Below, piece after piece: positions 1 to 64,000 of a stretch of DNA of 64,000 nucleotides (the first letter of the stretch is position 1; the number at the start of each line of letters is the position of its first letter). Location of the stretch: positions 1,860,001-1,924,000 of the forward strand of contig NZ_AP024850.1 of NCBI RefSeq assembly GCF_024346675.1, written 5' to 3'. Both the position numbers and the translations under genes were made by a program. The stretch comes from Photobacterium sanguinicancri (GTDB taxonomy: Bacteria; Pseudomonadota; Gammaproteobacteria; Enterobacterales; Vibrionaceae). Below the pieces are notes generated by a model, which was given only the letters and a program-made list of their open reading frames with translations, ran no database searches and was not told the origin of the DNA.

Positions 1-1397
1 TAAAACAGTCAAGAATTGCGCACCGTGTAGGGGTTTTAAACAAGGCTAGGCGAGGTAATACCACGTTAGACAGTGCCGAGGCTTTCTACAATCACGACAC
101 CTTGTACGCCAGCACAGAGGCGAATGAAGGCAAGGCATTATCCACAGTTCGACTGATGAATCGTGAATGGTCGGGGCAATTTCGTGTTTTGCACCATACC
201 CAAACCCGACCAAGTGACGCACCCGAGCAACAAAGTGGTGATCGCTACACTGAAAACCTGACTAAACGCGCTGTGACCAAAATTTTTGAGTCGGGCGCGT
301 ATGTTGCTGCGTGTCATGGCGGGTTCACCACATTTTTGACCCTGACGTTTACCCCTGAACAGCGCAACGCCATATTCAGCAAAGACACCACGCTCGGCAA
401 AGAAGTATCCCGTTTTTTAGATGGGGCGAAAAAAATGTATCAGCGTGGTTGGCACGGTATCGGCAAAGATGAACAACCGTTTGAGCTAGACGGCATTGAA
501 AAACCATTTCATTACATGTGGGTGGCAGAATGCCCGGCAAATGATGACGGTGAACCTAACCCGCATGTGCATTTGTTGATGAATTGGAATGTAGAACGTA
601 ATTACTTTGAAGCGTGGGCAAACCGAATCGAAAGCCTTTGGGGCAATGGGTTCGCGCACCTTGAACATATTAACCAACCCAAAGCAGCAGGTTCTTATTT
701 AATCAAAGCTGTGGGTTATGCCGCTAAAGGTGAAAATGCAGACCAAGGGTTAATCCGTGGCAACCGTTACAACATCGCCCGCTGTAGTCGTGCGCCAGCA
801 TGGGATTGTGTTGCCAGTTTTGAAGCCAGCAACATGGCCGCGATTATCAAAGAACTGGGTTACAAGTTAGAACAATGGCGCAAACCCTTAACCCGCCGAT
901 TAAAGCGCATTGAAAAGCAAAAAGACCAAGCGATTGCCGCCAAGGCCATTGCTAAAAAAGCCAAGAAACCGAAAGAACACCTCAAAAAACTGTCGGCCTT
1001 AATTGCCAGGCTAGAACACCAAGCCAAAGCCGCACGCGACCAAATCAAAAGCCGTGGTGTTCATGCCACAAGTAACAACCTGTTTTGTGTGTCGTTTGAT
1101 GGTGAGCAATCCGAAGAAAAAGCCTACGACTTTCTATTGTGGGCGGCTGGCGCTCGGGGTTGGTCGATGGTGGCCACCGATGCTGATGACGATTACCACA
1201 AAGCGGTTGATGTTGCTCGCGATGCTGCGCAAAGCGAATACGCCGACCACTTTTACCGCTTCAAAGAAAAACGCGCTTACTGGCAAAGCGTTTTACATGA
1301 TCCACTTTCACCACCGATATATTCAGAGGACGAAATCAAAGCCACTGAATCTTATTCAATGATGTTGGTCGAGCAGTACCAACAACTCGCAGCCTAA
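1..1397 (+). CDS. HUH-family rolling-circle replication initiator (5' end outside window)
   Basis: Rolling-circle Rep: it would nick the phage origin and start replication. The HUH family motifs are visible: motif 1 FLTLTF, motif 2 PHVHLLM (the metal-binding His-x-His) and motif 3 YLIKAVGYAAKG with the catalytic Tyr and Lys. The C-terminal half is rich in Lys and Arg with a helical stretch near RRLKRIEKQKDQAIAAKA. The reading frame is open to the left edge (first full codon at 3), so the gene probably starts upstream of the window; an internal TTG at 102 is only a fallback start. PM2 uses a Rep of this superfamily. The next gene follows after 14 bases behind an AAGGA ribosome site. Confidence 0.75.
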   Translation, partial: KQSRIAHRVGVLNKARRGNTTLDSAEAFYNHDTLYASTEANEGKALSTVRLMNREWSGQFRVLHHTQTRPSDAPEQQSGDRYTENLTKRAVTKIFESGAYVAACHGGFTTFLTLTFTPEQRNAIFSKDTTLGKEVSRFLDGAKKMYQRGWHGIGKDEQPFELDGIEKPFHYMWVAECPANDDGEPNPHVHLLMNWNVERNYFEAWANRIESLWGNGFAHLEHINQPKAAGSYLIKAVGYAAKGENADQGLIRGNRYNIARCSRAPAWDCVASFEASNMAAIIKELGYKLEQWRKPLTRRLKRIEKQKDQAIAAKAIAKKAKKPKEHLKKLSALIARLEHQAKAARDQIKSRGVHATSNNLFCVSFDGEQSEEKAYDFLLWAAGARGWSMVATDADDDYHKAVDVARDAAQSEYADHFYRFKEKRAYWQSVLHDPLSPPIYSEDEIKATESYSMMLVEQYQQLAA

Positions 1398-1411
1398 CAG
1401 TAAGGAACACT

Positions 1412-1585
1412 ATGAGTCAGTTGCAAAAAATCACGGATGAACTTGCTCAAGAAGTCGAGCAGGCCAAAGGCAATATGTTTGCAGGCAAAATCCTCGCGCC
1501 ATTGCGTTTGGTGTTGGTATGGATGCAAGGCGTCAACGACAAGCTAAATGAACTTGAACAACGTAGTGGTGGTTTCAATGGCTAA
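1412..1585 (+). CDS. Small phage protein, 57 aa, unknown
   Basis: An ATG with a good TAAGGAACAC ribosome site directly follows the Rep gene. The 57-residue product starts MSQLQKITDEL, has a charged amphipathic N-terminal helix and a hydrophobic centre (ILAPLRLVLVWM), and ends NDKLNELEQ. It overlaps the next gene by 8 bases, so the two are probably translationally coupled. No family was recognised; the hydrophobic core suggests membrane contact. Confidence 0.55.
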   Translation: MSQLQKITDELAQEVEQAKGNMFAGKILAPLRLVLVWMQGVNDKLNELEQRSGGFNG

Positions 1586-2087
1586 AACAGACAGCAACGG
1601 TTTTCCAGCACGTAACACCGCCAACCCAACAATTGGCGGCCAACGTTGTGAGTGTGGTGATGTGCGCACGCTGCATCAAGCCAAAGGTAAGCGGGCGAAT
1701 TTCTTGTATTCCGTCTGTGATAACTGCGGCACTGACCAACGCACGGGCGACCCCGTGCAAACCAAATTCAAAGCGCATTACCCAAGCATGGCCGCCTTAC
1801 TGGCAGCCGAACAAGCCACCAAACAAAGTGACCCCGTAACCTTACCCGAAGGCATTGAGGCAAATGGCAACCACCAAGAACCCGAAAGCATCGCTCAAGA
1901 AACACCGCCAGCACTGCAAAAACCAAGCGGTAAAAGCAGCGATAGTGAAGCAACAACAACTACGGTTACAAGCCGAAAACCAAACCAAACAGAAACCGAA
2001 CCCCAAACCGAAAAACCTGCCTTCTGGGCAATCTTTCGCGGGGTGGTTCTCGGGGCTATTTGCGGCGGTGTTATCACACGTTTCTAA
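1578..2087 (+). CDS. Zinc-ribbon protein with C-terminal membrane helix
   Basis: The 169-residue product has an N-terminal zinc-ribbon pattern (RCECG, then about 22 residues later VCDNCG), a long low-complexity middle rich in Pro, Glu, Gln, Thr and Ser, and a C-terminal hydrophobic helix (AIFRGVVLGAICGGVITRF). The ATG at 1578 (MAKTDS) overlaps the preceding stop and is preferred over an upstream TTG at 1548 because it fits the coupled-gene pattern. A soluble zinc domain tethered to a membrane by a C-terminal anchor fits a membrane-phage component; no exact function is recognised. Confidence 0.6.
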   Translation: MAKTDSNGFPARNTANPTIGGQRCECGDVRTLHQAKGKRANFLYSVCDNCGTDQRTGDPVQTKFKAHYPSMAALLAAEQATKQSDPVTLPEGIEANGNHQEPESIAQETPPALQKPSGKSSDSEATTTTVTSRKPNQTETEPQTEKPAFWAIFRGVVLGAICGGVITRF

Positions 2088-2112
2088 TCAACATTAAACC
2101 TATAGGCTATTT

Positions 2113-2613
2113 ATGGACGAACAAAACCTAGTACCAGAAAACAACGAAAGCGTTTCACCTGAACAAGAAAGCGCGATGATTAAAGCAATGGATGCGGTTG
2201 ATAAAGCCAATGATACCCAAGATTTTGACCCCGAAGCCACGGCCAAGGCTGAACAAACCGAATCAGAGCAAAACGCGTTAGCCGAACAAGGCGCACAAAT
2301 GACCGCTTACATGGGGTTAGCCGCCATTGAAATGGCGATTCAAAGCACGGTGCACCCACGCTTTAAAATCCCTGACCATAACCGTGATGACGTGATCAAA
2401 AATTGTGCCCCTGTACTCATCAAATACGGGGCGTTATTGCCTGAATGGTTAGCGGCTTACCAAGCTGAAATCACCGCGCTAAAAGCCATCGGTTCATTGG
2501 GCATGGCAAGTTACGGCGAAATCAAACGTTTGAACGCCGAAGATAAGGCCTTGCTGGCCGCCGATGCTCAGAACGATGACCAAGTGGGAGATACCACACA
2601 GGAGGCTGCATAA
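2113..2613 (+). CDS. Acidic phage protein, 166 aa, unknown
   Basis: A Glu/Asp/Gln-rich protein with an acidic N-terminal third (NESVSPEQES) and a more hydrophobic helical middle (MTAYMGLAAIEMAIQS, then KNCAPVLIKYGALLPEWLAAYQ). Its stop overlaps the ATG of the packaging ATPase by one base. The position directly before the ATPase, in the early part of the operon, suggests a virion assembly or structural role, but no family was recognised. Confidence 0.6.
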   Translation: MDEQNLVPENNESVSPEQESAMIKAMDAVDKANDTQDFDPEATAKAEQTESEQNALAEQGAQMTAYMGLAAIEMAIQSTVHPRFKIPDHNRDDVIKNCAPVLIKYGALLPEWLAAYQAEITALKAIGSLGMASYGEIKRLNAEDKALLAADAQNDDQVGDTTQEAA

Positions 2614-3281
2614 TGAAGCCGATTAATCCCAATAACAGCTTAGCCAATAACCATGTGTCACTGATTAGCACCTCGGGCGGTGGTAAAACCTCCGCCGTGA
2701 AAAAGCTATTCATTAAGCCGACTGACCAAGCCGTATTTTTTGACCCGTACGGCGATTATGACGAACGCATTGCGGGGCGTATGGTGCGCACCTATGAGAA
2801 ATGGGGCGATTTTACCCGCGCTGTCTTGGCGGGACGCAAAACCAACCAAGGCTTTAAGATTGCCAAAACTTTTAGCGGTGAACCGACTCAAGAAGATTTT
2901 GAGCGTTTCGCCCAAATCGTGTGGGGCTGTGGCGATGGCAACCACACTAAACCGCTAAAGGCCGTGTTTGAAGAGTGTGCTCAGTTTGCTGATACCTCGG
3001 GCAAGGCCAAAGGCACACACGGTTCCATCATGCGGGTTGGCCGTAAGTTTGGTATCCATGCGATTAACCCGTTTCAGCGTGGGCAAGAAGTACCCAAAAC
3101 CATTTTAGGTAACAGCCGTTACAAATGGGTGGGGATTCAAGCCCGTGAAAATGATGCTAAGTACCTCGCCGCTGAAACAGGCATACCGCTCACTGAGATT
3201 TTAAGCCTGAAAAAGCTGGAATATTTCTTAAAAGACGGTGACACCATGAACAGCCACACCAAAGACAAACTTCGCTTTTAG
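2613..3281 (+). CDS. HerA/FtsK-like genome-packaging ATPase (P9-like)
   Basis: The enzyme would pump or inject the genome through one vertex of the capsid. The 222-residue product has Walker A at residues 19-27 (STSGGGKTS), a likely Walker B with catalytic acid (KAVFEECAQF), and a sensor-type segment GRKFGIHAINPFQRGQEV resembling the Arg-bearing region of HerA/FtsK and A32-type viral ATPases. Its small size is typical of packaging ATPases of membrane-containing phages. It is followed by a strong terminator and then the capsid gene, an order common in this virus lineage. An endogenous HerA-like protein is less likely given the neighbours. Confidence 0.8.
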   Translation: MKPINPNNSLANNHVSLISTSGGGKTSAVKKLFIKPTDQAVFFDPYGDYDERIAGRMVRTYEKWGDFTRAVLAGRKTNQGFKIAKTFSGEPTQEDFERFAQIVWGCGDGNHTKPLKAVFEECAQFADTSGKAKGTHGSIMRVGRKFGIHAINPFQRGQEVPKTILGNSRYKWVGIQARENDAKYLAAETGIPLTEILSLKKLEYFLKDGDTMNSHTKDKLRF

Positions 3282-3304
3282 TGTGACCCAAAGCAAATAT
3301 CACC

Positions 3305-3339
3305 AAGCCCGTGACCTATAGGTTTACGGGCTTTTTTTT
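3305..3339 (+). terminator. Rho-independent terminator after the ATPase gene
   Basis: AAGCCCGT (3305-3312) pairs with ACGGGCTT (3326-3333), followed by an uninterrupted T run to 3339. The loop carries the palindrome CCTATAGG. It splits the phage block into an early unit (Rep to ATPase) and a late structural unit. Confidence 0.8.
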
Positions 3340-3411
3340 GTTTGCCTTAAAACCGAATCCCTTGCTTTTCTGATGTGGCTTTAAGTCATTTAAACCACAG
3401 AGAGAAATCAA

Positions 3412-3525
3412 ATGAATGCAAAAACGAAAGGCTACATCGTAACGGGCTTTATTGCCTTGGTGGTTGCGGGTGTAGTGGTTTGGGCGTCTAACAACGTTGA
3501 TGCCGTTGAAGACCAAATCGGTTAA
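3412..3525 (+). CDS. One-helix phage membrane peptide, 37 aa
   Basis: The ATG follows an AGAGAGAAATC purine-rich ribosome site. The 37-residue product has a short basic N-terminus (MNAKTKG), a single hydrophobic helix (YIVTGFIALVVAGVVVWA) and an acidic tail (NNVDAVEDQIG). It sits 14 bases before the capsid gene. Such tiny single-pass proteins are typical of the internal membrane of PM2-like virions. Inferred role: virion membrane protein. Confidence 0.6.
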   Translation: MNAKTKGYIVTGFIALVVAGVVVWASNNVDAVEDQIG

Positions 3526-3539
3526 GGGAGCGCAAACAA

Positions 3540-4391
3540 ATGGAATTACTTAGCACTAAGTTTGCACCTCGCCCGAAAGAACTCGACCCCGTTGAAGGCG
3601 TGGGTTGGGGTAACCGCGCGTCACTGCGTTTGGTTTCGGGCCCGACGTATCACAGCATTGAGCTTGTGACCGACATTCTTGACCCAAAAGACATTGAACG
3701 CGTTGAAGTGTCACTCAATGGTTCGCCAATTTACAGCGTATCGGCTGACACCTTGGTTGCCATTCAATCACACCGTAAAAACTACGCCGAAGCTGGCCGT
3801 TACATCATCTCGTTTGGTGATGCCACGCTACGTACCAAAATCGGTGTCCGCCAAACCGACCTTGTGACTAAACAAGGTGAAATCTGGTTTGTGCATATCA
3901 CGCTCAAAGCCAAACCCACGGCGGATGCACAAGGCCAACCGATTGTTGCGCCGTCTATTCGTGCCCGTGCGCATGTGCTACCCGCACAAAGTGAGCGTTA
4001 CTACATGCCGCGCCTCAAAGAAATTACATGGTTCGCGTCTGCCGCTGGCCGAACAACCTTTGATTTTGCCGAGCGTAGTGCAACTTTCAATATCAAGCGT
4101 ATCCACTTCAAAGATGAGTCGATTGATCGTGTGCGAATTTTGCGTGACTCGTTTGAAGAGCTGAACGTCACCAAAGCCGATAACGCGTTCGATTTAGCCC
4201 AATCCAAGAAAGAACAAACCCAAGGCTGGTTAAGTCTCGACTTTATCCGCTACGGCTTTGGTGCAGAAGGCATGTTAAACACCGCTGCGCATAGTCAATT
4301 GGGCTTTGAGTTGGATAAATCACAAACGGGCAGTATTCCCGTGATCATCGAAGCGGTTGAACAGGTCGCAGCGTTACCAACGGCGGCTTAA
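3540..4391 (+). CDS. Probable double-jelly-roll major capsid protein (P2-like)
   Basis: The 283-residue product is rich in beta-prone segments with no signal peptide or membrane helix (for example RASLRLVSGPTYHSIELVT and RVEVSLNGSPIYSV in the first half, RTTFDFAERSATFNIKRI and WLSLDFIRYGFG in the second). Length, two similar-sized halves and position one gene after the packaging ATPase match PM2-type and autolykivirus-type major capsid proteins (about 270-280 residues). The ribosome site GGGAGCG lies just upstream. Identification rests on length, context and composition, not on a catalytic motif; a structure prediction would be decisive. Confidence 0.7.
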   Translation: MELLSTKFAPRPKELDPVEGVGWGNRASLRLVSGPTYHSIELVTDILDPKDIERVEVSLNGSPIYSVSADTLVAIQSHRKNYAEAGRYIISFGDATLRTKIGVRQTDLVTKQGEIWFVHITLKAKPTADAQGQPIVAPSIRARAHVLPAQSERYYMPRLKEITWFASAAGRTTFDFAERSATFNIKRIHFKDESIDRVRILRDSFEELNVTKADNAFDLAQSKKEQTQGWLSLDFIRYGFGAEGMLNTAAHSQLGFELDKSQTGSIPVIIEAVEQVAALPTAA

Positions 4392-4401
4392 AGGGGGGCT
4401 T

Positions 4402-4674
4402 ATGTTTGATGATTGGGGTGAAACCCTCGGCGGTATTACCGATTCCATCATAAGCGGGGGTGAGTCTTGGGTTGATGGTTGGTTTGATAATGAAACCAAC
4501 AAAGTCAAAGACGCCGCGCCCGAACAACAGCGCCCGAAAGAAGAGCCTGCCCGTCAACCCGACGGGCAACCCATTAATTACCAACCACTGACCAGCACCA
4601 ACATGATGTTGATGATGGGCGGCGGCATGGTGGTGTTAATGGTGTTCATGTTCTTAATGACGCGGGGGAAATAA
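4402..4674 (+). CDS. C-tail-anchored phage membrane protein, 90 aa
   Basis: The ATG at 4402 lies behind a very strong AAGGGGGG ribosome site; an upstream in-frame start at 4357 would run into the capsid gene and is not favoured. The soluble N-terminus (MFDDWGETLGG) is followed by a charged Pro/Gln-rich linker and one Met-rich hydrophobic helix (MMLMMGGGMVVLMVFMFLM) ending TRGK. The same end (FLM, then RGK) occurs in the 5471-6025 gene product, hinting at a shared membrane-anchoring design. The stop overlaps the next start. Confidence 0.6.
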   Translation: MFDDWGETLGGITDSIISGGESWVDGWFDNETNKVKDAAPEQQRPKEEPARQPDGQPINYQPLTSTNMMLMMGGGMVVLMVFMFLMTRGK

Positions 4675-4823
4675 TGCCATTACTTTTCTGGCCGTTATTG
4701 GTCGGCACTGTGGGTTTTGTTGGGGGCATGTTCACGGGTGAGGCATTTAGCCGCACCCTGAAACTGTTGATTACTGTCGTGATGGGTTTATGGCTCATCA
4801 ATATCACGGGGGTATTGAAATAA
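4674..4823 (+). CDS. Two-helix phage membrane peptide, 49 aa
   Basis: The ATG overlaps the stop of the previous gene (TAATG), and its own stop overlaps the next ATG in the same way. The 49-residue product is almost entirely hydrophobic: MPLLFWPLLVGTVGFVGGMF, a short polar turn TGEAFSRTLK, then LLITVVMGLWLINITGVLK. A hairpin of two membrane helices is likely. The coupling between neighbours is the main evidence that it is translated. Confidence 0.55.
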   Translation: MPLLFWPLLVGTVGFVGGMFTGEAFSRTLKLLITVVMGLWLINITGVLK

Positions 4824-5035
4824 TGATGCCAGGTATCGGCGCACTCACAAACAGCGGTTCAATGCCGATTGATGCAGGCGGTGGTTCGGCTGGACCATCT
4901 TCTGCAACCGCTGATAACAACATGGGTTTCAAGGTTGGCGCTATCAATATGGGTGGCGGCAATGCACTGGGGAATTGGTTGCCCGTACTGCTGGCACTGC
5001 TCGCGGTTTGGTTTCTGATTAAGAAGGTGGGCTGA
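4823..5035 (+). CDS. Gly-rich C-tail-anchored phage membrane protein, 70 aa
   Basis: The start at 4823 (MMPGIGALT) is chosen because it overlaps the upstream stop; the longer version from 4790 would run inside the previous gene. The first 45 residues are Gly/Ala/Asn-rich and flexible (DAGGGSAGPSSATA); the last 20 form one hydrophobic helix (LPVLLALLAVWFLI) ending KKVG. The stop overlaps the next start by one base. Likely a virion membrane protein; no family recognised. Confidence 0.55.
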   Translation: MMPGIGALTNSGSMPIDAGGGSAGPSSATADNNMGFKVGAINMGGGNALGNWLPVLLALLAVWFLIKKVG

Positions 5036-5478
5036 TGTATTTCCGAATTATTCGACCAACGGCCGCCGATTTTGATGCCAACCTGAAATTTTTGAAAGCT
5101 GCCTTTGTCGGCTCAGATGATCCTAAAGGCGAGTTTGAAGAAACCCGAGACAAGATACTCAATCAGGGCGCGTCGTTCTATCTGCTATCAGGTAAAGGCG
5201 TGAAATTGTGGTTCGCGGGTAAAGTCATGAACGATGGCGGTTATCACATTATTGCGCTCGCTGGCCGAGGCTATGTGATGGAAGGTGCGCTTTACATTAT
5301 TGAGCGTGTTGCTGCTTGCGGTTATCCCTTTGTGACCTGCCATACCTACCGCAAAGGCATGCGCCGTATCTTCAACCGTTTAGGTGCAACAGAAGAACAA
5401 GTACGCGAGCTGGCGAACACCTCAGAAACGAAGCACCGATTAAACCTGATGGATGATACTGGAGGGTTAAATGGGTAA
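5035..5478 (+). CDS. GNAT-like phage protein, 147 aa
   Basis: A soluble alpha/beta protein. The arrangement (YLLSGKGVKLWFAGKV; GGYHIIALAGRGYVMEGALYIIERV; CHTYRKGMRRIFNRLGA) resembles the strand-helix layout of GNAT acetyltransferases, with the G-R-G-Y segment where the acyl-CoA loop would lie and the R-x-x-x-R-L-G-A segment in a typical GNAT C-terminal position. Sequence support is moderate: the full Q/RxxGxG/A motif is not seen, so catalysis is uncertain. It lies among virion genes, and GNAT-fold proteins do occur in phage structural clusters. Confidence 0.45.
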   Translation: MYFRIIRPTAADFDANLKFLKAAFVGSDDPKGEFEETRDKILNQGASFYLLSGKGVKLWFAGKVMNDGGYHIIALAGRGYVMEGALYIIERVAACGYPFVTCHTYRKGMRRIFNRLGATEEQVRELANTSETKHRLNLMDDTGGLNG

Positions 5479-6025
5479 GGGCGGCAACAGTAAAAGTGAC
5501 AATACAACGACCAGTACCAACACCAGTGGTCAAAATGCCATTCAGGGTGACAACCTCGGTGTCGCCATTTCTGGGGTTAACGACTCAAACATCGACGTCA
5601 CCATGACAGACCACGGCGCAATGGAACGCGCCGCAGAGTTGGGAGAATTGGCGTTAACCAGTAACACCGAAGTCAGCACCAAGGCGTTAGAAACCAATGC
5701 CAAAGTGACCAGTGATGCCTTAAACATGGGCAAAGACGTGGTGAAAAACGCCATGAACTTTGGTGAAAAGGCATTAACCACTAATGCGGATGTGTCGAAA
5801 ACGGCCATGAAGCATGTGACCACGGCGCACAGTGAGAACTTGCAATACATTGCGGGCATGGCTGGCAACCAAGCGGCACAAAACAGCAAGAACCTTGAAA
5901 CGCTGACGGAATTAGCAGGGATGAAAGCCGACGGCGGCCAAGTCCAAACCACTAAGCAGATGACCATTACCGTGGGTTTGGTGATGGGGTTTCTTGCCGT
6001 GATGTTTTTGATGCGAGGTAAGTAA
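5471..6025 (+). CDS. Hendecad-repeat coiled-coil protein with C-terminal membrane anchor
   Basis: The 184-residue product has a Ser/Thr/Asn-rich N-terminus (NTTTSTNTSGQNA), then about five consecutive 11-residue repeats with a recurring Ala/Leu start (ALTSNTEVSTK, ALETNAKVTSD, ALNMGKDVVKN, AMNFGEKALTT, NADVSKTAMKH), and a C-terminal hydrophobic helix ending FLMRGK. Eleven-residue periodicity is known for right-handed coiled coils. It overlaps both neighbours by a few bases. Inferred role: a membrane-anchored rod or a link between membrane and capsid vertex; no family recognised. Confidence 0.6.
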   Translation: MGKGGNSKSDNTTTSTNTSGQNAIQGDNLGVAISGVNDSNIDVTMTDHGAMERAAELGELALTSNTEVSTKALETNAKVTSDALNMGKDVVKNAMNFGEKALTTNADVSKTAMKHVTTAHSENLQYIAGMAGNQAAQNSKNLETLTELAGMKADGGQVQTTKQMTITVGLVMGFLAVMFLMRGK

Positions 6026-6756
6026 TGTTTAAGCAAATGATGCAGCCATACCAGCGCACCGATTTTCAATTGGTCGGCGAATTTCTTTATGTGGAACGTT
6101 GCACGGGGACGGTACTCATTCAAACCGACCGTGGCGAATACCGCCTAAAGCAAGGCGCTCAGGTAATAGACCCTAAATTGGCAGGGCGTTTAACCATTGA
6201 AAACCTCGGCGATGCGGGTGAAATCGAATTGATTTCAGGTTATGGCCGTTACGTACCGCCCGCCGATGGGCAACAAGTCAGCGTTGAAAAGATGCCCGCG
6301 CTTGAAATGGCCGCAGGGCAAAGCATGAATGTTGCCGTGACAGAGCAACCCGCGATGCAGTTAGCGCCAAACCAAGCGGTAAACATTGAAGCCATGCCCC
6401 CAACGGTACTGGCTGAAAATCAAAACGTTGCCGTTAGCGCGTTACCTAAAGTGCAACTGGCAACAGGGCAAGTGGTTCGCGTCACCGCAACCACACCGCT
6501 GCTCACCAAGCCGACAGGCGGCAGCGAGTTAACAGCCACGCAATTAACAGTGACCGCAAATGCAGCGTCACTGGCTGCCAATACTCGCCGCTGCCATGCG
6601 GTTATCAAAGCCAAAGCCACCAATGTGGCCGAAGTGGTGTTGGCAGGGGGCTTTTCACTGGCCGCAGGCGAAAAACAAAAGATTGAAGCCACTTGTGAAC
6701 TGACTTTCTCAGGCACAGACGGCGACATTATTGAAATTTACGAGGTAGTACGATGA
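6025..6756 (+). CDS. Beta-repeat phage structural protein, 243 aa
   Basis: Three parts are visible. The N-terminal domain is about 85 residues (MFKQMMQPYQRTDF to GYGRYVPPADG). The middle holds four to five imperfect repeats of 16-18 residues, each opening with G/N-Q-x-V and holding a Pro-x-L core (QQVSVEKMPALEMAAG, QAVNIEAMPPTVLAEN, QNVAVSALPKVQLATG). A C-terminal beta-rich domain ends EIYEVVR. The repeat looks like a fibrous beta stalk. It lies directly before the probable spike, so a vertex or spike-base function is inferred; no family recognised. Confidence 0.6.
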   Translation: MFKQMMQPYQRTDFQLVGEFLYVERCTGTVLIQTDRGEYRLKQGAQVIDPKLAGRLTIENLGDAGEIELISGYGRYVPPADGQQVSVEKMPALEMAAGQSMNVAVTEQPAMQLAPNQAVNIEAMPPTVLAENQNVAVSALPKVQLATGQVVRVTATTPLLTKPTGGSELTATQLTVTANAASLAANTRRCHAVIKAKATNVAEVVLAGGFSLAAGEKQKIEATCELTFSGTDGDIIEIYEVVR

Positions 6757-7883
6757 CAGGGAAAACCTTGCGAGAACAACTGCCAGCAGGCGACCCACGC
6801 AACAAAGTGGAGTTTCTTGCAGATGAATTAGAAGCCCGCTCGGCTGAATTGCTCAAGCTATTGGGCAAAGCCAGTGGTATCCGTAGCTGGGTACACAACG
6901 GGGCGTTCTTGGATAACATCACCGATAAAGTTGCTCAACTTGAATACGAAGGGAACCAAATAGACAACGCCGTTGTAGGTTCACCGAATCAAAATAGCTG
7001 TGCGCTTGGTGACGGTTGGGCATTCGCATCATCTTCAAAAAACGACCCAACCGTTCTAACAGGCGCTTTCAGTGCTAAGCGCCAGTTGTATTGGCATGGC
7101 TTTAGTAAAGCTATCCCGTTTGATAGCCAGAGTATTTGGTGCATGGCGAGCAATGTAAAAGGCTCTGTTTACCAAGTTATTCAGTTACCCAATATTAAAG
7201 CGAAATACAAAGCCCGTATCTATTTCTCAACGGAGGTAGGCGCAAAGATAACCGTAGGGGCGAGTTGTTATGGTAGCGGTTCTCTTTATCCGTTGAGAGT
7301 GTCGCAAGAGTTAATTTCAACCCGCGCCACGTATGATTCTGATAACACAAGCCCGCACTTTGGTGCGTTCGATGTGCAGACGTTAGAGAGTCAAGAATTT
7401 GAAGCGTCGAGAGCGGGTGAATATACGGTGCTGTTTGTTGAAATTGACCCACAAGCAGAGAGCAAAAGCCTCTTTTTGCATGGTGTGGAGCTAATCCGTA
7501 GTGATAAAAACCCAACATGGGAAGCGGAAAACGTCACCCATCAAACCGATATGCTGGGGTATCAACGCTTTGTTGATGGCTTGAATTACTCTTGCCGAGA
7601 CTTTGCCCCCGAACAACCGAATATTTACACCTTTAAAAGTAACAGACCCAAAGGGGTTTCGTTCGCGTGTCCTCAAGGCTTTGATAAGCATTTTTCATTC
7701 ACGGGCTTTTACATTGGTAACAAGGCTTACAACGATGCTGACGGTGTGAAGTTGTTATCTGTTGATGGCGATACGATTACAGTATTCATTCCTGACAATG
7801 TAGTGAGCCGTTTTGGTGATGCTTTGTATCTTGGTGTTTATCTGAATTGGTCGGCGATGCCTGTACGTATTGGGCTTTATTAA
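6753..7883 (+). CDS. Probable receptor-binding spike protein, 376 aa
   Basis: The longest structural gene of the block; ATG overlaps the upstream TGA. The first 60 residues are helical and charged (LREQLPAGDPRNKVEFLADELEAR is followed by ELLKLLGKASG), and the rest is beta-rich with many aromatic residues and no membrane segment. A helical N-terminal attachment domain plus a large beta C-terminus, in the place where PM2-like phages carry the spike, suggests host receptor binding. The function is inferred from context; no enzymatic motif was seen. Confidence 0.5.
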   Translation: MTGKTLREQLPAGDPRNKVEFLADELEARSAELLKLLGKASGIRSWVHNGAFLDNITDKVAQLEYEGNQIDNAVVGSPNQNSCALGDGWAFASSSKNDPTVLTGAFSAKRQLYWHGFSKAIPFDSQSIWCMASNVKGSVYQVIQLPNIKAKYKARIYFSTEVGAKITVGASCYGSGSLYPLRVSQELISTRATYDSDNTSPHFGAFDVQTLESQEFEASRAGEYTVLFVEIDPQAESKSLFLHGVELIRSDKNPTWEAENVTHQTDMLGYQRFVDGLNYSCRDFAPEQPNIYTFKSNRPKGVSFACPQGFDKHFSFTGFYIGNKAYNDADGVKLLSVDGDTITVFIPDNVVSRFGDALYLGVYLNWSAMPVRIGLY

Positions 7884-7894
7884 GTGGTGAGCGC

Positions 7895-8506
7895 GTGAAT
7901 TCTAAACGAGTTGTAATTGTTGGCGGTGGCTGTGTCGTTCTAGGTCTCGGTTTGTTTGCATATTTAAATAAAAAGCAAAAACAACATAAGAATGCCGCGC
8001 TTATTCATAGCGGTTCGGTTGCTCTTGGGAATAACCCAACAGTAACCGACATGAAAAATACTGTTAATTTCATAGGTGACATGATGGGAAATGTTTTAAA
8101 AAGAAAACCGCGCGGCATTCGTAATAACAATCCTTTAAATATTCGTGAATCAAAAGGTGATCGCACGAATTGGAAAGGTGAACGTAAAACCGATGATGAC
8201 AAAGCATTTGAAGAATTTACGCATGTGAAGTACGGCTTTCGAGCAGCAACGCGCATTCTTCGCAGTTATCAAAAGCGCGGTATCAATACCGTTTACTCTA
8301 TTGTGCATACGTTCGCGCCAGCGCATGAAAACAACAGCGACCATTATGTAAATTTTGTTTGTCGTGAAACGGGGTTTGATAAACATCAAATGCTCGATGT
8401 TCGCAATAAACAAGTTGCCGCGTCACTGCTAAGAGCCATGGCAAAAATGGAAGTCGGGCACTTGTACCCAATGCACGAAGTAATGGAAGGGGTAAAACTG
8501 GCATGA
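7895..8506 (+). CDS. Membrane-anchored muramidase-like virion protein (P5-like)
   Basis: The GTG at 7895 gives a product starting VNSKRVVIVGGG with an N-terminal membrane helix (VVIVGGGCVVLGLGLFAYL); the longer version from 7847 would overlap the spike gene. The soluble domain begins RGIRNNNPLNIRES, a signature of phage virion-associated muramidase or transglycosylase-like proteins, followed by FKYGFR-like and ILRSYQKRG segments and HYVNFVCRETG. Known relatives help a virion cross the peptidoglycan. The membrane anchor fits an internal-membrane phage. The exact bond cleaved cannot be told. Confidence 0.65.
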   Translation: MNSKRVVIVGGGCVVLGLGLFAYLNKKQKQHKNAALIHSGSVALGNNPTVTDMKNTVNFIGDMMGNVLKRKPRGIRNNNPLNIRESKGDRTNWKGERKTDDDKAFEEFTHVKYGFRAATRILRSYQKRGINTVYSIVHTFAPAHENNSDHYVNFVCRETGFDKHQMLDVRNKQVAASLLRAMAKMEVGHLYPMHEVMEGVKLA

Positions 8507-8598
8507 ATAAGGCCGCAACCACCATTGCAATTAGCGTCACGGGCGTCGTTATCGGCGCTTACACACTCAAGTTTTTAAGGAAAAAAGGTTGGCTATGA
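8503..8598 (+). CDS. One-helix phage membrane peptide, 31 aa
   Basis: The ATG overlaps the upstream TGA by four bases and the gene's own TGA overlaps the next ATG. The 31-residue product is MNKAATTIAISVTGVVIGAY then TLKFLRKKGWL: one hydrophobic helix with a basic C-terminus. Coupling on both sides is the evidence for translation. Virion membrane or lysis role is possible. Confidence 0.5.
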   Translation: MNKAATTIAISVTGVVIGAYTLKFLRKKGWL

Positions 8599-8792
8599 TT
8601 GATTTTAAACAGAAAAGCACCCGTTCGGGTTTACTGCTGTTAGGCGCTGGCGTGGCGGGTTTGGTCACGGGTAACACCGAGCTGGCAAACATTGCCATTT
8701 CAGAAGGCAGTACCCAAATCGGTGGCGTTGTGCCTTTGGTCGCATCGTTAGCGGTTGGCCTATGGGATATGCTGCGTAACGAGAAAAAGTAG
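8595..8792 (+). CDS. Two-helix membrane protein, 65 aa, possible holin
   Basis: The ATG at 8595 overlaps the upstream stop. The 65-residue product has two hydrophobic stretches (GLLLLGAGVAGLVTGN and GGVVPLVASLAVGLWDML) separated by a polar loop and ends with the basic tail RNEKK. This size and topology, right after a muramidase-like gene, resemble small phage holins, but the call rests only on topology and position. Confidence 0.5.
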   Translation: MIDFKQKSTRSGLLLLGAGVAGLVTGNTELANIAISEGSTQIGGVVPLVASLAVGLWDMLRNEKK

Positions 8793-8805
8793 GAGAGTGA
8801 CGAGT

Positions 8806-8949
8806 ATGGAGTTATATCAAACCATACTCGTGGCTGCGGCCACGGGGTTTTGCTCAGCGTTTGGGACGGGTATTGCTATGAAGACGGATATTGCTTGGAT
8901 AAAGAGAATGTTAGAGAGCCATGATAAGCGAATTTCACGGCTCGAATAG
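8806..8949 (+). CDS. Small membrane protein, 47 aa, end of phage operon
   Basis: The ATG at 8806 has an AGGAG ribosome site; in-frame codons upstream to 8755 lie inside the previous gene. The 47-residue product has an N-terminal helix (TILVAAATGFCSAFGTGIAM) and a charged helical tail (WIKRMLESHDKRISRLE). N-terminal helix plus charged tail resembles phage spanin- or Rz-like and holin accessory proteins. It is the last phage gene before an AT-rich, non-coding gap. Confidence 0.5.
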   Translation: MELYQTILVAAATGFCSAFGTGIAMKTDIAWIKRMLESHDKRISRLE

Positions 8950-9027
8950 TATTTTTCTTTACATGATTGTTTATCTTTAATGAATAAGCTACTTGTTGTC
9001 TAGTGTGCTGGTTTCACGCAAAGCATA

Positions 9028-9053
9028 CGAGAAGACTAATGTTAGCCTTCTCG
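9028..9053. terminator. Hairpin at the end of the phage operon
   Basis: CGAGAAG (9028-9034) pairs with CTTCTCG (9047-9053), continued inside by CTAA/TTAG after one mismatch. There is no T run, so classical termination is uncertain; it may mark the end of the late operon or be another structural element. Confidence 0.4.
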
Positions 9054-9129
9054 GTTAAATATATCTGTTGTTGCATAAAAATAAATTTACCAGATAATAT
9101 GCTTTACCTTTCCTAACCATCTAACATAT

Positions 9130-9378
9130 ATGAAATTAAGTCATACCAAACACAAAGAAATCATCGATAAGGTTGAGGCGTTAAAATGCGATGGGTATCC
9201 ATTGATCACCAAAGAACAAGAGTTGACGGATTTTCTCAACGAATTAATGCCTGATGTCGATGGTGATATCAAAGATCAGTTAGTCGAGCACTCTGTTGAG
9301 GGTAAACCAGTCGATTGGAGTTCTTATGTGCCAATTTTATTACAAGTAATAACGCATCACTTTGAGTCCAAAGGCTAA
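9130..9378 (+). CDS. Cassette protein 1, 82 aa, unknown
   Basis: An acidic soluble protein starting MKLSHTKHKEIIDKV with segments LTDFLNELMPDVDGD and WSSYVPILLQVITHHFE. No family recognised and no membrane segment. The gene is followed within one base of its stop by an attC-like site, which is the structure of an integron gene cassette. Base composition is clearly more AT-rich than the phage genes to the left. No strong ribosome site is visible before the ATG. Confidence 0.55.
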   Translation: MKLSHTKHKEIIDKVEALKCDGYPLITKEQELTDFLNELMPDVDGDIKDQLVEHSVEGKPVDWSSYVPILLQVITHHFESKG

Positions 9379-9452
9379 CAGACTGTTCAAGAGGCATATC
9401 ATTTTCACTATGCGTTATGCAGCGACTTATTCACCCCTTAACAGGGCGTATG
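9373..9452 (+). repeat. attC-like recombination site of Vibrio type (cassette 1)
   Basis: The site starts GGCTAACAGACTGTTCAAGA, contains TTTCACTATGCGTT (9403-9416) and ends CCCCTTAACAGGGCGTATG. This matches the layout of chromosomal-integron repeats of Vibrio (TAACA..TTCAAGAGG ... CACTATGCGTT ... CCCTTAAC..GGCGTTATG). It is shorter than usual (about 80 bases) and the last core has lost one T, so it may no longer recombine. Confidence 0.7.
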
Positions 9453-9469
9453 AAAACTACAGGGATAAT

Positions 9470-10033
9470 ATGGATTTTGAATCAGCATTTAGGATAATTT
9501 TGGCGGCAGCTGGAAGTACTGCTGCCATTGGCTTTATTGGTAAATTGTTTGCCAATACAATCGCGACAGGAGCTATTAAAAAATATGATTTAGTTAATGC
9601 ACAAACGCTAGAAGAACAAAAACAGCAGTATCAAAAAGAAATAGAGAGTTTGAAGTCTCAATTGCTAAAACTTCAAAAAGAGCATGAGGTTGCGTTCAGT
9701 AGCTTGTATCAAAGACGCGAAGAAGTCATTACAAAGTTATATAAACTCATGAATAATTTTGTTGAAGTTAGTGACAAGAAACTGCGAGTTGATAACTCCC
9801 TTGATATAGAGCCTAGTTTTAGAGAGCTAAGTTATTTCTTTGATCTTAACCGTTTGTACTTTCCTCAATCTGTTGCATTGGATATTAATGGAGTTATTGT
9901 TACGGGATATGGGCTGTTGAAATCTGAAAATGAGAAAGAGTATGAGCATTTAGCAAGTCAGCTTAAAATTCAAGTGTTTAATCAAATGGAATTTGTTTTT
10001 CGTAAAATGCTAAAAAGCGAGGAACATCGATAA
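9470..10033 (+). CDS. Cassette protein 2: membrane-anchored coiled-coil protein, 187 aa
   Basis: The ATG at 9470 (MDFESAFR) follows an AGGGA ribosome site; longer in-frame starts run into the attC site and are rejected. An N-terminal hydrophobic segment (IILAAAGSTAAIGFIGKLF) is followed by a long coiled coil (EEQKQQYQKEIESLKSQL onward), then a helical domain with FFDLNRLYFPQSVALDING. Single-pass anchor plus coiled coil plus a soluble helical domain is seen in several cassette-borne and phage-defence proteins, but no catalytic motif is visible and no family was recognised. Confidence 0.6.
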   Translation: MDFESAFRIILAAAGSTAAIGFIGKLFANTIATGAIKKYDLVNAQTLEEQKQQYQKEIESLKSQLLKLQKEHEVAFSSLYQRREEVITKLYKLMNNFVEVSDKKLRVDNSLDIEPSFRELSYFFDLNRLYFPQSVALDINGVIVTGYGLLKSENEKEYEHLASQLKIQVFNQMEFVFRKMLKSEEHR

Positions 10034-10127
10034 AATTTTCATAAAAACCAGTCAAGGTGACGCGTTAAACTCGGCGGTAGATGTTCTTGGTGAGTTCATC
10101 GTGGCGCACCTCATTGCAGCGTTAGGT
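10034..10127 (+). repeat. Possible degenerate attC site (cassette 2)
   Basis: The stretch after cassette gene 2 ends GCAGCGTTAGGTG, which contains the attC core GTTRRRY (10121-10127); GTTAAAC near 10061 fits too. The left end lacks a clear inverse core and the body does not resemble the Vibrio repeats at 9373 and 10463. Called mainly from position between two cassette genes. Confidence 0.35.
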
Positions 10128-10231
10128 GTCATTATGGAATTGGTGCCTATATCTCTTTTTTTCTGAGTGTTTAGTTGCATACTAATCGCGCTTTGAAGTA
10201 TCAGATTTATTCAGAATAAGAGGGCTTAAGT

Positions 10232-10462
10232 ATGACACCGTATATGAATCATAATGGTAACTCTAATGTAGAGGCATATGAGGTTGATGGTAATTCAATC
10301 ACAGTAAAATTCATGTCTGGGAGATGGCAATACTATTTATATACGAGCCAGAGACCAGGTGCAGCAGTAGTTGAACAAATGCAAGATCTTGCTAGGCAAG
10401 GACAAGGCTTAAATTCATATATCTCACGAATTGTCCGAACCAATTTTGAGCGTAAGTGGTAA
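10232..10462 (+). CDS. Cassette protein 3: KTSC-domain-like protein, 76 aa
   Basis: The 76-residue product has the layout of a KTSC domain: SNVEAYEVDGNSITVKFMSG, WQYYLYTS, then a helix and GLNSYISRIVR near the end. KTSC domains are small and often cassette- or phage-encoded; some accompany lysyl-tRNA synthetase or nuclease domains, but their molecular role is poorly known. A purine-rich AAGAGGG stretch precedes the ATG, and an attC-like site follows immediately after the stop. Confidence 0.65.
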   Translation: MTPYMNHNGNSNVEAYEVDGNSITVKFMSGRWQYYLYTSQRPGAAVVEQMQDLARQGQGLNSYISRIVRTNFERKW

Positions 10463-10566
10463 ACACCATACAAACTATTCGCACGTGTGGCATTTCACTA
10501 TGCGTTGATTTTAGTGTTTAAGGTGGTCTGTATTACGTTGCTCATACCTTAACGCAGCGTTATAAC
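10463..10566 (+). repeat. attC-like recombination site of Vibrio type (cassette 3)
   Basis: The site contains TGGCATTTCACTATGCGTTG, then TTTTAGTGTTTAAGGTGG and ends CCTTAACGCAGCGTTAT. The central part is typical of Vibrio chromosomal-integron repeats. It shares the exact 14-mer TTTCACTATGCGTT with the site at 9373-9452. Confidence 0.75.
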
Positions 10567-10599
10567 AAAGCTTTCATTACGGATTCCCAACGCCTGACA

Positions 10600-10626
10600 A
10601 AGCCCGCAGTTCGCGGGCTTTTAATA
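10600..10626. terminator. Terminator between cassette 3 and the DUF3653 gene
   Basis: AAGCCCGC (10600-10607) pairs with GCGGGCTT (10613-10620) around a five-base loop, followed by TTAATATTAA. It lies between a + strand and a - strand gene and could serve both. Confidence 0.65.
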
Positions 10627-10645
10627 TTAAAGGCTAGGGAAGTTG

Positions 10646-11104
10646 TCACATTCTTTTCTTGGCTACCTCGCGATACATCTTCTTTTTCTCTTTGGTTACC
10701 GTGTCACTTTTTGGTTGCTTCAGACGGCGACCACCACGAAACGGTAATGGCGTCACCACATTGGAACGCACGGGAACATAGTCCAATTCGTACATACGTT
10801 TTAACTGATGATACTCATCAAACCGTAACGCGACAGAATCCAGCTCTTTGGGGCTGAACATTCGACCTTCGGGCGTGATAATCACACAGCGTTCCTCATC
10901 AATCCGAAATCCCGTCCAGCGGGTATCATCAGGCAAATAGCCACGAACCCGAATCAACAGCAGTTTTTCAGCCATTGGATTAACGTCCATCCAGCCAGAT
11001 AACCAACGTTTTACGGTGATGGGCTGAACATGAAACCAAGCCGCACCTTGGGGAATATCATCGAAACAACGCCAAAACAGCTTAACAAACGATTCGTGGA
11101 GCAT
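10646..11104 (-). CDS. Phage Cro-like regulator, DUF3653 family
   Basis: The 152-residue product has an N-terminal helix-turn-helix-like region (GAAWFHVQPITVKRWLSG) followed by NPMAEKLLLIRVRGYLP, GFRIDEERCVIITPEGR and FSPKELDSVALRFDEY, the pattern of the DUF3653 phage proteins found in Vibrio filamentous and other dif-integrating elements. The C-terminus is strongly basic (TKEKKKMYREVAKKRM). It points away from dif, and its promoter must lie in the gap before dif. As the only visible regulator it is a candidate control gene of the prophage; DNA binding is inferred. Confidence 0.65.
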   Translation of the reverse strand: MLHESFVKLFWRCFDDIPQGAAWFHVQPITVKRWLSGWMDVNPMAEKLLLIRVRGYLPDDTRWTGFRIDEERCVIITPEGRMFSPKELDSVALRFDEYHQLKRMYELDYVPVRSNVVTPLPFRGGRRLKQPKSDTVTKEKKKMYREVAKKRM

Positions 11105-11375
11105 GATGTACCTCGCAAAAAATATCTAAGTTTGATTCTATTTTTCGATTGATAAGGTGTGTACTGATAGGTAAAGCCGATTACCGTTAACAATTCTAGG
11201 TATCGAACCAAAGCACAAACTTATCAAGCACAGGCAAGATAACCACAGCAACAAAGTGATAAAACCACAAAGTAGTTATATAGATAATTGTTTCCAAAGG
11301 ATTTTTTGATAGAGAAATCATAGGTTTCGGCATTAACTCAGATTGGGCTTGAACCATGTTAAAAAAGTACCACCC

Positions 11376-11403
11376 AGTGCGCATTATATATATTATGTTA
11401 AAT
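11376..11403 (+). other. dif: dif site for XerC/XerD chromosome dimer resolution
   Basis: A 28-base site with the XerC arm AGTGCGCATTA, a six-base centre TATATA and the XerD arm TTATGTTAAAT. Both arms match the V. cholerae chromosome 1 dif as remembered; the centre differs by one base (TGTATA there). XerCD resolves chromosome dimers here, and integrative phages such as CTX use the same site. The site marks this window as the replication terminus region. The prophage on its left probably used it. Confidence 0.9.
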
Positions 11404-11591
11404 AAGGTGTCTAGAGATGGTAATGTCAGTACTACTTGGCATCTATTTGTTCTCCTCTTCTCTTATTTAGGCTCGTTACGGCGTGTTATTTAACAGTATT
11501 GCGTATTTACCATAAAATAGGTAATAAACACCTATGTTTAAGTACTGCTGCAAATGTTCAGTTTGCATGGTGCTTCAACTTAAGTGTTTAT

Positions 11592-11620
11592 TACAGAGTC
11601 AGCGTTATGCTGACTCTGTA
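11592..11620. terminator. Perfect hairpin downstream of the histidine kinase gene
   Basis: TACAGAGTCAGC (11592-11603) and GCTGACTCTGTA (11609-11620) form a perfect 12-base stem with loop GTTAT. It lies 26 bases after the end of the leftward kinase gene, where a terminator is expected, but lacks a T run on that strand. Confidence 0.5.
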
Positions 11621-11645
11621 GATCTTTTCAAGCTATTGCTTAACA

Positions 11646-13739
11646 CTAACTTGCTTTAGCGGTTTGTGTAATGAACTGATACTTGCGCAAAATCAGTTCA
11701 AGCTCAGGAACTTGTATGGGTTTAGCAAGGAAATCATTCATTCCTGCGTCTTCACACAAAATACGATCCGAATCCATCGCATTTGCTGTTAAAGCGATGA
11801 TTGGAATTTTGTAACCGCGCTTTCTAAGAATCTGTGTGGCTTTTAGCCCATCAAGGACCGGCATGGAAATATCCATCAGGATAATATCGTAGCTGTTTGG
11901 ATTTTGGTTATACATTGCGATAGCTTCATCACCGTTATTGGATATCTGAACCTTATGACCTCGTTTCTCTAACATCAGCTTCGCAACCAGCTGATTCGTT
12001 TGACTGTCTTCTGCAAGTAAAATACTCAATCCATGATCACTGGCTGGATATATTTCTTTTTGCTGCTCTGAAAGCTCTGTATTACAGTTTAAGCATGGCA
12101 ATATCATAGTAAAACAGCTACCAGATCCTAAGTCGCTTTCCAGTCTTATTTCACCACGCATTTTAGTAATTAAATGTTGGCTAATAGCTAAACCTAGTCC
12201 GGTGCCACCATAGCGTCGTGTGATACTACAATCTGCTTGAATGAATGGATTAAACAAGTTTTTCTGAGCTTCTTTCGCGATGCCAATGCCTGTATCGGTG
12301 ACTGATACGTGAATTTTACCTTCTATGGCTTTAGCGACGATATGAACTGCGCCATCATTAGTAAACTTAATGGCATTACCTACTAAGTTAAACATGATTT
12401 GAGCGATTCGATTTTTATCACCATGAATAAATTCAGGGATAGAATCTTCAATATACGCTGTTAAATCTATATTCTTGATGATAGCTTGTTCTTTTAACTG
12501 GCTAACAACTAGATCAATGCTCTCTTGGATACGCATTTTTGAATGATAGAGCTCAAAGTTTCCTGACTCTATACGCGATAAATCTAAAATGTCGTTAATG
12601 ATTGTTAGTAGTAATTGTGCTGACTGATCCATTTGATTGAGCCAACTCTTTTGCTCAGTATCGAGCCCAGAATCAGCTAATGTATCCATCAATCCTAAGA
12701 CACCATTGAGCGGTGTTCGAATCTCATGGCTCATCATCGCTAAGAATTGTGATTTGGCTTTGTTTGCTGATTCAGCTTGTTTACGTGCTTCTAGTAAATC
12801 AAAGAGACGCTGTTTACGGCTGGTGATGTTTTTGGCTGTTCCGCGGTAGCCAAGCAACTTACCTTTTTTATTAAAGTATGCTGTACCACTTATACTGATC
12901 CACAAGCCCCCTTCACTATCAGGCAACTGCCACTCAACATCTTCAAACGATTCTTGGCTTTCAAGCTTTGTTAATAATTGTTGGCGTACACTTTCTTGAT
13001 CATCAAAGATATCGAGGATGTTTTCATTATCGACGATATGGCCAGCAAGATCAGGAGCGGAGATATAGGTAAATATATAATCGGTGTCGATTTCCCAAAA
13101 CCAATCACCGACAGTATTTGCGAAATCTTTAAACCGCTGCTGGCTATAGGTGAGCTCTTGGGTTCTTGCCGCGACAAGCGACTGTAATCGTTCTCTGTAA
13201 TCGATATCAATGATAGCCCGCTCTAATAAAGGTCGGAAGCGATCAAGTACACGTCGGCAATGTGGTGTGAATTGCCCTTTTTCAGAGTGGATAAAAATGA
13301 GTAAAGCATCACCTGTGCTTACTTTGACTCCTGTGAGCAATGCTGAATGGCAATATGCCATTTGCTCTGGCGAGCGTTGATAGAACTCTTCAACACGATC
13401 TGGCGCAAATAGGACAATACTTTCACCATTCATACAGCGAATGAATGTATTAGAGACATCCCAAACAGTTGATTGAAATACTGGGCTCGTTGATACTAGC
13501 TCTAGTAATGGCGATGATTCATCTTCTCTGGTTAATACAATCGCATTTTCAAAGCCAATGTACTTACGAAGAACAGATAGTAAGCTGTTGAATACTTGTC
13601 GTTTATTGTTAGCACCTGCCATTGCTGAAATACCAGCTAAAATAGCCGCGTTTTCATCACGAAGCTGTCTTTCCCTTTCATTACTACGTAACAAATCGAG
13701 CAATGTTTCTTGTAATTTTTCAGACTCAAAACGAGGCAT
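11646..13739 (-). CDS. Hybrid sensor histidine kinase/response regulator (GAF-PAS-HisKA-HATPase-REC)
   Basis: A cytoplasmic hybrid kinase of 697 residues with no membrane helix. Domains in order: short coiled coil, GAF-like sensor (about 45-175), PAS (about 205-305), HisKA with the phosphorylated His338 in MMSHEIRTPLNG, HATPase with the N box around 451-459 (NLVGNAIKF) and the GGTGLGL box near 511, and a C-terminal receiver with Asp623 in LMDISMP. It lies three bases after the FIST gene, so one operon; FIST and the GAF or PAS domain may together sense a small ligand. No output regulator gene is adjacent. The same pair sits beside dif in V. cholerae, from memory. Confidence 0.9.
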   Translation of the reverse strand: MPRFESEKLQETLLDLLRSNERERQLRDENAAILAGISAMAGANNKRQVFNSLLSVLRKYIGFENAIVLTREDESSPLLELVSTSPVFQSTVWDVSNTFIRCMNGESIVLFAPDRVEEFYQRSPEQMAYCHSALLTGVKVSTGDALLIFIHSEKGQFTPHCRRVLDRFRPLLERAIIDIDYRERLQSLVAARTQELTYSQQRFKDFANTVGDWFWEIDTDYIFTYISAPDLAGHIVDNENILDIFDDQESVRQQLLTKLESQESFEDVEWQLPDSEGGLWISISGTAYFNKKGKLLGYRGTAKNITSRKQRLFDLLEARKQAESANKAKSQFLAMMSHEIRTPLNGVLGLMDTLADSGLDTEQKSWLNQMDQSAQLLLTIINDILDLSRIESGNFELYHSKMRIQESIDLVVSQLKEQAIIKNIDLTAYIEDSIPEFIHGDKNRIAQIMFNLVGNAIKFTNDGAVHIVAKAIEGKIHVSVTDTGIGIAKEAQKNLFNPFIQADCSITRRYGGTGLGLAISQHLITKMRGEIRLESDLGSGSCFTMILPCLNCNTELSEQQKEIYPASDHGLSILLAEDSQTNQLVAKLMLEKRGHKVQISNNGDEAIAMYNQNPNSYDIILMDISMPVLDGLKATQILRKRGYKIPIIALTANAMDSDRILCEDAGMNDFLAKPIQVPELELILRKYQFITQTAKAS

Positions 13740-13742
13740 TGG

Positions 13743-14936
13743 CTAATCCCTGTGAAATAATACGGCTGAAATCATCAGGTTTCCATGTGCATTTTCACCC
13801 CCCGTAAACTGACCTTGTTCACCAAACGTAAAGGCGCATACAAATGGAGCATCATACATCGCAGTGTTAATATAAGTAGCAACATCATTCATTTTATCTT
13901 GAACTCTTAACATGCAACCTGCGCAGTAAATAGCGATGCCACCTATGGGATCAAGCGCTTGGCTACTGCCTATTTCATTAGCAGATTCAATAACCCGACC
14001 AGCTCTACTGACAAGCCTTTCTTCAGTACCTTCCATAAAGTAAAGCTTTTCGCCTTCATTAATAGTGGCAAAGAATTCGATCCCACCTCGACTAGTCAAC
14101 TTACACGGATGTGATAATTTAAAATAAGGTAAATCATGCAGCTTACCGACGATACGTCCCAGCGGGTTTAAGCTACTTTCTCGCATAATCCCCGAAGCCG
14201 TTAGCGGTTGCCCCAACCAACCAGAGTACACTTCACTTGCTGGACGGCCATTTAATTCAATAATCTCACGACCTTCAACTTTAGTGGCATAAGCATTTTT
14301 CCCTGTACTTGCATACCCAGAATGAAACGAGAAACTGATTTCACACGATGGGTAAAAAACACAGATCCCAACACCATCTTGGGTACTTTGTTCCTGATTG
14401 AACAACTTCCAATTGCCTTTTACGTAGTCATCTGCAGCACTACCACCAATAATAGGAACAGGAACGGTGAGCTCGTCTTCTATTCCTTTTAATACTTCTT
14501 CTTCTGCACCTGGAGTAGCATGAAGCAAAATTAATGCCGGAAGTTCTCCAAAGCGGTTACTATTTTCAATTGCTTGAAGAACGGCTTGTTTTGCCATGTC
14601 GTATGGTGATTGGTTTGAGGATACAATAGCGGTTCCATACGCTCCTCTATAATCACAAAGCGCCCACAGCGCAATCCCCTCGCCTTGTTTATAACCTTCG
14701 TCAGTCATCACACCTTGGCAAGATGTGCATGCCAAAATTTGACTATCAGGGTAAGCTTCTGCAAGTCTAGCTTGAATGGTGAGTTCGTCGTAATGTTCAG
14801 ATAAGTACGCTAATACTAATTTAGGGTTCGCAATTTTCATATTGAGTTTGCGAATAGCGTCTGAAATTGCTTGTTCTGATGAATGAAAGGCTGAAAAGCT
14901 AGTGGCTACATCCATAATTTTAATTATTCTTAGCAT
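13743..14936 (-). CDS. FIST N/C domain signal-sensing protein
   Basis: The 397-residue product carries FIST N-terminal and C-terminal domains: VLAYLSEHYD and LACTSCQGVM early, GGSAADDYVKGNW in the middle, and IAIYCAGCMLR plus FTFGEQGQF near the end. FIST domains are predicted small-ligand (perhaps amino acid) sensors that work with signalling kinases. It is the first gene of the operon with the hybrid kinase. Two starts are possible, 14936 and 14915 (MDVATSF); neither has a strong ribosome site. Cys pairs (CTSC, CAGC) may respond to redox or metal. Confidence 0.85.
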   Translation of the reverse strand: MLRIIKIMDVATSFSAFHSSEQAISDAIRKLNMKIANPKLVLAYLSEHYDELTIQARLAEAYPDSQILACTSCQGVMTDEGYKQGEGIALWALCDYRGAYGTAIVSSNQSPYDMAKQAVLQAIENSNRFGELPALILLHATPGAEEEVLKGIEDELTVPVPIIGGSAADDYVKGNWKLFNQEQSTQDGVGICVFYPSCEISFSFHSGYASTGKNAYATKVEGREIIELNGRPASEVYSGWLGQPLTASGIMRESSLNPLGRIVGKLHDLPYFKLSHPCKLTSRGGIEFFATINEGEKLYFMEGTEERLVSRAGRVIESANEIGSSQALDPIGGIAIYCAGCMLRVQDKMNDVATYINTAMYDAPFVCAFTFGEQGQFTGGENAHGNLMISAVLFHRD

Positions 14937-15075
14937 TAATTTTTATTAATGATAGTCATTTTTTATCTAACAATCAGCCTTCTATCGTATTTTTAATTAA
15001 ATAAGTGTTAAGAATTTTGTCACTTGGCCGTTATGGATGAAAACGATTGCTTAATCAGCGTAGTAAGGAATAAAA

Positions 15076-15804
15076 ATGATACACAAGGTGTTTTTGGTCA
15101 CTGGCGGTGCAAGAGGTATAGGGAAATCTATCTGTGATTTACTAAGCAGACACGATGCCGTCGTTTTTGCCTTGGATATTGATGAAGAGTCAGGATTTAA
15201 GTTAGTGGCAAATAATCCACTCATCCGTTTTCGTCAAGCAGATGTGACTAATCAGGCTGAGATCCAATGTGTTATTGATGAAATTCAGAGTCAATATGGA
15301 CGGTTGGATGGCTTAGTGAATAATGCAGCAATTTCTAATCCCTATAATGCGCCATTAGCTGAGCTTAATTTGCACGATTGGAAACGTACGATTGAAATCA
15401 ACCTGACAGCCCCTTTGATGATGACCCAAGCTGCTCTATCGCTACTTAACTTAACTCAAGGTGCCGTTGTGAACATAGCCTCTACCCGAGCAGTGCAAGC
15501 GGAAGCAAATACAGAAGCATACTCTGCGTCTAAAGGCGGCTTAGTTGCATTAACGAAAGCCTTGGCGGTCAGCTTAGGACCAAATGTACGTGTGAACTGC
15601 ATATCTCCGGGGTGGATACATACCAATGAAGACGAAGTGCTACGCCCTATAGATCATAAGCAACATCTAACCGGCCAAGTTGGTCATACCGTCGACATCG
15701 CAAACATGGCGGAGTTCTTATTAAGCAGCAAAGCAAGCTTTATCACTGGTGAGAATTTTACTATCGACGGCGGTATGACAAAGAAAATGATTTATGCTGA
15801 ATAA
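15076..15804 (+). CDS. Short-chain dehydrogenase/reductase
   Basis: Classical SDR of 242 residues. Visible: nucleotide motif TGGARGIG near residue 9, the acidic ALDIDEE after strand 2 (favours NAD), DVT, NNA at about 87, catalytic Ser in NIASTRA, Tyr-x-x-x-Lys in YSASKGG, and SPGWIHT. The C-terminal ITGENFTIDGG is typical. The substrate cannot be told. It is divergent from the FIST gene and followed by a hairpin; a GGAA ribosome site (AAGGAATAAAA) precedes the ATG. Confidence 0.85.
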   Translation: MIHKVFLVTGGARGIGKSICDLLSRHDAVVFALDIDEESGFKLVANNPLIRFRQADVTNQAEIQCVIDEIQSQYGRLDGLVNNAAISNPYNAPLAELNLHDWKRTIEINLTAPLMMTQAALSLLNLTQGAVVNIASTRAVQAEANTEAYSASKGGLVALTKALAVSLGPNVRVNCISPGWIHTNEDEVLRPIDHKQHLTGQVGHTVDIANMAEFLLSSKASFITGENFTIDGGMTKKMIYAE

Positions 15805-15840
15805 GCGCAATGCAAGGTAAGATAAGTTATGTTTTGGTCA

Positions 15841-15877
15841 AACAAATAGAGGCCTATTGATTAAACCTCTATTTGTT
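15841..15877. terminator. Hairpin between convergent genes
   Basis: AACAAATAGAGG (15841-15852) pairs perfectly with CCTCTATTTGTT (15866-15877). It lies between the ends of the SDR gene and the leftward membrane protein gene and probably terminates both. Confidence 0.6.
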
Positions 15878-15909
15878 ATCTAAACCAAAAATTACTCTTT
15901 GATTGTTAA

Positions 15910-16365
15910 TTATTTTTCAACACTGAATAGTGCATTTATTTCTTTTTGGCCTTCTTTAATTTTTATAGCCCAATCCATTTTATCGTGCATGCACGCTGGC
16001 ACCATAAATTCACCCTGCCAACCACTGTCGTTTTTTGTAAATATCACAGGCACAGATCCCATATACATACTGACACCTTCCACGATTGCTGTAGGTTTAA
16101 CATTTGTGTTATCAATTTGTATGATAATGGCTGTATCAGCTTTTAACGCATCTGAAACAAATGAAATCGCAATGTTTTCGTCTGAGCTTTCAACCAAGCA
16201 TCCAGTTGTTGATAAATGACATGTTAAAACTGTCTCGTTTTCTTGCTGAGTTTGGTTGTAGGTTATTGTTCTCCATACAAATGCTGTAATTAACACCACC
16301 ATCAAGATGATTATTTGAGCAAGCCTGCCTTTAGTAAGTTTTTGTGCCGCCATATATTTGTACAT
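15910..16365 (-). CDS. Single-pass membrane protein upstream of cco, unknown
   Basis: The 151-residue product has one N-terminal membrane helix (LAQIIILMVVLITAFVW) and an extracytoplasmic domain with three Cys (TCHLSTTGC, PACMHDK). Residues after the helix are beta-prone, ending with GEFMVPACMHDKMDWAI. No known family was recognised with certainty; FixH-like proteins share this topology. A second start, four codons in (MAAQKL), is possible. It is divergent from ccoN, so a link to oxidase assembly is conceivable but unproven. Confidence 0.6.
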   Translation of the reverse strand: MYKYMAAQKLTKGRLAQIIILMVVLITAFVWRTITYNQTQQENETVLTCHLSTTGCLVESSDENIAISFVSDALKADTAIIIQIDNTNVKPTAIVEGVSMYMGSVPVIFTKNDSGWQGEFMVPACMHDKMDWAIKIKEGQKEINALFSVEK

Positions 16366-16630
16366 CCCGTGTTACAGAGTTCAAAGTTTTCACATAAATG
16401 TTGCTTAACCGTAAACATAGTGTGGGCATCACACTGTTAATCATCTGTTATCTAACGTATTATGCGCAATGAAAATGCCACTTTTACAAAAAAATAGCAA
16501 TTTGATTGTTAAGTTGTTCAAAAAAACAATATGACGTTAATTTAGCTACTGGGTGGTATTGCGACAACTTGTTGTTCGCACAAGGAAAGTAAAGAGTGTA
16601 GTTGAACAATAAATAGTGGAAGCATGCAAC

Positions 16631-18058
16631 ATGAGCCAAGTAAAGCAGCTTGAACAAAACTACAACTATACAGTCGTTCGTCAATTCACCTTAGTAACTA
16701 TTCTTTGGGGTATTGTCGGTATGGGTGTTGGTGTATTAATTGCCGCCCAGCTAGTATGGCCGGCGCTAAATTTCGACCTACCTTGGTTGACATACAGCCG
16801 TTTGCGACCATTGCATACTAATGCAGTGATTTTCGCATTTGGTACTAGTGCGTTATTTGCTACGTCTTATTACGTAGTACAACGTACCTGTCAAGCAAGA
16901 CTATTCGGTGGGAAATTAGCGGCGTTCACCTTCTGGGGTTGGCAAGCTATTATCCTGTCTGCGGCAATTTCATTGCCGATGGGCTGGACATCCGGTAAAG
17001 AATACGCAGAACTGGAATGGCCGATTGATATCGCTATTGCAGTTGTTTGGGTAGCCTATGCCATTGTCTTTTTCGGTACTATGATAAAACGTAAAACGTC
17101 ACATATTTATGTGGCTAACTGGTTTTTCGGTGCCTTCATTCTCACGGTAGCGGTTCTACACATTGTTAATAGCCTTGCAGTACCTGTTTCCATGACTAAG
17201 TCTTACTCGGCTTATTCAGGTGCAGTCGATGCAATGGTTCAATGGTGGTATGGCCACAATGCGGTAGGTTTCCTACTGACAGCCGGTTTCCTAGGTATGA
17301 TGTATTACTTCGTCCCTAAGCAAGCTGGTCGTCCGGTTTACTCGTACCGTCTATCTATCGTTCACTTCTGGGCATTAGTATCACTTTACATTTGGGCTGG
17401 CCCGCACCATCTTCATTACACAGCACTACCTGATTGGACTCAATCGTTAGGTATGGTGATGTCTTTGGTTCTATTCGCTCCTTCTTGGGGGGGAATGATC
17501 AACGGTATCATGACGCTGTCAGGTGCATGGCATAAACTACGTTACGACCCTATCCTACGTTTCCTTGTTGTTTCATTGTCTTTCTACGGTATGTCTACCT
17601 TCGAAGGCCCAATGATGGCAATTAAAACGGTTAACGCCTTATCGCACTACACGGACTGGACTATCGGTCACGTACACTCAGGTGCTTTAGGTTGGGTTGC
17701 AATGGTTTCTATTGGCGCCCTATACCACCTCATTCCAAAACTGTTCGGTCAAGAACGCATGTACTCAATTAAATTGATCAACGTGCACTTCTGGCTTGCA
17801 ACGATCGGTACGGTACTTTACATCGTAGCTATGTGGATATCTGGTGTGATGCAAGGCCTAATGTGGCGTGCAGTGAACACCGACGGTACATTGACTTACA
17901 GCTTCGTTGAGTCGCTACAAGCGTCTTACCCATTCTACTTCGTTCGCTTCATTGGCGGCTTGATCTTCTTGTCTGGTATGTTCTTGCTTGCGTACAACGC
18001 ATACAAAACAATCTCAGCACCGAAAGAAAGCCTGAAAGCCATTGAGCAACCAGCATAA
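16631..18058 (+). CDS. ccoN: cbb3-type cytochrome c oxidase subunit I
   Basis: Catalytic haem-copper subunit of the high-affinity cbb3 oxidase in the inner membrane; it reduces oxygen and pumps protons. The 475-residue protein has about 12 membrane helices and the conserved His ligands in [30 protein letters not shown] and [11 protein letters not shown]. The ATG at 16631 (MSQVKQ) is preferred over 16616 because GGAAG lies eight bases upstream. First gene of ccoNOQP; the next gene starts 12 bases after it. The upstream gap (16366-16630) holds its promoter; no perfect FNR box was found there. Confidence 0.95.
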
Positions 18059-18070
18059 GGAGTTCGACAG

Positions 18071-18679
18071 ATGAGCAATCGTCATGAAATTGTAGAAAAA
18101 AATGTCGGCCTCCTAGCCATTCTTATCGTCATTGCGATCAGCTTTGGTGCGCTAGTAGAAATTACGCCGTTGTTATACCAAGACCAAACCACTGAACCAG
18201 TTGAAAACCTACGCCCTTATACGGCCTTGGAGATGGAAGGTCGTGACATTTACATCCGTGAAGGTTGTAACGTTTGTCATAGCCAAATGATTCGTCCATT
18301 CCGTTCTGAAACAGAGCGTTACGGTCATTACTCCGTTGCAGGTGAAAGTGTTTGGGAACACCCATTCTTATGGGGTTCAAAACGTACAGGGCCTGATTTG
18401 GCACGTGTAGGTGGTCGTTATTCTGATGACTGGCACCGTGTTCACCTTCGTGACCCTCGTGCTGTAGTTCCTGAGTCAAACATGCCTGGTTTCCCTTGGT
18501 TAGAAGAGAACGTACTGGACGGTAAGTTAACTTCTAAGAAACTTGCAATCTTTAAAGATAACTTTGGTGTGCCATACACTGATGAGCAAGTTGCTAATGC
18601 AAGTGAAGCGGTTAAAGGCAAGACTGAAATGGATGCACTTGTTGCTTACCTTCAGTCTCTTGGTCACGCGATGAAATAA
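18071..18679 (+). CDS. ccoO: cbb3-type cytochrome c oxidase subunit II
   Basis: Membrane-anchored mono-haem cytochrome c that passes electrons to CcoN. The 202-residue product has an N-terminal membrane helix ([20 protein letters not shown]) and a single haem site [12 protein letters not shown], then [13 protein letters not shown] and the Met-bearing SNMPGFPWL that are diagnostic of CcoO. Ribosome site AAGGAG lies ahead of the ATG, 12 bases behind ccoN. Confidence 0.95.
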
Positions 18680-18689
18680 GGAGCGTTCT

Positions 18690-18863
18690 ATGGATATTGG
18701 AACTGTTCACAGTATTTGGACTGTCATTTTGTTTTCTAGCTTTATCGGCATTGTCGTATGGGCTTTCAGTAAACGTCAGAAAGCCCGTTTTGATGAAGCG
18801 GCTAATCTAGTGTTTGCTGATGAAGAGAAAGACGTGGCAACGCGCGATAAAGACAGGAGCTAG
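18690..18863 (+). CDS. ccoQ: cbb3-type oxidase small subunit
   Basis: A 57-residue one-helix membrane protein, too short to be caught by simple gene finding. It starts MDIGTVHSIWTVILFSSFIG, continues IVVWAFSKRQKARFDEAA and ends with a charged tail. The ribosome site AAGGAG is at the end of ccoO. Position between ccoO and ccoP plus topology identify it as CcoQ, which stabilises the complex. Confidence 0.9.
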   Translation: MDIGTVHSIWTVILFSSFIGIVVWAFSKRQKARFDEAANLVFADEEKDVATRDKDRS

Positions 18864-18868
18864 GAAGC

Positions 18869-19849
18869 ATGACGACGTTTTGGAGTCTATGGATTAGTAT
18901 CATCACTATCGCGACCTTTGTTGGTATTGCTGCCCTGCTTTATTGGTGTAGCCGAGACAAAATGGGTGTCGAAGAAGGTGAAGATATGGGGCACGAATAC
19001 GATGGTATTCGTGAAATAAACAACCCACTGCCCAAGTGGTGGTCCTATATGTTTTGGGGCACACTGGTTTTTGGCGCAGTTTACTTAGTGCTATATCCTG
19101 GCCTAGGTAACTTTAAAGGCGTACTTGGTTGGACAAGTTCCGATCAGACTGTACGTTCAATGGCAGAGTCTCAAGCTTCTATGGAGCGCTCTCGTCAAGA
19201 GAAAACACTGGATCAGTACGCTAAAGAGTTAGGTGACGCACAAGCACGTTTTGGTGAAACATTCAAAGCACTGGCGTACGACAGTACAGGTAATACTTTA
19301 CTGCCAATTACGCAAATTGCTAAAAACGATGAAGCAATTAAAGTCGGTCAACGTTTGTTCATTCAAAACTGTGCACAGTGCCATGGTTCTGATGCACGTG
19401 GCCAAGCGGGCTACCCTAACCTAACGGATGACGCTTGGTTATACGGTGGTGAGGCTGAAACTATCAAAACAACCATCATGAATGGTCGTATTGGTGTGAT
19501 GCCTGCATGGATTGATTCACTAGGTGAAGACGGCGTAAAAAATGTGACAAGTTACGTGCTTTCAATGTCGGGCCGTAAAGTGAATGCTCAAGATGCCGCA
19601 GCAGGCAAACAACGCTTTGTTGTGTGTGCTGCTTGTCACGGAACGGATGGCAAAGGTAACCCTGCATTTGGTGCACCTGACCTAACGGATAACACTTGGC
19701 TATACGGTGGTTCTCGACGTGCCGTGGAAGCAACGATCACTCATGGTCGTCAAGGTGTAATGCCTGCATGGAAAGATGTACTTGGCGAAGAAAAAGTACA
19801 GCTTATCTCTGCTTACGTATGGAGCCTAAGCGAGTCAAATAGCAAATAA
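18869..19849 (+). CDS. ccoP: cbb3-type cytochrome c oxidase di-haem subunit III
   Basis: Di-haem membrane cytochrome c, the electron entry subunit. The 326-residue product has two N-terminal hydrophobic helices (WISIITIATFVGIAALLYWC and YMFWGTLVFGAVYLVLYP) and two haem sites, NCAQCHG and VCAACHG, each followed by a GxxxMPAW Met-ligand segment (GVMPAWIDSLGE, GVMPAWKDVLGE). Two repeated cytochrome domains of about 80 residues are clear. Last gene of ccoNOQP; a terminator-like hairpin follows. Confidence 0.95.
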   Translation: MTTFWSLWISIITIATFVGIAALLYWCSRDKMGVEEGEDMGHEYDGIREINNPLPKWWSYMFWGTLVFGAVYLVLYPGLGNFKGVLGWTSSDQTVRSMAESQASMERSRQEKTLDQYAKELGDAQARFGETFKALAYDSTGNTLLPITQIAKNDEAIKVGQRLFIQNCAQCHGSDARGQAGYPNLTDDAWLYGGEAETIKTTIMNGRIGVMPAWIDSLGEDGVKNVTSYVLSMSGRKVNAQDAAAGKQRFVVCAACHGTDGKGNPAFGAPDLTDNTWLYGGSRRAVEATITHGRQGVMPAWKDVLGEEKVQLISAYVWSLSESNSK

Positions 19850-19916
19850 TTTCCGCTATTCATCATCAGTTACAGTTAATCATAACGTTAACACTTTTAA
19901 CTGAGACATAACCTAT

Positions 19917-19943
19917 AGCCCCTGATACTCTCAGGGGCTCTTT
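19917..19943 (+). terminator. Terminator after ccoNOQP
   Basis: AGCCCCTGA (19917-19925) pairs with TCAGGGGCT (19931-19939) followed by CTTT. Partial termination would separate oxidase structural genes from the assembly genes. Confidence 0.7.
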
Positions 19944-19969
19944 CCAAGAAGTCTTCGAAGGTAATCAGC

Positions 19970-20461
19970 ATGCAAAAACCATGGTATAAGCAGTTTTGGC
20001 CTTGGTTCCTTATGGCAATTCCTGCAACATCAATTATCTATAGCCTCAGCATTGTTTATGTCTTCTCACAAAACCAAGTTGATCTTGTTGCTGAAGATTA
20101 TTACAAAAAAGGTAAAGCGATTAATCTTGACCTATCACGATTAAAAGTAGCCGATGCGCTTAAATTAAAAGCAAGTCTGCAAGTGGTCGATGACCAAATT
20201 ACAGTTAATTTCGATAAAGGTGAACTAACGCAATTTCCTAACTTGCGTGTCACTTTCACCCACCGTACTCTTGCAAACAGAGACTTTACTCAAATGGTTA
20301 GTGCCGATCTAAAAGGCAGTTACCACTTCAACACATCAGCGCCAGTTCAAGGCCCTTGGTTCGTTGAGGTTGAACCATTTGAAGGCGACTGGATGTTGCA
20401 AGGCCCTGTAGCACTTCCAACATCCGACCCGATTTCGTTGTACGGGCAGATCAAGGAATGA
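19970..20461 (+). CDS. ccoH: FixH-family cbb3 oxidase assembly protein
   Basis: The 163-residue protein has one N-terminal membrane helix (FWPWFLMAIPATSIIYSLSIVYVF) and a periplasmic beta domain. The N-terminal KPWYKQFWPWFL and the VDLVAEDYYKKG segment are typical of FixH/CcoH. The family is needed for stable cbb3 oxidase maturation. It overlaps the start of ccoI by four bases (ATGA), so translation is coupled. Confidence 0.85.
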   Translation: MQKPWYKQFWPWFLMAIPATSIIYSLSIVYVFSQNQVDLVAEDYYKKGKAINLDLSRLKVADALKLKASLQVVDDQITVNFDKGELTQFPNLRVTFTHRTLANRDFTQMVSADLKGSYHFNTSAPVQGPWFVEVEPFEGDWMLQGPVALPTSDPISLYGQIKE

Positions 20462-22842
20462 CAAAAGATTGTTACCACTGTGGTGACCCTGTTTTAACGG
20501 GTCACCAATTCCAAGTTGAAATCCTGGGCGAAACACGCGACATGTGTTGCCCTGGTTGTGAGGCAGTTGCACAGACTATCGTTGAAAGCGGCCTCACATC
20601 TTATTACGAATACCGCACCGCTCCTGCCGAAAAGGCTGATCTTGTACCGCAGCAACTCCAATCACTCCTTTTATACGATCATGAAGAAGTTCAGCAAGAG
20701 TTTGTCCGTAGTAATGAAAACAGCAAAGAAGTGACATTGTCACTTGAGGGCGTATCTTGCGCTGCTTGTGCCTGGTTGATTGAAAAGCAACTCATGCGCG
20801 AAGTCGGTATTATTTCTATACGCGTTAATACTACAACTCATCGCGCTTTACTTGCGTGGGATCCTGAACAAACTAAGCTCAGTCACCTTCTCTCTTGTAT
20901 TCATAAATTGGGCTACAAAGCTGCGCCATTTGAGGCTGATGCCCAAGAGCAGCACTACCATGAAACCATGAAGCAATACCTCTATAAACTTGGTATTGCT
21001 GGTATTGCGACCATGCAGGTGATGATGCTGGCAGTAGCTCTGTATTTTGAAGTGTTTGGTGATTTAGACGCAGAGTTTAGAAATTATCTTCGCTGGGTAA
21101 GTTTGATTTTTGCAACTCCTGTCCTCTTATACTCTGCTCTACCTTTCTACTTAAACGCATGGCGAAACTTACGGGCATTGACTCTGGGGATGGATGTCCC
21201 CGTCTCTATCGCCTTGTTATTCGCGTATGTCGCAAGTATTTACGCGACAGTGACAGAAACAGGAGAAGTCTTTTTTGAATCGATCTCCATGTTTACTTTC
21301 TTCTTATTGCTTGGGCGGTTCCTTGAAATGCGCGCTCGTCGTCAAGCTGCGGCAGCCAGTGCTAACTTGCTAAAGCTTGTGCCTGCAATGGCAACATTAG
21401 AAGACGGTAGCCAAATCGCGGCCAAAACATTAAAAGTGAACGACATAGTGTCTGTTCTTCCTGGGGAAAGCTTACCCGCAGACGGTATTGTACTTTCTGG
21501 GGAAACCCACATCGATGAATCTATGCTGACTGGCGAACCCATGCCAGTTCCTCGTAATAAAGATGAACTCGTTTATGCGGGAACCATTAATGGTGATGGC
21601 AACATTAAAATTCGTGTCACACAGGATCGTCAGAATTCATTAATCTCGAACATTGTCCGCTTACAAGATGAAGCACAAATGTCGAAACCAAAAGTTGCCG
21701 TATTAGCCGATGTAGTCGCACGATACTTTGTGGCAATTATTTTGATCGTGGCTGCAGGTACTTGGTATTACTGGCATCAGCAAAAACCGGATGACGCTCT
21801 ATGGATCACCCTTGCGGTCTTAGTTGCTACGTGCCCATGCGCCCTATCACTTGCTACGCCGACCGCGTTAACATGCTCGACATCTAGCCTTGGTCGATTA
21901 GGCATTCTACTACGTCGCGGCCATGTGCTGGAAACCCTATGTAAAGTTAACCAACTTGTTATTGATAAAACAGGGACGCTAACAGAAGGTAATGTTCGTC
22001 TTGTTGAAACGCGTTTGTTCAGTGATGTAGCAGAGCACGATGCGTTAGCGGTGGCGGCAGAACTTGAGCGCTTTGCTAATCACCCAATAGCGAATGCGTT
22101 TAAGCCCTACCGGAATAAACACACCTTGTTTAACAATGTAGAAAATACAATTGGGCAGGGTTTGCAAGGTGACATAGATCAGTGCACTTGGCGTATCGGT
22201 CAACTTAGTTTTGTGCTTCAAGATAACTCTAATGCTGAGCAGCTTACTAAAGAAATGGAAAATCAATTTCAAGTATGGCTATCGCGAGATACAGAGCTAG
22301 TCGCCGCATTTAAACTGGAAGACCCAATTAGAGAAGACAGTGCAGAGCTAATTGAACAATTTCACCGTGCTGGTATAAAAGTTACCATGCTTACAGGTGA
22401 TAACTCGGTTAGTGCACAGGTTGTTGCCGATAAACTTGGTATCGACAAATTGGTTTCTGGTGTAACACCGGAAGGGAAACTTGATTACCTTCGTTGCCTT
22501 GATAAAAATGACGTTGCACTCATGATTGGCGATGGCGTGAACGACGCCCCTGTTCTGGCTGGAGCTCACCTTTCAGTCGCAATGGGCGGTGGTACTGATA
22601 TCGCAAAATCATCAGCAGATATGGTGCTATTAGGCGATCAGCTGACTCGCATTCTTAATGCACGTAAATTGGCTTTGAAAACCAAAAAAATCATCCGTGA
22701 AAATTTAGCATGGGCACTAGGTTATAATTTAATTATTCTGCCATTAGCGGTCGCAGGGTTTGTTGCACCTTATATAGCAGTAGTGGGAATGTCGGCGAGT
22801 TCGATCATTGTTGTATCAAATTCTTTAAGGTTATTAAAATAA
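20458..22842 (+). CDS. ccoI: Copper-transporting P1B-type ATPase for cbb3 oxidase assembly
   Basis: Exports copper across the inner membrane to supply the CuB centre. The 794-residue protein has an N-terminal Cys-rich domain (CYHCGDPV, CCPGCEAVAQ), a heavy-metal-associated domain with GVSCAACAWLIE, about eight membrane helices, the actuator GESLPAD and TGEPMPV motifs, the ion-binding VATCPCALSLATP, the phosphorylation site DKTGTLTEG, and MLTGDN and MIGDGVNDAPVL. The TCPCAL motif indicates monovalent copper. Overlaps ccoH and precedes ccoS by one base. Confidence 0.93.
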   Translation: MTKDCYHCGDPVLTGHQFQVEILGETRDMCCPGCEAVAQTIVESGLTSYYEYRTAPAEKADLVPQQLQSLLLYDHEEVQQEFVRSNENSKEVTLSLEGVSCAACAWLIEKQLMREVGIISIRVNTTTHRALLAWDPEQTKLSHLLSCIHKLGYKAAPFEADAQEQHYHETMKQYLYKLGIAGIATMQVMMLAVALYFEVFGDLDAEFRNYLRWVSLIFATPVLLYSALPFYLNAWRNLRALTLGMDVPVSIALLFAYVASIYATVTETGEVFFESISMFTFFLLLGRFLEMRARRQAAAASANLLKLVPAMATLEDGSQIAAKTLKVNDIVSVLPGESLPADGIVLSGETHIDESMLTGEPMPVPRNKDELVYAGTINGDGNIKIRVTQDRQNSLISNIVRLQDEAQMSKPKVAVLADVVARYFVAIILIVAAGTWYYWHQQKPDDALWITLAVLVATCPCALSLATPTALTCSTSSLGRLGILLRRGHVLETLCKVNQLVIDKTGTLTEGNVRLVETRLFSDVAEHDALAVAAELERFANHPIANAFKPYRNKHTLFNNVENTIGQGLQGDIDQCTWRIGQLSFVLQDNSNAEQLTKEMENQFQVWLSRDTELVAAFKLEDPIREDSAELIEQFHRAGIKVTMLTGDNSVSAQVVADKLGIDKLVSGVTPEGKLDYLRCLDKNDVALMIGDGVNDAPVLAGAHLSVAMGGGTDIAKSSADMVLLGDQLTRILNARKLALKTKKIIRENLAWALGYNLIILPLAVAGFVAPYIAVVGMSASSIIVVSNSLRLLK

Positions 22843-22843
22843 A

Positions 22844-23044
22844 ATGGCTAGTCTTTACATTTTGATCCCTATTGCCATTGTATTGGTTTGCATTGCTGTT
22901 GGTGTCTTTTTATGGGCAGTTAAGTCGGAGCAATTTGAAGATCTTGAACGACAAGGCTTCGATATCTTGTTTGATGAGAGTGAAACAAAAGCAAAATCGA
23001 CGCCAGATTCAAACTCAGAATCAGCACCTAAAAAGCCAGAGTAA
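22844..23044 (+). CDS. ccoS: cbb3 oxidase maturation protein
   Basis: A 66-residue protein with one N-terminal helix (LYILIPIAIVLVCIAVGVFLWAV) followed by KSEQFEDLERQGFDILFDE, the signature of CcoS, and a Ser/Pro/Lys tail. CcoS is needed for cofactor insertion in cbb3 oxidase. It starts one base after ccoI. Confidence 0.9.
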   Translation: MASLYILIPIAIVLVCIAVGVFLWAVKSEQFEDLERQGFDILFDESETKAKSTPDSNSESAPKKPE

Positions 23045-23047
23045 GCC

Positions 23048-23725
23048 ATGAGTATTGATTTTTATGCTGCGTTTGTCATTGGCCTAATGGGCGCTGGGCA
23101 TTGCTTAGGAATGTGTGGTGGCGTTGCCGCGGCACTCACCATGGGAATGCCTAATCAACAGAAAAATAATAGGTGGCATTATTTATTAATGTACAACCTC
23201 GGCCGCCTACTCTCTTATACTATCGCTGGCGGTATCATTGGTGGCGCTTTTGCTGGTGTAGCAACATTGAGCGGCTCTTCTTACGCTTTGATTTCATTGC
23301 GTTTATTTGCTTCTGTCATGATGATAATACTCGCGCTTTACTTAGGGCAATGGTGGCAAGGTCTTGTAAAAATAGAAAAAGTTGGTCATATTCTTTGGAA
23401 GCGTATTGCCCCTAAAGCCAATACCTTTTTACCATTAAAATCACCGATGGCCGCATTACCTTTTGGGGTACTGTGGGGATGGTTACCTTGCGGGCTGGTT
23501 TACTCGACATTAAGCTGGGCGGCAGTATCCGGAAGCTTAGTTAGCGGCAGCCTGGTAATGCTTGCTTTTGGCTTAGGAACACTTCCTGCCATGCTCGTTG
23601 TGGGCGGGTTAGCCTCTCAACTAAAACAGCTACTCAGTAATTTATATTTCAAGCGTGCAAATGCTTTGTTGTTATTGGGTTATGGTATACATACTGGTTA
23701 CATAGCAATCAATCAAATAATGTAG
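23048..23725 (+). CDS. TauE/SafE-like membrane protein of the cbb3 assembly cluster
   Basis: The 225-residue protein has about six membrane helices. The N-terminus holds GAGHCLGMCGG, a His/Cys/Met motif typical of the UreH/DsbD-like branch of the sulfite exporter TauE/SafE family, and a second WGWLPCGLVYS segment with Pro-Cys-Gly lies later. Family members beside ccoGHIS genes are thought to help copper delivery. It begins three bases after ccoS, so it belongs to that operon. Transport substrate is inferred, not shown. Confidence 0.8.
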   Translation: MSIDFYAAFVIGLMGAGHCLGMCGGVAAALTMGMPNQQKNNRWHYLLMYNLGRLLSYTIAGGIIGGAFAGVATLSGSSYALISLRLFASVMMIILALYLGQWWQGLVKIEKVGHILWKRIAPKANTFLPLKSPMAALPFGVLWGWLPCGLVYSTLSWAAVSGSLVSGSLVMLAFGLGTLPAMLVVGGLASQLKQLLSNLYFKRANALLLLGYGIHTGYIAINQIM

Positions 23726-23767
23726 GTTTTTAATACTCGTCATATTGCTTCATAATATGTTAAAATA

Positions 23768-23781
23768 TTGACCTACATCAA
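23768..23781 (+). promoter_or_regulatory. FNR box in the fnr promoter
   Basis: TTGACCTACATCAA matches the FNR consensus TTGAT-N4-ATCAA at nine of ten specified bases. It lies 17 bases before the fnr start codon, overlapping the expected promoter or start of transcription, which would suit autorepression under low oxygen. Confidence 0.75.
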
Positions 23782-23798
23782 ATTGGTTAGACAGGCTT

Positions 23799-24554
23799 AT
23801 GATTTCAGACAAACTTACAACCAAACGTATCCAGTCAGGCGGGTGTGCAATCCACTGTCAGGATTGTAGTATTAGTCAGTTGTGTATCCCATTCACTTTG
23901 AATGAGTCTGAATTAGATCAGCTCGATCAAATTATCGAGCGAAAAAAACCAATCCAGAAAGGCCAAGAGCTTTTCAAAGCAGGCGATGAATTAAAATCGC
24001 TTTATGCTATTCGCTCCGGCACGATAAAAAGCTACACCATCACCGAACAGGGTGATGAGCAAATTACAGCTTTCCATCTTGCTGGTGACTTGGTTGGTTT
24101 TGACGCGATCAATGAAATGCTACACCCGAGCTTTGCTCAATCACTCGAAACATCTATGGTTTGTGAGATTCCTTTTGAAATCTTAGATGACCTTTCGGGT
24201 AAAATGCCAAAACTTCGTCAACAAATCATGCGCTTGATGAGTAACGAGATTAAAGGCGACCAAGAAATGATTCTACTGCTTTCTAAAAAGAATGCAGAAG
24301 AACGTTTAGCAGCATTCTTATACAATTTATCACTACGTTTCTCTCAGCGTGGCTTCTCACCTCGAGAATTCCGCCTAACTATGACACGCGGTGATATTGG
24401 TAACTACCTAGGTTTAACGGTTGAAACTATCAGTCGTCTATTAGGTCGCTTCCAAAAATCAGAAATGCTGAGTGTTAAAGGTAAGTACATTACGATTCTT
24501 GATCATGAAGAACTGGCACGATTAGCAGGTGTGAGCAAAAGCAACAGTCTGTAA
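23799..24554 (+). CDS. fnr: FNR, oxygen-sensing global transcription regulator
   Basis: CRP/FNR-family regulator that holds an oxygen-labile 4Fe-4S cluster and controls anaerobic genes. The 251-residue protein shows the N-terminal cysteines of [14 protein letters not shown] plus the fourth Cys in MVCEIPF, a cyclic-nucleotide-like beta domain, the long dimer helix, and the C-terminal helix-turn-helix with [19 protein letters not shown], whose E-x-x-S-R contacts the TTGAT half site. Length equals the E. coli protein. It follows the cco assembly operon and precedes uspE. Confidence 0.96.
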
Positions 24555-24576
24555 TAATCTATTCTTCAATGAAAAC

Positions 24577-24613
24577 AAAAAGTGATACGTTTTTGATGCG
24601 TATCACTTTTTTT
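24577..24613 (+). terminator. Rho-independent terminator after fnr
   Basis: AAAAAGTGATAC pairs with GTATCACTTTTT across a short loop, ending in seven T residues. Confidence 0.85.
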
Positions 24614-24763
24614 ATATTTGCCCTCCGTATTTATCCCCTTTTTCCCCCACTTGCGTTACAGTTAGTTATACCTGTTTGAAATCTATATTAGGTATCTGTA
24701 CTTTTTTCAGGTTAATGCAGTTGCCAACACAGTCGTGATGACAGTTTGTGTAAGGGGGCAGTT

Positions 24764-25708
24764 ATGACACAGTACAAGAATATTTTGGTTGTTGCCGATC
24801 CGGCGCAAGACAATCAACCCGCACTTTCGCGAGCCGCGCACCTTGCTCAAGGTTCACCAGAAACTAAAATTACACTGTTTCTCGCGATCTACGATTTTTC
24901 TTATGAAATGACCTCAATGCTCTCGTCTGACGAACGGCAGGCTATGCGCAAAGGTGTGGTTCAACAACGAGAAGAATGGTTAAAAGATATTATTCGTCCT
25001 TTTACTGAAGACGGATTAAGTATCGAACTCTTAGTCGTTTGGCATAACCGCCCTTATGAAGCCGTGATTGCTGAAGTGTTTAGCAACCACCATGACATCG
25101 TGATTAAAGCCACGCATGAACATGACAAACTCGGTTCCGTTATCTTCACTCCAACAGATTGGCATTTACTACGAAAATGTCCATGCCCTGTTTTAATGGT
25201 GAAAGAACACAATTGGCCTGAGAATAGCGGCAAGATCATTGCGAGTGTAAATTTAGCCGCAGACAGTGAGACTCACGAAGCATTAAATGATTGCATCATT
25301 AACGAAGCAAAACGCTTTGCAGATACGCTTAATGCCGAAGTCATTATTGTTAATGCTTACCCATCAACACCAGTGAATATTACCATTGAGTTACCAGAGT
25401 TTGATCCAGCATCTTACACCGATGCTGTCCGTGGGCACCACCTAACCTCTATGAAAGCGTTACGCCAAAAACATGGTATATCTGAAGAGCAAACTTGCGT
25501 AGTGGAAGGTCTACCAGAAGATGTTATTCCACAAGTGGCCGAAGAGCTTGATGCCGAAATGGTCATTCTTGGCACAACAGGCCGAACAGGCTTATCTGCC
25601 ATCTTTATTGGTAATACCGCAGAGCATACGATCGACAGCCTAAACTGTGATTTGTTAGCGCTAAAACCAGAAGGCTATATCAGCCCGTTAGCACCAAACA
25701 TCGATTAA
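24764..25708 (+). CDS. uspE: Universal stress protein E, tandem Usp domains
   Basis: The 314-residue cytoplasmic protein holds two Usp domains in tandem. The first begins MTQYKNILVVADP and the second ends with GTTGRTGLSAIFIGNTAEH, the nucleotide-binding type motif. The ATG at 24764 is preferred over 24746 because AAGGGGG lies just upstream. UspE is a stress and starvation protein linked to motility and aggregation in enterobacteria. Placement next to fnr is conserved in gamma-proteobacteria, from memory. Confidence 0.92.
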   Translation: MTQYKNILVVADPAQDNQPALSRAAHLAQGSPETKITLFLAIYDFSYEMTSMLSSDERQAMRKGVVQQREEWLKDIIRPFTEDGLSIELLVVWHNRPYEAVIAEVFSNHHDIVIKATHEHDKLGSVIFTPTDWHLLRKCPCPVLMVKEHNWPENSGKIIASVNLAADSETHEALNDCIINEAKRFADTLNAEVIIVNAYPSTPVNITIELPEFDPASYTDAVRGHHLTSMKALRQKHGISEEQTCVVEGLPEDVIPQVAEELDAEMVILGTTGRTGLSAIFIGNTAEHTIDSLNCDLLALKPEGYISPLAPNID

Positions 25709-25744
25709 CAGTTAGCTTGAAATAGCGTATTAGTTTTAGATACA

Positions 25745-25773
25745 AAAACGGAACCTTGATAGGTTCCGTTTTC
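25745..25773. terminator. Terminator between uspE and the lipoprotein gene
   Basis: AAAACGGAACCT (25745-25756) pairs with AGGTTCCGTTTT (25761-25772). With A and T runs on either side it can serve both convergent genes. Confidence 0.85.
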
Positions 25774-25791
25774 ACTTAAGTCTTAAACAAT

Positions 25792-26151
25792 TTATTTAGC
25801 AACAGGTTGAACGGGCTGTACCGCGTTAGCATTTTCTTTCTTTGTTTCAGAGCTAATACCCGCCAAGGCTTTCACTGCCGTTGTAATAAAGAGTTCTTGG
25901 TTTTTTTCTTTACAGTATTTAGTGCTTAAACCGCGTCGGCTCCACTCACTCGCAATAGCAAAACGAGTATGGACAGAATCACGACCATGCACATATGTAT
26001 CGCAAAGCTCTTGATTAGACATTTGCTGTGGTGAAGAATATACCGTGCTGCTTCGTAAGCCTAACTGCTGCGTCTGCTGTGATGAACATCCAACAAGCCC
26101 AAAGCTAAGTAAACCCGCTAATACGAATGTTCCCTTTTTTACCAAAGTCAT
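25792..26151 (-). CDS. Small outer-membrane-type lipoprotein
   Basis: The start at 26151 (MTLVKKGTF) gives a 119-residue protein with a lipoprotein signal: basic N-terminus, hydrophobic VLAGLLSFG, and lipobox LVGC with Ser after the Cys. A longer frame to 26316 lacks this logic. The mature part is Gln/Ser-rich, then QELCDTYVHGRDSVHTRF and IASEWSRRGLSTKYC. No known function; two Cys in the mature domain may form a disulfide. Confidence 0.75.
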   Translation of the reverse strand: MTLVKKGTFVLAGLLSFGLVGCSSQQTQQLGLRSSTVYSSPQQMSNQELCDTYVHGRDSVHTRFAIASEWSRRGLSTKYCKEKNQELFITTAVKALAGISSETKKENANAVQPVQPVAK

Positions 26152-26359
26152 AAATCCCTGCTTGCTTAAACGATGACTAATTGTGGCAGCTACGTTGAGG
26201 CTACCAAATAGATTAACTGCAAGTTTACAGTAAATAGCTATAAAAGTTAGCGGTTTAGTTCGATGTTTTGGGAACAGGCTCAAGGGGGAAAGAAAGGCTG
26301 ATGCAGAATGAGGCACGTGTAAATAGGCGCGAATAGGGAAATTCTTTATCTAATTAACA

Positions 26360-26384
26360 AAAGGGCAACTATAGTCGCCCTTTC
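26360..26384 (-). terminator. Terminator after ttcA
   Basis: AAAGGGC (26360-26366) pairs with GCCCTTT (26377-26383), extended by ACT/AGT inside. Reading leftward, a TTTT run follows. It lies 26 bases beyond the ttcA stop. Confidence 0.7.
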
Positions 26385-26409
26385 TCATCATGCTGAATAA
26401 TTGTTGTGA

Positions 26410-27303
26410 TTAAACGTTAGTCACATCAATAAACATAGACTCATCAATGTTCGTTGATGATACTTCAGCTTCAGTGAAAGCATACTCTGCACGTTCACCT
26501 TCACGATCTAGCGGCAAGTTAACAAAATCAAATAGATTCTTATCTGCTAATTGGCTTGGGCTAATGTTCTGAATTGATTTGAAAATACTATCAACACGGC
26601 CTGGTGTTTTCTTATCCCAATCAATCAACATTGCTTTAATATTCTGGCGCTGAAGGTTTTCTTGAGAACCACATAGGTTACATGGAATGATCGGGAACGC
26701 TTTATGTTCAGCGTATTTGATCAGATCCTTTTCACGGCAGTAAGTCAGTGGACGAATAACCACGTTACGACCATCATCTGAACGAAGTTTAGGAGGCATC
26801 GCCTTTAAACGAGAACCGTGGAACATGTTCAAGAACATAGTCTCAACGATATCATCAAGGTGGTGACCAAGTGCAATCTTCGTTGCCCCAATTTTCTCAG
26901 CAAACGAGTAAAGCGTACCGCGGCGTAGACGCGAACATAGACCACATGTTGTCTTGCCTTCTTCGATTTTCTCTTTAACCACTGAATACGTATCTTTATC
27001 TACGATGTAGTAAGGAATATTCAGGCTTTTGAAGTATTCTGGCAAAATATGATCAGGGAAACCCGGTTGCTTTTGATCAAGGTTAACAGCAACAACATCA
27101 AAATGAATCGGCGCTGCTTTTTTCAAGTTCAAAAGGATATCGAGCATCGCAAATGAATCTTTACCGCCACTGATACATGCCATCACAACATCATTTTCTT
27201 CAATCATGTTGTAATCGATAATTGCATTCCCAACATTTCTCCTTAAACGCTTTTGGAGTTTGTTGAATTCAAGTGTCTCTTTTCTATTATCATTCTGATT
27301 CAT
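26410..27303 (-). CDS. ttcA: tRNA 2-thiocytidine(32) synthetase
   Basis: Adds sulfur to cytidine 32 of certain tRNAs, using ATP and an iron-sulfur cluster. The 297-residue protein has the PP-loop motif [12 protein letters not shown] and two Cys pairs, [11 protein letters not shown] and [12 protein letters not shown], typical of TtcA. It also shows [18 protein letters not shown]. In V. cholerae and E. coli it likewise lies near fnr and uspE. Confidence 0.95.
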
Positions 27304-27418
27304 TGCGACTTCTCACACTGTCGAAGATATCGACTGTAGATTTCCTAGATGGATTCTTTGTAGGGCGTGGATTATACGGATTTTTCTGCGATGTTGAAAC
27401 ATCTGTATAGCGGGATCT

Positions 27419-27445
27419 AAAAAAGCTGCTTAATGCAGCTTTTTT
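27419..27445 (-). terminator. Terminator after dacA
   Basis: AAAAAAGCTGC (27419-27429) pairs with GCAGCTTTTTT (27435-27445). Leftward reading gives a six-T tail right after the stem, just past the dacA stop at 27462. Confidence 0.85.
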
Positions 27446-27461
27446 AGTGTGTTTTGAGAGG

Positions 27462-28652
27462 CTATTTGAACAAGCTTAAAAAGAAGCGTTTGATGTAATC
27501 AACAATTTGGCTAAAGATACCACCTTCTTCTACTGTTTCGAGAGCAACAAGCGGTGCTTCACCGACACTATTGTCGTTCACTTGATAAATCACCTTACCG
27601 ACAACAGTACCTTTACGAACAGGAGCAACAAGCTCATCATCTAATTCGACATGGGCTTTTAGCCATTTAACCTTATTGCGTGACGCGGTAACAAAAGTAT
27701 CCTCGCCTACCCCAAGTTTAATTTCGTCTTTATCACCCATCCATATTTTTTCATTAAGAATGGACTCGCCTTGCTTGTGTGGTGACACCGTATCAAAGAA
27801 ACGGAAACCATAGTTCAGTAGCTGTTTGCTTTCTGCTTCACGGCTTTTTGAACTACTTGCTCCCATCACGACCGAGATTAAACGCATATCATCTTGAGTG
27901 GCAGAGCTCGCCAAACTAAAACCAGCCCCACTGGTGTAACCTGTTTTCATCCCATCTACATTCAAGCTTCTATCACCCAGTAGACCATTACGGTTACGCT
28001 GCGTAATGTTGTTATAGTTAAAAGAACGCTCACTATAAAGAGAGTAAATGTCAGGTAAATCGTGAATTAATGCCTGACCTAATAACGCAATATCATAAGG
28101 CGTGCTGTACAGGTTATCAGCATCTAATCCATGTGGGTTGGAGAATGAAGAGTTGGTCATTTCTAATTTTTTGGCCCATGAGTTCATTAAACTCACAAAA
28201 GCCCCTTCCGACCCTGCAACATGCTCTGCAATGGCAACACTGGCATCGTTACCTGATTGCACTATCAAACCACGATATAAGTCCATCATGTTGACTTCAG
28301 TGCCAACCTCAATAAACATTTTTGATGAATCTGGGAAGTTTCGTGCCCATGCGTTACGGCTGATCACCACTAAATCGTCAGCATTAATATTACCTTGCTG
28401 CATCTCTTTACCGGCTACAAAACTGGTCATCAGCTTCGTTAAGCTGGCAGGGTTAAGTTTTTCATGCGCATTTTTTTCTACCAAGATTTTTCCTGTGTGG
28501 TAATCAATAAGCACATAGCCTTTTGAACCCAGTACTGGAGCATCAGGAATTACTGTTGGTGCCGCTGTTGCGTTAAGAGAAAAAGATAAAAGCATCGCTG
28601 CTGTCAGCGAACAAGCAGGCAGCGAGGATAAAACGCGTGGAATGGTATTCAT
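27462..28652 (-). CDS. dacA: D-alanyl-D-alanine carboxypeptidase (PBP5/6 type)
   Basis: Periplasmic enzyme that trims the terminal D-Ala of peptidoglycan stems. The ATG at 28652 (MNTIPRV) gives 396 residues with a signal peptide ending near NATAA; the longer frame to 28733 adds a non-signal extension. Catalytic SLTK (Ser70, Lys73), SGN in VQSGNDASVA and KTG in DGMKTGYTSGAG are present. The C-terminus has a beta domain and ends with an amphipathic helix (IVDYIKRFFLSLFK) as membrane anchor. Confidence 0.93.
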   Translation of the reverse strand: MNTIPRVLSSLPACSLTAAMLLSFSLNATAAPTVIPDAPVLGSKGYVLIDYHTGKILVEKNAHEKLNPASLTKLMTSFVAGKEMQQGNINADDLVVISRNAWARNFPDSSKMFIEVGTEVNMMDLYRGLIVQSGNDASVAIAEHVAGSEGAFVSLMNSWAKKLEMTNSSFSNPHGLDADNLYSTPYDIALLGQALIHDLPDIYSLYSERSFNYNNITQRNRNGLLGDRSLNVDGMKTGYTSGAGFSLASSATQDDMRLISVVMGASSSKSREAESKQLLNYGFRFFDTVSPHKQGESILNEKIWMGDKDEIKLGVGEDTFVTASRNKVKWLKAHVELDDELVAPVRKGTVVGKVIYQVNDNSVGEAPLVALETVEEGGIFSQIVDYIKRFFLSLFK

Positions 28653-29035
28653 CGTGCTACGTATTCCGTATAACCAAAAGATACATCCAGTATATATAAG
28701 CATTTCACGAATACATGCTTCTCTCATCAACAATTACGATTGAGGTTAAATTCTGACAATTTTTCACGATAATTTACATTACAAAGAGTGAGTTCTTGGC
28801 CATTTTGTTACACTAGCGACTCTTAATTACTGCTATAAAGCGTGATATTGCGATTAATCGTAAACACGTTACTATGCTAAAAGTGATTTTTAGTATCATC
28901 ACGTTAAACCAATAGTTATTCATTTACGAAAAGCCTAAATAAAATCGATGCAAAAACATAAAGGCTATAGATTGAAACAAGTGGATACCCACATTAAAGT
29001 TCGCCATTCAACAGGCAAGATTACAGGGAAAGAAT
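28653..29035. other. Divergent promoter region between dacA and the M32 carboxypeptidase
   Basis: About 380 AT-rich bases without a convincing gene. It must hold the promoter of leftward dacA and of the rightward carboxypeptidase. No clear operator, riboswitch or hairpin was seen. Confidence 0.4.
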
Positions 29036-30517
29036 ATGTCTAATTATCAACAGCTCGAAAAACACTTCAAGAAATTGTCTCGCTTTAATCACTTAGGTGC
29101 AATTTGTGGTTGGGATCAGGCCTCAATGATGCCTGAAGGTGGTAACGATGCTCGCTCAGCAGCAATGGCTGAACTGGCCGTTTATACCCACCAATTATTA
29201 ACAGACCCAAAGCTACAAGCTCTCTTTACACAAGCTGAATCTGAAAGTCTTTCAACAGAGCAACAAGCCAGCCTACGTGAAATGAAAAACCGCTGGCAGC
29301 AAGCCACAGTACTGCCAGAAGATCTAGTTGAAGCACAGTCTAAAGCAGGATCTGTTTGTGAGCATGCTTGGCGAAATCAGCGTAAAGACAATAACTGGGC
29401 TGATTTCCAAACGAATCTTGAAAAAGTAGTTGAACTGTCTCGTCAAGAAGCTCAGATCCGATCTGAAGCTACTGGTTTAAGCCGCTATAACGCGCTAGTT
29501 GATTTGTACGAACCAGGCATGACGACAGATAAGCTTGATGTTATTTTTGCTGATGTGAAATCTTGGCTTCCTGACCTCATTCAACAAATACAGAAGAAAC
29601 AACAATCGGAAAGTGTGCTAATGCCTCAAGGCCCTTTTGCTATTGATAAGCAAAAAGAACTGAGCGTTGAAATGATGAAGCTACTCGGTTTTGATTTTAA
29701 TCATGGCCGCCTTGACGTCAGTGTCCACCCTTTCTGCGGTGGTATACCTACCGACGTTCGTATGACGACGCGTTACGACGAAGTAGATTTCACCTCCGCA
29801 TTAATGGGGGTTATCCACGAAACAGGCCACGCACGTTACGAGCAAGGTCTGCCAAAAGAATGGGCTGAATTACCTGCGGGTGAAGCGCGTTCAATGGGGA
29901 TTCATGAATCACAAAGTTTGTTGTTTGAAATGCAGTTATCACGCAGCTTAGAATTTATTAATTTGTTAGCACCAACGGCACAAGCATTGTTAAACCGTGA
30001 AGACGACCCAGCGTTTACGGCAGAAAACATCACTCTTTTTAATACACGAGTTAAACCAGCTTTTATTCGTGTCGACGCCGATGAAGTCACCTATCCTGCC
30101 CACATTATTCTTCGCTATGAAATCGAGCGAGATTTAATCGAAGGCAAGATTGAAGTGGCAGATATTCCATCACTCTGGAATCAAAAAATGACAGAGTACT
30201 TAGGTGTGAATACGGAAGGTAATTACACCGATGGCTGCATGCAAGATATTCACTGGACCGATGGCAGCTTTGGGTACTTTCCAAGTTATACATTAGGTGC
30301 AATGTACGCCGCGCAGTTCATGGCTACCATGCGCAAAGAAATGGATGTAGAACAGCTCATTAGTGACAATAACCTTACACCTATCTTTACTTGGCTTGAA
30401 GCAAACATCTGGTCAAAAGCATCCACACTCACAACCGATGAACTTGTAATTCGAGCAACAGGTAAATCGCTGAATCCGAGTTATTTTAAAGAACATTTAA
30501 TAAGCCGCTATCTATAA
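29036..30517 (+). CDS. M32-family metallocarboxypeptidase (Taq type)
   Basis: A cytoplasmic zinc enzyme that removes C-terminal residues from peptides. The 493-residue protein shows HETGH at residues 261-265 as zinc site, and the M32 signatures HPFCGGIPTDVRMTTRY and GIHESQSLLFE. AGGGAAAG lies before the ATG. It stands alone between dacA and doxX, so it is monocistronic. Confidence 0.93.
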   Translation: MSNYQQLEKHFKKLSRFNHLGAICGWDQASMMPEGGNDARSAAMAELAVYTHQLLTDPKLQALFTQAESESLSTEQQASLREMKNRWQQATVLPEDLVEAQSKAGSVCEHAWRNQRKDNNWADFQTNLEKVVELSRQEAQIRSEATGLSRYNALVDLYEPGMTTDKLDVIFADVKSWLPDLIQQIQKKQQSESVLMPQGPFAIDKQKELSVEMMKLLGFDFNHGRLDVSVHPFCGGIPTDVRMTTRYDEVDFTSALMGVIHETGHARYEQGLPKEWAELPAGEARSMGIHESQSLLFEMQLSRSLEFINLLAPTAQALLNREDDPAFTAENITLFNTRVKPAFIRVDADEVTYPAHIILRYEIERDLIEGKIEVADIPSLWNQKMTEYLGVNTEGNYTDGCMQDIHWTDGSFGYFPSYTLGAMYAAQFMATMRKEMDVEQLISDNNLTPIFTWLEANIWSKASTLTTDELVIRATGKSLNPSYFKEHLISRYL

Positions 30518-30522
30518 AATCT

Positions 30523-30550
30523 AATAAGGGCAGCAATAGCTGCTCTTATT
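30523..30550. terminator. Terminator between convergent carboxypeptidase and DoxX genes
   Basis: AATAAGGGCAGC (30523-30534) pairs with GCTGCTCTTATT (30539-30550), one mismatch, loop AATA. Works in either direction in principle. Confidence 0.65.
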
Positions 30551-30562
30551 CCTATTTCACAC

Positions 30563-30913
30563 CTATAAAACACTCACAGCCACAGACAATGCCAAGGTTA
30601 CCATTGCAGGTATCCCATCTTGCCAGCGATCAAAGCGAAAATGGAAGAATAGCGCCCCGACCGAGGTTGCTCCTAATAAAGCCGCACCACTCCATAACAC
30701 CAATGGGTTTTCTATTACGAATAATGAGCTAATAAGTAGAATCACGCCCGCTAACTCAATTAAACCAACCACAAACATGGCTGCTCTATTGAGGCCATAC
30801 TTATGGAAAAAAGCGAGCTGTGTTTCAAAAATTATTTTCTGCCAGCCAAGTAATTTTACGGAACTCGCAAATGCAAAAAAAGCGATTAACAGCAGCACTA
30901 AGACATCTTTCAT
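30563..30913 (-). CDS. DoxX-family membrane protein
   Basis: A 116-residue protein with four hydrophobic helices (VLVLLLIAFFAFASSVKLLG; AAMFVVGLIELAGVILLISS; ENPLVLWSGAALLGATSVGA; AMVTLALSVAVSVL) and the DoxX-like FFHFRFDRWQDGIPA. Function of this group is mostly unknown; some relatives act in quinone or thiol redox. AGGAGAATG is a good ribosome site. It is divergent from a LysR gene with inverted repeats between, so it is likely that regulator's target. Confidence 0.8.
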   Translation of the reverse strand: MKDVLVLLLIAFFAFASSVKLLGWQKIIFETQLAFFHKYGLNRAAMFVVGLIELAGVILLISSLFVIENPLVLWSGAALLGATSVGALFFHFRFDRWQDGIPAMVTLALSVAVSVL

Positions 30914-30948
30914 TGTTTCATTCTCCTCGTTGAATTAGGCTATTTAAA

Positions 30949-31008
30949 CATTCCAAACGAGATGGAAGAATGCTATTTTTGTCATAGTTAACATTCTAAA
31001 ATGGAATG
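30949..31008. promoter_or_regulatory. Two inverted repeats between doxX and the LysR gene
   Basis: CATTCTAAAATGGAATG (30992-31008) is a 5-base inverted repeat with a 7-base centre, and CATTCCAAACGAGATGGAAG (from 30949) repeats the ATTCC/GGAA theme 43 bases away. Spacing and divergent placement fit LysR recognition and activation sites. Confidence 0.55.
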
Positions 31009-31024
31009 ATTTAGGTGGTGTTGT

Positions 31025-31918
31025 ATGGACAAATATGAATGCATAACGCTATTTGCTCGAACGGCTCAACTGGGGAGTTTTACTGCGGCGGCAGATGAAC
31101 AAAATCTAACTCAAAGTGCGGTGAGCAAAAAGATAGCTTGGTTAGAAAATCGTATTGGGTTTACCTTGTTTTATCGTAACAGCAGGAAAATATCGCTAAC
31201 ACCACAAGGCGCTGAGTATCTGATCTATTGCATTAAATTACTTGATGAAATGACGCATACTGAATCACGCTTGAAAGGTGAACTCACTCAAGTCAGTGGT
31301 GAACTCAAACTCTCGGTTCCCAGCGCTGCCGCAACAATATTACTGGCAGAACCGATTAGTCAGTTTATGACCATGCACCCTAACCTTGTCATCAATGTAT
31401 CGGTAAATGATCGGCAGGTAGATTTAATCGAAAGCAGTGTAGATATTGCGATTCGTGCGTCGTACCTAGAAGACTCCGGCTATAAGGCGCGTTTGTTGTT
31501 TACCAATGAAGCGGTTTGTTTTGCTTCGCCACAGTATTTAGCAAATAAGCCCACGCCAAAGACAATTAACGATCTTAAACAACTTCAATGCTTAACCTAT
31601 TCTTTTAGCTCCCCGTCCAACATATGGGGATTTAAAAATACAGACGGTACTTTTTCTAAAGTCGCAGTTAGAGAAAGCTTTAAAAGTGACAGTGCTGAGT
31701 TATTACTTGAAATGGCATTGCTAGGGCATGGTGTCGCGCTATTACCCTGTTGGATGGTTGAACAGTATCTCAGTAAAGCTCAGTTAACCTTAGTATTAAC
31801 AGAATACGAGCCAATGAAACTTCCCATGTATGCCGTATTCAAAGCGAACGACTATCAACCTCAAAGGATAACGTCTTTCGTTAGTTTTCTTGCAAATTAC
31901 TTTCAGGAACGTTTTTGA
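31025..31918 (+). CDS. LysR-family transcriptional regulator
   Basis: The 297-residue protein has the N-terminal winged helix-turn-helix (LGSFTAAADEQNLTQSAVSK, KIAWLENRIGFTLFYRNSRK) and a C-terminal effector domain. It resembles the group of LysR proteins that regulate a neighbouring divergent gene; here doxX. Effector unknown. AGGTGGTGTTGT lies before the ATG. A bidirectional hairpin follows the gene. Confidence 0.9.
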   Translation: MDKYECITLFARTAQLGSFTAAADEQNLTQSAVSKKIAWLENRIGFTLFYRNSRKISLTPQGAEYLIYCIKLLDEMTHTESRLKGELTQVSGELKLSVPSAAATILLAEPISQFMTMHPNLVINVSVNDRQVDLIESSVDIAIRASYLEDSGYKARLLFTNEAVCFASPQYLANKPTPKTINDLKQLQCLTYSFSSPSNIWGFKNTDGTFSKVAVRESFKSDSAELLLEMALLGHGVALLPCWMVEQYLSKAQLTLVLTEYEPMKLPMYAVFKANDYQPQRITSFVSFLANYFQERF

Positions 31919-31965
31919 CGTATGCTTCTTCGAGTTAGCTGTTTCAGTCACTGGAAACCAAAACG

Positions 31966-31996
31966 TAAAAAAGCCGCTAAAATTAGCGGCTCTTTT
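31966..31996. terminator. Bidirectional terminator after the LysR gene
   Basis: AGCCGCTAA (31972-31980) pairs with TTAGCGGCT (31983-31991), flanked by an A run on the left and CTTTT on the right; it can serve the LysR gene and the convergent flavoprotein gene. Confidence 0.75.
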
Positions 31997-32038
31997 GATA
32001 TTGCAGCGATGCACGTCTAGCGAGATTAATCGTTGACG

Positions 32039-33664
32039 TTAGCTGTGTTTTTTTAGCATATCAAGCGCAACCGCTTCAGCGATTTTGATGCCATCAATAC
32101 CTGCAGACAAAATACCGCCCGCGTAACCTGCACCTTCACCACCTGGGTATAAGCCTAGTGTGTTAATGCTTTGGAAATCAGCGCCACGTTTAATTTGAAC
32201 CGGTGATGATGTACGAGTTTCAACACCCGTTAGCATTGCATCTTTACTATCAAAACCGCGGATCTTCTTAGCAAACGCAGGAAGTGCTTCACGAATCGCA
32301 TCGATAGCAAAATCAGGTAATGCATCACTTAGATCTGTCATTTTAACATTCGGTTTGTAAGATGGTTCAACCGCTTCAAAAGGCTTACCTTTACCAGCAG
32401 CTAAGAAATCACCAACCATTTGTGCTGGCGCGTCGTAGTTGCTTCCACCCATAACATAAGCATTACGTTCTAGCTTACGCTGAAGCTCAACACCTTGTAG
32501 CGGATCGTTATTAAAATCTTCAGGAGAAATACCAACAACAATCGCACTGTTCGCATTACGTTCGCTACGAGAGTACTGGCTCATACCATTGGTTACAACC
32601 GCATGCTCTTCCGACGTCGCGGCAACCACAACACCACCAGGGCACATACAGAAACTATATACAGAGCGACCGTTTTTGCAGTGATGCACAAGTTTGTAAT
32701 CTGCAGCACCTAAAATTGGGTGACCCGCATTTTTACCAAAACGCGCTTGGTCAATCATCTCTTGTTTGTGTTCAACTCGGAAACCAATAGAGAAAGACTG
32801 TGCTTCCAAATGTACGCCTTTATCATGCAGCATTTGGAAAGTATCACGCGCACTATGGCCGATTGCAGCAACAACATGTTTACTGTTGATCACTTCGCCA
32901 CCGTTAAGCGTTACACCTACAACCTGACGTTCGCCATTTACTTCTTCGATGTTGATTTCTTCAACACGCGTTTCGAAACGAATCTCGCCGCCAAGTTCAA
33001 TGATCTTAGAGCGAATTTTCTCAACCATGGTCACTAATTTGTAAGTACCAATGTGCGGTTTGCTAACGTAAATAATTTCAGAAGGTGCGCCCGCAAGAAC
33101 AAACTCTTGTTTAACTTTAAGACCAAGGAAACCTGGATCTTTTACTTGGCTATAGAGTTTGCCGTCAGAAAACGTACCCGCACCACCTTCACCAAATTGA
33201 ACATTCGATTCAGTATTTAATTCACTGGTACGCCAAAAACGGAATGTATCTTTAGCGCGTTCATGTACTGATTTACCGCGTTCTAACAGAATTGGTTTAA
33301 AACCCATTTGAGCTAGAATTAGTGCTACAAATATGCCACAAGGGCCCATGCCGATCACAATCGGACGCTCCGTTAAATCACTCGGAGCACTGGCAACATA
33401 TTTGTATTCAGTGTCTGGCGATTGGCGCACGTTTGGATCGTTGTCAAAGTTTGCTAGCAGTAACTCTTCATCAACATTTTTTAGCGTAATATCTAAAGTG
33501 TAAATTAAGGAGATTTGACTTTTCTTGCGTGCGTCATAACCACGTTTAAATACATGGATATCAACCAGTTGCTGTTCAGATATTGACAGTGCTTTTAAAA
33601 CATAATCTTGTAATGCGTTTTCAGCGTGATCCAGCGGTAATTTCACTTGGTTGAGACGTATCAT
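32039..33664 (-). CDS. FAD-dependent dehydrogenase (BaiN/RdsA- or HI0933-like flavoprotein)
   Basis: A 541-residue cytoplasmic flavoprotein. After an N-terminal domain of about 100 residues comes the FAD dinucleotide motif VIGMGPCGIFVALILAQMG, then GKSVHERAKDTFRFWRTSE and the GGAGTFSDGKL loop. Further marks are VAAIGHSARD, CMCPGGVVVAATSEE and the C-terminal YPGGEGAGYAGGILSAGIDG, all typical of a widespread family annotated as NAD(P)/FAD-dependent oxidoreductase. Substrate unknown. Good candidates would come from genome-context comparison. Confidence 0.85.
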   Translation of the reverse strand: MIRLNQVKLPLDHAENALQDYVLKALSISEQQLVDIHVFKRGYDARKKSQISLIYTLDITLKNVDEELLLANFDNDPNVRQSPDTEYKYVASAPSDLTERPIVIGMGPCGIFVALILAQMGFKPILLERGKSVHERAKDTFRFWRTSELNTESNVQFGEGGAGTFSDGKLYSQVKDPGFLGLKVKQEFVLAGAPSEIIYVSKPHIGTYKLVTMVEKIRSKIIELGGEIRFETRVEEINIEEVNGERQVVGVTLNGGEVINSKHVVAAIGHSARDTFQMLHDKGVHLEAQSFSIGFRVEHKQEMIDQARFGKNAGHPILGAADYKLVHHCKNGRSVYSFCMCPGGVVVAATSEEHAVVTNGMSQYSRSERNANSAIVVGISPEDFNNDPLQGVELQRKLERNAYVMGGSNYDAPAQMVGDFLAAGKGKPFEAVEPSYKPNVKMTDLSDALPDFAIDAIREALPAFAKKIRGFDSKDAMLTGVETRTSSPVQIKRGADFQSINTLGLYPGGEGAGYAGGILSAGIDGIKIAEAVALDMLKKHS

Positions 33665-33906
33665 AATTTACCTGATATATGGACGAAAAAAATGAGCGCG
33701 TAGTTTACGTGATCTATCTAAAAAATGTAATAAACATTATTTGACGAATTAGCCACATAGTGTTGTTCATGCTCTGCATGACATCAACGATTATCCCCTA
33801 TCCGGCCTATAAAGTAGCGTACGCCTCATAGTTAGGCTATTTATTAAGCACTCAAGCAACTCATAAGCGACCAAACTGTATTTACTGTGACGTTATCTGA
33901 TGTGGC

Positions 33907-35007
33907 TTAAAAGTTAACGATATACCGTGTACTTCGACCGCCAGCATCTGTTTTCTGTAAACAACCCAGTTTAACTAACGCTGCAAGGTGACGAGTTGCA
34001 GTCGGACGGCTGACTTTAGCTACTTTGGTATACTGACTGGCATTAATGCCAATATCAAAATCGCCATCTAGCATTCGGTTCATGACCTTCATTTGCTCGG
34101 TAGTTAATTGCGTTTGATCTATGCGTCGCCAAAAATTTGTTTTTGCGACTGTTTGTTCTATCTCTGCCAGTACATCACAGAAAGTTTGATTCAAAGTTTC
34201 TAAGAACCACGTTAACCAGTCTGTAATATCTAAATCACCCTTTTGGGTAAGCTCTAATATCTCATAATAAGATTTGCGCCTAGCCAGTATACTGACAGAC
34301 ATAGCGTAAAAACGTACTGACTGTTGTTCTGCTTGTGCCAGTGCAAGGTCGGTTAACAATCGCGTGATACGGCCATTACCATCGTCCATTGGGTGAATGG
34401 TAACAAACCAAAGATGGGTGATCGCTGCTCGGATTAACGGGTCTAAAGTGACATTGTCACGCGACTGATTAAACCAAGTAATGAATTGTTCAAGTTCTTG
34501 TTCTAGCTGATGACGCTCTGGTGCTTCAAAATGAATCACAGGCCTATCGATACGACCAGAGACAACCTGCATGGGCGCATCACCGCGTAGCTTGCCCCCT
34601 TCGACTGGGTTAAACATGGTATAGCCTTCAGGGAACAATAAGCGATGCCAATCTAAGATCCGCTCTAGCGTTAATGCGGAATCAAGATTATTGACCGCAT
34701 CGAGCATTATCTCAGCAAGACCATCACTTTGCTCAGATGTTGGGTAAGGCTTGTCTTCTGTCACGCCCAATTTATTGGCCAATGATGAACGAACAGAAAA
34801 CGCATTTAATTTCTCACCTTCAATGGCACTCGAATGAATGATGTTCGCCAATAGCGTATCAAGCATGGCTTGTTGTTCATCTTCGCCTTTAGCTGACACC
34901 TTCCCCAGCAAAACCCCTTGGTTGAATCGGACATCGCGTAATAGCAAAGCTAACTGAGGCTCACGCCAAGTAAAGTTTGGCCATTGTTCTTGCTGCCATA
35001 TCCACAT
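33907..35007 (-). CDS. Fic-family protein (DUF4172-Fic-wHTH), class II
   Basis: The ATG at 35007 (MWIWQQEQW) follows GAGGTGAAAGT; a frame to 35028 is less likely. The 366-residue protein has an N-terminal DUF4172-like domain with the inhibitory motif SSAIEG (59-64), the Fic catalytic motif HPMDDGNGRITR (His205 to Arg216), and a C-terminal winged helix (MNRMLDGDFDIGINASQYTK then ATRHLAALVKLGCLQK). Fic proteins transfer AMP to target hydroxyls; the N-terminal motif holds the enzyme inactive. The DNA-binding-like C-terminus and upstream repeats suggest autoregulation. Confidence 0.88.
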   Translation of the reverse strand: MWIWQQEQWPNFTWREPQLALLLRDVRFNQGVLLGKVSAKGEDEQQAMLDTLLANIIHSSAIEGEKLNAFSVRSSLANKLGVTEDKPYPTSEQSDGLAEIMLDAVNNLDSALTLERILDWHRLLFPEGYTMFNPVEGGKLRGDAPMQVVSGRIDRPVIHFEAPERHQLEQELEQFITWFNQSRDNVTLDPLIRAAITHLWFVTIHPMDDGNGRITRLLTDLALAQAEQQSVRFYAMSVSILARRKSYYEILELTQKGDLDITDWLTWFLETLNQTFCDVLAEIEQTVAKTNFWRRIDQTQLTTEQMKVMNRMLDGDFDIGINASQYTKVAKVSRPTATRHLAALVKLGCLQKTDAGGRSTRYIVNF

Positions 35008-35039
35008 ACTTTCACCTCGATGATGCAATTAAATCCAAC

Positions 35040-35117
35040 ATTCAAATCACATTATGATTCAAATATTCACCACATTCAAATCAAAGTATGATTCAAATAA
35101 TAACGTATTTGAATCAT
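35040..35117. promoter_or_regulatory. Operator-like repeat array upstream of the Fic gene
   Basis: Two 25-base direct copies (35040-35064 and 35074-35098) each hold two ATTCAAAT motifs, in the form ATTCAAATCA ... TATGATTCAAAT, 34 bases apart. A third, inverted element ATTTGAATCAT (35107-35117) makes a perfect 11-base inverted repeat with ATGATTCAAAT (35088-35098). The array lies 33-110 bases upstream of the Fic start and would cover its promoter. Confidence 0.75.
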
Positions 35118-35133
35118 TACCTGGAAATACAAA

Positions 35134-35159
35134 AAAGGCAGAACATAAGTTCTGCCTTT
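35134..35159 (-). terminator. Terminator after terC
   Basis: AAAGGCAGAAC (35134-35144) pairs with GTTCTGCCTTT (35149-35159), loop ATAA. Leftward reading continues into TTTTTT, so it terminates the terC transcript. Confidence 0.8.
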
Positions 35160-35180
35160 CGGAAACAACCAGACTGGTTA

Positions 35181-35954
35181 TTAACGCACAGCGTGAGTCT
35201 TAATAGCCCAACCCGCTTGCTGTGGATACAAACGGTTAATCAATGTTTTACGTTTTCTTTTCAGCAAGATATGGCAACCTTCCATAATCAAACCAAAGGC
35301 CATCGCAAAATACACATACCCTTTGTTTACATGAATAGCAAAGCCTTCAGCCATTAACAAACCACCAAGCAATACCAAGAATAATAATGCTAATGTTTTA
35401 AACCCAGGGTAACGGGTCACACAGTCGTTAATTTTCTCTGCACATAACACCATGACAACAGCAGACGCTAATATCGCGGCGATCATCAAAGGTACTTCAT
35501 CTGTCATACCTACAGCGGTAATCACTGAATCCATCGAGAACACGGCGTCAACTGCGACTATCTGTAATAAGACTAATGCGATACCAGCGCGAACAGTGCT
35601 TGCTGTGTGGCTCTCATCTTGTGTTAACCACATCCACAACTCTTTTAAGCTTTTCGCTAGCAAGAATGCGCCACCTAAAATCATGATCAAGTCACGACCA
35701 GTAAAGGCGCTATTCATCACAGTAAATAATGGTGCGGTCAGTGACATAACCCAACTGATAGAGAACACTAAACCTATGCGCGCTAAAACGGCTAAAGCGA
35801 TACCGAGGTTTCGCGCCAATTTACGCTGGTACGCAGGCAAACGTTCACATAAAACAGAGATAAACACTACATTATCAACGCCTAATACTACCTCTAGGGC
35901 AAATAGAGTCGCTAATATGATCAGTGATTCAGGTTGAAGGAAAAGTTCTAGCAT
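35181..35954 (-). CDS. TerC-family integral membrane protein
   Basis: The 257-residue protein has about seven membrane helices and the TerC motifs ALEVVLGVDNVVFISVLCERLP and AVFSMDSVITAVGM with conserved Asp in helices. Known TerC relatives export manganese or protect against metal stress; tellurite resistance is the historical name. A GGAGTACGC stretch precedes the ATG. It is monocistronic with its own terminator. Confidence 0.88.
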   Translation of the reverse strand: MLELFLQPESLIILATLFALEVVLGVDNVVFISVLCERLPAYQRKLARNLGIALAVLARIGLVFSISWVMSLTAPLFTVMNSAFTGRDLIMILGGAFLLAKSLKELWMWLTQDESHTASTVRAGIALVLLQIVAVDAVFSMDSVITAVGMTDEVPLMIAAILASAVVMVLCAEKINDCVTRYPGFKTLALLFLVLLGGLLMAEGFAIHVNKGYVYFAMAFGLIMEGCHILLKRKRKTLINRLYPQQAGWAIKTHAVR

Positions 35955-36247
35955 GTTGCGTACTCCAAGAAGGTGGAGTAACTAAGGGGTGAGCGACTCG
36001 AGGGGTCGTCCATATATGTATTTAACCTTTTGTTAGAATGAGGCTGTATTTATCCATTTACTGATAAATTCAGCAATCTGATAAGTGTAACTATTTGTAA
36101 CTGCTTAAATGCATAGCGACACACTACTAGCAACCTCTCGCTTTCACCAACTTCAAATTTTTTTGTAATCTGTTAAGTGCGTTTCATATTACACTGAGAA
36201 AGTTATCTATAATCATAAGGTAATATGCATTCTTTCAAGGGATTATC

Positions 36248-36544
36248 ATGCCATACAAAGCACACGATTTAGATTATAAAGGTGAAAGCAGCGGCGTTCA
36301 CAACTGGATGACTCAAGATGGCCACAGTTACTACTGGCACCCTGAGTGGCTACACATTGCTGAAGATCAAACGGGTTTACATGCCAAAGAACAGCTAGAT
36401 GTTAACGCTGGTGAACATGGCACAAAAACGCAGGCTGTTACTGCGATTTTAAAACACCTAAACGATTGGGTTGTTGATAGCTTAGGTAAGCACCAAGAAA
36501 TTGAAGATTTAGCGAAGATATCTGAAAACGAGCTAAAGAAATAA
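36248..36544 (+). CDS. Small soluble protein, 98 aa, unknown
   Basis: Starts MPYKAHDLDYKGESSGVHNW, has an aromatic/His-rich centre (HSYYWHPEWLHIAEDQTG) and an acidic helical end (DLAKISENELKK). No known family recognised. AAGGGATTATC is a usable ribosome site. The IS3 element begins at the base after the stop codon, so the reading frame is intact, but the gene is separated from what looks like its own terminator at 37841. Confidence 0.65.
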   Translation: MPYKAHDLDYKGESSGVHNWMTQDGHSYYWHPEWLHIAEDQTGLHAKEQLDVNAGEHGTKTQAVTAILKHLNDWVVDSLGKHQEIEDLAKISENELKK

Positions 36545-36578
36545 TGACCCGTCCTGATATGGGTTGACACTTGATTGA

Positions 36579-37385
36579 CTAAAACGCTCGATGTATTTCA
36601 TCGGGCGTTTTGTATTTTAGAGCTGTGTGAGGCCTATATTCATTATAGATTTTTACTGATTCGGCGACCATTTTCTTTGCTTCATCTAAATCATTCGGCT
36701 TATTCAACAGATACTCCATCTTCAGTATTCCGTTGATCCTCTCTGCCAACGCATTCTGATAACAGTCATAGCCATCAGTCATTGAGCAAGATACATCATA
36801 CTGTCGATGCAACTCTTGGTATTCAACAGAGCAGTACTGAACACCTCGATCTGAGTGATGAACAAGCTCACCTGTATTCTTCCGCTCTTTCAACGCGTTT
36901 AAAAAGGCCTGCTTGACCGTGCGAGCTTTCATATCATCACCTATGTGATAGCCCACGATTTTTCTTGAGTAAGCGTCCGTCACTAAACTGAGATAAGTAC
37001 TACCACGTCGCGTTGCTAGATAAGTAATATCGGCAACCCATAATTGCTCTGGTCTTTCCGGTATTAAGCCTTCTTTGATTCGATTTGGATGGCAGTAAAA
37101 GCGATGATTACTGTTTGTGGTTCGATGATAAGCCCTTCGATTTTGCACTAATAATCGATTCATTCTCAACAGAGAGAATAAGCGGTCTCGCCCGATTTCA
37201 ATATCGTTCTGAGCAAGTAAATACTTGATCTTACGAGTCCCTATACGAGGGTGCATCATCCTTTGATCCTTCACGAAACCGAGTACTGATTCATCTTTCT
37301 TTGTTTGATGAATTTCTGCAACACAGCGCTTGTAGAAGGCTTGTCGTGTAATACCTATGAAGTGACAAGCTTTAGTGACGGTCAA
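36579..37385 (-). CDS. IS3-family transposase OrfB (DDE catalytic domain)
   Basis: The 268-residue frame carries an HTH_21-like segment (VLGFVKDQRMMHPRIGTRK) and the rve integrase core with the acidic triad: Asp in VADITYLATRRG, Asp in HHSDRGVQYCS and Glu in LAERINGILKMEYL. It begins with a TTG overlapping the OrfA stop (GTTGAC); the frame is open upstream across the AAAAAA run, so it is probably made mostly as an OrfA-OrfB fusion by -1 frameshifting. Confidence 0.92.
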   Translation of the reverse strand: MTVTKACHFIGITRQAFYKRCVAEIHQTKKDESVLGFVKDQRMMHPRIGTRKIKYLLAQNDIEIGRDRLFSLLRMNRLLVQNRRAYHRTTNSNHRFYCHPNRIKEGLIPERPEQLWVADITYLATRRGSTYLSLVTDAYSRKIVGYHIGDDMKARTVKQAFLNALKERKNTGELVHHSDRGVQYCSVEYQELHRQYDVSCSMTDGYDCYQNALAERINGILKMEYLLNKPNDLDEAKKMVAESVKIYNEYRPHTALKYKTPDEIHRAF

Positions 37386-37801
37386 CTTTCTGACCGTTTT
37401 TTCCTTAATAACTCGGCCTTGCGCTTCTTTGAGATTCGGACACCGAAATCTCGATCCATGACTTTTACTACCGCTTCAAAGAACTCAGCTTTGAGCTGAG
37501 TCTCTTCCAATTGCTGCTCGAGTTCTTTGATTCGTTGCTCTGGGGTTTGAGTTGAGGAAGGGTTTGACATAGTCGCTCCTAACGCTCTCGATTGTTCTAT
37601 TCCTTTAGACCAATCTAGTTGACCATGTTTGCGAAGCCAAACTAAAACGGTAGAGCGACCTTGGATCCCATAACGCTCTTGAGCTTGCTTATAAGTCATT
37701 TCGCCTTTTTCAACTTGGCTTACGACTGCCAATTTAAAGGCAAGAGAATAATCTCGTTGAGTACGTCTACTTGTTGTTTTCATGACACTCTCCAATTTCA
37801 T
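37382..37801 (-). CDS. IS3-family transposase OrfA (HTH)
   Basis: The 139-residue frame has the IS3 OrfA helix-turn-helix (LAFKLAVVSQVEKGEMTYKQ, AQERYGIQGRSTVLVWLRKHG) and a leucine-zipper region (EQRIKELEQQLEETQLKAEF). An AAAAAA run at 37397-37402, close to the end, is the likely -1 slip site: after it the OrfB frame is open and joins the catalytic domain. The start could also be six codons further in (MKTTSRR). Confidence 0.9.
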   Translation of the reverse strand: MKLESVMKTTSRRTQRDYSLAFKLAVVSQVEKGEMTYKQAQERYGIQGRSTVLVWLRKHGQLDWSKGIEQSRALGATMSNPSSTQTPEQRIKELEQQLEETQLKAEFFEAVVKVMDRDFGVRISKKRKAELLRKKRSES

Positions 37802-37840
37802 GTTGGAAATGTGTCAACCATATTTAGGACGGTACATAAT

Positions 37841-37872
37841 AAAAAAAGAGAGCTTTCAAAGCTCTCTTTTTT
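37841..37872. terminator. Terminator right of the IS element
   Basis: AAAGAGAGCTT pairs with AAGCTCTCTTT, flanked by an A run and a T run. In the uninterrupted chromosome it would have stood directly after the stop codon of the 36248-36544 gene; it can also serve the convergent pepT. Confidence 0.8.
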
Positions 37873-37910
37873 CTATGTGTAATACCAATTTAAACTATTG
37901 AATCAATAGT

Positions 37911-39143
37911 TTACTTGCTGTATTTGCTTGCCGTTGTTTGAACTAGCTGAACAATCACTTTAACCGCTAATTCCATGCCTTCAATCGTAATAAACTCATG
38001 AATACCGTGGAAGTTATAACCGCCAGTGAAAATATTCGGGCAAGGTAGACCTTTAAATGACAAACGTGCGCCATCGGTGCCGCCGCGAATCGGTTTAATG
38101 TCAGGCTTAACATCACACGCAATCATTGCTTCTTTTGCGTATTCAATGATGTGTGGATGTGGCTCTACCATTTCACGCATGTTGTAGTAGCTATCTGTTA
38201 ATTGCAGCTCTACGCGGCCTTTTGTTAAACGGCTGTTTAGCTCGTCCACCTTTTGCTGCATGAACGCTTTACGCTGCTTTAATCCTTCACGATCAAAGTC
38301 GCGAATAATGTAGCCTAATTCTGTTTTAGCAACTGCAGGTTCCATTGATTTCAAATGGTAAAAACCTTCGTACCCTTCTGTGCACTCTGGCGTTTCTTCT
38401 GCTGGCATCATTAACTGGAATTGCGCTGCGATATTCATCGCATTAACCATTTTGCCTTTTGCCGTACCTGGGTGAACGTTAACGCCATGGCAAATTACAT
38501 CTGCCGAAGTTGCGTTAAAGTTCTCGTACTCTAGTTCACCAATTGGACCGCCATCAATAGTGTAAGCCCATTCAGCATTGAATTTTTCAACGTCAAAAAG
38601 GTTTGCGCCACGACCAATTTCTTCATCAGGTGTGAAACCAATGCAAATATCACCATGTGGAATACTTGGGTTCGCTTTCAGATGAGCAATCGCCGTAATG
38701 ATTTCAGCAACGCCAGCTTTATTGTCCGCACCAAGAAGCGTAGTACCATCTGTTGTGATGATATTGTGACCATGTAACTTATTTAGGTCTGGGTACTGAA
38801 TAGGAGAAAGCACTTCATCGCCAATGCCTAAAGCGATATCGCCACCTTTGTAATCTTCAACGATCTGTGGCTTAACATCTTTACCAGATGCATCAGGTGC
38901 TGTATCCATGTGAGCAATAAAGCCAATTGCTGGCACTGGGAAATCAACATTTGATGGTAAGCGTGCCATTAAGTAACCGTGTTCGTCTAAGGTTACATCG
39001 CAAAGCTCTAGCTCTTCTAGTTCACGCTTTAATTGCTCAGCAAGCACTAGTTGGCAAGCCGTACTTGGGCAGTGCGCAACTGAAGGGTTAGATTGAGTTT
39101 CAAAGCTAACGTATCGTAAAAAACGCTCAATTAATTTATCCAT
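37911..39143 (-). CDS. pepT: Peptidase T (tripeptide aminopeptidase)
   Basis: Zinc-dependent M20-family enzyme releasing the N-terminal residue of tripeptides in the cytoplasm. The 410-residue protein has the first metal motif [10 protein letters not shown], the bridging Asp in LLGADNKAG, the catalytic pair [10 protein letters not shown] and the later [13 protein letters not shown] and YNFHGIHEF. Length and motifs agree with E. coli PepT. FNR regulates pepT in enterobacteria; no FNR box was recognised upstream here. Confidence 0.95.
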
Positions 39144-39367
39144 GTCCCGCTCTTATGTTTCAATATGTATCAGAATTCGAAGTGACCATACTAAAACTTA
39201 AGTAAATATGAACATTGAGATGTGTCAGTTTTATATAAAAAAAACCTGCAAAAATTAAACACAGAGCACACTTTAAATAAAAAGTTCTTATTGATTAATG
39301 TGTTACACCATATTTGCGCGCATTAAAATTCGCATAAATATGCACCTTTTTAATATTTAGTCCGATA

Positions 39368-40624
39368 TTAGAACGCTATTCCGGTTTTACTGACATTTTG
39401 AAGATGTAAAATTACATCATCAGTAGTGACTGTCGGATCGTTAAAAAATCGGAATAACTCATTAAGAGCCGCTTTTTGAATGAGTGGACTCACCGCCATC
39501 GAATCAACAATACTCGGCATAACATTACCCGTCTGGATCGCTTGCTGAAGATCTTGTTGTGACTTGACTGCACATTGGTTATAGCCTGTTAACTCGATGT
39601 CTTTTCGTGTGGGAATTGAGCCTTTTTTAAGATTAAAGTCATGTAGAAACTGCTTGCTTGATAATATACCCGCAACCTTCAACGCTTCTGTTTCAGAAAG
39701 CTGCGCACTATTAAAGAAGGCAAAGCTGTCAATGTTATAAAGAAAGCTCGCAGTCTTGGATGGCGTTGGATAACAAGAAATAGAATCAGGGAACTCCCCT
39801 GTTGTTGACATTAACTCACCGGCTACCCAATCACCTGAAATCTGGAACACGCTGTCACCGCGTAGCAATGACTGCGATGCTTGATCCCAGCGTTGCTCTA
39901 TTAGCTTACCTCCAATAATATTGCTGATCTGACGAAACTTGCTAAGTGCCTCATAGGTTGATGGGCTACTTAGCGCGTCAGCATCGAGTTCAATAAACGC
40001 TTTTTGATAAAACGCCTGTCCACCGATACTAAAGGCTATGTTTTCAAATAACTGCCCTACCTGCCAAGGTTCGTTCCCTATGGCTAGTGGCATGACTCCT
40101 TTTTGTTTCAGTGCGTTAAATACCGTAATCAATTGTTCCCATGTTTGTGGCACTGTTTGTTGATATTCAGCGAGCTTATTGTGGTTAACCCACATCCAGT
40201 TTAAACGGTGAACGGTGACAGGTATCGCGTAATAGTCACCGTTGTATTGCTGAATAGAGCGAACAAATGGGTATAAAGTCTCTTCCCACTGCTGTTCTTT
40301 AGCCAGTGAAGTCAGCGGATGTAAAAAACCTAAGGTCGCCCATGCTTTGATCGCAGGGCCTTCTATCTGTGCTAACTCAGGTGGATTGCCAGCAATAGCA
40401 CGGGCTTGGAGAATTGATTTTGCTGGCGTACCTCCACCTCCCCGTACTGGCACATCTACAACTTTAATCTGGTGCTTTGCTAACTCGGTTTTCACCAAAT
40501 TTGCCGATTGCACTTCCCCAGTAGATGTCCACCAATGTAAAAAATGCAGCTCTTGTTGGCCTTGTGCAGATGCAGCTAATAATGAACTAGAATACAAGCC
40601 TGCGAGTAATATCAGCTTCTTCAT
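39368..40624 (-). CDS. Glucose-type ABC sugar-binding protein without transporter genes
   Basis: Family 1 periplasmic sugar-binding protein. The ATG at 40624 (MKKLILLAG) gives 418 residues with a signal peptide ending near LLAASAQG; the longer frame to 40663 lies inside the kinase gene. HFLHWWTSTGE, VRGGGGTPAKSILQARA, PVTVHRLNWMWVN and QISGDWVAGE closely follow Pseudomonas GltB-type glucose binders. It overlaps the histidine kinase stop region by four bases. No permease or ATPase genes are present, so it is probably a sensor partner of the kinase, not a transporter part. Confidence 0.82.
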   Translation of the reverse strand: MKKLILLAGLYSSSLLAASAQGQQELHFLHWWTSTGEVQSANLVKTELAKHQIKVVDVPVRGGGGTPAKSILQARAIAGNPPELAQIEGPAIKAWATLGFLHPLTSLAKEQQWEETLYPFVRSIQQYNGDYYAIPVTVHRLNWMWVNHNKLAEYQQTVPQTWEQLITVFNALKQKGVMPLAIGNEPWQVGQLFENIAFSIGGQAFYQKAFIELDADALSSPSTYEALSKFRQISNIIGGKLIEQRWDQASQSLLRGDSVFQISGDWVAGELMSTTGEFPDSISCYPTPSKTASFLYNIDSFAFFNSAQLSETEALKVAGILSSKQFLHDFNLKKGSIPTRKDIELTGYNQCAVKSQQDLQQAIQTGNVMPSIVDSMAVSPLIQKAALNELFRFFNDPTVTTDDVILHLQNVSKTGIAF

Positions 40625-42060
40625 ATTTTTCTCGGTAATGCTATTTGCACTTCTAAGCCACATTCATGGTGATTACGAATACGTAAATCACCGCCCTGTG
40701 AACGCGCAATACTTCTTGAAATTGTTAACCCTAACCCCGACCCAGCCAGATCTTTACGACCAGCACGATAGTACGGCTCAAATGCTTTTTCTATTTGCTG
40801 CTGCGTTAAGCCATCACCATAATCACGAATAACAATCAGCACACTTTCTGGTGTTGATTCTGTATCAATATCAACGACTACGTGATCACCGTAACGCACC
40901 CCATTATCGATAATGTTTGTAATGCAGCGTTTAAGCGTAACTGGCTTAACAAGGTAATAAACTGATGACTGTGCTTGTATCTCCACTTGTATAATTTCGT
41001 GGTTATAGTCTTCAGCGCAGTCAAGCAACAACTGCTTAAGATCGACCTCTATTGGCATCTCGTGTGTATCAGTGTCTTTCATGCAACGTAATGCGCCATG
41101 TAACATGGTGTCCATTTCATTGAGTAACTTTTCGAAACGCAGTTTGGCATTCTCATCATCAAGCATTTCTGTTCTGAATTTCAAACACGCGAGTGGTGTT
41201 TTTAAATCATGTGAAATCGCACTGAATAACATGTCGCGATCGGCCATGTACGCTTGAATTCGACGGTTCATTTTATTAAAAGCATGAATTGCAGCTTGCG
41301 TTTCATTACTACCTTCTTCTTTTAGCTCGGTAATGTGAAATGTTGACCCCATTAAGGTTGCTGATTTTGCGAGTGCTTTTATTGGTCGAAACTCTCGTTG
41401 TAGCAATAATGTGGTACAAATCATCAGCAATACTGTCGTGATTGCTAAGAAAAGCAACTGGCGATGGTCAATGAACTGGGTTGTTAGTGCAGAAAAAGAA
41501 AGGGGGATCACTGACGCGATATAAAACCACTCTCCTTTTGCCATTTCGATTTGAACAACAACGATGGGTAAATCCAGCTCACTTAATGACAATCCATACT
41601 TGCTCCAAATAACAGGCAGCTCAGTGAGCTTTACGCCACTATTAAATAATTTGATGTCTTCTCGTCGAGTGATCGATACCTGAATGTTAGAATGATGCGG
41701 TAACGTTTCTTTTAAGGCTACTTCAGTGAAATCGCTGAGCCAAGGTGCAAACGTTAATGAGTCTAAGTTTTCAATATCTAGCAAGGTGTTATTGATGGAA
41801 ATAAAGAATCGAGTCCCACCGGCTTCTCTGAGTTGATTTAGAATTAAGTGTCGATAATTAATGGGTAAAGATTGAAAGTAAGAAAAAGTATCAGTAATAG
41901 AGCTTGATAAACTGGTTAACGTATCCTTCGCGGTTTCTTCTTTATCTAATTTGCTGGCATAGAACCAAATAGCCCCTGCAACTAATTCTGCTACCGTAAT
42001 AATAACCAGCAATGCGACACTAAATCGAAAGGTAATCGACTTAAAATAAGATGATTTCAT
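40621..42060 (-). CDS. Membrane sensor histidine kinase of the sugar-binding locus
   Basis: The ATG at 42060 (MKSSYFKSI) is chosen; a TTG at 42081 is possible. The 479-residue protein has a membrane helix near the N-terminus (FSVALLVIITVAELVAGAIW), a periplasmic domain of about 150 residues, a second helix (LLFLAITTVLLMICTTLLL), a HAMP region, HisKA with SAISHDLKTPLACLKFR, and HATPase with ITNIIDNGVRYG and GSGLGLTISRS. Stop overlaps the binding-protein start. It resembles GtrS/EnvZ-type kinases and probably reads the loaded binding protein in the periplasm. Confidence 0.88.
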   Translation of the reverse strand: MKSSYFKSITFRFSVALLVIITVAELVAGAIWFYASKLDKEETAKDTLTSLSSSITDTFSYFQSLPINYRHLILNQLREAGGTRFFISINNTLLDIENLDSLTFAPWLSDFTEVALKETLPHHSNIQVSITRREDIKLFNSGVKLTELPVIWSKYGLSLSELDLPIVVVQIEMAKGEWFYIASVIPLSFSALTTQFIDHRQLLFLAITTVLLMICTTLLLQREFRPIKALAKSATLMGSTFHITELKEEGSNETQAAIHAFNKMNRRIQAYMADRDMLFSAISHDLKTPLACLKFRTEMLDDENAKLRFEKLLNEMDTMLHGALRCMKDTDTHEMPIEVDLKQLLLDCAEDYNHEIIQVEIQAQSSVYYLVKPVTLKRCITNIIDNGVRYGDHVVVDIDTESTPESVLIVIRDYGDGLTQQQIEKAFEPYYRAGRKDLAGSGLGLTISRSIARSQGGDLRIRNHHECGLEVQIALPRKI

Positions 42061-42086
42061 TTTAAATTGTCTTATTTTCAATCAAA

Positions 42087-42791
42087 TTAAACATCCTGAA
42101 TATCGTCAACGGCAAACATATAACCTTTGTTACGTATGCTGACAATAATCGAACGTTCAATATCGTGAAGGTGTTTACGAAGGCGGCTCATTTGCACATC
42201 GATACCGCGCTCAAAAGGATCGGCATCTCGCCCCCACAAACACTGAGCAATATCATCACGGCTCAATAACTTATTGGGGTTTTGTAACATCATCAGCAAT
42301 AAAGAGTAATCGGAGCCTGATAATTTGATGCTATCGCCAGCGATATGATTAAGCTGACGTTTTACTGTGTCAAAAGACCAATCAAGAAAGCGTATTTTAC
42401 GATTAAGGGGAATATCAGAGGTAAATTGAGTACGGCGTAACAAAGCTTTAATTCTAGCTAGTAGCTCGCGAGGACTGAATGTTTTGGTTATGTAGTCATC
42501 TGCGCCAATCTCTAGCCCTGCAATCCGATCGATTTCATCTGTTACTGCGGTCAGCATAATTATAGGCACATGAGACGTTAGCCTAATTTTACCACATAGA
42601 GTGAGACCATCATCCCCTGGCAACATAATATCTAAAATGATGAGGTTCATTTCATGTTGATTTAACTGTTTCCACATTTCATCACCGTCCTCAGCGACAA
42701 ATACACAGAAACCAGCACGAGTAAGATATTCGCTTAAAGCATCTCTAATTTCTTCATTGTCATCGACAACTAATATTGATTTGCTTTCCAT
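42087..42791 (-). CDS. OmpR/PhoB-family response regulator
   Basis: The 234-residue protein has a receiver with the acidic pair in VVDDNEE, phospho-Asp54 in IILDIMLPGDDG, Thr in MLTAV and Lys in YITKTFSPREL, then an OmpR-type winged helix (LSRDDIAQCLWGRD, DVQMSRLRKHL, IRNKGYMFA). The normal K-P-F at the switch Lys reads K-T-F. First gene of the operon with the kinase and binding protein, divergent from ptsG. Confidence 0.92.
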   Translation of the reverse strand: MESKSILVVDDNEEIRDALSEYLTRAGFCVFVAEDGDEMWKQLNQHEMNLIILDIMLPGDDGLTLCGKIRLTSHVPIIMLTAVTDEIDRIAGLEIGADDYITKTFSPRELLARIKALLRRTQFTSDIPLNRKIRFLDWSFDTVKRQLNHIAGDSIKLSGSDYSLLLMMLQNPNKLLSRDDIAQCLWGRDADPFERGIDVQMSRLRKHLHDIERSIIVSIRNKGYMFAVDDIQDV

Positions 42792-42871
42792 TTACTTTCA
42801 CGACCTCTCACTTTTATATAGAAACATTATATCGACTGCACTTATTGATAGCGAGATATACGCAGCACTGA

Positions 42872-42893
42872 TTTGTAAGCGTTCTATTACAAA
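42872..42893. promoter_or_regulatory. Palindrome between the response regulator and ptsG
   Basis: TTTGTAA (42872-42878) and TTACAAA (42887-42893) form a perfect 7-base inverted repeat with an 8-base spacer, about 80 bases from both divergent start codons. Candidate operator for the adjacent regulator or another factor; the motif is not a CRP site. Confidence 0.5.
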
Positions 42894-42971
42894 CGGATAA
42901 TGATATTTAACCTTCGCTCGAAAATATTTCGTTAATGTAGGTGCTGAATTAAACATATAAGGAATGTACCT

Positions 42972-44411
42972 ATGTTCAGCGCTATTTTTGGTCTGTTACA
43001 ACGGATTGGTCGGTCACTGATGTTACCTGTGGCCGTATTACCTATTGCGGGTTTATTGCTTGGTATAGGCTCTGCAAATTTCACTTGGTTGCCTGATTTA
43101 GTGTCAGAAATTATGGCCATGTCTGGTGATGCTGTATTCAGTAATTTGGCGCTAATTTTCGCGATTGGTGTAGCATTAGGATTAAGCGATAATGACGGTG
43201 TCGCCGCTTTGGCCGCAACCGTTGGTTTTGCTATATTGACGGCGACCATGGGCGTCATGGCGAAGCTTCACGGTATCGAAACTGCAATGGTCATTGGTAT
43301 TCCAACCATTAACACAGGAGTATTTGGCGGTATCGCGATTGGGGCAATCGCATCTGTTATGTATAAGCGTTTCTACAATATTCGGTTACCTGAATACTTA
43401 GGTTTCTTTGCGGGAAAACGTTTCGTACCAATAGTAACCGGGCTCAGCGCTATTGGCCTTGGTATTGTCATGAGCTACGTATGGCCCCCAGTTGGTAATT
43501 TAATTAACGCATTTTCGCATTGGGCAGCCTACCAAAGCCCGACTCTTGCGTTTGGTATCTATGGCTTTGTTGAACGTTCTCTTATCCCATTTGGTCTTCA
43601 CCACATTTGGAACGTCCCTTTCTTCTTTGAAGTTGGTGAATATGTAAACCCAGAAACTGGCGCCGTGATAAAAGGTGAAATCCAGCGCTACTTAGCAGGC
43701 GACCCAACAGCAGGAAACCTAGCGGGTGGCTATATGTATTCAATGTGGGCACTACCCGCTATTGGTTTGGCTATTTACAAATCAGCACGCAAAGAAAAAC
43801 GTGCCTTGGTCGGTGGCATCATGGCATCCGCAGCACTGACTTCTTGGCTAACAGGTATCACAGAGCCTATGGAGTTCTCATTCCTGTTTGTTGCACCAGT
43901 TCTCTACGTGATCCATTGTATTTTCACAGGGTTAGGTTTCGCCCTTGTCAGTGCACTTGATATTCATCACAGCGTCACGTTTGCACATGGTGCTATCGAC
44001 TTCCTACTCTATCTTCCACTGTCTAAAAATGCATGGCTATTTATTGTGATTGGGCCACTATGGGCCTTAATGTACTACACCGTTTTTAGCATCTTAATAA
44101 GAAAACTGAACCTAATGACGCCCGGGCGTGAAAGTGATAACACAGATATCAGCCAAGTTGCTGAAATAGGTACTGAACTGGCGGAGCAGTTAATTGAATC
44201 GTTAGGCGGCAAGGCAAACATCAAAAATGTCGATGCTTGCATTACGCGTTTACGCGTCACACTACATGACATTAAAAAAGCGGATATTGCTAATATTAAA
44301 AAGCTGGGGGCGCGTGAAGTATTAGTGATTGGTGATAACTTACAAGCCATCTTTGGTACGCAATCAGATAATATCAAAACAGAAATAAATGAGGTTTTAC
44401 TAGCAAGCTAA
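42972..44411 (+). CDS. ptsG: Glucose-specific PTS transporter subunit IIBC
   Basis: Imports and phosphorylates glucose, taking phosphate from IIA-Glc. The 479-residue protein aligns in layout with E. coli PtsG: SLMLPVAVLPIAGLLLGIGS, LPEYLGFFAGKRFVPI, PFGLHHIWNVPF, TSWLTGITEPMEFSFLF, then linker TPGRES and IIB domain with the phosphorylated Cys in NVDACITRLRV and QAIFGTQSDN. There is no IIA domain, as in E. coli. Divergent from the two-component locus, which likely controls it. Confidence 0.93.
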   Translation: MFSAIFGLLQRIGRSLMLPVAVLPIAGLLLGIGSANFTWLPDLVSEIMAMSGDAVFSNLALIFAIGVALGLSDNDGVAALAATVGFAILTATMGVMAKLHGIETAMVIGIPTINTGVFGGIAIGAIASVMYKRFYNIRLPEYLGFFAGKRFVPIVTGLSAIGLGIVMSYVWPPVGNLINAFSHWAAYQSPTLAFGIYGFVERSLIPFGLHHIWNVPFFFEVGEYVNPETGAVIKGEIQRYLAGDPTAGNLAGGYMYSMWALPAIGLAIYKSARKEKRALVGGIMASAALTSWLTGITEPMEFSFLFVAPVLYVIHCIFTGLGFALVSALDIHHSVTFAHGAIDFLLYLPLSKNAWLFIVIGPLWALMYYTVFSILIRKLNLMTPGRESDNTDISQVAEIGTELAEQLIESLGGKANIKNVDACITRLRVTLHDIKKADIANIKKLGAREVLVIGDNLQAIFGTQSDNIKTEINEVLLAS

Positions 44412-44491
44412 CACCGTTAATTAGCTAAACAGATAATATGCGCAGGAAAAACACTTAGAACCACGCATAGATTGCAGTTAGCTAAAAACTA

Positions 44492-44517
44492 AAAGGGCTT
44501 TCAATGAAAGCCCTTTG
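44492..44517. terminator. Bidirectional terminator after ptsG
   Basis: AAAGGGCTTTC (44492-44502) pairs with GAAAGCCCTTT (44506-44516), loop AAT. It lies between convergent ptsG and the leftward exported-protein gene. Confidence 0.8.
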
Positions 44518-44526
44518 TGTATGCGC

Positions 44527-45186
44527 TTATTGTGCTGGAAGCCAAGGCGTGATTTTTGTAGGAACAGTAGGTAACGTTAGCTGTTCATTATCTTGTAGTT
44601 GACTCAGTTGAAGGACTAACTTGTTATCTTTGATGGTATAGGCATTGTCTTTATTGGTCACAATGCGTTTATTGGTAACATCAGCAAAGTGAACAACAAC
44701 CCCTTCCACACTTGGCATGAACCAAGACGAGAACATGCCACCGAGATCCGACATCATGTTATTCATTTGTGGTACTAACTTTGCTATATCATCTTTACCA
44801 ATAGTTTGATCAAACTGAGTATTGGCAATGACTTGCATCGACATATCGCATGTAATGCCATCATCAATCACAAACGTCACATCAGGATTTGCCTGACGAA
44901 GGTTTTTATCTACAGGAACAACAAGTTCATTACTGGCTGGGATCACCAATTCTTCATAATGTTCTTCTTTTTGCATCCAGCCTTTTTTAACGTCACAGAC
45001 ATTGCCTGTCGCTTGATTGACCAAGTACAACGCGATACGAACGTCGTCGTGACCTTCTTTGATATTTTGTTTAAGCTTGCCGTGTAATGCACTGTAGCGT
45101 AATTCTATATTTTGCGCAGTTGCGGCTTGAGAAATGAATAGCGTTGATGCGCACATGCCCGCTAATAGCCAATGGCTTACCTTCAT
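44527..45186 (-). CDS. Exported protein, 219 aa, unknown
   Basis: The ATG at 45186 (MKVSHWLLAG) gives a signal peptide (LLAGMCASTLFISQAATA) cut after ATAQ; upstream frames to 45231 add nothing coherent. The mature part has YSALHGKLKQNIKEGHDD, GNVCDVKKGWM and a DDGITCDMSM pair of Cys that may form a disulfide. No family recognised. Periplasmic location inferred. Confidence 0.7.
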   Translation of the reverse strand: MKVSHWLLAGMCASTLFISQAATAQNIELRYSALHGKLKQNIKEGHDDVRIALYLVNQATGNVCDVKKGWMQKEEHYEELVIPASNELVVPVDKNLRQANPDVTFVIDDGITCDMSMQVIANTQFDQTIGKDDIAKLVPQMNNMMSDLGGMFSSWFMPSVEGVVVHFADVTNKRIVTNKDNAYTIKDNKLVLQLSQLQDNEQLTLPTVPTKITPWLPAQ

Positions 45187-45384
45187 CCTTTTACTTGGCT
45201 CCATAATATAATTCAGCTCACACAATACCACTCTTACAACGGGTTACTGCGTTTTCCACATAAAAGCGTGATTAGTACCGTGTTATATCCCTTGGATTCA
45301 GAGACTAAGCCCACTGTTATCGTGCGTAACAGCTCTCAATAACATATACAATCAGCCTCTGCCCAAGACAGACAACAATAGATA

Positions 45385-45416
45385 TAAAAAAAGCCTCATT
45401 AATATAATGAGGCTTC
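45385..45416 (-). terminator. Terminator after the 45436-46254 gene
   Basis: AAGCCTCATTA pairs with ATAATGAGGCTT nearly perfectly, and leftward reading gives a T run from the A stretch at 45386-45392. Confidence 0.8.
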
Positions 45417-45435
45417 TAATTTATTTGGGGTGTCT

Positions 45436-46254
45436 TTAAGCGTTAAACACATCACCTTTCGTGCTTGGTGGCGTGGATTCGTCATCGTTGGCGTCATCTT
45501 TTTTCGCCACTGATGTTACTTGCAAAGTAATACCAAACAAGTTGCGATAAATAATCCCTTTCACATTAAAGAAGAAAGGAATCGTCCATAATAAGCCAAG
45601 GCCAGCTGTCGCGAATGAAATCATAAACATTATCATCACAACGAGGTAAATCGCAGTAATTGGCATTAACTTACGAACCGTGGCCATCAGTGAATATTGA
45701 ATGGCTTTTAGTGGTGTTGTTCGTTTTTCACAGACTAAGATAATCGCCATGCCAAATGCCATCGACATGAATAAACCAATCAACGGGAAAAGCGTACTAC
45801 CAATGCCTTGAATCGACGATGTAAGCAACATTGTAATGATCGAAACCAGCGCGAATGGAAACCCCTTCACTAAATGACTAGGCTTAGATGGCAAACCAAC
45901 CGCATGGTTAAGTGCCATTAAACTCACCCCTACATATAAGGGAGCACTTAGAACATCGGCCCAAAAGTTTGACATGTAACCAGCTTGAATGATCTCTGCT
46001 GTCATTTCTTGTCCATTCGTAAATGTATCAAAGAAAACGGCAGGACTACCAAGCTGCACTTGTAGGCCCAGCATTAGCAGAGCAATTTGTGCTAAAAACA
46101 ATCCGATGATTGCGGGTAAAAACGTCAAAAAGTGACGCGCTGTTATTTTCCATGCTTCTTGGAGCACGCTCACTGCTTGTAAATCAGCCTCCCCTTTTAA
46201 GGCTTTGTCTATCGAGCCACCAAGGTGGAAGTTTTTCTTTAATTTATCACTCAT
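45436..46254 (-). CDS. Polytopic membrane protein, 272 aa, unknown
   Basis: Five to six hydrophobic helices (FLPAIIGLFLAQIALLMLG; ALVSIITMLLTSSIQGIGS; LFPLIGLFMSMAFGMAIILV; ITAIYLVVMIMFMISFATAG) and a charged C-terminal tail rich in Asp and Ser (KKDDANDDESTPPST). Layout resembles bacterial YciC-like or DUF2189-type membrane proteins, but the match is not secure. It is divergent from potA across a 370-base gap. Confidence 0.65.
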   Translation of the reverse strand: MSDKLKKNFHLGGSIDKALKGEADLQAVSVLQEAWKITARHFLTFLPAIIGLFLAQIALLMLGLQVQLGSPAVFFDTFTNGQEMTAEIIQAGYMSNFWADVLSAPLYVGVSLMALNHAVGLPSKPSHLVKGFPFALVSIITMLLTSSIQGIGSTLFPLIGLFMSMAFGMAIILVCEKRTTPLKAIQYSLMATVRKLMPITAIYLVVMIMFMISFATAGLGLLWTIPFFFNVKGIIYRNLFGITLQVTSVAKKDDANDDESTPPSTKGDVFNA

Positions 46255-46624
46255 AACAGATCACATCTTTCATCAGGGAGCATTATTGTACGCACCCAAA
46301 GCGCCTAAAGCACCCAAAGGCCATAAAAAGTTGATTAACTACGTTTGTATTGTTCGATTATTAACCGATAATAACAAGGTTGACGGTTTATGTAACCTGT
46401 ATTCATTTGTTGTACAAACTGAGTGATAGATAGTGATAATTAGCCATCTTGAAGGTGTAAATATCTGTTACTTATCAGTCACTTTTAAATGGAAACATTT
46501 TTCTCATAAATTAACGAAAAAAACGCTTTAAATTGCTGGACTAGGGGTCTATCATGCGCACCCTGAATTTTAGCCTAAATATTAGGGACTTCCCCATAAG
46601 TTCCAAGGTGGAGATAACGTAAAA
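46255..46624. other. Gap before potA, with a short 9-base repeat
   Basis: No convincing gene. Three tandem copies of a 9-base unit (GCACCCAAA, GCGCCTAAA, GCACCCAAA) lie at 46292-46318. The rest is AT-rich and must hold the potA promoter and that of the leftward membrane protein. Confidence 0.45.
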
Positions 46625-47743
46625 TTGAACGCTGCACACACTTCAAAGAAACCCGTGATTCAACTAAAGAATCTATGTAAGAGTTTCGACGGCAAACAAA
46701 TCATCGCGGACTTAGACCTGAACGTAAACGATGGTGAATTCCTTACCATTCTTGGCCCTTCAGGCTGTGGTAAAACCACGGTACTTCGTTTAATTGCTGG
46801 ATTTGAGAATGCTGACAATGGTCAGATCATTCTTGCTGATAGTGATGTAACCGCGCTTCCAGCCGAACAACGCCATGTAAATACAGTATTCCAAAGTTAT
46901 GCGCTTTTCCCACACATGACGGTGTTTGAAAATGTTGCGTTCGGTTTACGTATGCAAAAAGTGGCCGAGAGCGAGATAGAACCAAGAGTGATGGAAGCAT
47001 TACGTATGGTTCAACTCGACAAGTTTGCACCGCGTAAGCCTCATCAGCTTTCTGGTGGACAACAACAGCGTGTTGCTATCGCCCGTGCAGTCGTGAATAA
47101 ACCTAAAGTACTTTTGCTTGATGAATCTTTATCAGCACTTGATTACAAACTGCGTAAGCAGATGCAAATTGAATTAAAACAACTTCAACGTAAGTTGGGC
47201 ATCACATTCATTTTTGTTACCCATGATCAAGAAGAAGCTCTATCAATGTCAGACCGTATTATCGTTATGCGTGATGGTCACATTGAACAAGATGGTTCAC
47301 CACGTGAAATTTACGAAGAACCGAAAAACTTATTTGTTGCCCGCTTTATTGGTGAAATCAACGTTTTCGATGCCACTGTAATTGAACGTCTTGATGAAAA
47401 ACGCATTCGAGCAAACGTTGAAGGCCGTGATTCACTCGTTCATTGTGAACTTGATGTTCAATCAGGCGACAAAGTAAAAGTACTGCTTCGCCCTGAAGAT
47501 ATTCGTATCGAAGAGCTGAACAACGGTGACAAAGCCAACGGCATTATTGGTTATGTACGTGAGCGTACTTATAAAGGTATGACACTTGATTCTGTGCTTG
47601 AACTTGAATCTGGTAAGTCAGTTATGGTTAGCGAATTCTTCAACGAAGATGATCCTGATGTAGATCACTCACTGGATCAGAAAGTCGCTATTACCTGGGT
47701 TGAAAGCTGGGAAGTGGTGTTGGCTGATGAACAAGAAGCTTAA
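46625..47743 (+). CDS. potA: Spermidine/putrescine ABC transporter ATPase
   Basis: ATP-hydrolysing subunit of the polyamine importer. The 372-residue protein has Walker [11 protein letters not shown]-loop, signature [14 protein letters not shown], Walker [13 protein letters not shown] and a C-terminal TOBE domain. The start is a TTG at 46625 with AAGGTGGAG about 13 bases ahead; an internal start is possible but would cost conserved residues. Its end overlaps potB by 17 bases. Walker B ends DESLSALD, where most relatives have DEPLSALD. Confidence 0.93.
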
Positions 47744-48584
47744 TCTCCAAAATATCATCATTACAGTCATCGTTTCATGGCTGTTATTGTTTGTTTTCAT
47801 CCCGAACTTGATGATTATCGGCACCAGTTTTCTAACTCGTGACGAAGCAAACCTGATCGAGATGACGTTCACGCTGGATAACTATATCCGCTTGTTCGAT
47901 CCACTTTACGCAAAAGTAATGTGGCATTCGTTCTACATGGCAATCATTGCAACACTGCTGTGCTTGCTTATTGGTTACCCGTTTGCTTATGTGATCGCGA
48001 AGATGCCTGAAAAATGGCGTCCATTCATGTTGTTTTTGGTGATTGTACCGTTTTGGACAAACTCGCTAATTCGTACTTACGGTTTGAAGATCATGCTGGG
48101 TACCCGTGGGGTATTTAACAACACCCTACTCTACCTCGATATTATTGATAAACCACTGCGTATTATGTACACCGAGTATGCCGTAATGGTTGGCCTAGTA
48201 TACATTCTGCTGCCTTTCATGGTGTTACCGCTTTACTCTGCGATAGAGAAGCTAGACAACACTTATATTGAAGCAGCACGCGACTTAGGCGCGAGTAAGC
48301 TACAAACGTTCATTAGAGTGATTATTCCACTAACCATGCCGGGTGTGATTGCAGGTTGTTTACTTGTCTTACTACCAGCATTAGGCATGTTCTATGTGTC
48401 TGACTTGCTTGGTGGCGCGAAAAACTTACTGATTGGTAATGTTATCAAAAGTCAGGTTCTTAACGCACGTGACTGGCCGTTTGGCTCAGCCACAAGTATT
48501 GCATTAACTACTGCCATGGCAATTATGCTTTATGCCTACTACCGTGCAGGCAAACTGCTGAACCGTAAAGTGGAGCTGGAATAA
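47727..48584 (+). CDS. potB: Spermidine/putrescine ABC transporter permease PotB
   Basis: Inner-membrane permease with six helices. The ATG at 47727 (MNKKLNLQN) inside the end of potA is preferred over 47700. The EAA loop facing the ATPase is seen in [27 protein letters not shown]. Length 285 residues, as usual for PotB. It ends one base into potC. Confidence 0.93.
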
Positions 48585-49354
48585 TGGGACGTTCTGTTAA
48601 ATTCAGTTTTATGACCTTGGTATACGCATTTTTGTATATGCCAATCATCATCCTGATTGTTAACTCATTTAATGCCAGCAAATTTGGTATGAAATGGGGG
48701 GGCTTTACCACTAAATGGTATGAGCAACTAGTCACTAATGACAGCCTAATGCAGGCAGCTTGGCACTCAATCAACATCGCGGTGTTCTCAGCAACAGCCG
48801 CAGCATTAATTGGTAGCTTAACGGCAGTCGCTCTTTATCGTTACCAGTTCCGTGGCAAAAAGTTTGTTAACGGCATGCTGTTTATCGTAATGATGTCACC
48901 AGACATAGTCATGGCAATCTCATTACTTGCGCTATTTTTGCTGTTAGGTGCAGAACTAGGGTTCCTAACCTTGTTACTAGCCCATATTACATTCTGTCTA
49001 CCCTTCGTTGTGGTAACAGTATATAGCCGCTTAAATGGTTTTGATGTGAAGATGCTAGAAGCAGCACGTGATTTAGGTGCAAGCGAATGGGTAATTTTGA
49101 GCAAGATTATTCTACCGCTAGCAAAACCAGCAATCGCTGGTGGTTGGTTACTGAGCTTCACCCTATCACTTGATGACGTTATTGTGAGTTCATTTGTGAC
49201 AGGGCCAACTTACGAAATTTTACCATTGAAGATTTACTCTATGGTTAAAGTAGGTATTTCACCTGAAGTTAACGCACTAGCAACCGTGATGTTAATTGTT
49301 TCTCTTATACTCGTAGTCTGTTCGCAGCTACTGGCAAGAGAGAAAGTAAAGTAA
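48584..49354 (+). CDS. potC: Spermidine/putrescine ABC transporter permease PotC
   Basis: Second permease, 256 residues with six membrane helices. It carries the EAA loop [30 protein letters not shown] in shortened form: [17 protein letters not shown] overlaps the potB stop. A strong terminator separates it from the first potD. Confidence 0.93.
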   Translation: MGRSVKFSFMTLVYAFLYMPIIILIVNSFNASKFGMKWGGFTTKWYEQLVTNDSLMQAAWHSINIAVFSATAAALIGSLTAVALYRYQFRGKKFVNGMLFIVMMSPDIVMAISLLALFLLLGAELGFLTLLLAHITFCLPFVVVTVYSRLNGFDVKMLEAARDLGASEWVILSKIILPLAKPAIAGGWLLSFTLSLDDVIVSSFVTGPTYEILPLKIYSMVKVGISPEVNALATVMLIVSLILVVCSQLLAREKVK

Positions 49355-49405
49355 TTCGTCTATTCTAAGGCAACCGCTTTAAATTTGGCATTCGCCAAGA
49401 AAATG

Positions 49406-49444
49406 CAAGTGGCTTCATAATTCGTTATGAGCCACTTGTTTTTT
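49406..49444 (+). terminator. Terminator between potC and the first potD
   Basis: CAAGTGGCTTCATAA (49406-49420) pairs with TTATGAGCCACTTG (49425-49438) with one bulge, followed by six T. It would limit readthrough from potABC to potD or allow separate control. Confidence 0.85.
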
Positions 49445-49481
49445 ATTAACACCTCATTGAGGTTTTGGAGTTGATACAAAC

Positions 49482-50513
49482 ATGAAAAAATTGTCCGCTT
49501 TTCTAGCCGGCACTGCGTGTGCTGCTGCTTTGTTCTCTAACACGGCAACAGCTGCAGATAAGGAACTTGTCTTTATGAACTGGGGGCCGTACATTTCTAC
49601 TGAGCTCCGCGAGCAGTTCACAAAAGAAACAGGCATTAAAGTGATTTATTCGACTTACGAGTCGAATGAGACAATGTACGCTAAATTACGTGCCCATCCA
49701 CAAGGTTACGATTTAGTTGTACCATCAACTTACTTCGTTGCAAAAATGCGCGACGAAGGCATGCTACAGAAGATCGATAAATCGAAGTTATCTAACTTCC
49801 AAGAACTCGATAAAAACTACTTAGATAAACCTTTTGATCCAAACAACGACTACTCTATTCCGCACGTTATCGCGATGACTGGTTTAGCGGTAAACACAGA
49901 TATGTACGATCCAGAAGATTTTGATAGCTGGGCAGATCTGTGGAATCCAGAACTAAAAGGTCAACTAATGCTGATGGATGATACGCGTGAAGTATTCCAC
50001 ATCGCATTACGTAAGCTTGGCTATTCAGGTAACACTACCGATCCTAAACAAATCGACGAAGCGAAAAAAGAGCTAGAAAAACTAATGCCAAACGTATTGG
50101 TTTTCAACTCGGATAACCCAGCAGCACCTTACCTTGCTGGTGAAGTTGGTTTGGGTATGCTTTGGAACGGTTCTGCGGCAGCAGCACAAAAAGAAGGTTT
50201 ACCAATCAAGTTAATCTGGCCAAAAGAAGGCGGTATCTTCTGGGTTGATAGCCTAGCAATTGCGAAAAACGCGAAAAACGTTGAAGCAGCGCATAAGATG
50301 ATCGACTTCCTACTACGTCCAGATGTAGCAGCTAAAATCTCAGAAGAAACGGGTTACTTAACCGCGGTAGAGAAATCTAACGCTAAATATAAAAATGATC
50401 CTACCCTATTCCCACCTCAAGCAGATCTTGACCGTGGTGAGTGGCAGGATTCTGTTGGCGATATGAACATTCGCTACGAAAACTACTTCTTAGAGCTTAA
50501 AGCGGGTCAATAA
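49482..50513 (+). CDS. potD: Spermidine/putrescine-binding protein, copy 1
   Basis: Periplasmic polyamine-binding protein of 343 residues with signal peptide (SAFLAGTACAAALFSNTATAA). Typical segments: FMNWGPYISTELREQFTKET, GYDLVVPSTYFVAKM, LMLMDDTREVFHIALRKLGY and GMLWNGSAAAAQ. It is about two-thirds identical by eye to copy 2. Compared with copy 2 it has HVIAMTGLAVN where copy 2 has YIWGATGIGVN in the binding-cleft region, so ligand preference may differ. Confidence 0.92.
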   Translation: MKKLSAFLAGTACAAALFSNTATAADKELVFMNWGPYISTELREQFTKETGIKVIYSTYESNETMYAKLRAHPQGYDLVVPSTYFVAKMRDEGMLQKIDKSKLSNFQELDKNYLDKPFDPNNDYSIPHVIAMTGLAVNTDMYDPEDFDSWADLWNPELKGQLMLMDDTREVFHIALRKLGYSGNTTDPKQIDEAKKELEKLMPNVLVFNSDNPAAPYLAGEVGLGMLWNGSAAAAQKEGLPIKLIWPKEGGIFWVDSLAIAKNAKNVEAAHKMIDFLLRPDVAAKISEETGYLTAVEKSNAKYKNDPTLFPPQADLDRGEWQDSVGDMNIRYENYFLELKAGQ

Positions 50514-50536
50514 GCCGCCTTAGCGCTCCAGCAACA

Positions 50537-50566
50537 AAAGGCTTCCAAATATGGAAGCCTTTTTTG
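50537..50566 (+). terminator. Terminator after potD copy 1
   Basis: AAAAGGCTTCCA pairs with TGGAAGCCTTTT, loop AATA, followed by T residues. Confidence 0.85.
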
Positions 50567-50742
50567 TATCTATTACATTTATATCATACTGTTTTATGTG
50601 ATTAATCACCTTTTTATCATTACCCTCTGCTATAATTCGCCCGCTTTTCCCTTATCACGTTATTACGTATTTTATCTACACTAAGGAGAGACGGTTTCGC
50701 CGTCCGAGAACACCTAAAACTATATAAGTTGGAGTTATATCA

Positions 50743-51786
50743 ATGAAAAAATGGTCTTCCCTCGTCGCAGGTGGCGTATGTGCTATGGCTATGATGGCAA
50801 ACACTGCTGTTGCTGCTGACGAAGAGCTTTACTTCTATAATTGGTCTGAATACATTCCAAGTGAAGTACTTGAGCAATTCACCAAAGAAACTGGTATCAA
50901 AGTTATTTATTCGACTTATGAGTCGAATGAAACTATGTATGCCAAATTAAAAACTCATGGTGAAGGCTATGACCTAGTCGTTCCTTCAACTTATTACGTA
51001 TCTAAGATGCGTGAAGAAGGCATGCTACAAAAAATCGATCGCAGTAAACTGCCTCACTTTAAAGACTTAGATCCTAACTTCCTGAACAAACCTTTCGATC
51101 CAAGTAACGACTACTCTATTCCCTACATTTGGGGTGCGACCGGTATCGGTGTGAACTCTGAAATGATGGATAAAGCTGAAATAAAAGGTTGGGCTGATTT
51201 CTGGGATTCTAAGTGGGAAGGCCAGCTAATGATGATGGATGACGCACGTGAGTTTTTCCACATCGCGCTACGCAAGCTTGGTTACTCTGCCAACACACAA
51301 GATCCAGCAGAAATTAAAGCGGCTTACGAAGAATTGAAAAAGCTAATGCCAAACGTATTAGTTTTCAACTCTGACTACCCTGCTAACCCTTACATGGCGG
51401 GTGAAACATCGTTAGGTATGCTTTGGAACGGTTCTGCTTACATGGCACGCCAAGAAGGTGCTGAGATTGACATTGTATGGCCAAAAGAAGGCGCAATCTT
51501 CTGGATGGATAGCCTAGCAATTCCAGAAAAAGCGAAACATACAGAAGCGGCTCATAAGATGATCGACTTCTTACTTCGCCCAGAAAATGCCGCAAAAGTA
51601 GCGCTTGAGATTGGCTACCCGACACCCGTTGCGACAGCAAAAGGCAAGCTTCCAGCAGACTTTGTTAATGACCCAAGCATCTACCCACCTCAAGAAGTGA
51701 TGGACGCTGGTGAATGGCAAAACAGCGTTGGTTCAGCAAATACGCTTTACGAAGAATACTACCAAAAGCTAAAAGCAGGTCAGTAA
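50743..51786 (+). CDS. potD: Spermidine/putrescine-binding protein, copy 2
   Basis: A 347-residue periplasmic polyamine-binding protein with signal peptide (SLVAGGVCAMAMMANTAVAA). Segments FYNWSEYIPSEVLEQFTKET, PYIWGATGIGVN, LMMMDDAREFFHIALRKLGY and MLWNGSAYMARQ fit PotD. It has its own promoter region (50566-50742) and terminator. Two adjacent potD genes after potABC are known from V. cholerae, where they affect biofilm formation, from memory. Confidence 0.92.
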   Translation: MKKWSSLVAGGVCAMAMMANTAVAADEELYFYNWSEYIPSEVLEQFTKETGIKVIYSTYESNETMYAKLKTHGEGYDLVVPSTYYVSKMREEGMLQKIDRSKLPHFKDLDPNFLNKPFDPSNDYSIPYIWGATGIGVNSEMMDKAEIKGWADFWDSKWEGQLMMMDDAREFFHIALRKLGYSANTQDPAEIKAAYEELKKLMPNVLVFNSDYPANPYMAGETSLGMLWNGSAYMARQEGAEIDIVWPKEGAIFWMDSLAIPEKAKHTEAAHKMIDFLLRPENAAKVALEIGYPTPVATAKGKLPADFVNDPSIYPPQEVMDAGEWQNSVGSANTLYEEYYQKLKAGQ

Positions 51787-52153
51787 TTTAACGTATTGTT
51801 GAATATATAAAAAACAGCCGAATAGCTTGTTTTTTTGCACAGAGGTCCCTCATTTCTAATGAGGGACTTTTTTAAATTACCACCATTAGCGATTCAAACA
51901 AGAACCTGATACTAATTCTGGTTAAATAGCATCTGACTTAGCCAAATCCATTGTAAAGTCACCTATCGCTTTATTCGTAATTACTCATATCATCTGAAGA
52001 TATTGCTATTACGGGCTTTAACAGCACTCTGGCGATATTCACCAATACCTCGAACAACACATATAATCCGATTCTATTTTACTTACAGGCCATGATTTCA
52101 AGTTCAACCCACTGTAAAGTAAGATAACCACTTCGCGATAGAGAATAATCATA
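51787..52153. other. Gap between potD copy 2 and recQ
   Basis: Holds the potD terminator near 51845 and the recQ promoter. The remainder is AT-rich with no convincing open frame or operator. Confidence 0.4.
51845..51874 (+). terminator. Terminator after potD copy 2
   Basis: GTCCCTCATT (51845-51854) pairs with AATGAGGGAC (51858-51867), loop TCT, followed by seven T. Confidence 0.88.
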
Positions 52154-53959
52154 ATGCAGCGTCCAACCCCGATAGAGGTTCTAAAATCAGTCTTTGGTTA
52201 CGATAGTTTCCGTCATCAACAACAAACCATTATCGAGACCTTGGTTGAGGGTGGTGATGTACTGACCTTGATGCCAACAGGCGGAGGAAAATCGCTCTGT
52301 TATCAGATCCCTGCTATTGTTCGTCCTGGGGTTGGCGTAGTGGTTTCACCTTTGATTGCCTTGATGAAAGATCAGGTAGATGCGCTGCACCAAGTTGGCG
52401 TTGCTGCGGCATACTTGAATTCTACGTTGACCAGTTATGAGCAACGTGAAATTGAAGACTTAATCAGACGTGAAGAGATACAACTTTTGTATATTGCACC
52501 AGAACGTTTGATGATGGAGTCTACCCTATCCTTGTTGTCTCAGTGCCAAATTTCACTATTTGCCATCGATGAAGCACACTGTGTAAGCCAATGGGGACAC
52601 GATTTTAGGCCTGAGTATCAGCAGCTTTCTGTCTTGCATCAACGTTTCCCAAATGTACCGAGAATCGCTCTAACCGCCACGGCCGATCAGCGTACCAAAC
52701 AAGAAATTATCAGTCAGTTAGGCTTGGATGCAGCGCAAGTCTTTGTGCACAGCTTTGATCGACCGAACATCCGCTATCACGTAAATGAACCCACTAATGC
52801 CAAAAATGATTTGTGGTCGTTCATCTCAGCACATCACGCCAACGACGCTGGTGTGGTGTATTGTTTGTCGCGAAAAAAAGTGGAAGAAACTGCACAGTGG
52901 TTAGTGAGTAAAGGACGAGTCGCTCTCGCATATCACGCAGGTATGCCAGTTGAATTACGTAATGAACACCAACAACGTTTCTTGCGAGAACAAGGCATTA
53001 TTATCGTTGCGACAGTGGCCTTTGGTATGGGAATAGACAAACCTGACGTACGGTTTGTTGCTCATCTTAGCCTGCCTAAAAGCATGGAATCCTACTATCA
53101 AGAAACAGGGCGTGCAGGTCGAGATGGCGATCCCGCTAACGCATGGATGGCTTACGGCATGCAAGATATGGTTATGCAGCGCCAAATGGTAGAAAACTCT
53201 GAAGGAAACGACGCCTACAAGCAGGTACAGATTCAAAAGCTCAATGCATTGTTAGGTTATTGTGAGCTAGTCACTTGTCGCCGTCAGACCATTCTGGCGT
53301 ATTTTGATGAGGCGTTATCTACACCTTGTGGGAACTGCGATAACTGCCTAACACCCCCTAAAACATGGGATGGGACGCAAGCTGCACGAAAAGCACTTTC
53401 GACGGTTTATCGTTGCGACCAACGTTTTGGTGTGACGTATCTCGTCAATGTATTACTGGGTAAAAGTGATGAACGGATGGTTCGATTTGGTCATGATAAA
53501 GTCTCCACATTTGGTATCGGCACGGAGCTTAATGCCAATCAATGGAAGGGGGTTTTCCGCCAATTGATAGCTGGCAATTTTTTGCGCGTAGAAGGAGACT
53601 ACAACAGTTTGAAATTGACACCACAGTGCCGCCCTATTCTCAAAGGAGAACAGAACGTAAAACTGCGCGAGCTACGTAATAGCAAGCCAAAGAGAGAGTC
53701 AAAATCGAGCCAAACTATCGACCTCTCTGCCGCGGATACCGCGCAGTTTGAAGCACTTAAAGACGTTCGTTCAAGCCTAGCAAGAGCGCAGAATGTTCCT
53801 GCTTATATTATTTGCCATGACGCCAGCTTAAAAGCCATCGCAAAAAATCGCCCACAGACACTAGAGCAGCTGAGTCAAATCTCTGGCTTTGGTGAAAGTA
53901 AAATCAGTAAATATGGTGAGCAGTTACTGGCAATAGTAAACTCAAATTCGCTTAGCTAA
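52154..53959 (+). CDS. recQ: ATP-dependent DNA helicase RecQ
   Basis: 3'-5' helicase for recombination and fork repair. The 601-residue protein has motif 0 FRHQQQTII, Walker [16 protein letters not shown] in [19 protein letters not shown], motif III LTATAD, motif [12 protein letters not shown], the zinc module [12 protein letters not shown] then CGNCDNC, a winged-helix domain and a C-terminal HRDC domain ([15 protein letters not shown] [18 protein letters not shown]). Full length for RecQ. Confidence 0.93.
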
Positions 53960-53985
53960 CATTCTGATAAAAAGCGTGGTGCCAT

Positions 53986-54699
53986 TCAATCTTCAAGAAG
54001 CTCAGCCACAAATTTAGGCACTAACTCAGAAGCAGGCCCATAGCGTTTTTCAGCAAACTCGCTTTCAACATCGCTTGGCTCTAGGTTTAATTCAACTGTG
54101 TGTGCTCCATGCATTGCCGCTTCGTGAACAAAGCCTGCGGCAGGATAAACAGCCCCAGAGGTACCAATCGAGATAAACAAATCAGCTTCGAGTAGTGCCT
54201 CGTGGATAGCGCCCATACCAATTGGCATCTCACCAAACCAAACCACATTTGGACGCATAGGCGCAGGAATTTGGCAACAGTGGCAGTGATCATCCAAAGT
54301 GATGTTCCCTGTCCATTCGATAGACTGCCCTGTTTGACTACACTGCGCTTTTAACAGCTCACCATGCATGTGAATAATGTTTTTACTTCCTGCGGCTTCG
54401 TGCAAGTTATCAATGTTCTGGGTGACAATAGTCACCTTACCATCAAGCTTAGCTTCAAGTTCCGCTAATGCGAGATGGGCTGCATTTGGTGAAACCGTTC
54501 CACCTTCTAACTGCTGACGTCGTAAATTATAAAAGTTTTGAACCATTACAGGGTCACGTTTATACCCTTCTGGCGTGGCAACATCTTCTATACGGTGGCT
54601 CTCCCATAGGCCATCTTGGTCGCGGAAAGTTCGGATTCCACTCTCAGCTGAAATTCCAGCACCTGTTAGTACAACGATATTTTGATAGGGAAAAAGCAT
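53986..54699 (-). CDS. cobB: NAD-dependent protein deacylase, sirtuin class III (CobB type)
   Basis: Removes acyl groups from lysines with NAD. The 237-residue protein has [32 protein letters not shown], catalytic His in HMHGEL and zinc Cys in QCSQTG and HCHCCQI. Tyr and Arg in FYNLRRQQL are the pair that favours succinyl or malonyl substrates. Shorter than E. coli long-form CobB; no N-terminal extension. Convergent with recQ. Confidence 0.9.
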
Positions 54700-54731
54700 A
54701 CAGATATCCTTACTCAGCCATGTATTACTTA

Positions 54732-54761
54732 GTTATACCACTCTTTCAGTGGGGGTATAAC
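54732..54761. promoter_or_regulatory. Inverted repeat upstream of cobB
   Basis: GTTATACCACT (54732-54742) pairs with AGTGG and GGTATAAC (ending 54761), with a two-base bulge. It lies 33-62 bases before the cobB start and is a candidate operator or leader hairpin. Confidence 0.4.
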
Positions 54762-54885
54762 CAATTCGTATTAGACAATAGTCTAACAAATCAGGGAGTT
54801 GTGATATATCGCGGTAAATAGATTAAATTAAGACGAATAATATAAAGTTATAGTGCACTAGCTGTGTTCTATCCTAAGGGTAAGA

Positions 54886-54933
54886 GTGATTTATCACCAG
54901 ATGTACGACCATGACATCAAAGTGGTAAATCAC
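54886..54933. terminator. Long two-step hairpin after the 54971-55699 gene
   Basis: GTGATTTATCAC (54886-54897) pairs with GTGGTAAATCAC (54922-54933), and inside it GATGT pairs with ACATC. It lies 38 bases past the end of the leftward gene. No T run, so factor-independent termination is uncertain. Confidence 0.5.
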
Positions 54934-54970
54934 AGAATTATGGATTTACTGAATGTAATCAAACAAGATG

Positions 54971-55699
54971 TTATTCAATAGAAACCAGTTTATATGGGTT
55001 ATCGACCTCACCAAGCTCAACAGGACCGACACCTTTGCAGTAAGTTCTTAGTTGGTCCTTCGGCGACCATGACGCTTCAAACTGAGCAACAAAACAATCC
55101 TTTACCGTATCACCATCACCATACTTATAATCCGACTTTACATACGGCGTAATTTTATAGAGCTCATTAACCTCAGCCTTATCACCAGGCGTTGAGTCCT
55201 TACACGTTGTATCTAGTACCGTAGTGGTAAGCATATCGATACGTGACACGCTTTCGCCTAACATAATTGGGGAATAGCCACTCGTTAAACTAAACTCATA
55301 GCGAGAGTTTTCTGAGCACTTTTCATTTGTTTTACTAACGAGCACTGAATCAGCCGTGCGTTCACTCCACGTTTGAGAGAAAGTCACACGCCCTTCTTTA
55401 GTCGTTTCTTCTTTTACATATTCACCATTCTCGTACACCATGACTAGCTTTTCGATAGCACCATCCCACGCAGTACGCTGAAGTGTGATTATAGCGTTAC
55501 CCTTTGGCTGATAGTCCGCCATATCGATAAGATTTGGATGCGGTTTGGGTGCTGGTTGAACCAAATTCCCTTTGCTATCGATAACGGTTTTACCATTCAC
55601 TTTAATATCACCATGAACATCAAGTGACGCTGCTGTTGCACCTGCTGAAAGTGAGGTTGTAATGGCAAGAGCTAAAAATGACAACATAGACCTTTTCAT
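54971..55699 (-). CDS. Exported protein, 242 aa, unknown
   Basis: A signal peptide (MLSFLALAITTSLSAGATAA) is followed by SLDVHGDIKVNGKTVIDSKG and a domain with several Cys (NEKCSEN, DTTCKDS, KDCFVAQ, YCKGVG) that could form disulfides. No family recognised. It lies 10 bases after a small lipoprotein gene, in one operon. The opening strand GDIKVNGKTVID resembles the end of that lipoprotein (NKDLTVKGNLVIK), as in beta-strand repeats of surface proteins. Confidence 0.65.
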   Translation of the reverse strand: MKRSMLSFLALAITTSLSAGATAASLDVHGDIKVNGKTVIDSKGNLVQPAPKPHPNLIDMADYQPKGNAIITLQRTAWDGAIEKLVMVYENGEYVKEETTKEGRVTFSQTWSERTADSVLVSKTNEKCSENSRYEFSLTSGYSPIMLGESVSRIDMLTTTVLDTTCKDSTPGDKAEVNELYKITPYVKSDYKYGDGDTVKDCFVAQFEASWSPKDQLRTYCKGVGPVELGEVDNPYKLVSIE

Positions 55700-55709
55700 T
55701 TAAAAATCC

Positions 55710-55979
55710 TTATTTAATGACGAGATTGCCTTTAACGGTTAAATCTTTATTAATTACAAGGGTATTATTATTACTTGGCAGAGTAACCGTGACAGTTTGA
55801 TTGGCGTCTACAACGCCTTTGGAAAGTACTTCTTGATTAAACTCATCAACCGAGGAAATAGCCATATCGCCAGTTGTGGGTTTAGGTGGCGTGTTATCGC
55901 CATCGCTATCCGATGAACCATTACAAGCCGCCAGAAATACAGTCAACGTACATATCGAAAGTATCCTGAACTTTTTCAA
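55710..55979 (-). CDS. Small lipoprotein, 89 aa, unknown
   Basis: A lipoprotein signal MKKFRILSICTLTVFLAAC with lipobox LAAC and Asn at +2, then a Ser/Asp-rich linker (SSDSDGDNTPPKPTTG) and a beta-prone end (VTVTLPSNNNTLVINKDL, TVKGNLVIK). Short polar linker plus beta segment suggests a surface or outer-membrane position. First gene of the pair with 54971-55699. Confidence 0.65.
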   Translation of the reverse strand: MKKFRILSICTLTVFLAACNGSSDSDGDNTPPKPTTGDMAISSVDEFNQEVLSKGVVDANQTVTVTLPSNNNTLVINKDLTVKGNLVIK

Positions 55980-56171
55980 TTGCGCCTCCTGACTTATATA
56001 TCAGGCTTTATTTTATCGCCGCTCACATTCACAATTCTCATAAACAACAATCATTTGCGAGTCAAATCTCGCTTTTACCGTACGCCAATGACAGCAATCT
56101 CATTTTACTTTTGATAGTTTTATATATGAGTTATTAACACCCCAAAGCAACACTTGGTTTCTATAGGCATA

Positions 56172-56204
56172 AAAAAACGCCGCGATATGAATCGCGGCGT
56201 TTTA
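56172..56204 (-). terminator. Terminator at the end of the formate dehydrogenase operon
   Basis: AAAACGCCGCGAT (56174-56186) pairs with ATCGCGGCGTTTT (56191-56203), loop ATGA; leftward reading gives a long T run. It lies 16 bases past the gamma-subunit stop. Confidence 0.9.
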
Positions 56205-56219
56205 TGTACTGAGTAGCAA

Positions 56220-57296
56220 TTACGAGGTTTTCGAGCTTGGCTTGCCTTTCGCTTCCGCTTCGGCTTTTTCATCATAACCCGGTTGGTTTTCAGGAAGATC
56301 TTTTACTTCTTCATACCAAAGGTCATGGTGCTCTTTCGCCCAAGTCTCATCAACTTCACCGGTGATCATGCCATCAAGTGCCGCTTCCATACCGAATAGA
56401 CCGATATAAATGTGGAACACAAAGCCACAAATCAAGATAAGTGCCGAGAACATGTGCACAAGGTTCGACAGCTCCATATCACGGCGTGTTTGGTCAAAGA
56501 TTGGGAAATCCAGAACAAAACCACTGATAGCCGCAACAATACCAAAGCAAATAAGCAGCCAGTAAATCGCCTTTTCACCACCGTTCGAGAAACCCGCTGA
56601 TGGGTGCGTACCTTTATGCTTACCAACCATGCCGCCCATTTTCATGAACCAGCGTACATCAACCATGTTGAAGATACTTTTACGCCACCACTTCACAAGC
56701 ACTGCAACTAACAATAGGAAGAAAATAGGCCCCATGTAGTTGTGGTATTGCTTAGCTGCATAAATAATCCAGCCCCATAGCTCAGACGGTAAAATGGGCT
56801 TCAAGAAGTGTTTACCATAAACCAAGGTTAAGCCACTGAACGCAAGCGTAAGGAAAGTGAATGCCATACTCCAGTGCAGTGCACGGTCAATACGGCTCCA
56901 ACGTTTAATCTTACGTCCTGTTTTTGGCTTACTCAGTTTTAGCGGGCCAACAACAACATAGGCAAGTGTCACCATTGCTAAGCTACCAAAAATAGCTAAT
57001 GCACCCAGTGGAGACATCCACTTTTCTTTTAACACGTACCATGTTTGTCCCGGCACACTGATCAATACACCATGCTCTGGTGATTTTGATGTGGTGTAAC
57101 CTTCTTGACCATCCTTGACCATGCGCCAATAGTCAGCGCCAGCGAAACCTACCGCTTCTTTTTGAACCGAAGACTCGCCCAAGCGCTCATTATCCGTACT
57201 CGTATTCGCTCCTTCACTAGCAAACGCTGACAAGGTAAACATCAGCATGAATGCGGTTGCTAGCAAAGTGAACCAATGTTGGATTCGCTTAGTCAT
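56220..57296 (-). CDS. Formate dehydrogenase gamma subunit, cytochrome b
   Basis: Membrane cytochrome b that takes electrons from the beta subunit to quinone. The 358-residue protein has a signal-like N-terminus (FTLLATAFMLMFTLSAFASE), a periplasmic part and four to five helices with haem His candidates in RIDRALHWSMAFTF, AAKQYHNYMGPIF and LVHMFSALILICGFVFHIYIG. Matches FdnI/FdoI-like gamma subunits with an N-terminal extension, common in Vibrio and Shewanella. Confidence 0.88.
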   Translation of the reverse strand: MTKRIQHWFTLLATAFMLMFTLSAFASEGANTSTDNERLGESSVQKEAVGFAGADYWRMVKDGQEGYTTSKSPEHGVLISVPGQTWYVLKEKWMSPLGALAIFGSLAMVTLAYVVVGPLKLSKPKTGRKIKRWSRIDRALHWSMAFTFLTLAFSGLTLVYGKHFLKPILPSELWGWIIYAAKQYHNYMGPIFFLLLVAVLVKWWRKSIFNMVDVRWFMKMGGMVGKHKGTHPSAGFSNGGEKAIYWLLICFGIVAAISGFVLDFPIFDQTRRDMELSNLVHMFSALILICGFVFHIYIGLFGMEAALDGMITGEVDETWAKEHHDLWYEEVKDLPENQPGYDEKAEAEAKGKPSSKTS

Positions 57297-57440
57297 TAAA
57301 ACTCCTGACTGTTTCGATAACAGTTGAAAGCGCGCGTTTTTATTCGTTTCTATCAGAGATATTGCCCTGCTATAAAAACGCGCTCAGTTTGTTACTGATT
57401 CATGGGCACACTATTACTATTTTGTGTACCCAATAAACCA

Positions 57441-58067
57441 TTATGCTTTACGAGCTTTGCCCGCATCGTATGCTAGATCGTCAACATTCACGTTGCTTGC
57501 CCAACCTGCTTCTTTTGCACCACGCGCAACAACGCGCTCGCGGTAAACATCAGAAATCTTAGCTGCGTCACCTGCAAGTAATGCTTTAGTTGAACAAAGC
57601 GAAGCACACATAGGTAGCTTGCCTTCAGCAATACGGTTTGCACCGTACTTTTGACGTTCCTCTTCAGAACCAGGCTCAACACCAGGGCCACCCGCACAGA
57701 AGGTACATTTGTCCATTTTGCCACGCTCAGCAAACGCATCCTGTTTAGGGAATTGTGGCGCACCAAACGGACAAGCAAATAGACAGTAACCACAACCGAT
57801 ACAAAGATCTTTGTCGTGACGTACGATGCCATCTTCTGTTTGCTCGAAACAATCAGCAGGACAAACCGCCATACAAGGCGCATCGCTACAGTGCATACAT
57901 GCTACTGAGATTGATGTTTCACCCACCTCACCATCGTTAAGCGTTACAACGCGACGACGTTGAATGCCCCACTCTAGTGCATCATCATTTTCGTTTTTAC
58001 ATGCAGTAACACAGCCGTTGCACTCAATACAACGCTTAGAGTCACAAAGAAATTTCATACGTGCCAT
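57441..58067 (-). CDS. Formate dehydrogenase beta subunit, 4x4Fe-4S
   Basis: Electron-transfer subunit of 208 residues. Four cluster motifs: CDSKRCIECNGCVTAC, CMHCSDAPCMAVCP, CIGCGYCLFACPFG and CTFCAGG paired with CASLCSTKALL. No membrane anchor is seen, unlike FdnH, so it is held by the other subunits. Starts 11 bases after the alpha gene. Confidence 0.92.
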   Translation of the reverse strand: MARMKFLCDSKRCIECNGCVTACKNENDDALEWGIQRRRVVTLNDGEVGETSISVACMHCSDAPCMAVCPADCFEQTEDGIVRHDKDLCIGCGYCLFACPFGAPQFPKQDAFAERGKMDKCTFCAGGPGVEPGSEEERQKYGANRIAEGKLPMCASLCSTKALLAGDAAKISDVYRERVVARGAKEAGWASNVNVDDLAYDAGKARKA

Positions 58068-58078
58068 TTGATGACTCC

Positions 58079-60934
58079 TTACGCTTTAGAGATCTTACAT
58101 AGAGTTACTTTTGTTTCCTGCATTTGAGTAACAGGATCGTAACCGTATGTGGTTGCAATGTTTGCAGATTCGCCCGAAACATACGGTGCTGTACCTGCTG
58201 GGTAGTTGCCACGTAAGTCTTCACCTTGGAACTTACCGCCAAAGTGGAACGGAATGAACGCTAAACCAGGTTTAACACGACGAGTAACCATCGCTTTAAC
58301 GTGGATACGGCCTTTCTCTGCACCTTCAACCCAAACCATCTCACCGTCACGGAAACCAAGGTCGTTAGCATCTTTCGGGTTCACCTCAACAAACATCTCT
58401 TGTTGAAGCTCTGCAAGCCATGGGTTTGAACGCGTTTCGTCACCACCACCTTCGTATTCAACCAAACGACCAGAAGTCAGAATAATTGGGTACTCTTTCG
58501 AGACATCGTTGTCCTGAATCGACTTATAAAGCGTTGGCAGACGGAACATTGCTTCGCTGTCATCCCATGTTGGGTAATCAGCAACAAGATCACGACGCGG
58601 TGTATATAGTGGTTCACGGTGAAGTGGCACTGCATCTGGGAATGTCCAAACAACAGCACGCGCTTTTGCGTTACCGTAAGGGATACAACCATGCTTGATC
58701 GCTACGCGTTGAATACCACCAGAAACATCAGTTTTCCAGTTTTTTCCTTCAGCTGCCGCTTTCTCGTCAGCGGTTAATTCATCCCACCAACCAAGTTGCT
58801 TTAGAAGCTTAGCGCTAAACTCAGGGAAGCCACCTTCAAGTTCACAGCCTAAAGAGTAGCTATCATCAGCAAGTAGACTTTCACCGTTACGCTCAACACC
58901 AAAGCGTGCACGGAAGTTACCGCCACCCTGTGCAACTGTTTTAGACGTATCGTAAAGAATGTGAGTACCTGGGTGTTTCATCTCAGGCGTACCCCAACAA
59001 GGCCAAGGTAGACCGTATGTTTCACCGTCAGCTACGCCACCTTCACCTTCAAGCGTTGTTTTATGGAAGGTATGCCAGTTTTGCTGGTGTGCTTTCAAAC
59101 GCTCAGGGCTTTGGCCTGTGTAACCAATTGTCCACATACCTTTATTGTATTCACGGGTAATGTCTTCAATTACAGGTTGGTTATTTTCAACTTTAATGTG
59201 CTTGAACAGTTGATCAGATAGACCCAATTTCTGAGAAAGTAGGTACATGATCTCGTGGTCAGGTTTAGATTCAAATAATGGATCGATAACCTGATCACGC
59301 CACTGGATAGAACGGTTTGTTGCCGTTACTGAACCTGTAGTTTCAAACTGTGTCGTAGCTGGAAGTAAGTAAACGTCATCTGTACGGCCGTTCATTACAG
59401 CAGCAACACCTGGGTACGGATCGACGATAACCATCATATCCAGTTTACCCATTGCAGTGCGCATTTCTGGACCACGTGTTTGTGAGTTCACTGCGTGACC
59501 CCAGTAGAACATGGCACGGATGTTATCGTTCTGCTCGATGTTATCTTTGTTTTCAAGTACACCATCGATCCAACGCGATACAGGAATACCTGCGCTGTTC
59601 ATTGGTTTCTTGCCACGGTAATCCGCTTGGTCGAAACGACCTTTTAGCCACTCGTAGTCAACATCCCAAACGCCAGCCCAGTGTTTCCACGCACCTTCAG
59701 ACAGGCCGTAGTAACCAGGAAGGTTGTCAGAAAGCACGCCAAAGTCAGTTGCACCTTGTACGTTATCGTGACCACGGAAAATGTTTGCACCGCCGCCTGC
59801 TTTACCCATGTTGCCTAAAGCAAGTTCAAGGATACAGTAAGCACGAGTGTTGTTATTACCTGTAGTATGTTGCGTACCACCCATACACCAAACAACACAA
59901 CCCGGACGATTTTCAGACAGTGTTTTCGCAGTGCGGTAAACTTCAGCTTCAGGCACGCCAGTTACGCGCTCAACTTCAGCTGGTGTCCATTTCGCCACTT
60001 CTTGGCGAACATCATCCATGCCGTAAACACGTTGACGGATAAATTCTTTATCTTCCCAACCGTTTTTGAAGATGTGGAATAGCACACCCCAAATGAAGGC
60101 GACGTCAGAACCTGGACGTAGTGACACGTATTCATCTGCTTTAGCAGCAGTACGAGTACGACGTGGATCGGCTACGACGATCTTACAGCTGTTCTTCTCT
60201 TTCGCGATCAGAATATGCTGCATCGCAACTGGGTGAGCTTCTGCTGCATTTGAACCAATGAACAGAATCGACTTACAGTTGTGCATGTCGTTCAGTGAGT
60301 TGGTCATCGCACCGTAGCCCCAAGTGTTAGCTACACCTGCAACCGTGGTTGAGTGACAGATACGCGCTTGGTGGTCGACGTTGTTAGTACCCCATAGCGA
60401 AACCATTTTACGGAACAAGTATGCTTGCTCGTTGTTGTGTTTCGCAGAGCCTAGCCAGTAAACAGAATCTGGGCCTGACTCTTCACGGATTTTAAGTACT
60501 TTTTTACTTACTTCGTCCAGTGCTTGTTCCCAGCTAAGTTTGGTCCACTTACCGTTAACCAACTTCATTGGGTATTTTAAGCGACGCTCACCATGACCAT
60601 GCTCACGCAGCGCAGCACCTTTCGCACAGTGTCCACCGGCATTAAAAGGATGGTCAAAAGCGGGTTCTTGGCCAGTCCAGACACCTTCTTGTACTTCAGC
60701 GTAAATACCACAGCCCACAGAACAGTGTGAACAAATAGTACGTTTAATTTCCGCAGGCGCAGAGCGATCAACTTCTTTCGCTTCTGCTTTTTTCATCATG
60801 CCTGGAGCAAACATGCTTGCACCCGCAACACCACCAGCCGCAGCTAGTGAGGTATTACGAAGGAAAGTACGACGAGATACACCTAATTGGTTTTCGTCCT
60901 TGCTCACGTTATCGGAACGTTTTGTCAGTTTCAT
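58079..60934 (-). CDS. Formate dehydrogenase alpha subunit, molybdopterin enzyme (Cys type)
   Basis: Catalytic subunit that oxidises formate to CO2 in the periplasm. The 951-residue protein has a Tat signal (SRRTFLRNTSLAAAGGVAGA), the N-terminal 4Fe-4S site CSHCSVGCGIYAEV with GGHCAKG, and molybdopterin-binding domains. The active-site residue is Cys in ARICHSTTVAG, in place of selenocysteine; the frame has no internal TGA. The His after it is the catalytic His of the family. All subunits and a chaperone lie around it. Confidence 0.92.
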   Translation of the reverse strand: MKLTKRSDNVSKDENQLGVSRRTFLRNTSLAAAGGVAGASMFAPGMMKKAEAKEVDRSAPAEIKRTICSHCSVGCGIYAEVQEGVWTGQEPAFDHPFNAGGHCAKGAALREHGHGERRLKYPMKLVNGKWTKLSWEQALDEVSKKVLKIREESGPDSVYWLGSAKHNNEQAYLFRKMVSLWGTNNVDHQARICHSTTVAGVANTWGYGAMTNSLNDMHNCKSILFIGSNAAEAHPVAMQHILIAKEKNSCKIVVADPRRTRTAAKADEYVSLRPGSDVAFIWGVLFHIFKNGWEDKEFIRQRVYGMDDVRQEVAKWTPAEVERVTGVPEAEVYRTAKTLSENRPGCVVWCMGGTQHTTGNNNTRAYCILELALGNMGKAGGGANIFRGHDNVQGATDFGVLSDNLPGYYGLSEGAWKHWAGVWDVDYEWLKGRFDQADYRGKKPMNSAGIPVSRWIDGVLENKDNIEQNDNIRAMFYWGHAVNSQTRGPEMRTAMGKLDMMVIVDPYPGVAAVMNGRTDDVYLLPATTQFETTGSVTATNRSIQWRDQVIDPLFESKPDHEIMYLLSQKLGLSDQLFKHIKVENNQPVIEDITREYNKGMWTIGYTGQSPERLKAHQQNWHTFHKTTLEGEGGVADGETYGLPWPCWGTPEMKHPGTHILYDTSKTVAQGGGNFRARFGVERNGESLLADDSYSLGCELEGGFPEFSAKLLKQLGWWDELTADEKAAAEGKNWKTDVSGGIQRVAIKHGCIPYGNAKARAVVWTFPDAVPLHREPLYTPRRDLVADYPTWDDSEAMFRLPTLYKSIQDNDVSKEYPIILTSGRLVEYEGGGDETRSNPWLAELQQEMFVEVNPKDANDLGFRDGEMVWVEGAEKGRIHVKAMVTRRVKPGLAFIPFHFGGKFQGEDLRGNYPAGTAPYVSGESANIATTYGYDPVTQMQETKVTLCKISKA

Positions 60935-60946
60935 TTATAGCTCCGC

Positions 60947-61144
60947 TTACAAGGTTTCGTAGTAGTCGCGAATGTGTTGCGTTTCGCGATAGCCGTTAGT
61001 TTTAGTTTCTTTTGCTTCAGGCTTTTCTACCGTCGCATTTGCAACAGTTGCAGTTCCTGCAACCACCGCACCAGCAGCCACGCTTAGACCAATGTTTTTC
61101 AACAATTGGCGGCGGCCTTCATTAGGTTTATTTTGCTCACTCAT
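60947..61144 (-). CDS. Formate dehydrogenase region Tat-signal protein
   Basis: A 65-residue protein from the ATG at 61144 (MSEQNKPNEG) with AAGGAGC as ribosome site. It carries GRRQLLKNIGLSVAAGAVVA, a Tat-type signal, and a short charged tail. This small protein is regularly found just before formate dehydrogenase alpha genes; its role is unknown, maybe helping export or assembly. Confidence 0.8.
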   Translation of the reverse strand: MSEQNKPNEGRRQLLKNIGLSVAAGAVVAGTATVANATVEKPEAKETKTNGYRETQHIRDYYETL

Positions 61145-61262
61145 GGAAGCTTGCTCCTTTATCGTTTTACCCGATTTATCGGGCATCGATAGTTTGTTAT
61201 AGCTATGGTTACGACCGTTAAGTTAAAAAGCGTGAAACAGAGCTAAGCCCTGCTTCAAGAAC

Positions 61263-61850
61263 TTAAACAAATCGTGTCTTTTCTACAGTCAAAAATTGCA
61301 AAGCCAGTTCGCCAATAGCAGTGTAAAAAACAGCGCTGTCAGCTGACTTCAAATCGGCACAAAAACGTTCAAACCAAGTCGCGATATGACGGTTAAAGAA
61401 CGTTTTTTGCAGATGGTCATCACCCCCTTCCACCAGCATTGCCATTACTTCTAGTAGGGCTGCAATGTGATCTTCAGGTTCTTTTACATTTTCTTCGCGT
61501 TGAAACCCAAGTTGAGCTAAATCACGACGAAGATGCGCAAGCGGCATTTCCATCAAAGATCCAGTTAAGTACCAAGAACCAAAAGGTACGATCTCGCCAC
61601 GACCGATACCAATGAACAGATCTTGATATTCTTCCTGAACACTAATCGGGGTTGTTTTTTCAGCCGCCAGTTTCACTAGAGGCCAAGTTGCTGCCATACC
61701 TGAAATATGAGGTTGAGGCGTCGCAACGTCTAAGCTAGAAAGCCAGTTAAGAATATTGTCATCCGGCGCTTTACGCAGAAGGTGCGCAAGCATGGAGTAA
61801 ATATCTACACGTAGGGTCGTTTCTTCGTTTTGCATTACTTGCTGTTCCAT
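61263..61850 (-). CDS. TorD-family molybdoenzyme chaperone
   Basis: A helical 195-residue protein with YSMLAHLLRKAPDD, the LFIGIGRGEIVPFGSWYLTG signature (E-x-V-P-x-x-S-x-Y) of TorD/DmsD chaperones, and PEDHIAALLEVMAMLVEGG. Such chaperones hold the Tat signal of the catalytic subunit until the cofactor is in place. It sits between the polyferredoxin and the small Tat-signal gene and starts 10 bases after the former. Confidence 0.87.
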   Translation of the reverse strand: MEQQVMQNEETTLRVDIYSMLAHLLRKAPDDNILNWLSSLDVATPQPHISGMAATWPLVKLAAEKTTPISVQEEYQDLFIGIGRGEIVPFGSWYLTGSLMEMPLAHLRRDLAQLGFQREENVKEPEDHIAALLEVMAMLVEGGDDHLQKTFFNRHIATWFERFCADLKSADSAVFYTAIGELALQFLTVEKTRFV

Positions 61851-61860
61851 TTGTTTACAC

Positions 61861-63525
61861 CTACACCTTTAGCTGACTTTCAGGATCGCTTTCCATTTGA
61901 GAGAAAATGTCGCGAACACGACAATCTTCACACATAGATAAACGACGAATTGCTTCACCTTGAAATTGTGAGTGACCTTGTAACTTTTCAGTTAACATTT
62001 TCACCATAGAAGCAGGTGCAAAGGCTTTACCACAACTGGTACAACAGGCAGCTTCTTCTTCATGAACAACTTGTGCTTCAGTACGAGCTTGTGCATCCCA
62101 ATTAAAACCAGGTTTCATTGAAATGACTTTCTCAGGACACGCCTTTTCACACATGCCACATTGAATACAATCTTGTTCTATGAATAAAAGTCCAGGGCGT
62201 TCACCTACAGCATGTAATGCACGTGTTGGACAAACTGCCACACAACTCATACACAAAGTACAATCATCTGTTTGGCAATCTACTGAGCCGTAAGGTGCAT
62301 TCGCAGGCAATTCAGAATGTTCAGGTTTTGCAGGTGAAACATCAGCAAGTAACGTTAACGCAGCAAATAACTTGTCGCGCTTATTTCCTTCAAAACGTGC
62401 TTGTACATCAGTAACCAGTGCAGCCTCGTAAGCATTGAATGATTCCACCTGAGCAAAATCAAACAAAGTAATACGATCTGCTTCAAAACCTAGTTCGGTT
62501 AAGAAAGCTTGAGCAATAGCAAGTTCATCAGACAAAACACGATCAATCGTTGCTGGAATGTAATCTGTATTCGTAGCAAGTAGGACTTGATGCGCACCGT
62601 ATGCCAATGCACTAAACCAAGTATCTACCCCTACAGTTGCAAGCTCTTCAAGTGCTACCGGAATAACAGTTGACGGGAACAGAGCTAATGTACGAATAAC
62701 AGATGCTTCATCACGATTACCGTAAAACAGAATCGTAGGCGCTGAGCCCCCTTCTGTTTGATAACGATCTAAAAGGCGATACACAAAATGTTGAGTGTTA
62801 TCAGGATCTGGCAATGCGTAACTAATCGCTTCAGTCGGACATGCTGTTGCACATGTACCAACACCTTGGCAAAGGTATGGATTAATTTCGATAGCATGAC
62901 CAGTACTGGTTAATGCTCCAGCAGGACAAGCATCAACACAACGATCACAACCGCTAACACCACGCGACGAGTGTGCACAAAGGTCTGGGTTCAAACGAAA
63001 GTATTTAGGCTTATCAAATGTCCCTATCATTGCAGGCAATTCTTCAACCAAATCTGCAACAACAGCACCTTTTGCCGTGGCATAATAACCCGGCGCAGGA
63101 ATTTCAATCTTAACAATGCCTTCAGCCGTCATATCTAAAACAATATCGAAACAATCACGGCCAGTAGCCACTTTTGCTAGATTTACGTTTGTCTCAGAGA
63201 TAGTACCGTCTACACGACATCTCACATCAAATGCACCAAGGTAACCCTTAACAGATACCTCTTTACTGAAATACAAGTTTGCTACTTTTTCAGCCTGTGC
63301 AGACTTTTCAGTCGCCAGTAGGGTTACTGAATTAAGTGTAGAAAATTGTTCAGCCAGTGCGGTAATTGTTAGCTGCTCACCAATGATCAATAAGTTCCCG
63401 CGGCTTTCATAAGAAACCGTAGGAGGGATCAGATTCGCTAATTCAACCGTACCTGTAATGGCAGAGAATCGAGCGGCTGCATTTTGATCATTGCTTGCTA
63501 GTGCTTCTAGTGTACTTTTTAACAT
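61861..63525 (-). CDS. Polyferredoxin-type 4Fe-4S protein of the formate dehydrogenase cluster
   Basis: A 554-residue cytoplasmic protein with many iron-sulfur motifs: CDRCVDACP, CQGVGTCATACP, CTLCMSCVAVCP and CIQCGMCEKACP, plus C-terminal CCTSCGKAF and CEDCRV. The N-terminal third looks NAD-Rossmann-like (NLLIIGEQLTITALAE). Proteins of this layout precede formate dehydrogenase genes in Vibrio and Shewanella and may feed electrons or iron-sulfur parts. Function in detail unknown. Confidence 0.82.
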   Translation of the reverse strand: MLKSTLEALASNDQNAAARFSAITGTVELANLIPPTVSYESRGNLLIIGEQLTITALAEQFSTLNSVTLLATEKSAQAEKVANLYFSKEVSVKGYLGAFDVRCRVDGTISETNVNLAKVATGRDCFDIVLDMTAEGIVKIEIPAPGYYATAKGAVVADLVEELPAMIGTFDKPKYFRLNPDLCAHSSRGVSGCDRCVDACPAGALTSTGHAIEINPYLCQGVGTCATACPTEAISYALPDPDNTQHFVYRLLDRYQTEGGSAPTILFYGNRDEASVIRTLALFPSTVIPVALEELATVGVDTWFSALAYGAHQVLLATNTDYIPATIDRVLSDELAIAQAFLTELGFEADRITLFDFAQVESFNAYEAALVTDVQARFEGNKRDKLFAALTLLADVSPAKPEHSELPANAPYGSVDCQTDDCTLCMSCVAVCPTRALHAVGERPGLLFIEQDCIQCGMCEKACPEKVISMKPGFNWDAQARTEAQVVHEEEAACCTSCGKAFAPASMVKMLTEKLQGHSQFQGEAIRRLSMCEDCRVRDIFSQMESDPESQLKV

Positions 63526-63819
63526 TCTTATTCCTGTGTACTCGTCACCGTTTGTCGATGTCGATTAAAGGTCAGATTTAAAATTCATGAACCTTTGTGC
63601 TTCTATAGAGCAATAACCGAACCAACTTTTAACGGAATAAAATGACCTATAAGGAACTAAAGTCGGAAAGGGATACCTTGGTTTACAACGAGTGCGACAT
63701 ATTGTCTCTCGCTATGCACTTGAGTGCGCCAAAATGTCCCGCTAATTTTTAAGGGTATTTTTCCCTTTTTGTCCCACTATTGATTTTTTGCTTTATAACC
63801 AACTCTTTTAAACTGATTA
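63526..63819. promoter_or_regulatory. Upstream region of the formate dehydrogenase operon
   Basis: About 290 bases without a gene. GTGGGACAAAAAGGG and GCGGGACATTTTGGC (on the - strand, near 63740-63775) form an imperfect direct repeat with a GGGACA core, and GAGACAATATGTCGCA with a GACA-TGTC palindrome follows. These are possible regulator sites; none is a clear FNR box. Confidence 0.4.
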
Positions 63820-64000
63820 CTAAGCTTTTTTATGAGACTCGACTTCGTTGAGCTGACTTGTTATTTCTTCATTAAGTGAACAATTTGCTGTGGCATCCGT
63901 TGTCTCCGCTTCAAGTAAACCATTCGATTCACCATCAGCCGCAAGATCAGTAGGGACAGATGCCTCAACATCTTCTTCACTTAGCGCTTTATCATCTGGT
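63820..64000 (-). CDS. 3' end of an unidentified gene (window edge)
   Basis: An open frame runs from the right edge to a TAG at 63820-63822. About 59 residues are visible: an acidic, Ser/Glu/Asp-rich tail with DDKALSEEDVEASVPTD and ending NEVESHKKA. Low-complexity acidic ends of this kind are common in DUF3306-type proteins that precede the polyferredoxin in relatives, but the visible part is not enough for a call. Confidence 0.55.
   Translation of the reverse strand, partial: PDDKALSEEDVEASVPTDLAADGESNGLLEAETTDATANCSLNEEITSQLNEVESHKKA

Follow-up and report, generated by a model that had tools for sequence, protein, structure and literature searches.

According to a review (PMC4246890), phage TLCphi carries an attP composed of a dif-like XerC arm and centre with a degenerate XerD arm, and it is reported to bring its own XerD activator (PMC9765430, PMC4246890). 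For the filamentous phage VGJphi, the review gives only XerC, XerD, attP and dif1 as essential. Jorvik, a tailless and integrase-less member of the Vinavirales from Rhodobacter, has a dif-like attP, and the use of XerCD has been proposed for it (PMC10589892). As for the tailless prophages of Vibrio cyclitrophicus, a survey (ISME J 2024) reported those of hotspot H1 at dusA, described the dif-targeting ones as regularly carrying integrases, and left open whether a host or an own recombinase acts for tailless prophages at dif.

We examined a 64,000-nucleotide stretch of chromosome 1 of the marine bacterium Photobacterium sanguinicancri, here referred to as the window, together with its left flank, and identified a prophage of 13,612 bp from att to att (13,640 bp counting both att copies) lying against dif, where the cell resolves its chromosomes (Table 1). 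Its left boundary is at C1:1857764 (L003:3764), 2.2 kb left of the window; as the prophage begins outside the window, the Rep gene is cut by the window edge, and its ATG start was found at L003:5688. The initial annotation had described a tailless double-jelly-roll prophage with Rep, packaging ATPase, a capsid-like protein and small membrane proteins, and had proposed to extend the sequence leftward for the Rep start and a second dif-like site; both were found there, and the named genes, with several small hydrophobic proteins, are all on one strand.

Table 1. Features of the P. sanguinicancri prophage (window positions unless marked L003)
Feature	Position	Strand	Basis
Replication initiation protein, HUH-type, REP_ORF2-G2P	1..1397	+	PF23343 E 1.5e-9; phrog_3584 E 4e-4; 39% to NO16 Rep
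Rep-ATPase interval, three small genes (57, 170, 166 aa)	1412..2613	+	ORFs
Packaging ATPase, HerA/FtsK-type	2613..3281	+	phrog_2666 E 3e-33; PF01935 (DUF87) E 0.0027, below cut-off
Major capsid protein P2, double jelly roll	3540..4391	+	PF18628/PF25513; AF2 model; Foldseek
Structural/membrane block, seven ORFs (90, 49, 71, 147, 184, 243, 376 aa)	4402..7883	+	phrog_12673, 10333, 12546, 12829
Virion-associated peptidoglycan transglycosylase-like protein	7883..8506	+	phrog_873 E 1.5e-46
Two small membrane proteins (67, 49 aa)	8592..8949	+	phrog_8494, phrog_37192
Accessory block: 82 aa, 223 aa (membrane and coiled coil), 76 aa	9130..10462	+	ORFs
DUF3653 gene, candidate Xer activation factor (XafT-like)	10646..11104	-	PF12375; NF040522
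attR = chromosome 1 dif	11376-11403	+	full XerC and XerD arms; whole-genome pattern search
attL, partner of attR	L003:3764-3791		dif-like site at left end of prophage

The capsid product matched P2_N (PF18628, E 9.6e-44) and P2_C (PF25513, E 5e-39), and its AF2 model (pLDDT 93.4) showed a double jelly roll that matched PM2 P2 (2vvf) in Foldseek (E 1.6e-23, TM 0.84/0.88). Two features of the Vinavirales, a P2-type double-jelly-roll capsid and an FtsK/HerA-type packaging ATPase adjoining the capsid gene, were found. The 166-aa product between Rep and the ATPase matched phrog_12153 (E 2e-6), and hydrophobic 19-residue stretches were detected in 4 of the 6 ORFs measured in the structural/membrane block. 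No convincing tail gene was seen among the PHROG matches of the prophage, though some of these matches are labelled 'tail'. Pfam and PADLOC gave no convincing match for the accessory block (best PADLOC E 0.008); the name KTSC for its 76-aa protein was unsupported by Pfam. Judged from the genes, the element appears to be a temperate, tailless, membrane-type dsDNA phage of the Vinavirales with a PM2-type capsid.

The dif site on the right side, noticed by the initial annotation, is the sole match on chromosome 1 at up to 3 mismatches in a whole-genome pattern search. Its partner attL repeats the XerC arm and centre of dif exactly and has a degenerate XerD arm, which is the TLCphi type of att; the two sites are equal at 24 of 28 positions, with 17 identical positions contiguous, whereas the best of 60 shuffles reached 19/28. 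In a conspecific genome (G074) dif is empty, and the flanks, 96.9% and 96.6% identical, join at dif. No integrase was detected between the att copies, neither among the prophage proteins scanned with Pfam or PHROGs, the smallest ORFs lying outside that scan, nor in the ORFs of at least 50 codons searched with a tyrosine integrase HMM that was seeded with two phage integrases and then iterated; on the latter result a hidden tyrosine integrase was rejected. Absence of a detected integrase, att sites built of XerC and XerD arms and position at dif are marks of an integrative mobile element exploiting Xer (IMEX), and all three were observed here. The XerCD-dependent integration proposed at first is supported by the att pair, the empty conspecific dif and the lack of a detected integrase. 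Of the two findings that the initial annotation named as counting against its reading, an integrase or a capsid lacking the double-jelly-roll fold, neither turned up. Besides XerD, the host genome encodes another Xer-type recombinase that is presumably XerC; four more partial matches to the XerD model leave room for other tyrosine recombinases.

It could be argued that the element is a fixed remnant at dif that is no longer mobile, and a decayed DUF3653 copy located at the chromosome 2 dif of the same genome would fit with this. However, all 27 assigned ORFs of the prophage are free of internal stops, both att sites are present and the conspecific site is empty, so that we regard a remnant as very unlikely.

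A gene unnoticed by the initial annotation lies between the accessory block and dif. Its product matched DUF3653 (PF12375, E 4.4e-20, 72 bits against a gathering cut-off of 22.4) and, at 37.3 bits (E 2.4e-9), NF040522, the model of the 'VC1465 family Xer recombination activation factor'; as the curated cut-off of the latter is 70 bits, we treat the protein as distantly related to the XafT family rather than as a member, the likeness being one to the family model. The match is not plain HTH similarity, since NF040522 was also the only NCBIfam match of the C-terminal half, from which the HTH is absent, though only at E 3.2e-4. NF040522 was matched by 41 of 42 sequences, our own included, and, with scores short of the cut-off, in 4 of 14 control genomes; no sequence above its cut-off was present in the 329 genomes of the host's family. 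The function of S-adenosylhomocysteine hydrolase, the name under which the DUF3653 gene of NO16 is annotated, was rejected, as no such family appeared among the Pfam or NCBIfam matches of either protein. We consider the DUF3653 protein a candidate Xer activator beside att.

To see how far this arrangement extends, 127 capsid places (own included) were listed in Vibrionaceae and 121 loci examined, G247:C39, G315:C13, G020:C34, G310:C1, G168:C1 and G120:C11 being left out. A tyrosine integrase was present anywhere in 32 loci and DUF3653 in 48, with both in none; the 42 loci with dif included 40 with DUF3653 and 0 with an integrase. When we restricted the set to 100 loci with both flanks complete (20 loci having less than 9 kb on one flank were dropped, as was L111, a capsid fragment), an integrase was found downstream of the capsid in 30, DUF3653 in 41 and both in none (Fisher p 3e-9), and dif accompanied 36 of the 41 DUF3653 loci vs 0 of the 30 integrase loci, the remaining 5 having no dif within ~10 kb. 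The repressor was present in 37 of these 41 loci and in 0 of the 30. DUF3653 is thus not borne out as a lone marker of dif loci, and since the repressor travels with it, association alone does not tell which gene acts on Xer. Neither an integrase nor DUF3653 was found downstream of the capsid in 29 of the 100 loci, two of which (L149, L158) have DUF3653 upstream. Ten ORFs from nine such loci included four FixG-like ones (one each in L101, L114, L130 and L188), which perhaps point to another integration site.

On a quick capsid tree the DUF3653 state changes 19 times, 14 of them forced. Across 14 independent tree pairs dif follows DUF3653 in 12.2, opposes it in 0.2 and shows no difference in 1.6, while the contrast between integrase and DUF3653 is weak on these pairs (opposite in 5.7 of 14, median p 0.03). 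DUF3653 also occurs with no dif in reach, in 7 of 40 named loci, 5 of 8 further Vibrionaceae loci and 9 of 13 hits outside Vibrionaceae; among the best 30 DUF3653 hits, 8 had no dif within ~1.5 kb. In 37 DUF3653 loci with dif at up to 3 mismatches, a partner site equal at 21 or more of 28 positions was found for 25 (19 of class A, 5 of class B, and in addition L109, which shows the L168 genome a second time). Five others fell into class C, sharing 10-11 of 11 XerC-arm positions and 17-19 of 28 overall, which is not significant by score alone and draws support from the site of PG21; seven of the 37 had no att class. In V. gazogenes, an integrated copy and a free circle of 11,916 bp are 99.97% identical.

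The deposited V. cyclitrophicus prophages (41 capsid records found in the range PQ189284-PQ189389, of which the 40 listed were counted) repeated the pattern, with an integrase in 31, DUF3653 in 8, both in 0 and neither in 1. These counts contradict the ISME J 2024 statement on integrases in dif-located tailless prophages. That statement, and the fact that about half of the prophage genes are without assigned function, would favour an undescribed kind of integrase among the unassigned gene products that recombines at dif. We find this scarcely credible, as the att arms are Xer-binding arms, the repressor and DUF3653 rather than an integrase mark dif loci among the genes tested, and five DUF3653-bearing V. 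cyclitrophicus records examined by HMM gave no integrase, an IS629-like transposase lying at the edge in two.

Most probably, then, the prophage moves by means of the host XerC and XerD through recombination of attP with dif, and the DUF3653 protein would serve as the switch of XerD. The attP of the circle, with its consensus XerC arm, host-matching centre and degenerate XerD arm, would recombine with the chromosome 1 dif, host XerC and XerD carrying out both integration and excision as a circle. Integration would leave one full dif (attR), and thus chromosome resolution would be kept. By analogy with TLCphi, XerD may act first, and the DUF3653 protein may switch it on without FtsK, replacing the integrase of related phages.

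The same element could use XerCD with the DUF3653 protein doing no more than regulating transcription at the lysogeny switch, and with FtsK helping or not. Its N-terminal helices are of HTH type and confidently modelled (mean pLDDT of the model 74.6) with weak HTH matches, Foldseek returned mostly HTH folds (best E 0.51), the gene travels with the repressor, VGJphi orf136 is annotated as 'putative regulator', and no activator figures among the VGJphi essentials cited above. Against this, the C-terminal half retains its match to the Xer activation factor family, another gene of the prophage already encodes a repressor, the dif end lies 246-290 bp before the DUF3653 match in 23 of 40 named loci, and in integrase-bearing relatives it is the integrase gene that is likewise downstream of the capsid operon. 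A purely regulatory role therefore seems rather unlikely to us, and we retain the protein as a candidate XerD activator. Such a switch beside att may explain how these often overlooked tailless phages insert, and the exclusive distribution of integrase and DUF3653, repeated in the ISME J 2024 genomes, supports host recombinases at dif. DUF3653 adjoining dif, moreover, offers a sequence handle for finding such prophages.

The phage type itself is already known; what appears to be new is the candidate Xer-activator module, which puts forward one gene that bears the name of a metabolic enzyme in NO16. Among the V. cyclitrophicus prophages, the nearest seven capsids are 61-63% identical to ours; PQ189338 and PQ189336 have the repressor and DUF3653 ends in common with it and share 15 and 14 of its 27 proteins, whereas most of the listed records carry the integrase that was not found here. 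The proposed PM2/NO16 type held for the PM2-type capsid fold but the element is not simply an NO16: in that phage ('Asemoviridae'; Corticoviridae in GenBank; 10.6 kb against 13.6 kb) 6 of the 27 proteins are recognisable by tblastn at E<1e-3, including Rep, repressor (54%) and DUF3653, and the capsid and most structural proteins are not, although the survey capsid HMM does reach the NO16 capsid. The markers of 'Asemoviridae', namely ATPase, capsid and 'SAH hydrolase', gave 28%, no tblastn match and 60%, respectively. NO16 nevertheless shares the order repressor-att-DUF3653, no integrase was found in it, and its circular genome has between the HTH and DUF3653 genes a matching att-like site with a similarly degenerate XerD arm, as in the joined ends of our prophage. 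Jorvik, likened here by description, differs in its insertion site, the RuBisCO operon, and in having an alphaproteobacterial host (PMC10589892).

The att architecture of the prophage is that described for TLCphi in the review (PMC4246890), which presents TLCphi as a satellite phage without virion genes, unlike our element; to XafT of TLCphi from Vibrio cholerae the prophage encodes, by the family model, a remote relative. VGJphi belongs to a different viral realm and has an att-like site with a 7-bp centre, yet its order of repressor (orf154), attP and DUF3653-like protein (orf136) is the same, and orf136, like the prophage protein, matches NF040522 below cut-off. We lean towards the view that a cassette of repressor, attP and XafT-like activator circulates between realms, in tailless dsDNA and filamentous ssDNA phages, and that it may repeatedly displace the integrase cassette in tailless phages, shifting them between dif and other sites; this one kind of phage would then use three att architectures, one resembling that of TLC, one that of VGJ, and a third in which the XerC arm is degenerate.

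The window was placed at C1:1860001-1924000 in a genome of two chromosomes, and the 28-bp dif that the initial annotation had put to the right of the prophage is present there as attR, being the sole match on chromosome 1 at ≤3 mismatches; one further match at this threshold lies on chromosome 2. A leftward search for a second dif-like site, as that annotation had proposed, found a direct repeat (attL) agreeing with attR at 24 of 28 positions (best of 60 shuffles, 19), with identical XerC arm and centre and all four differences within the XerD arm. The element unit measures 13,612 bp, with a GC content of 46.2% versus 42.4% in the remainder of the window. In the conspecific genome G074 the site is empty, as the left flank (L003:3174-3780, in chromosome 1 DNA reaching left of the window) adjoins the right flank (L003:17375 onward) with one dif between.

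The expected Rep, packaging ATPase, capsid and small membrane proteins were all identified, and none of the 27 assigned ORFs of the element has an internal stop. Both P2 capsid halves were matched by Pfam, and the suggested structure prediction (pLDDT 93.4, pTM 0.90) gave PM2 P2 as the best solved match. Protein scans and an integrase HMM run over ORFs of ≥50 codons found no integrase in the element, as initially claimed. That first interpretation was right in essentials. In the related tailless phage PQ189336, a protein annotated as NLR_like_bNACHT01 lies between the small membrane genes and DUF3653, the position of the accessory genes here.

Features of the prophage and its surroundings (L003, chromosome 1 DNA reaching left of the window; L005, chromosome 2 locus; L270, PQ189336)
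Feature	Position	Remark
Short ORF with transposase-type HTH domains	L003:3023-3661	directly left of attL
attL	L003:3764-3791	direct repeat of dif
HTH repressor	18 bp inside attL	antisense; leftmost gene of the element
Six small ORFs	after repressor, before Rep	
Rep	after six small ORFs	REP_ORF2/G2P type
Three small ORFs	between Rep and packaging ATPase	
Packaging ATPase, then P2 capsid	after three small ORFs	
Structural and small membrane protein block	after P2 capsid	
Transglycosylase-like virion protein, then two small membrane proteins	after structural block	
Three accessory genes	between two small membrane proteins and DUF3653 gene	
DUF3653 gene	start 271 bp from attR	antisense
attR (dif)	window 11376-11403	
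Inverted dif-like site	window 11505-11532 (-)	also L005:10099-10126
Decayed DUF3653 copy	L005:10242-10945 (G000:C2)	internal stop; beside chromosome 2 dif
NLR_like_bNACHT01 protein	L270:12520-14310	PQ189336

At E 0.01, the only NCBIfam match of the DUF3653 protein was NF040522, the "VC1465 family Xer recombination activation factor", with E 2.4e-9 and a score of 37.3 bits, the family cut-off being 70. We take VC1465 to be XafT, in agreement with the family name. The match remained the only one, and collinear, when residues 55-152 without the HTH were used (E 3.2e-4), and 41 of 42 aligned DUF3653 sequences, this one included, matched the family. The match means remote kinship rather than membership, because NF040522 also gave hits under its cut-off in 4 of 14 control genomes and 194 of the 329 Vibrionaceae genomes, none of which had a hit above it.

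The capsid family PF18628 is present in 96 of 329 Vibrionaceae genomes, and 121 of the 127 listed capsid places (our own included) were examined, up to ~10 kb per side, with integrase and DUF3653 HMMs grown inside the locus set: 32 loci had an integrase anywhere, 48 had DUF3653 and none had both. A dif of ≤4 mismatches was detected in 42 loci, with DUF3653 in 40 of these and an integrase in none; of the remaining two, L111 is a capsid fragment and L081 is truncated at a contig start. Among the 100 loci with both sides complete and an entire capsid, 30 carried an integrase downstream of the capsid, 41 DUF3653, none both and 29 neither, and dif was found in 0, 36 and 1 of the 30, 41 and 29, respectively, the last being L158, whose DUF3653 is upstream of the capsid. 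On a quick maximum-likelihood capsid tree, parts of which are unsure owing to several long branches, the DUF3653 label switches 19 times, and well-supported branches force 14 of these switches. Across 14 independent tree pairs dif goes with DUF3653 in 12.2 and against it in 0.2, with no difference in 1.6 (median p 0.0005). When integrase is set against DUF3653, every pair that differs is opposite, but the differing pairs number just 5.7 of 14 (median p 0.03). Four tailless-prophage loci with neither gene (L101, L114, L130 and L188) have a FixG-like gene nearby, which may mark a further site and mechanism of integration.

Of 40 named loci picked by DUF3653 alone, 33 hold dif, which ends 246-290 bp ahead of the DUF3653 match in 23, and 22 of the 30 best family matches have dif within ~1.5 kb. 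However, at ≤4 mismatches and ~1.5 kb, dif accompanies just 4 of 13 matches from outside the Vibrionaceae and 3 of 8 additional loci from within that family.

The pattern recurs in published V. cyclitrophicus records, where 40 listed of 41 capsid records gave 31 with integrase (counted as relatives of one integrase), 8 with DUF3653, none with both and 1 with neither. XerCD use has been proposed for the tailless phages NO16 (PMC9966536) and Jorvik (PMC10589892), and was called inconclusive for tailless phages in PMC11630473 (ISME J 2024) because tailless prophages sitting at dif "regularly carried integrase genes". Our counts disagree with that statement; an IS629-like transposase, found at the edge of 2 of 5 DUF3653-bearing V. 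cyclitrophicus records examined, may be part of its reason. The kind of phage is already known. As far as searched, three parts are new: the candidate Xer activator, its mutual exclusion with integrase, and the fact that filamentous phages share it. None of the matches listed linked XafT or DUF3653 to tailless phages, though the primary XafT paper may do so, and PMC8069663 was the only listed match with the term "DUF3653".

Since a DUF3653 remnant precedes the same left flank in G074, insertions at dif seem to have occurred repeatedly. The decayed chromosome 2 copy is likely the scar of a lost relative of the present prophage. Both chromosomes also carry, beside dif, a conserved inverted dif-like site whose XerD side has TATTTTATGGTAAAT (14-15 of 15 positions). 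In 64 of the 75 distinct dif contexts examined, such a site is found on the XerD side of dif, at a distance of 105-192 bp; controls placed in the opposite orientation or on the opposite flank matched at no more than 12 of 15.

Of the 41 DUF3653 loci, 37 also have the repressor, as do 1 of the 29 loci with neither gene (L149) and none of the 30 integrase loci, so that repressor, att and DUF3653 are exchanged as a unit; association alone therefore does not tell which gene acts on Xer. The att sites fall into class A (the element and 18 others), which keeps the XerC arm and a centre that attL and attR share in 19/19 yet that varies between hosts; class B (5 loci), which keeps the XerD arm, and the centre in 4 of 5, with a degenerate XerC arm; and the more weakly supported class C (5 loci), which keeps the XerC arm alone, ~7 bases before a XerD-like arm.

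Class C resembles the filamentous phage VGJphi, ordered orf154-attP-orf136, whose orf154 and our repressor match the same PHROG families (638 and 4441) and whose orf136 gives hits to both DUF3653 and NF040522 with scores under the cut-offs. In the circular NO16 genome the best att-like site, GGTGCGCATTATGTATAATGTGGTAAAC, lies between an HTH gene and an "S-adenosylhomocysteine hydrolase" gene, a 60% identical DUF3653 homologue (HTH-free part against NF040522, E 1.3e-5), which is the order that the present prophage has where its ends are joined; in PG21, also a circular tailless phage, an att-like site is likewise flanked by the HTH gene and the DUF3653 gene. In Vibrio gazogenes ATCC 43942 a relative is integrated and also present as a circle of 11,916 bp (99.97% identical), which carries the att partner of the integrated element once. 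This circle, deposited as an 11.9-kb "plasmid" (G161:C3 / NZ_CP018837, L264), looks like the excised form of the tailless prophage integrated in that genome. Protein comparison shows the mosaic, in which NO16 has repressor, Rep and DUF3653 in common with the element and no capsid match by tblastn, whereas integrase-bearing B11_PE001 shares the capsid (63%) and not Rep, repressor or DUF3653. TLCphi, a V. cholerae satellite phage, is reported to bring its own XerD activator (PMC9765430, PMC4246890); according to PMC4246890, the XerC site and centre of its attP are almost identical to dif1, its XerD site is very little similar, and XerD acts first without FtsK; the present attP architecture is the one described there.
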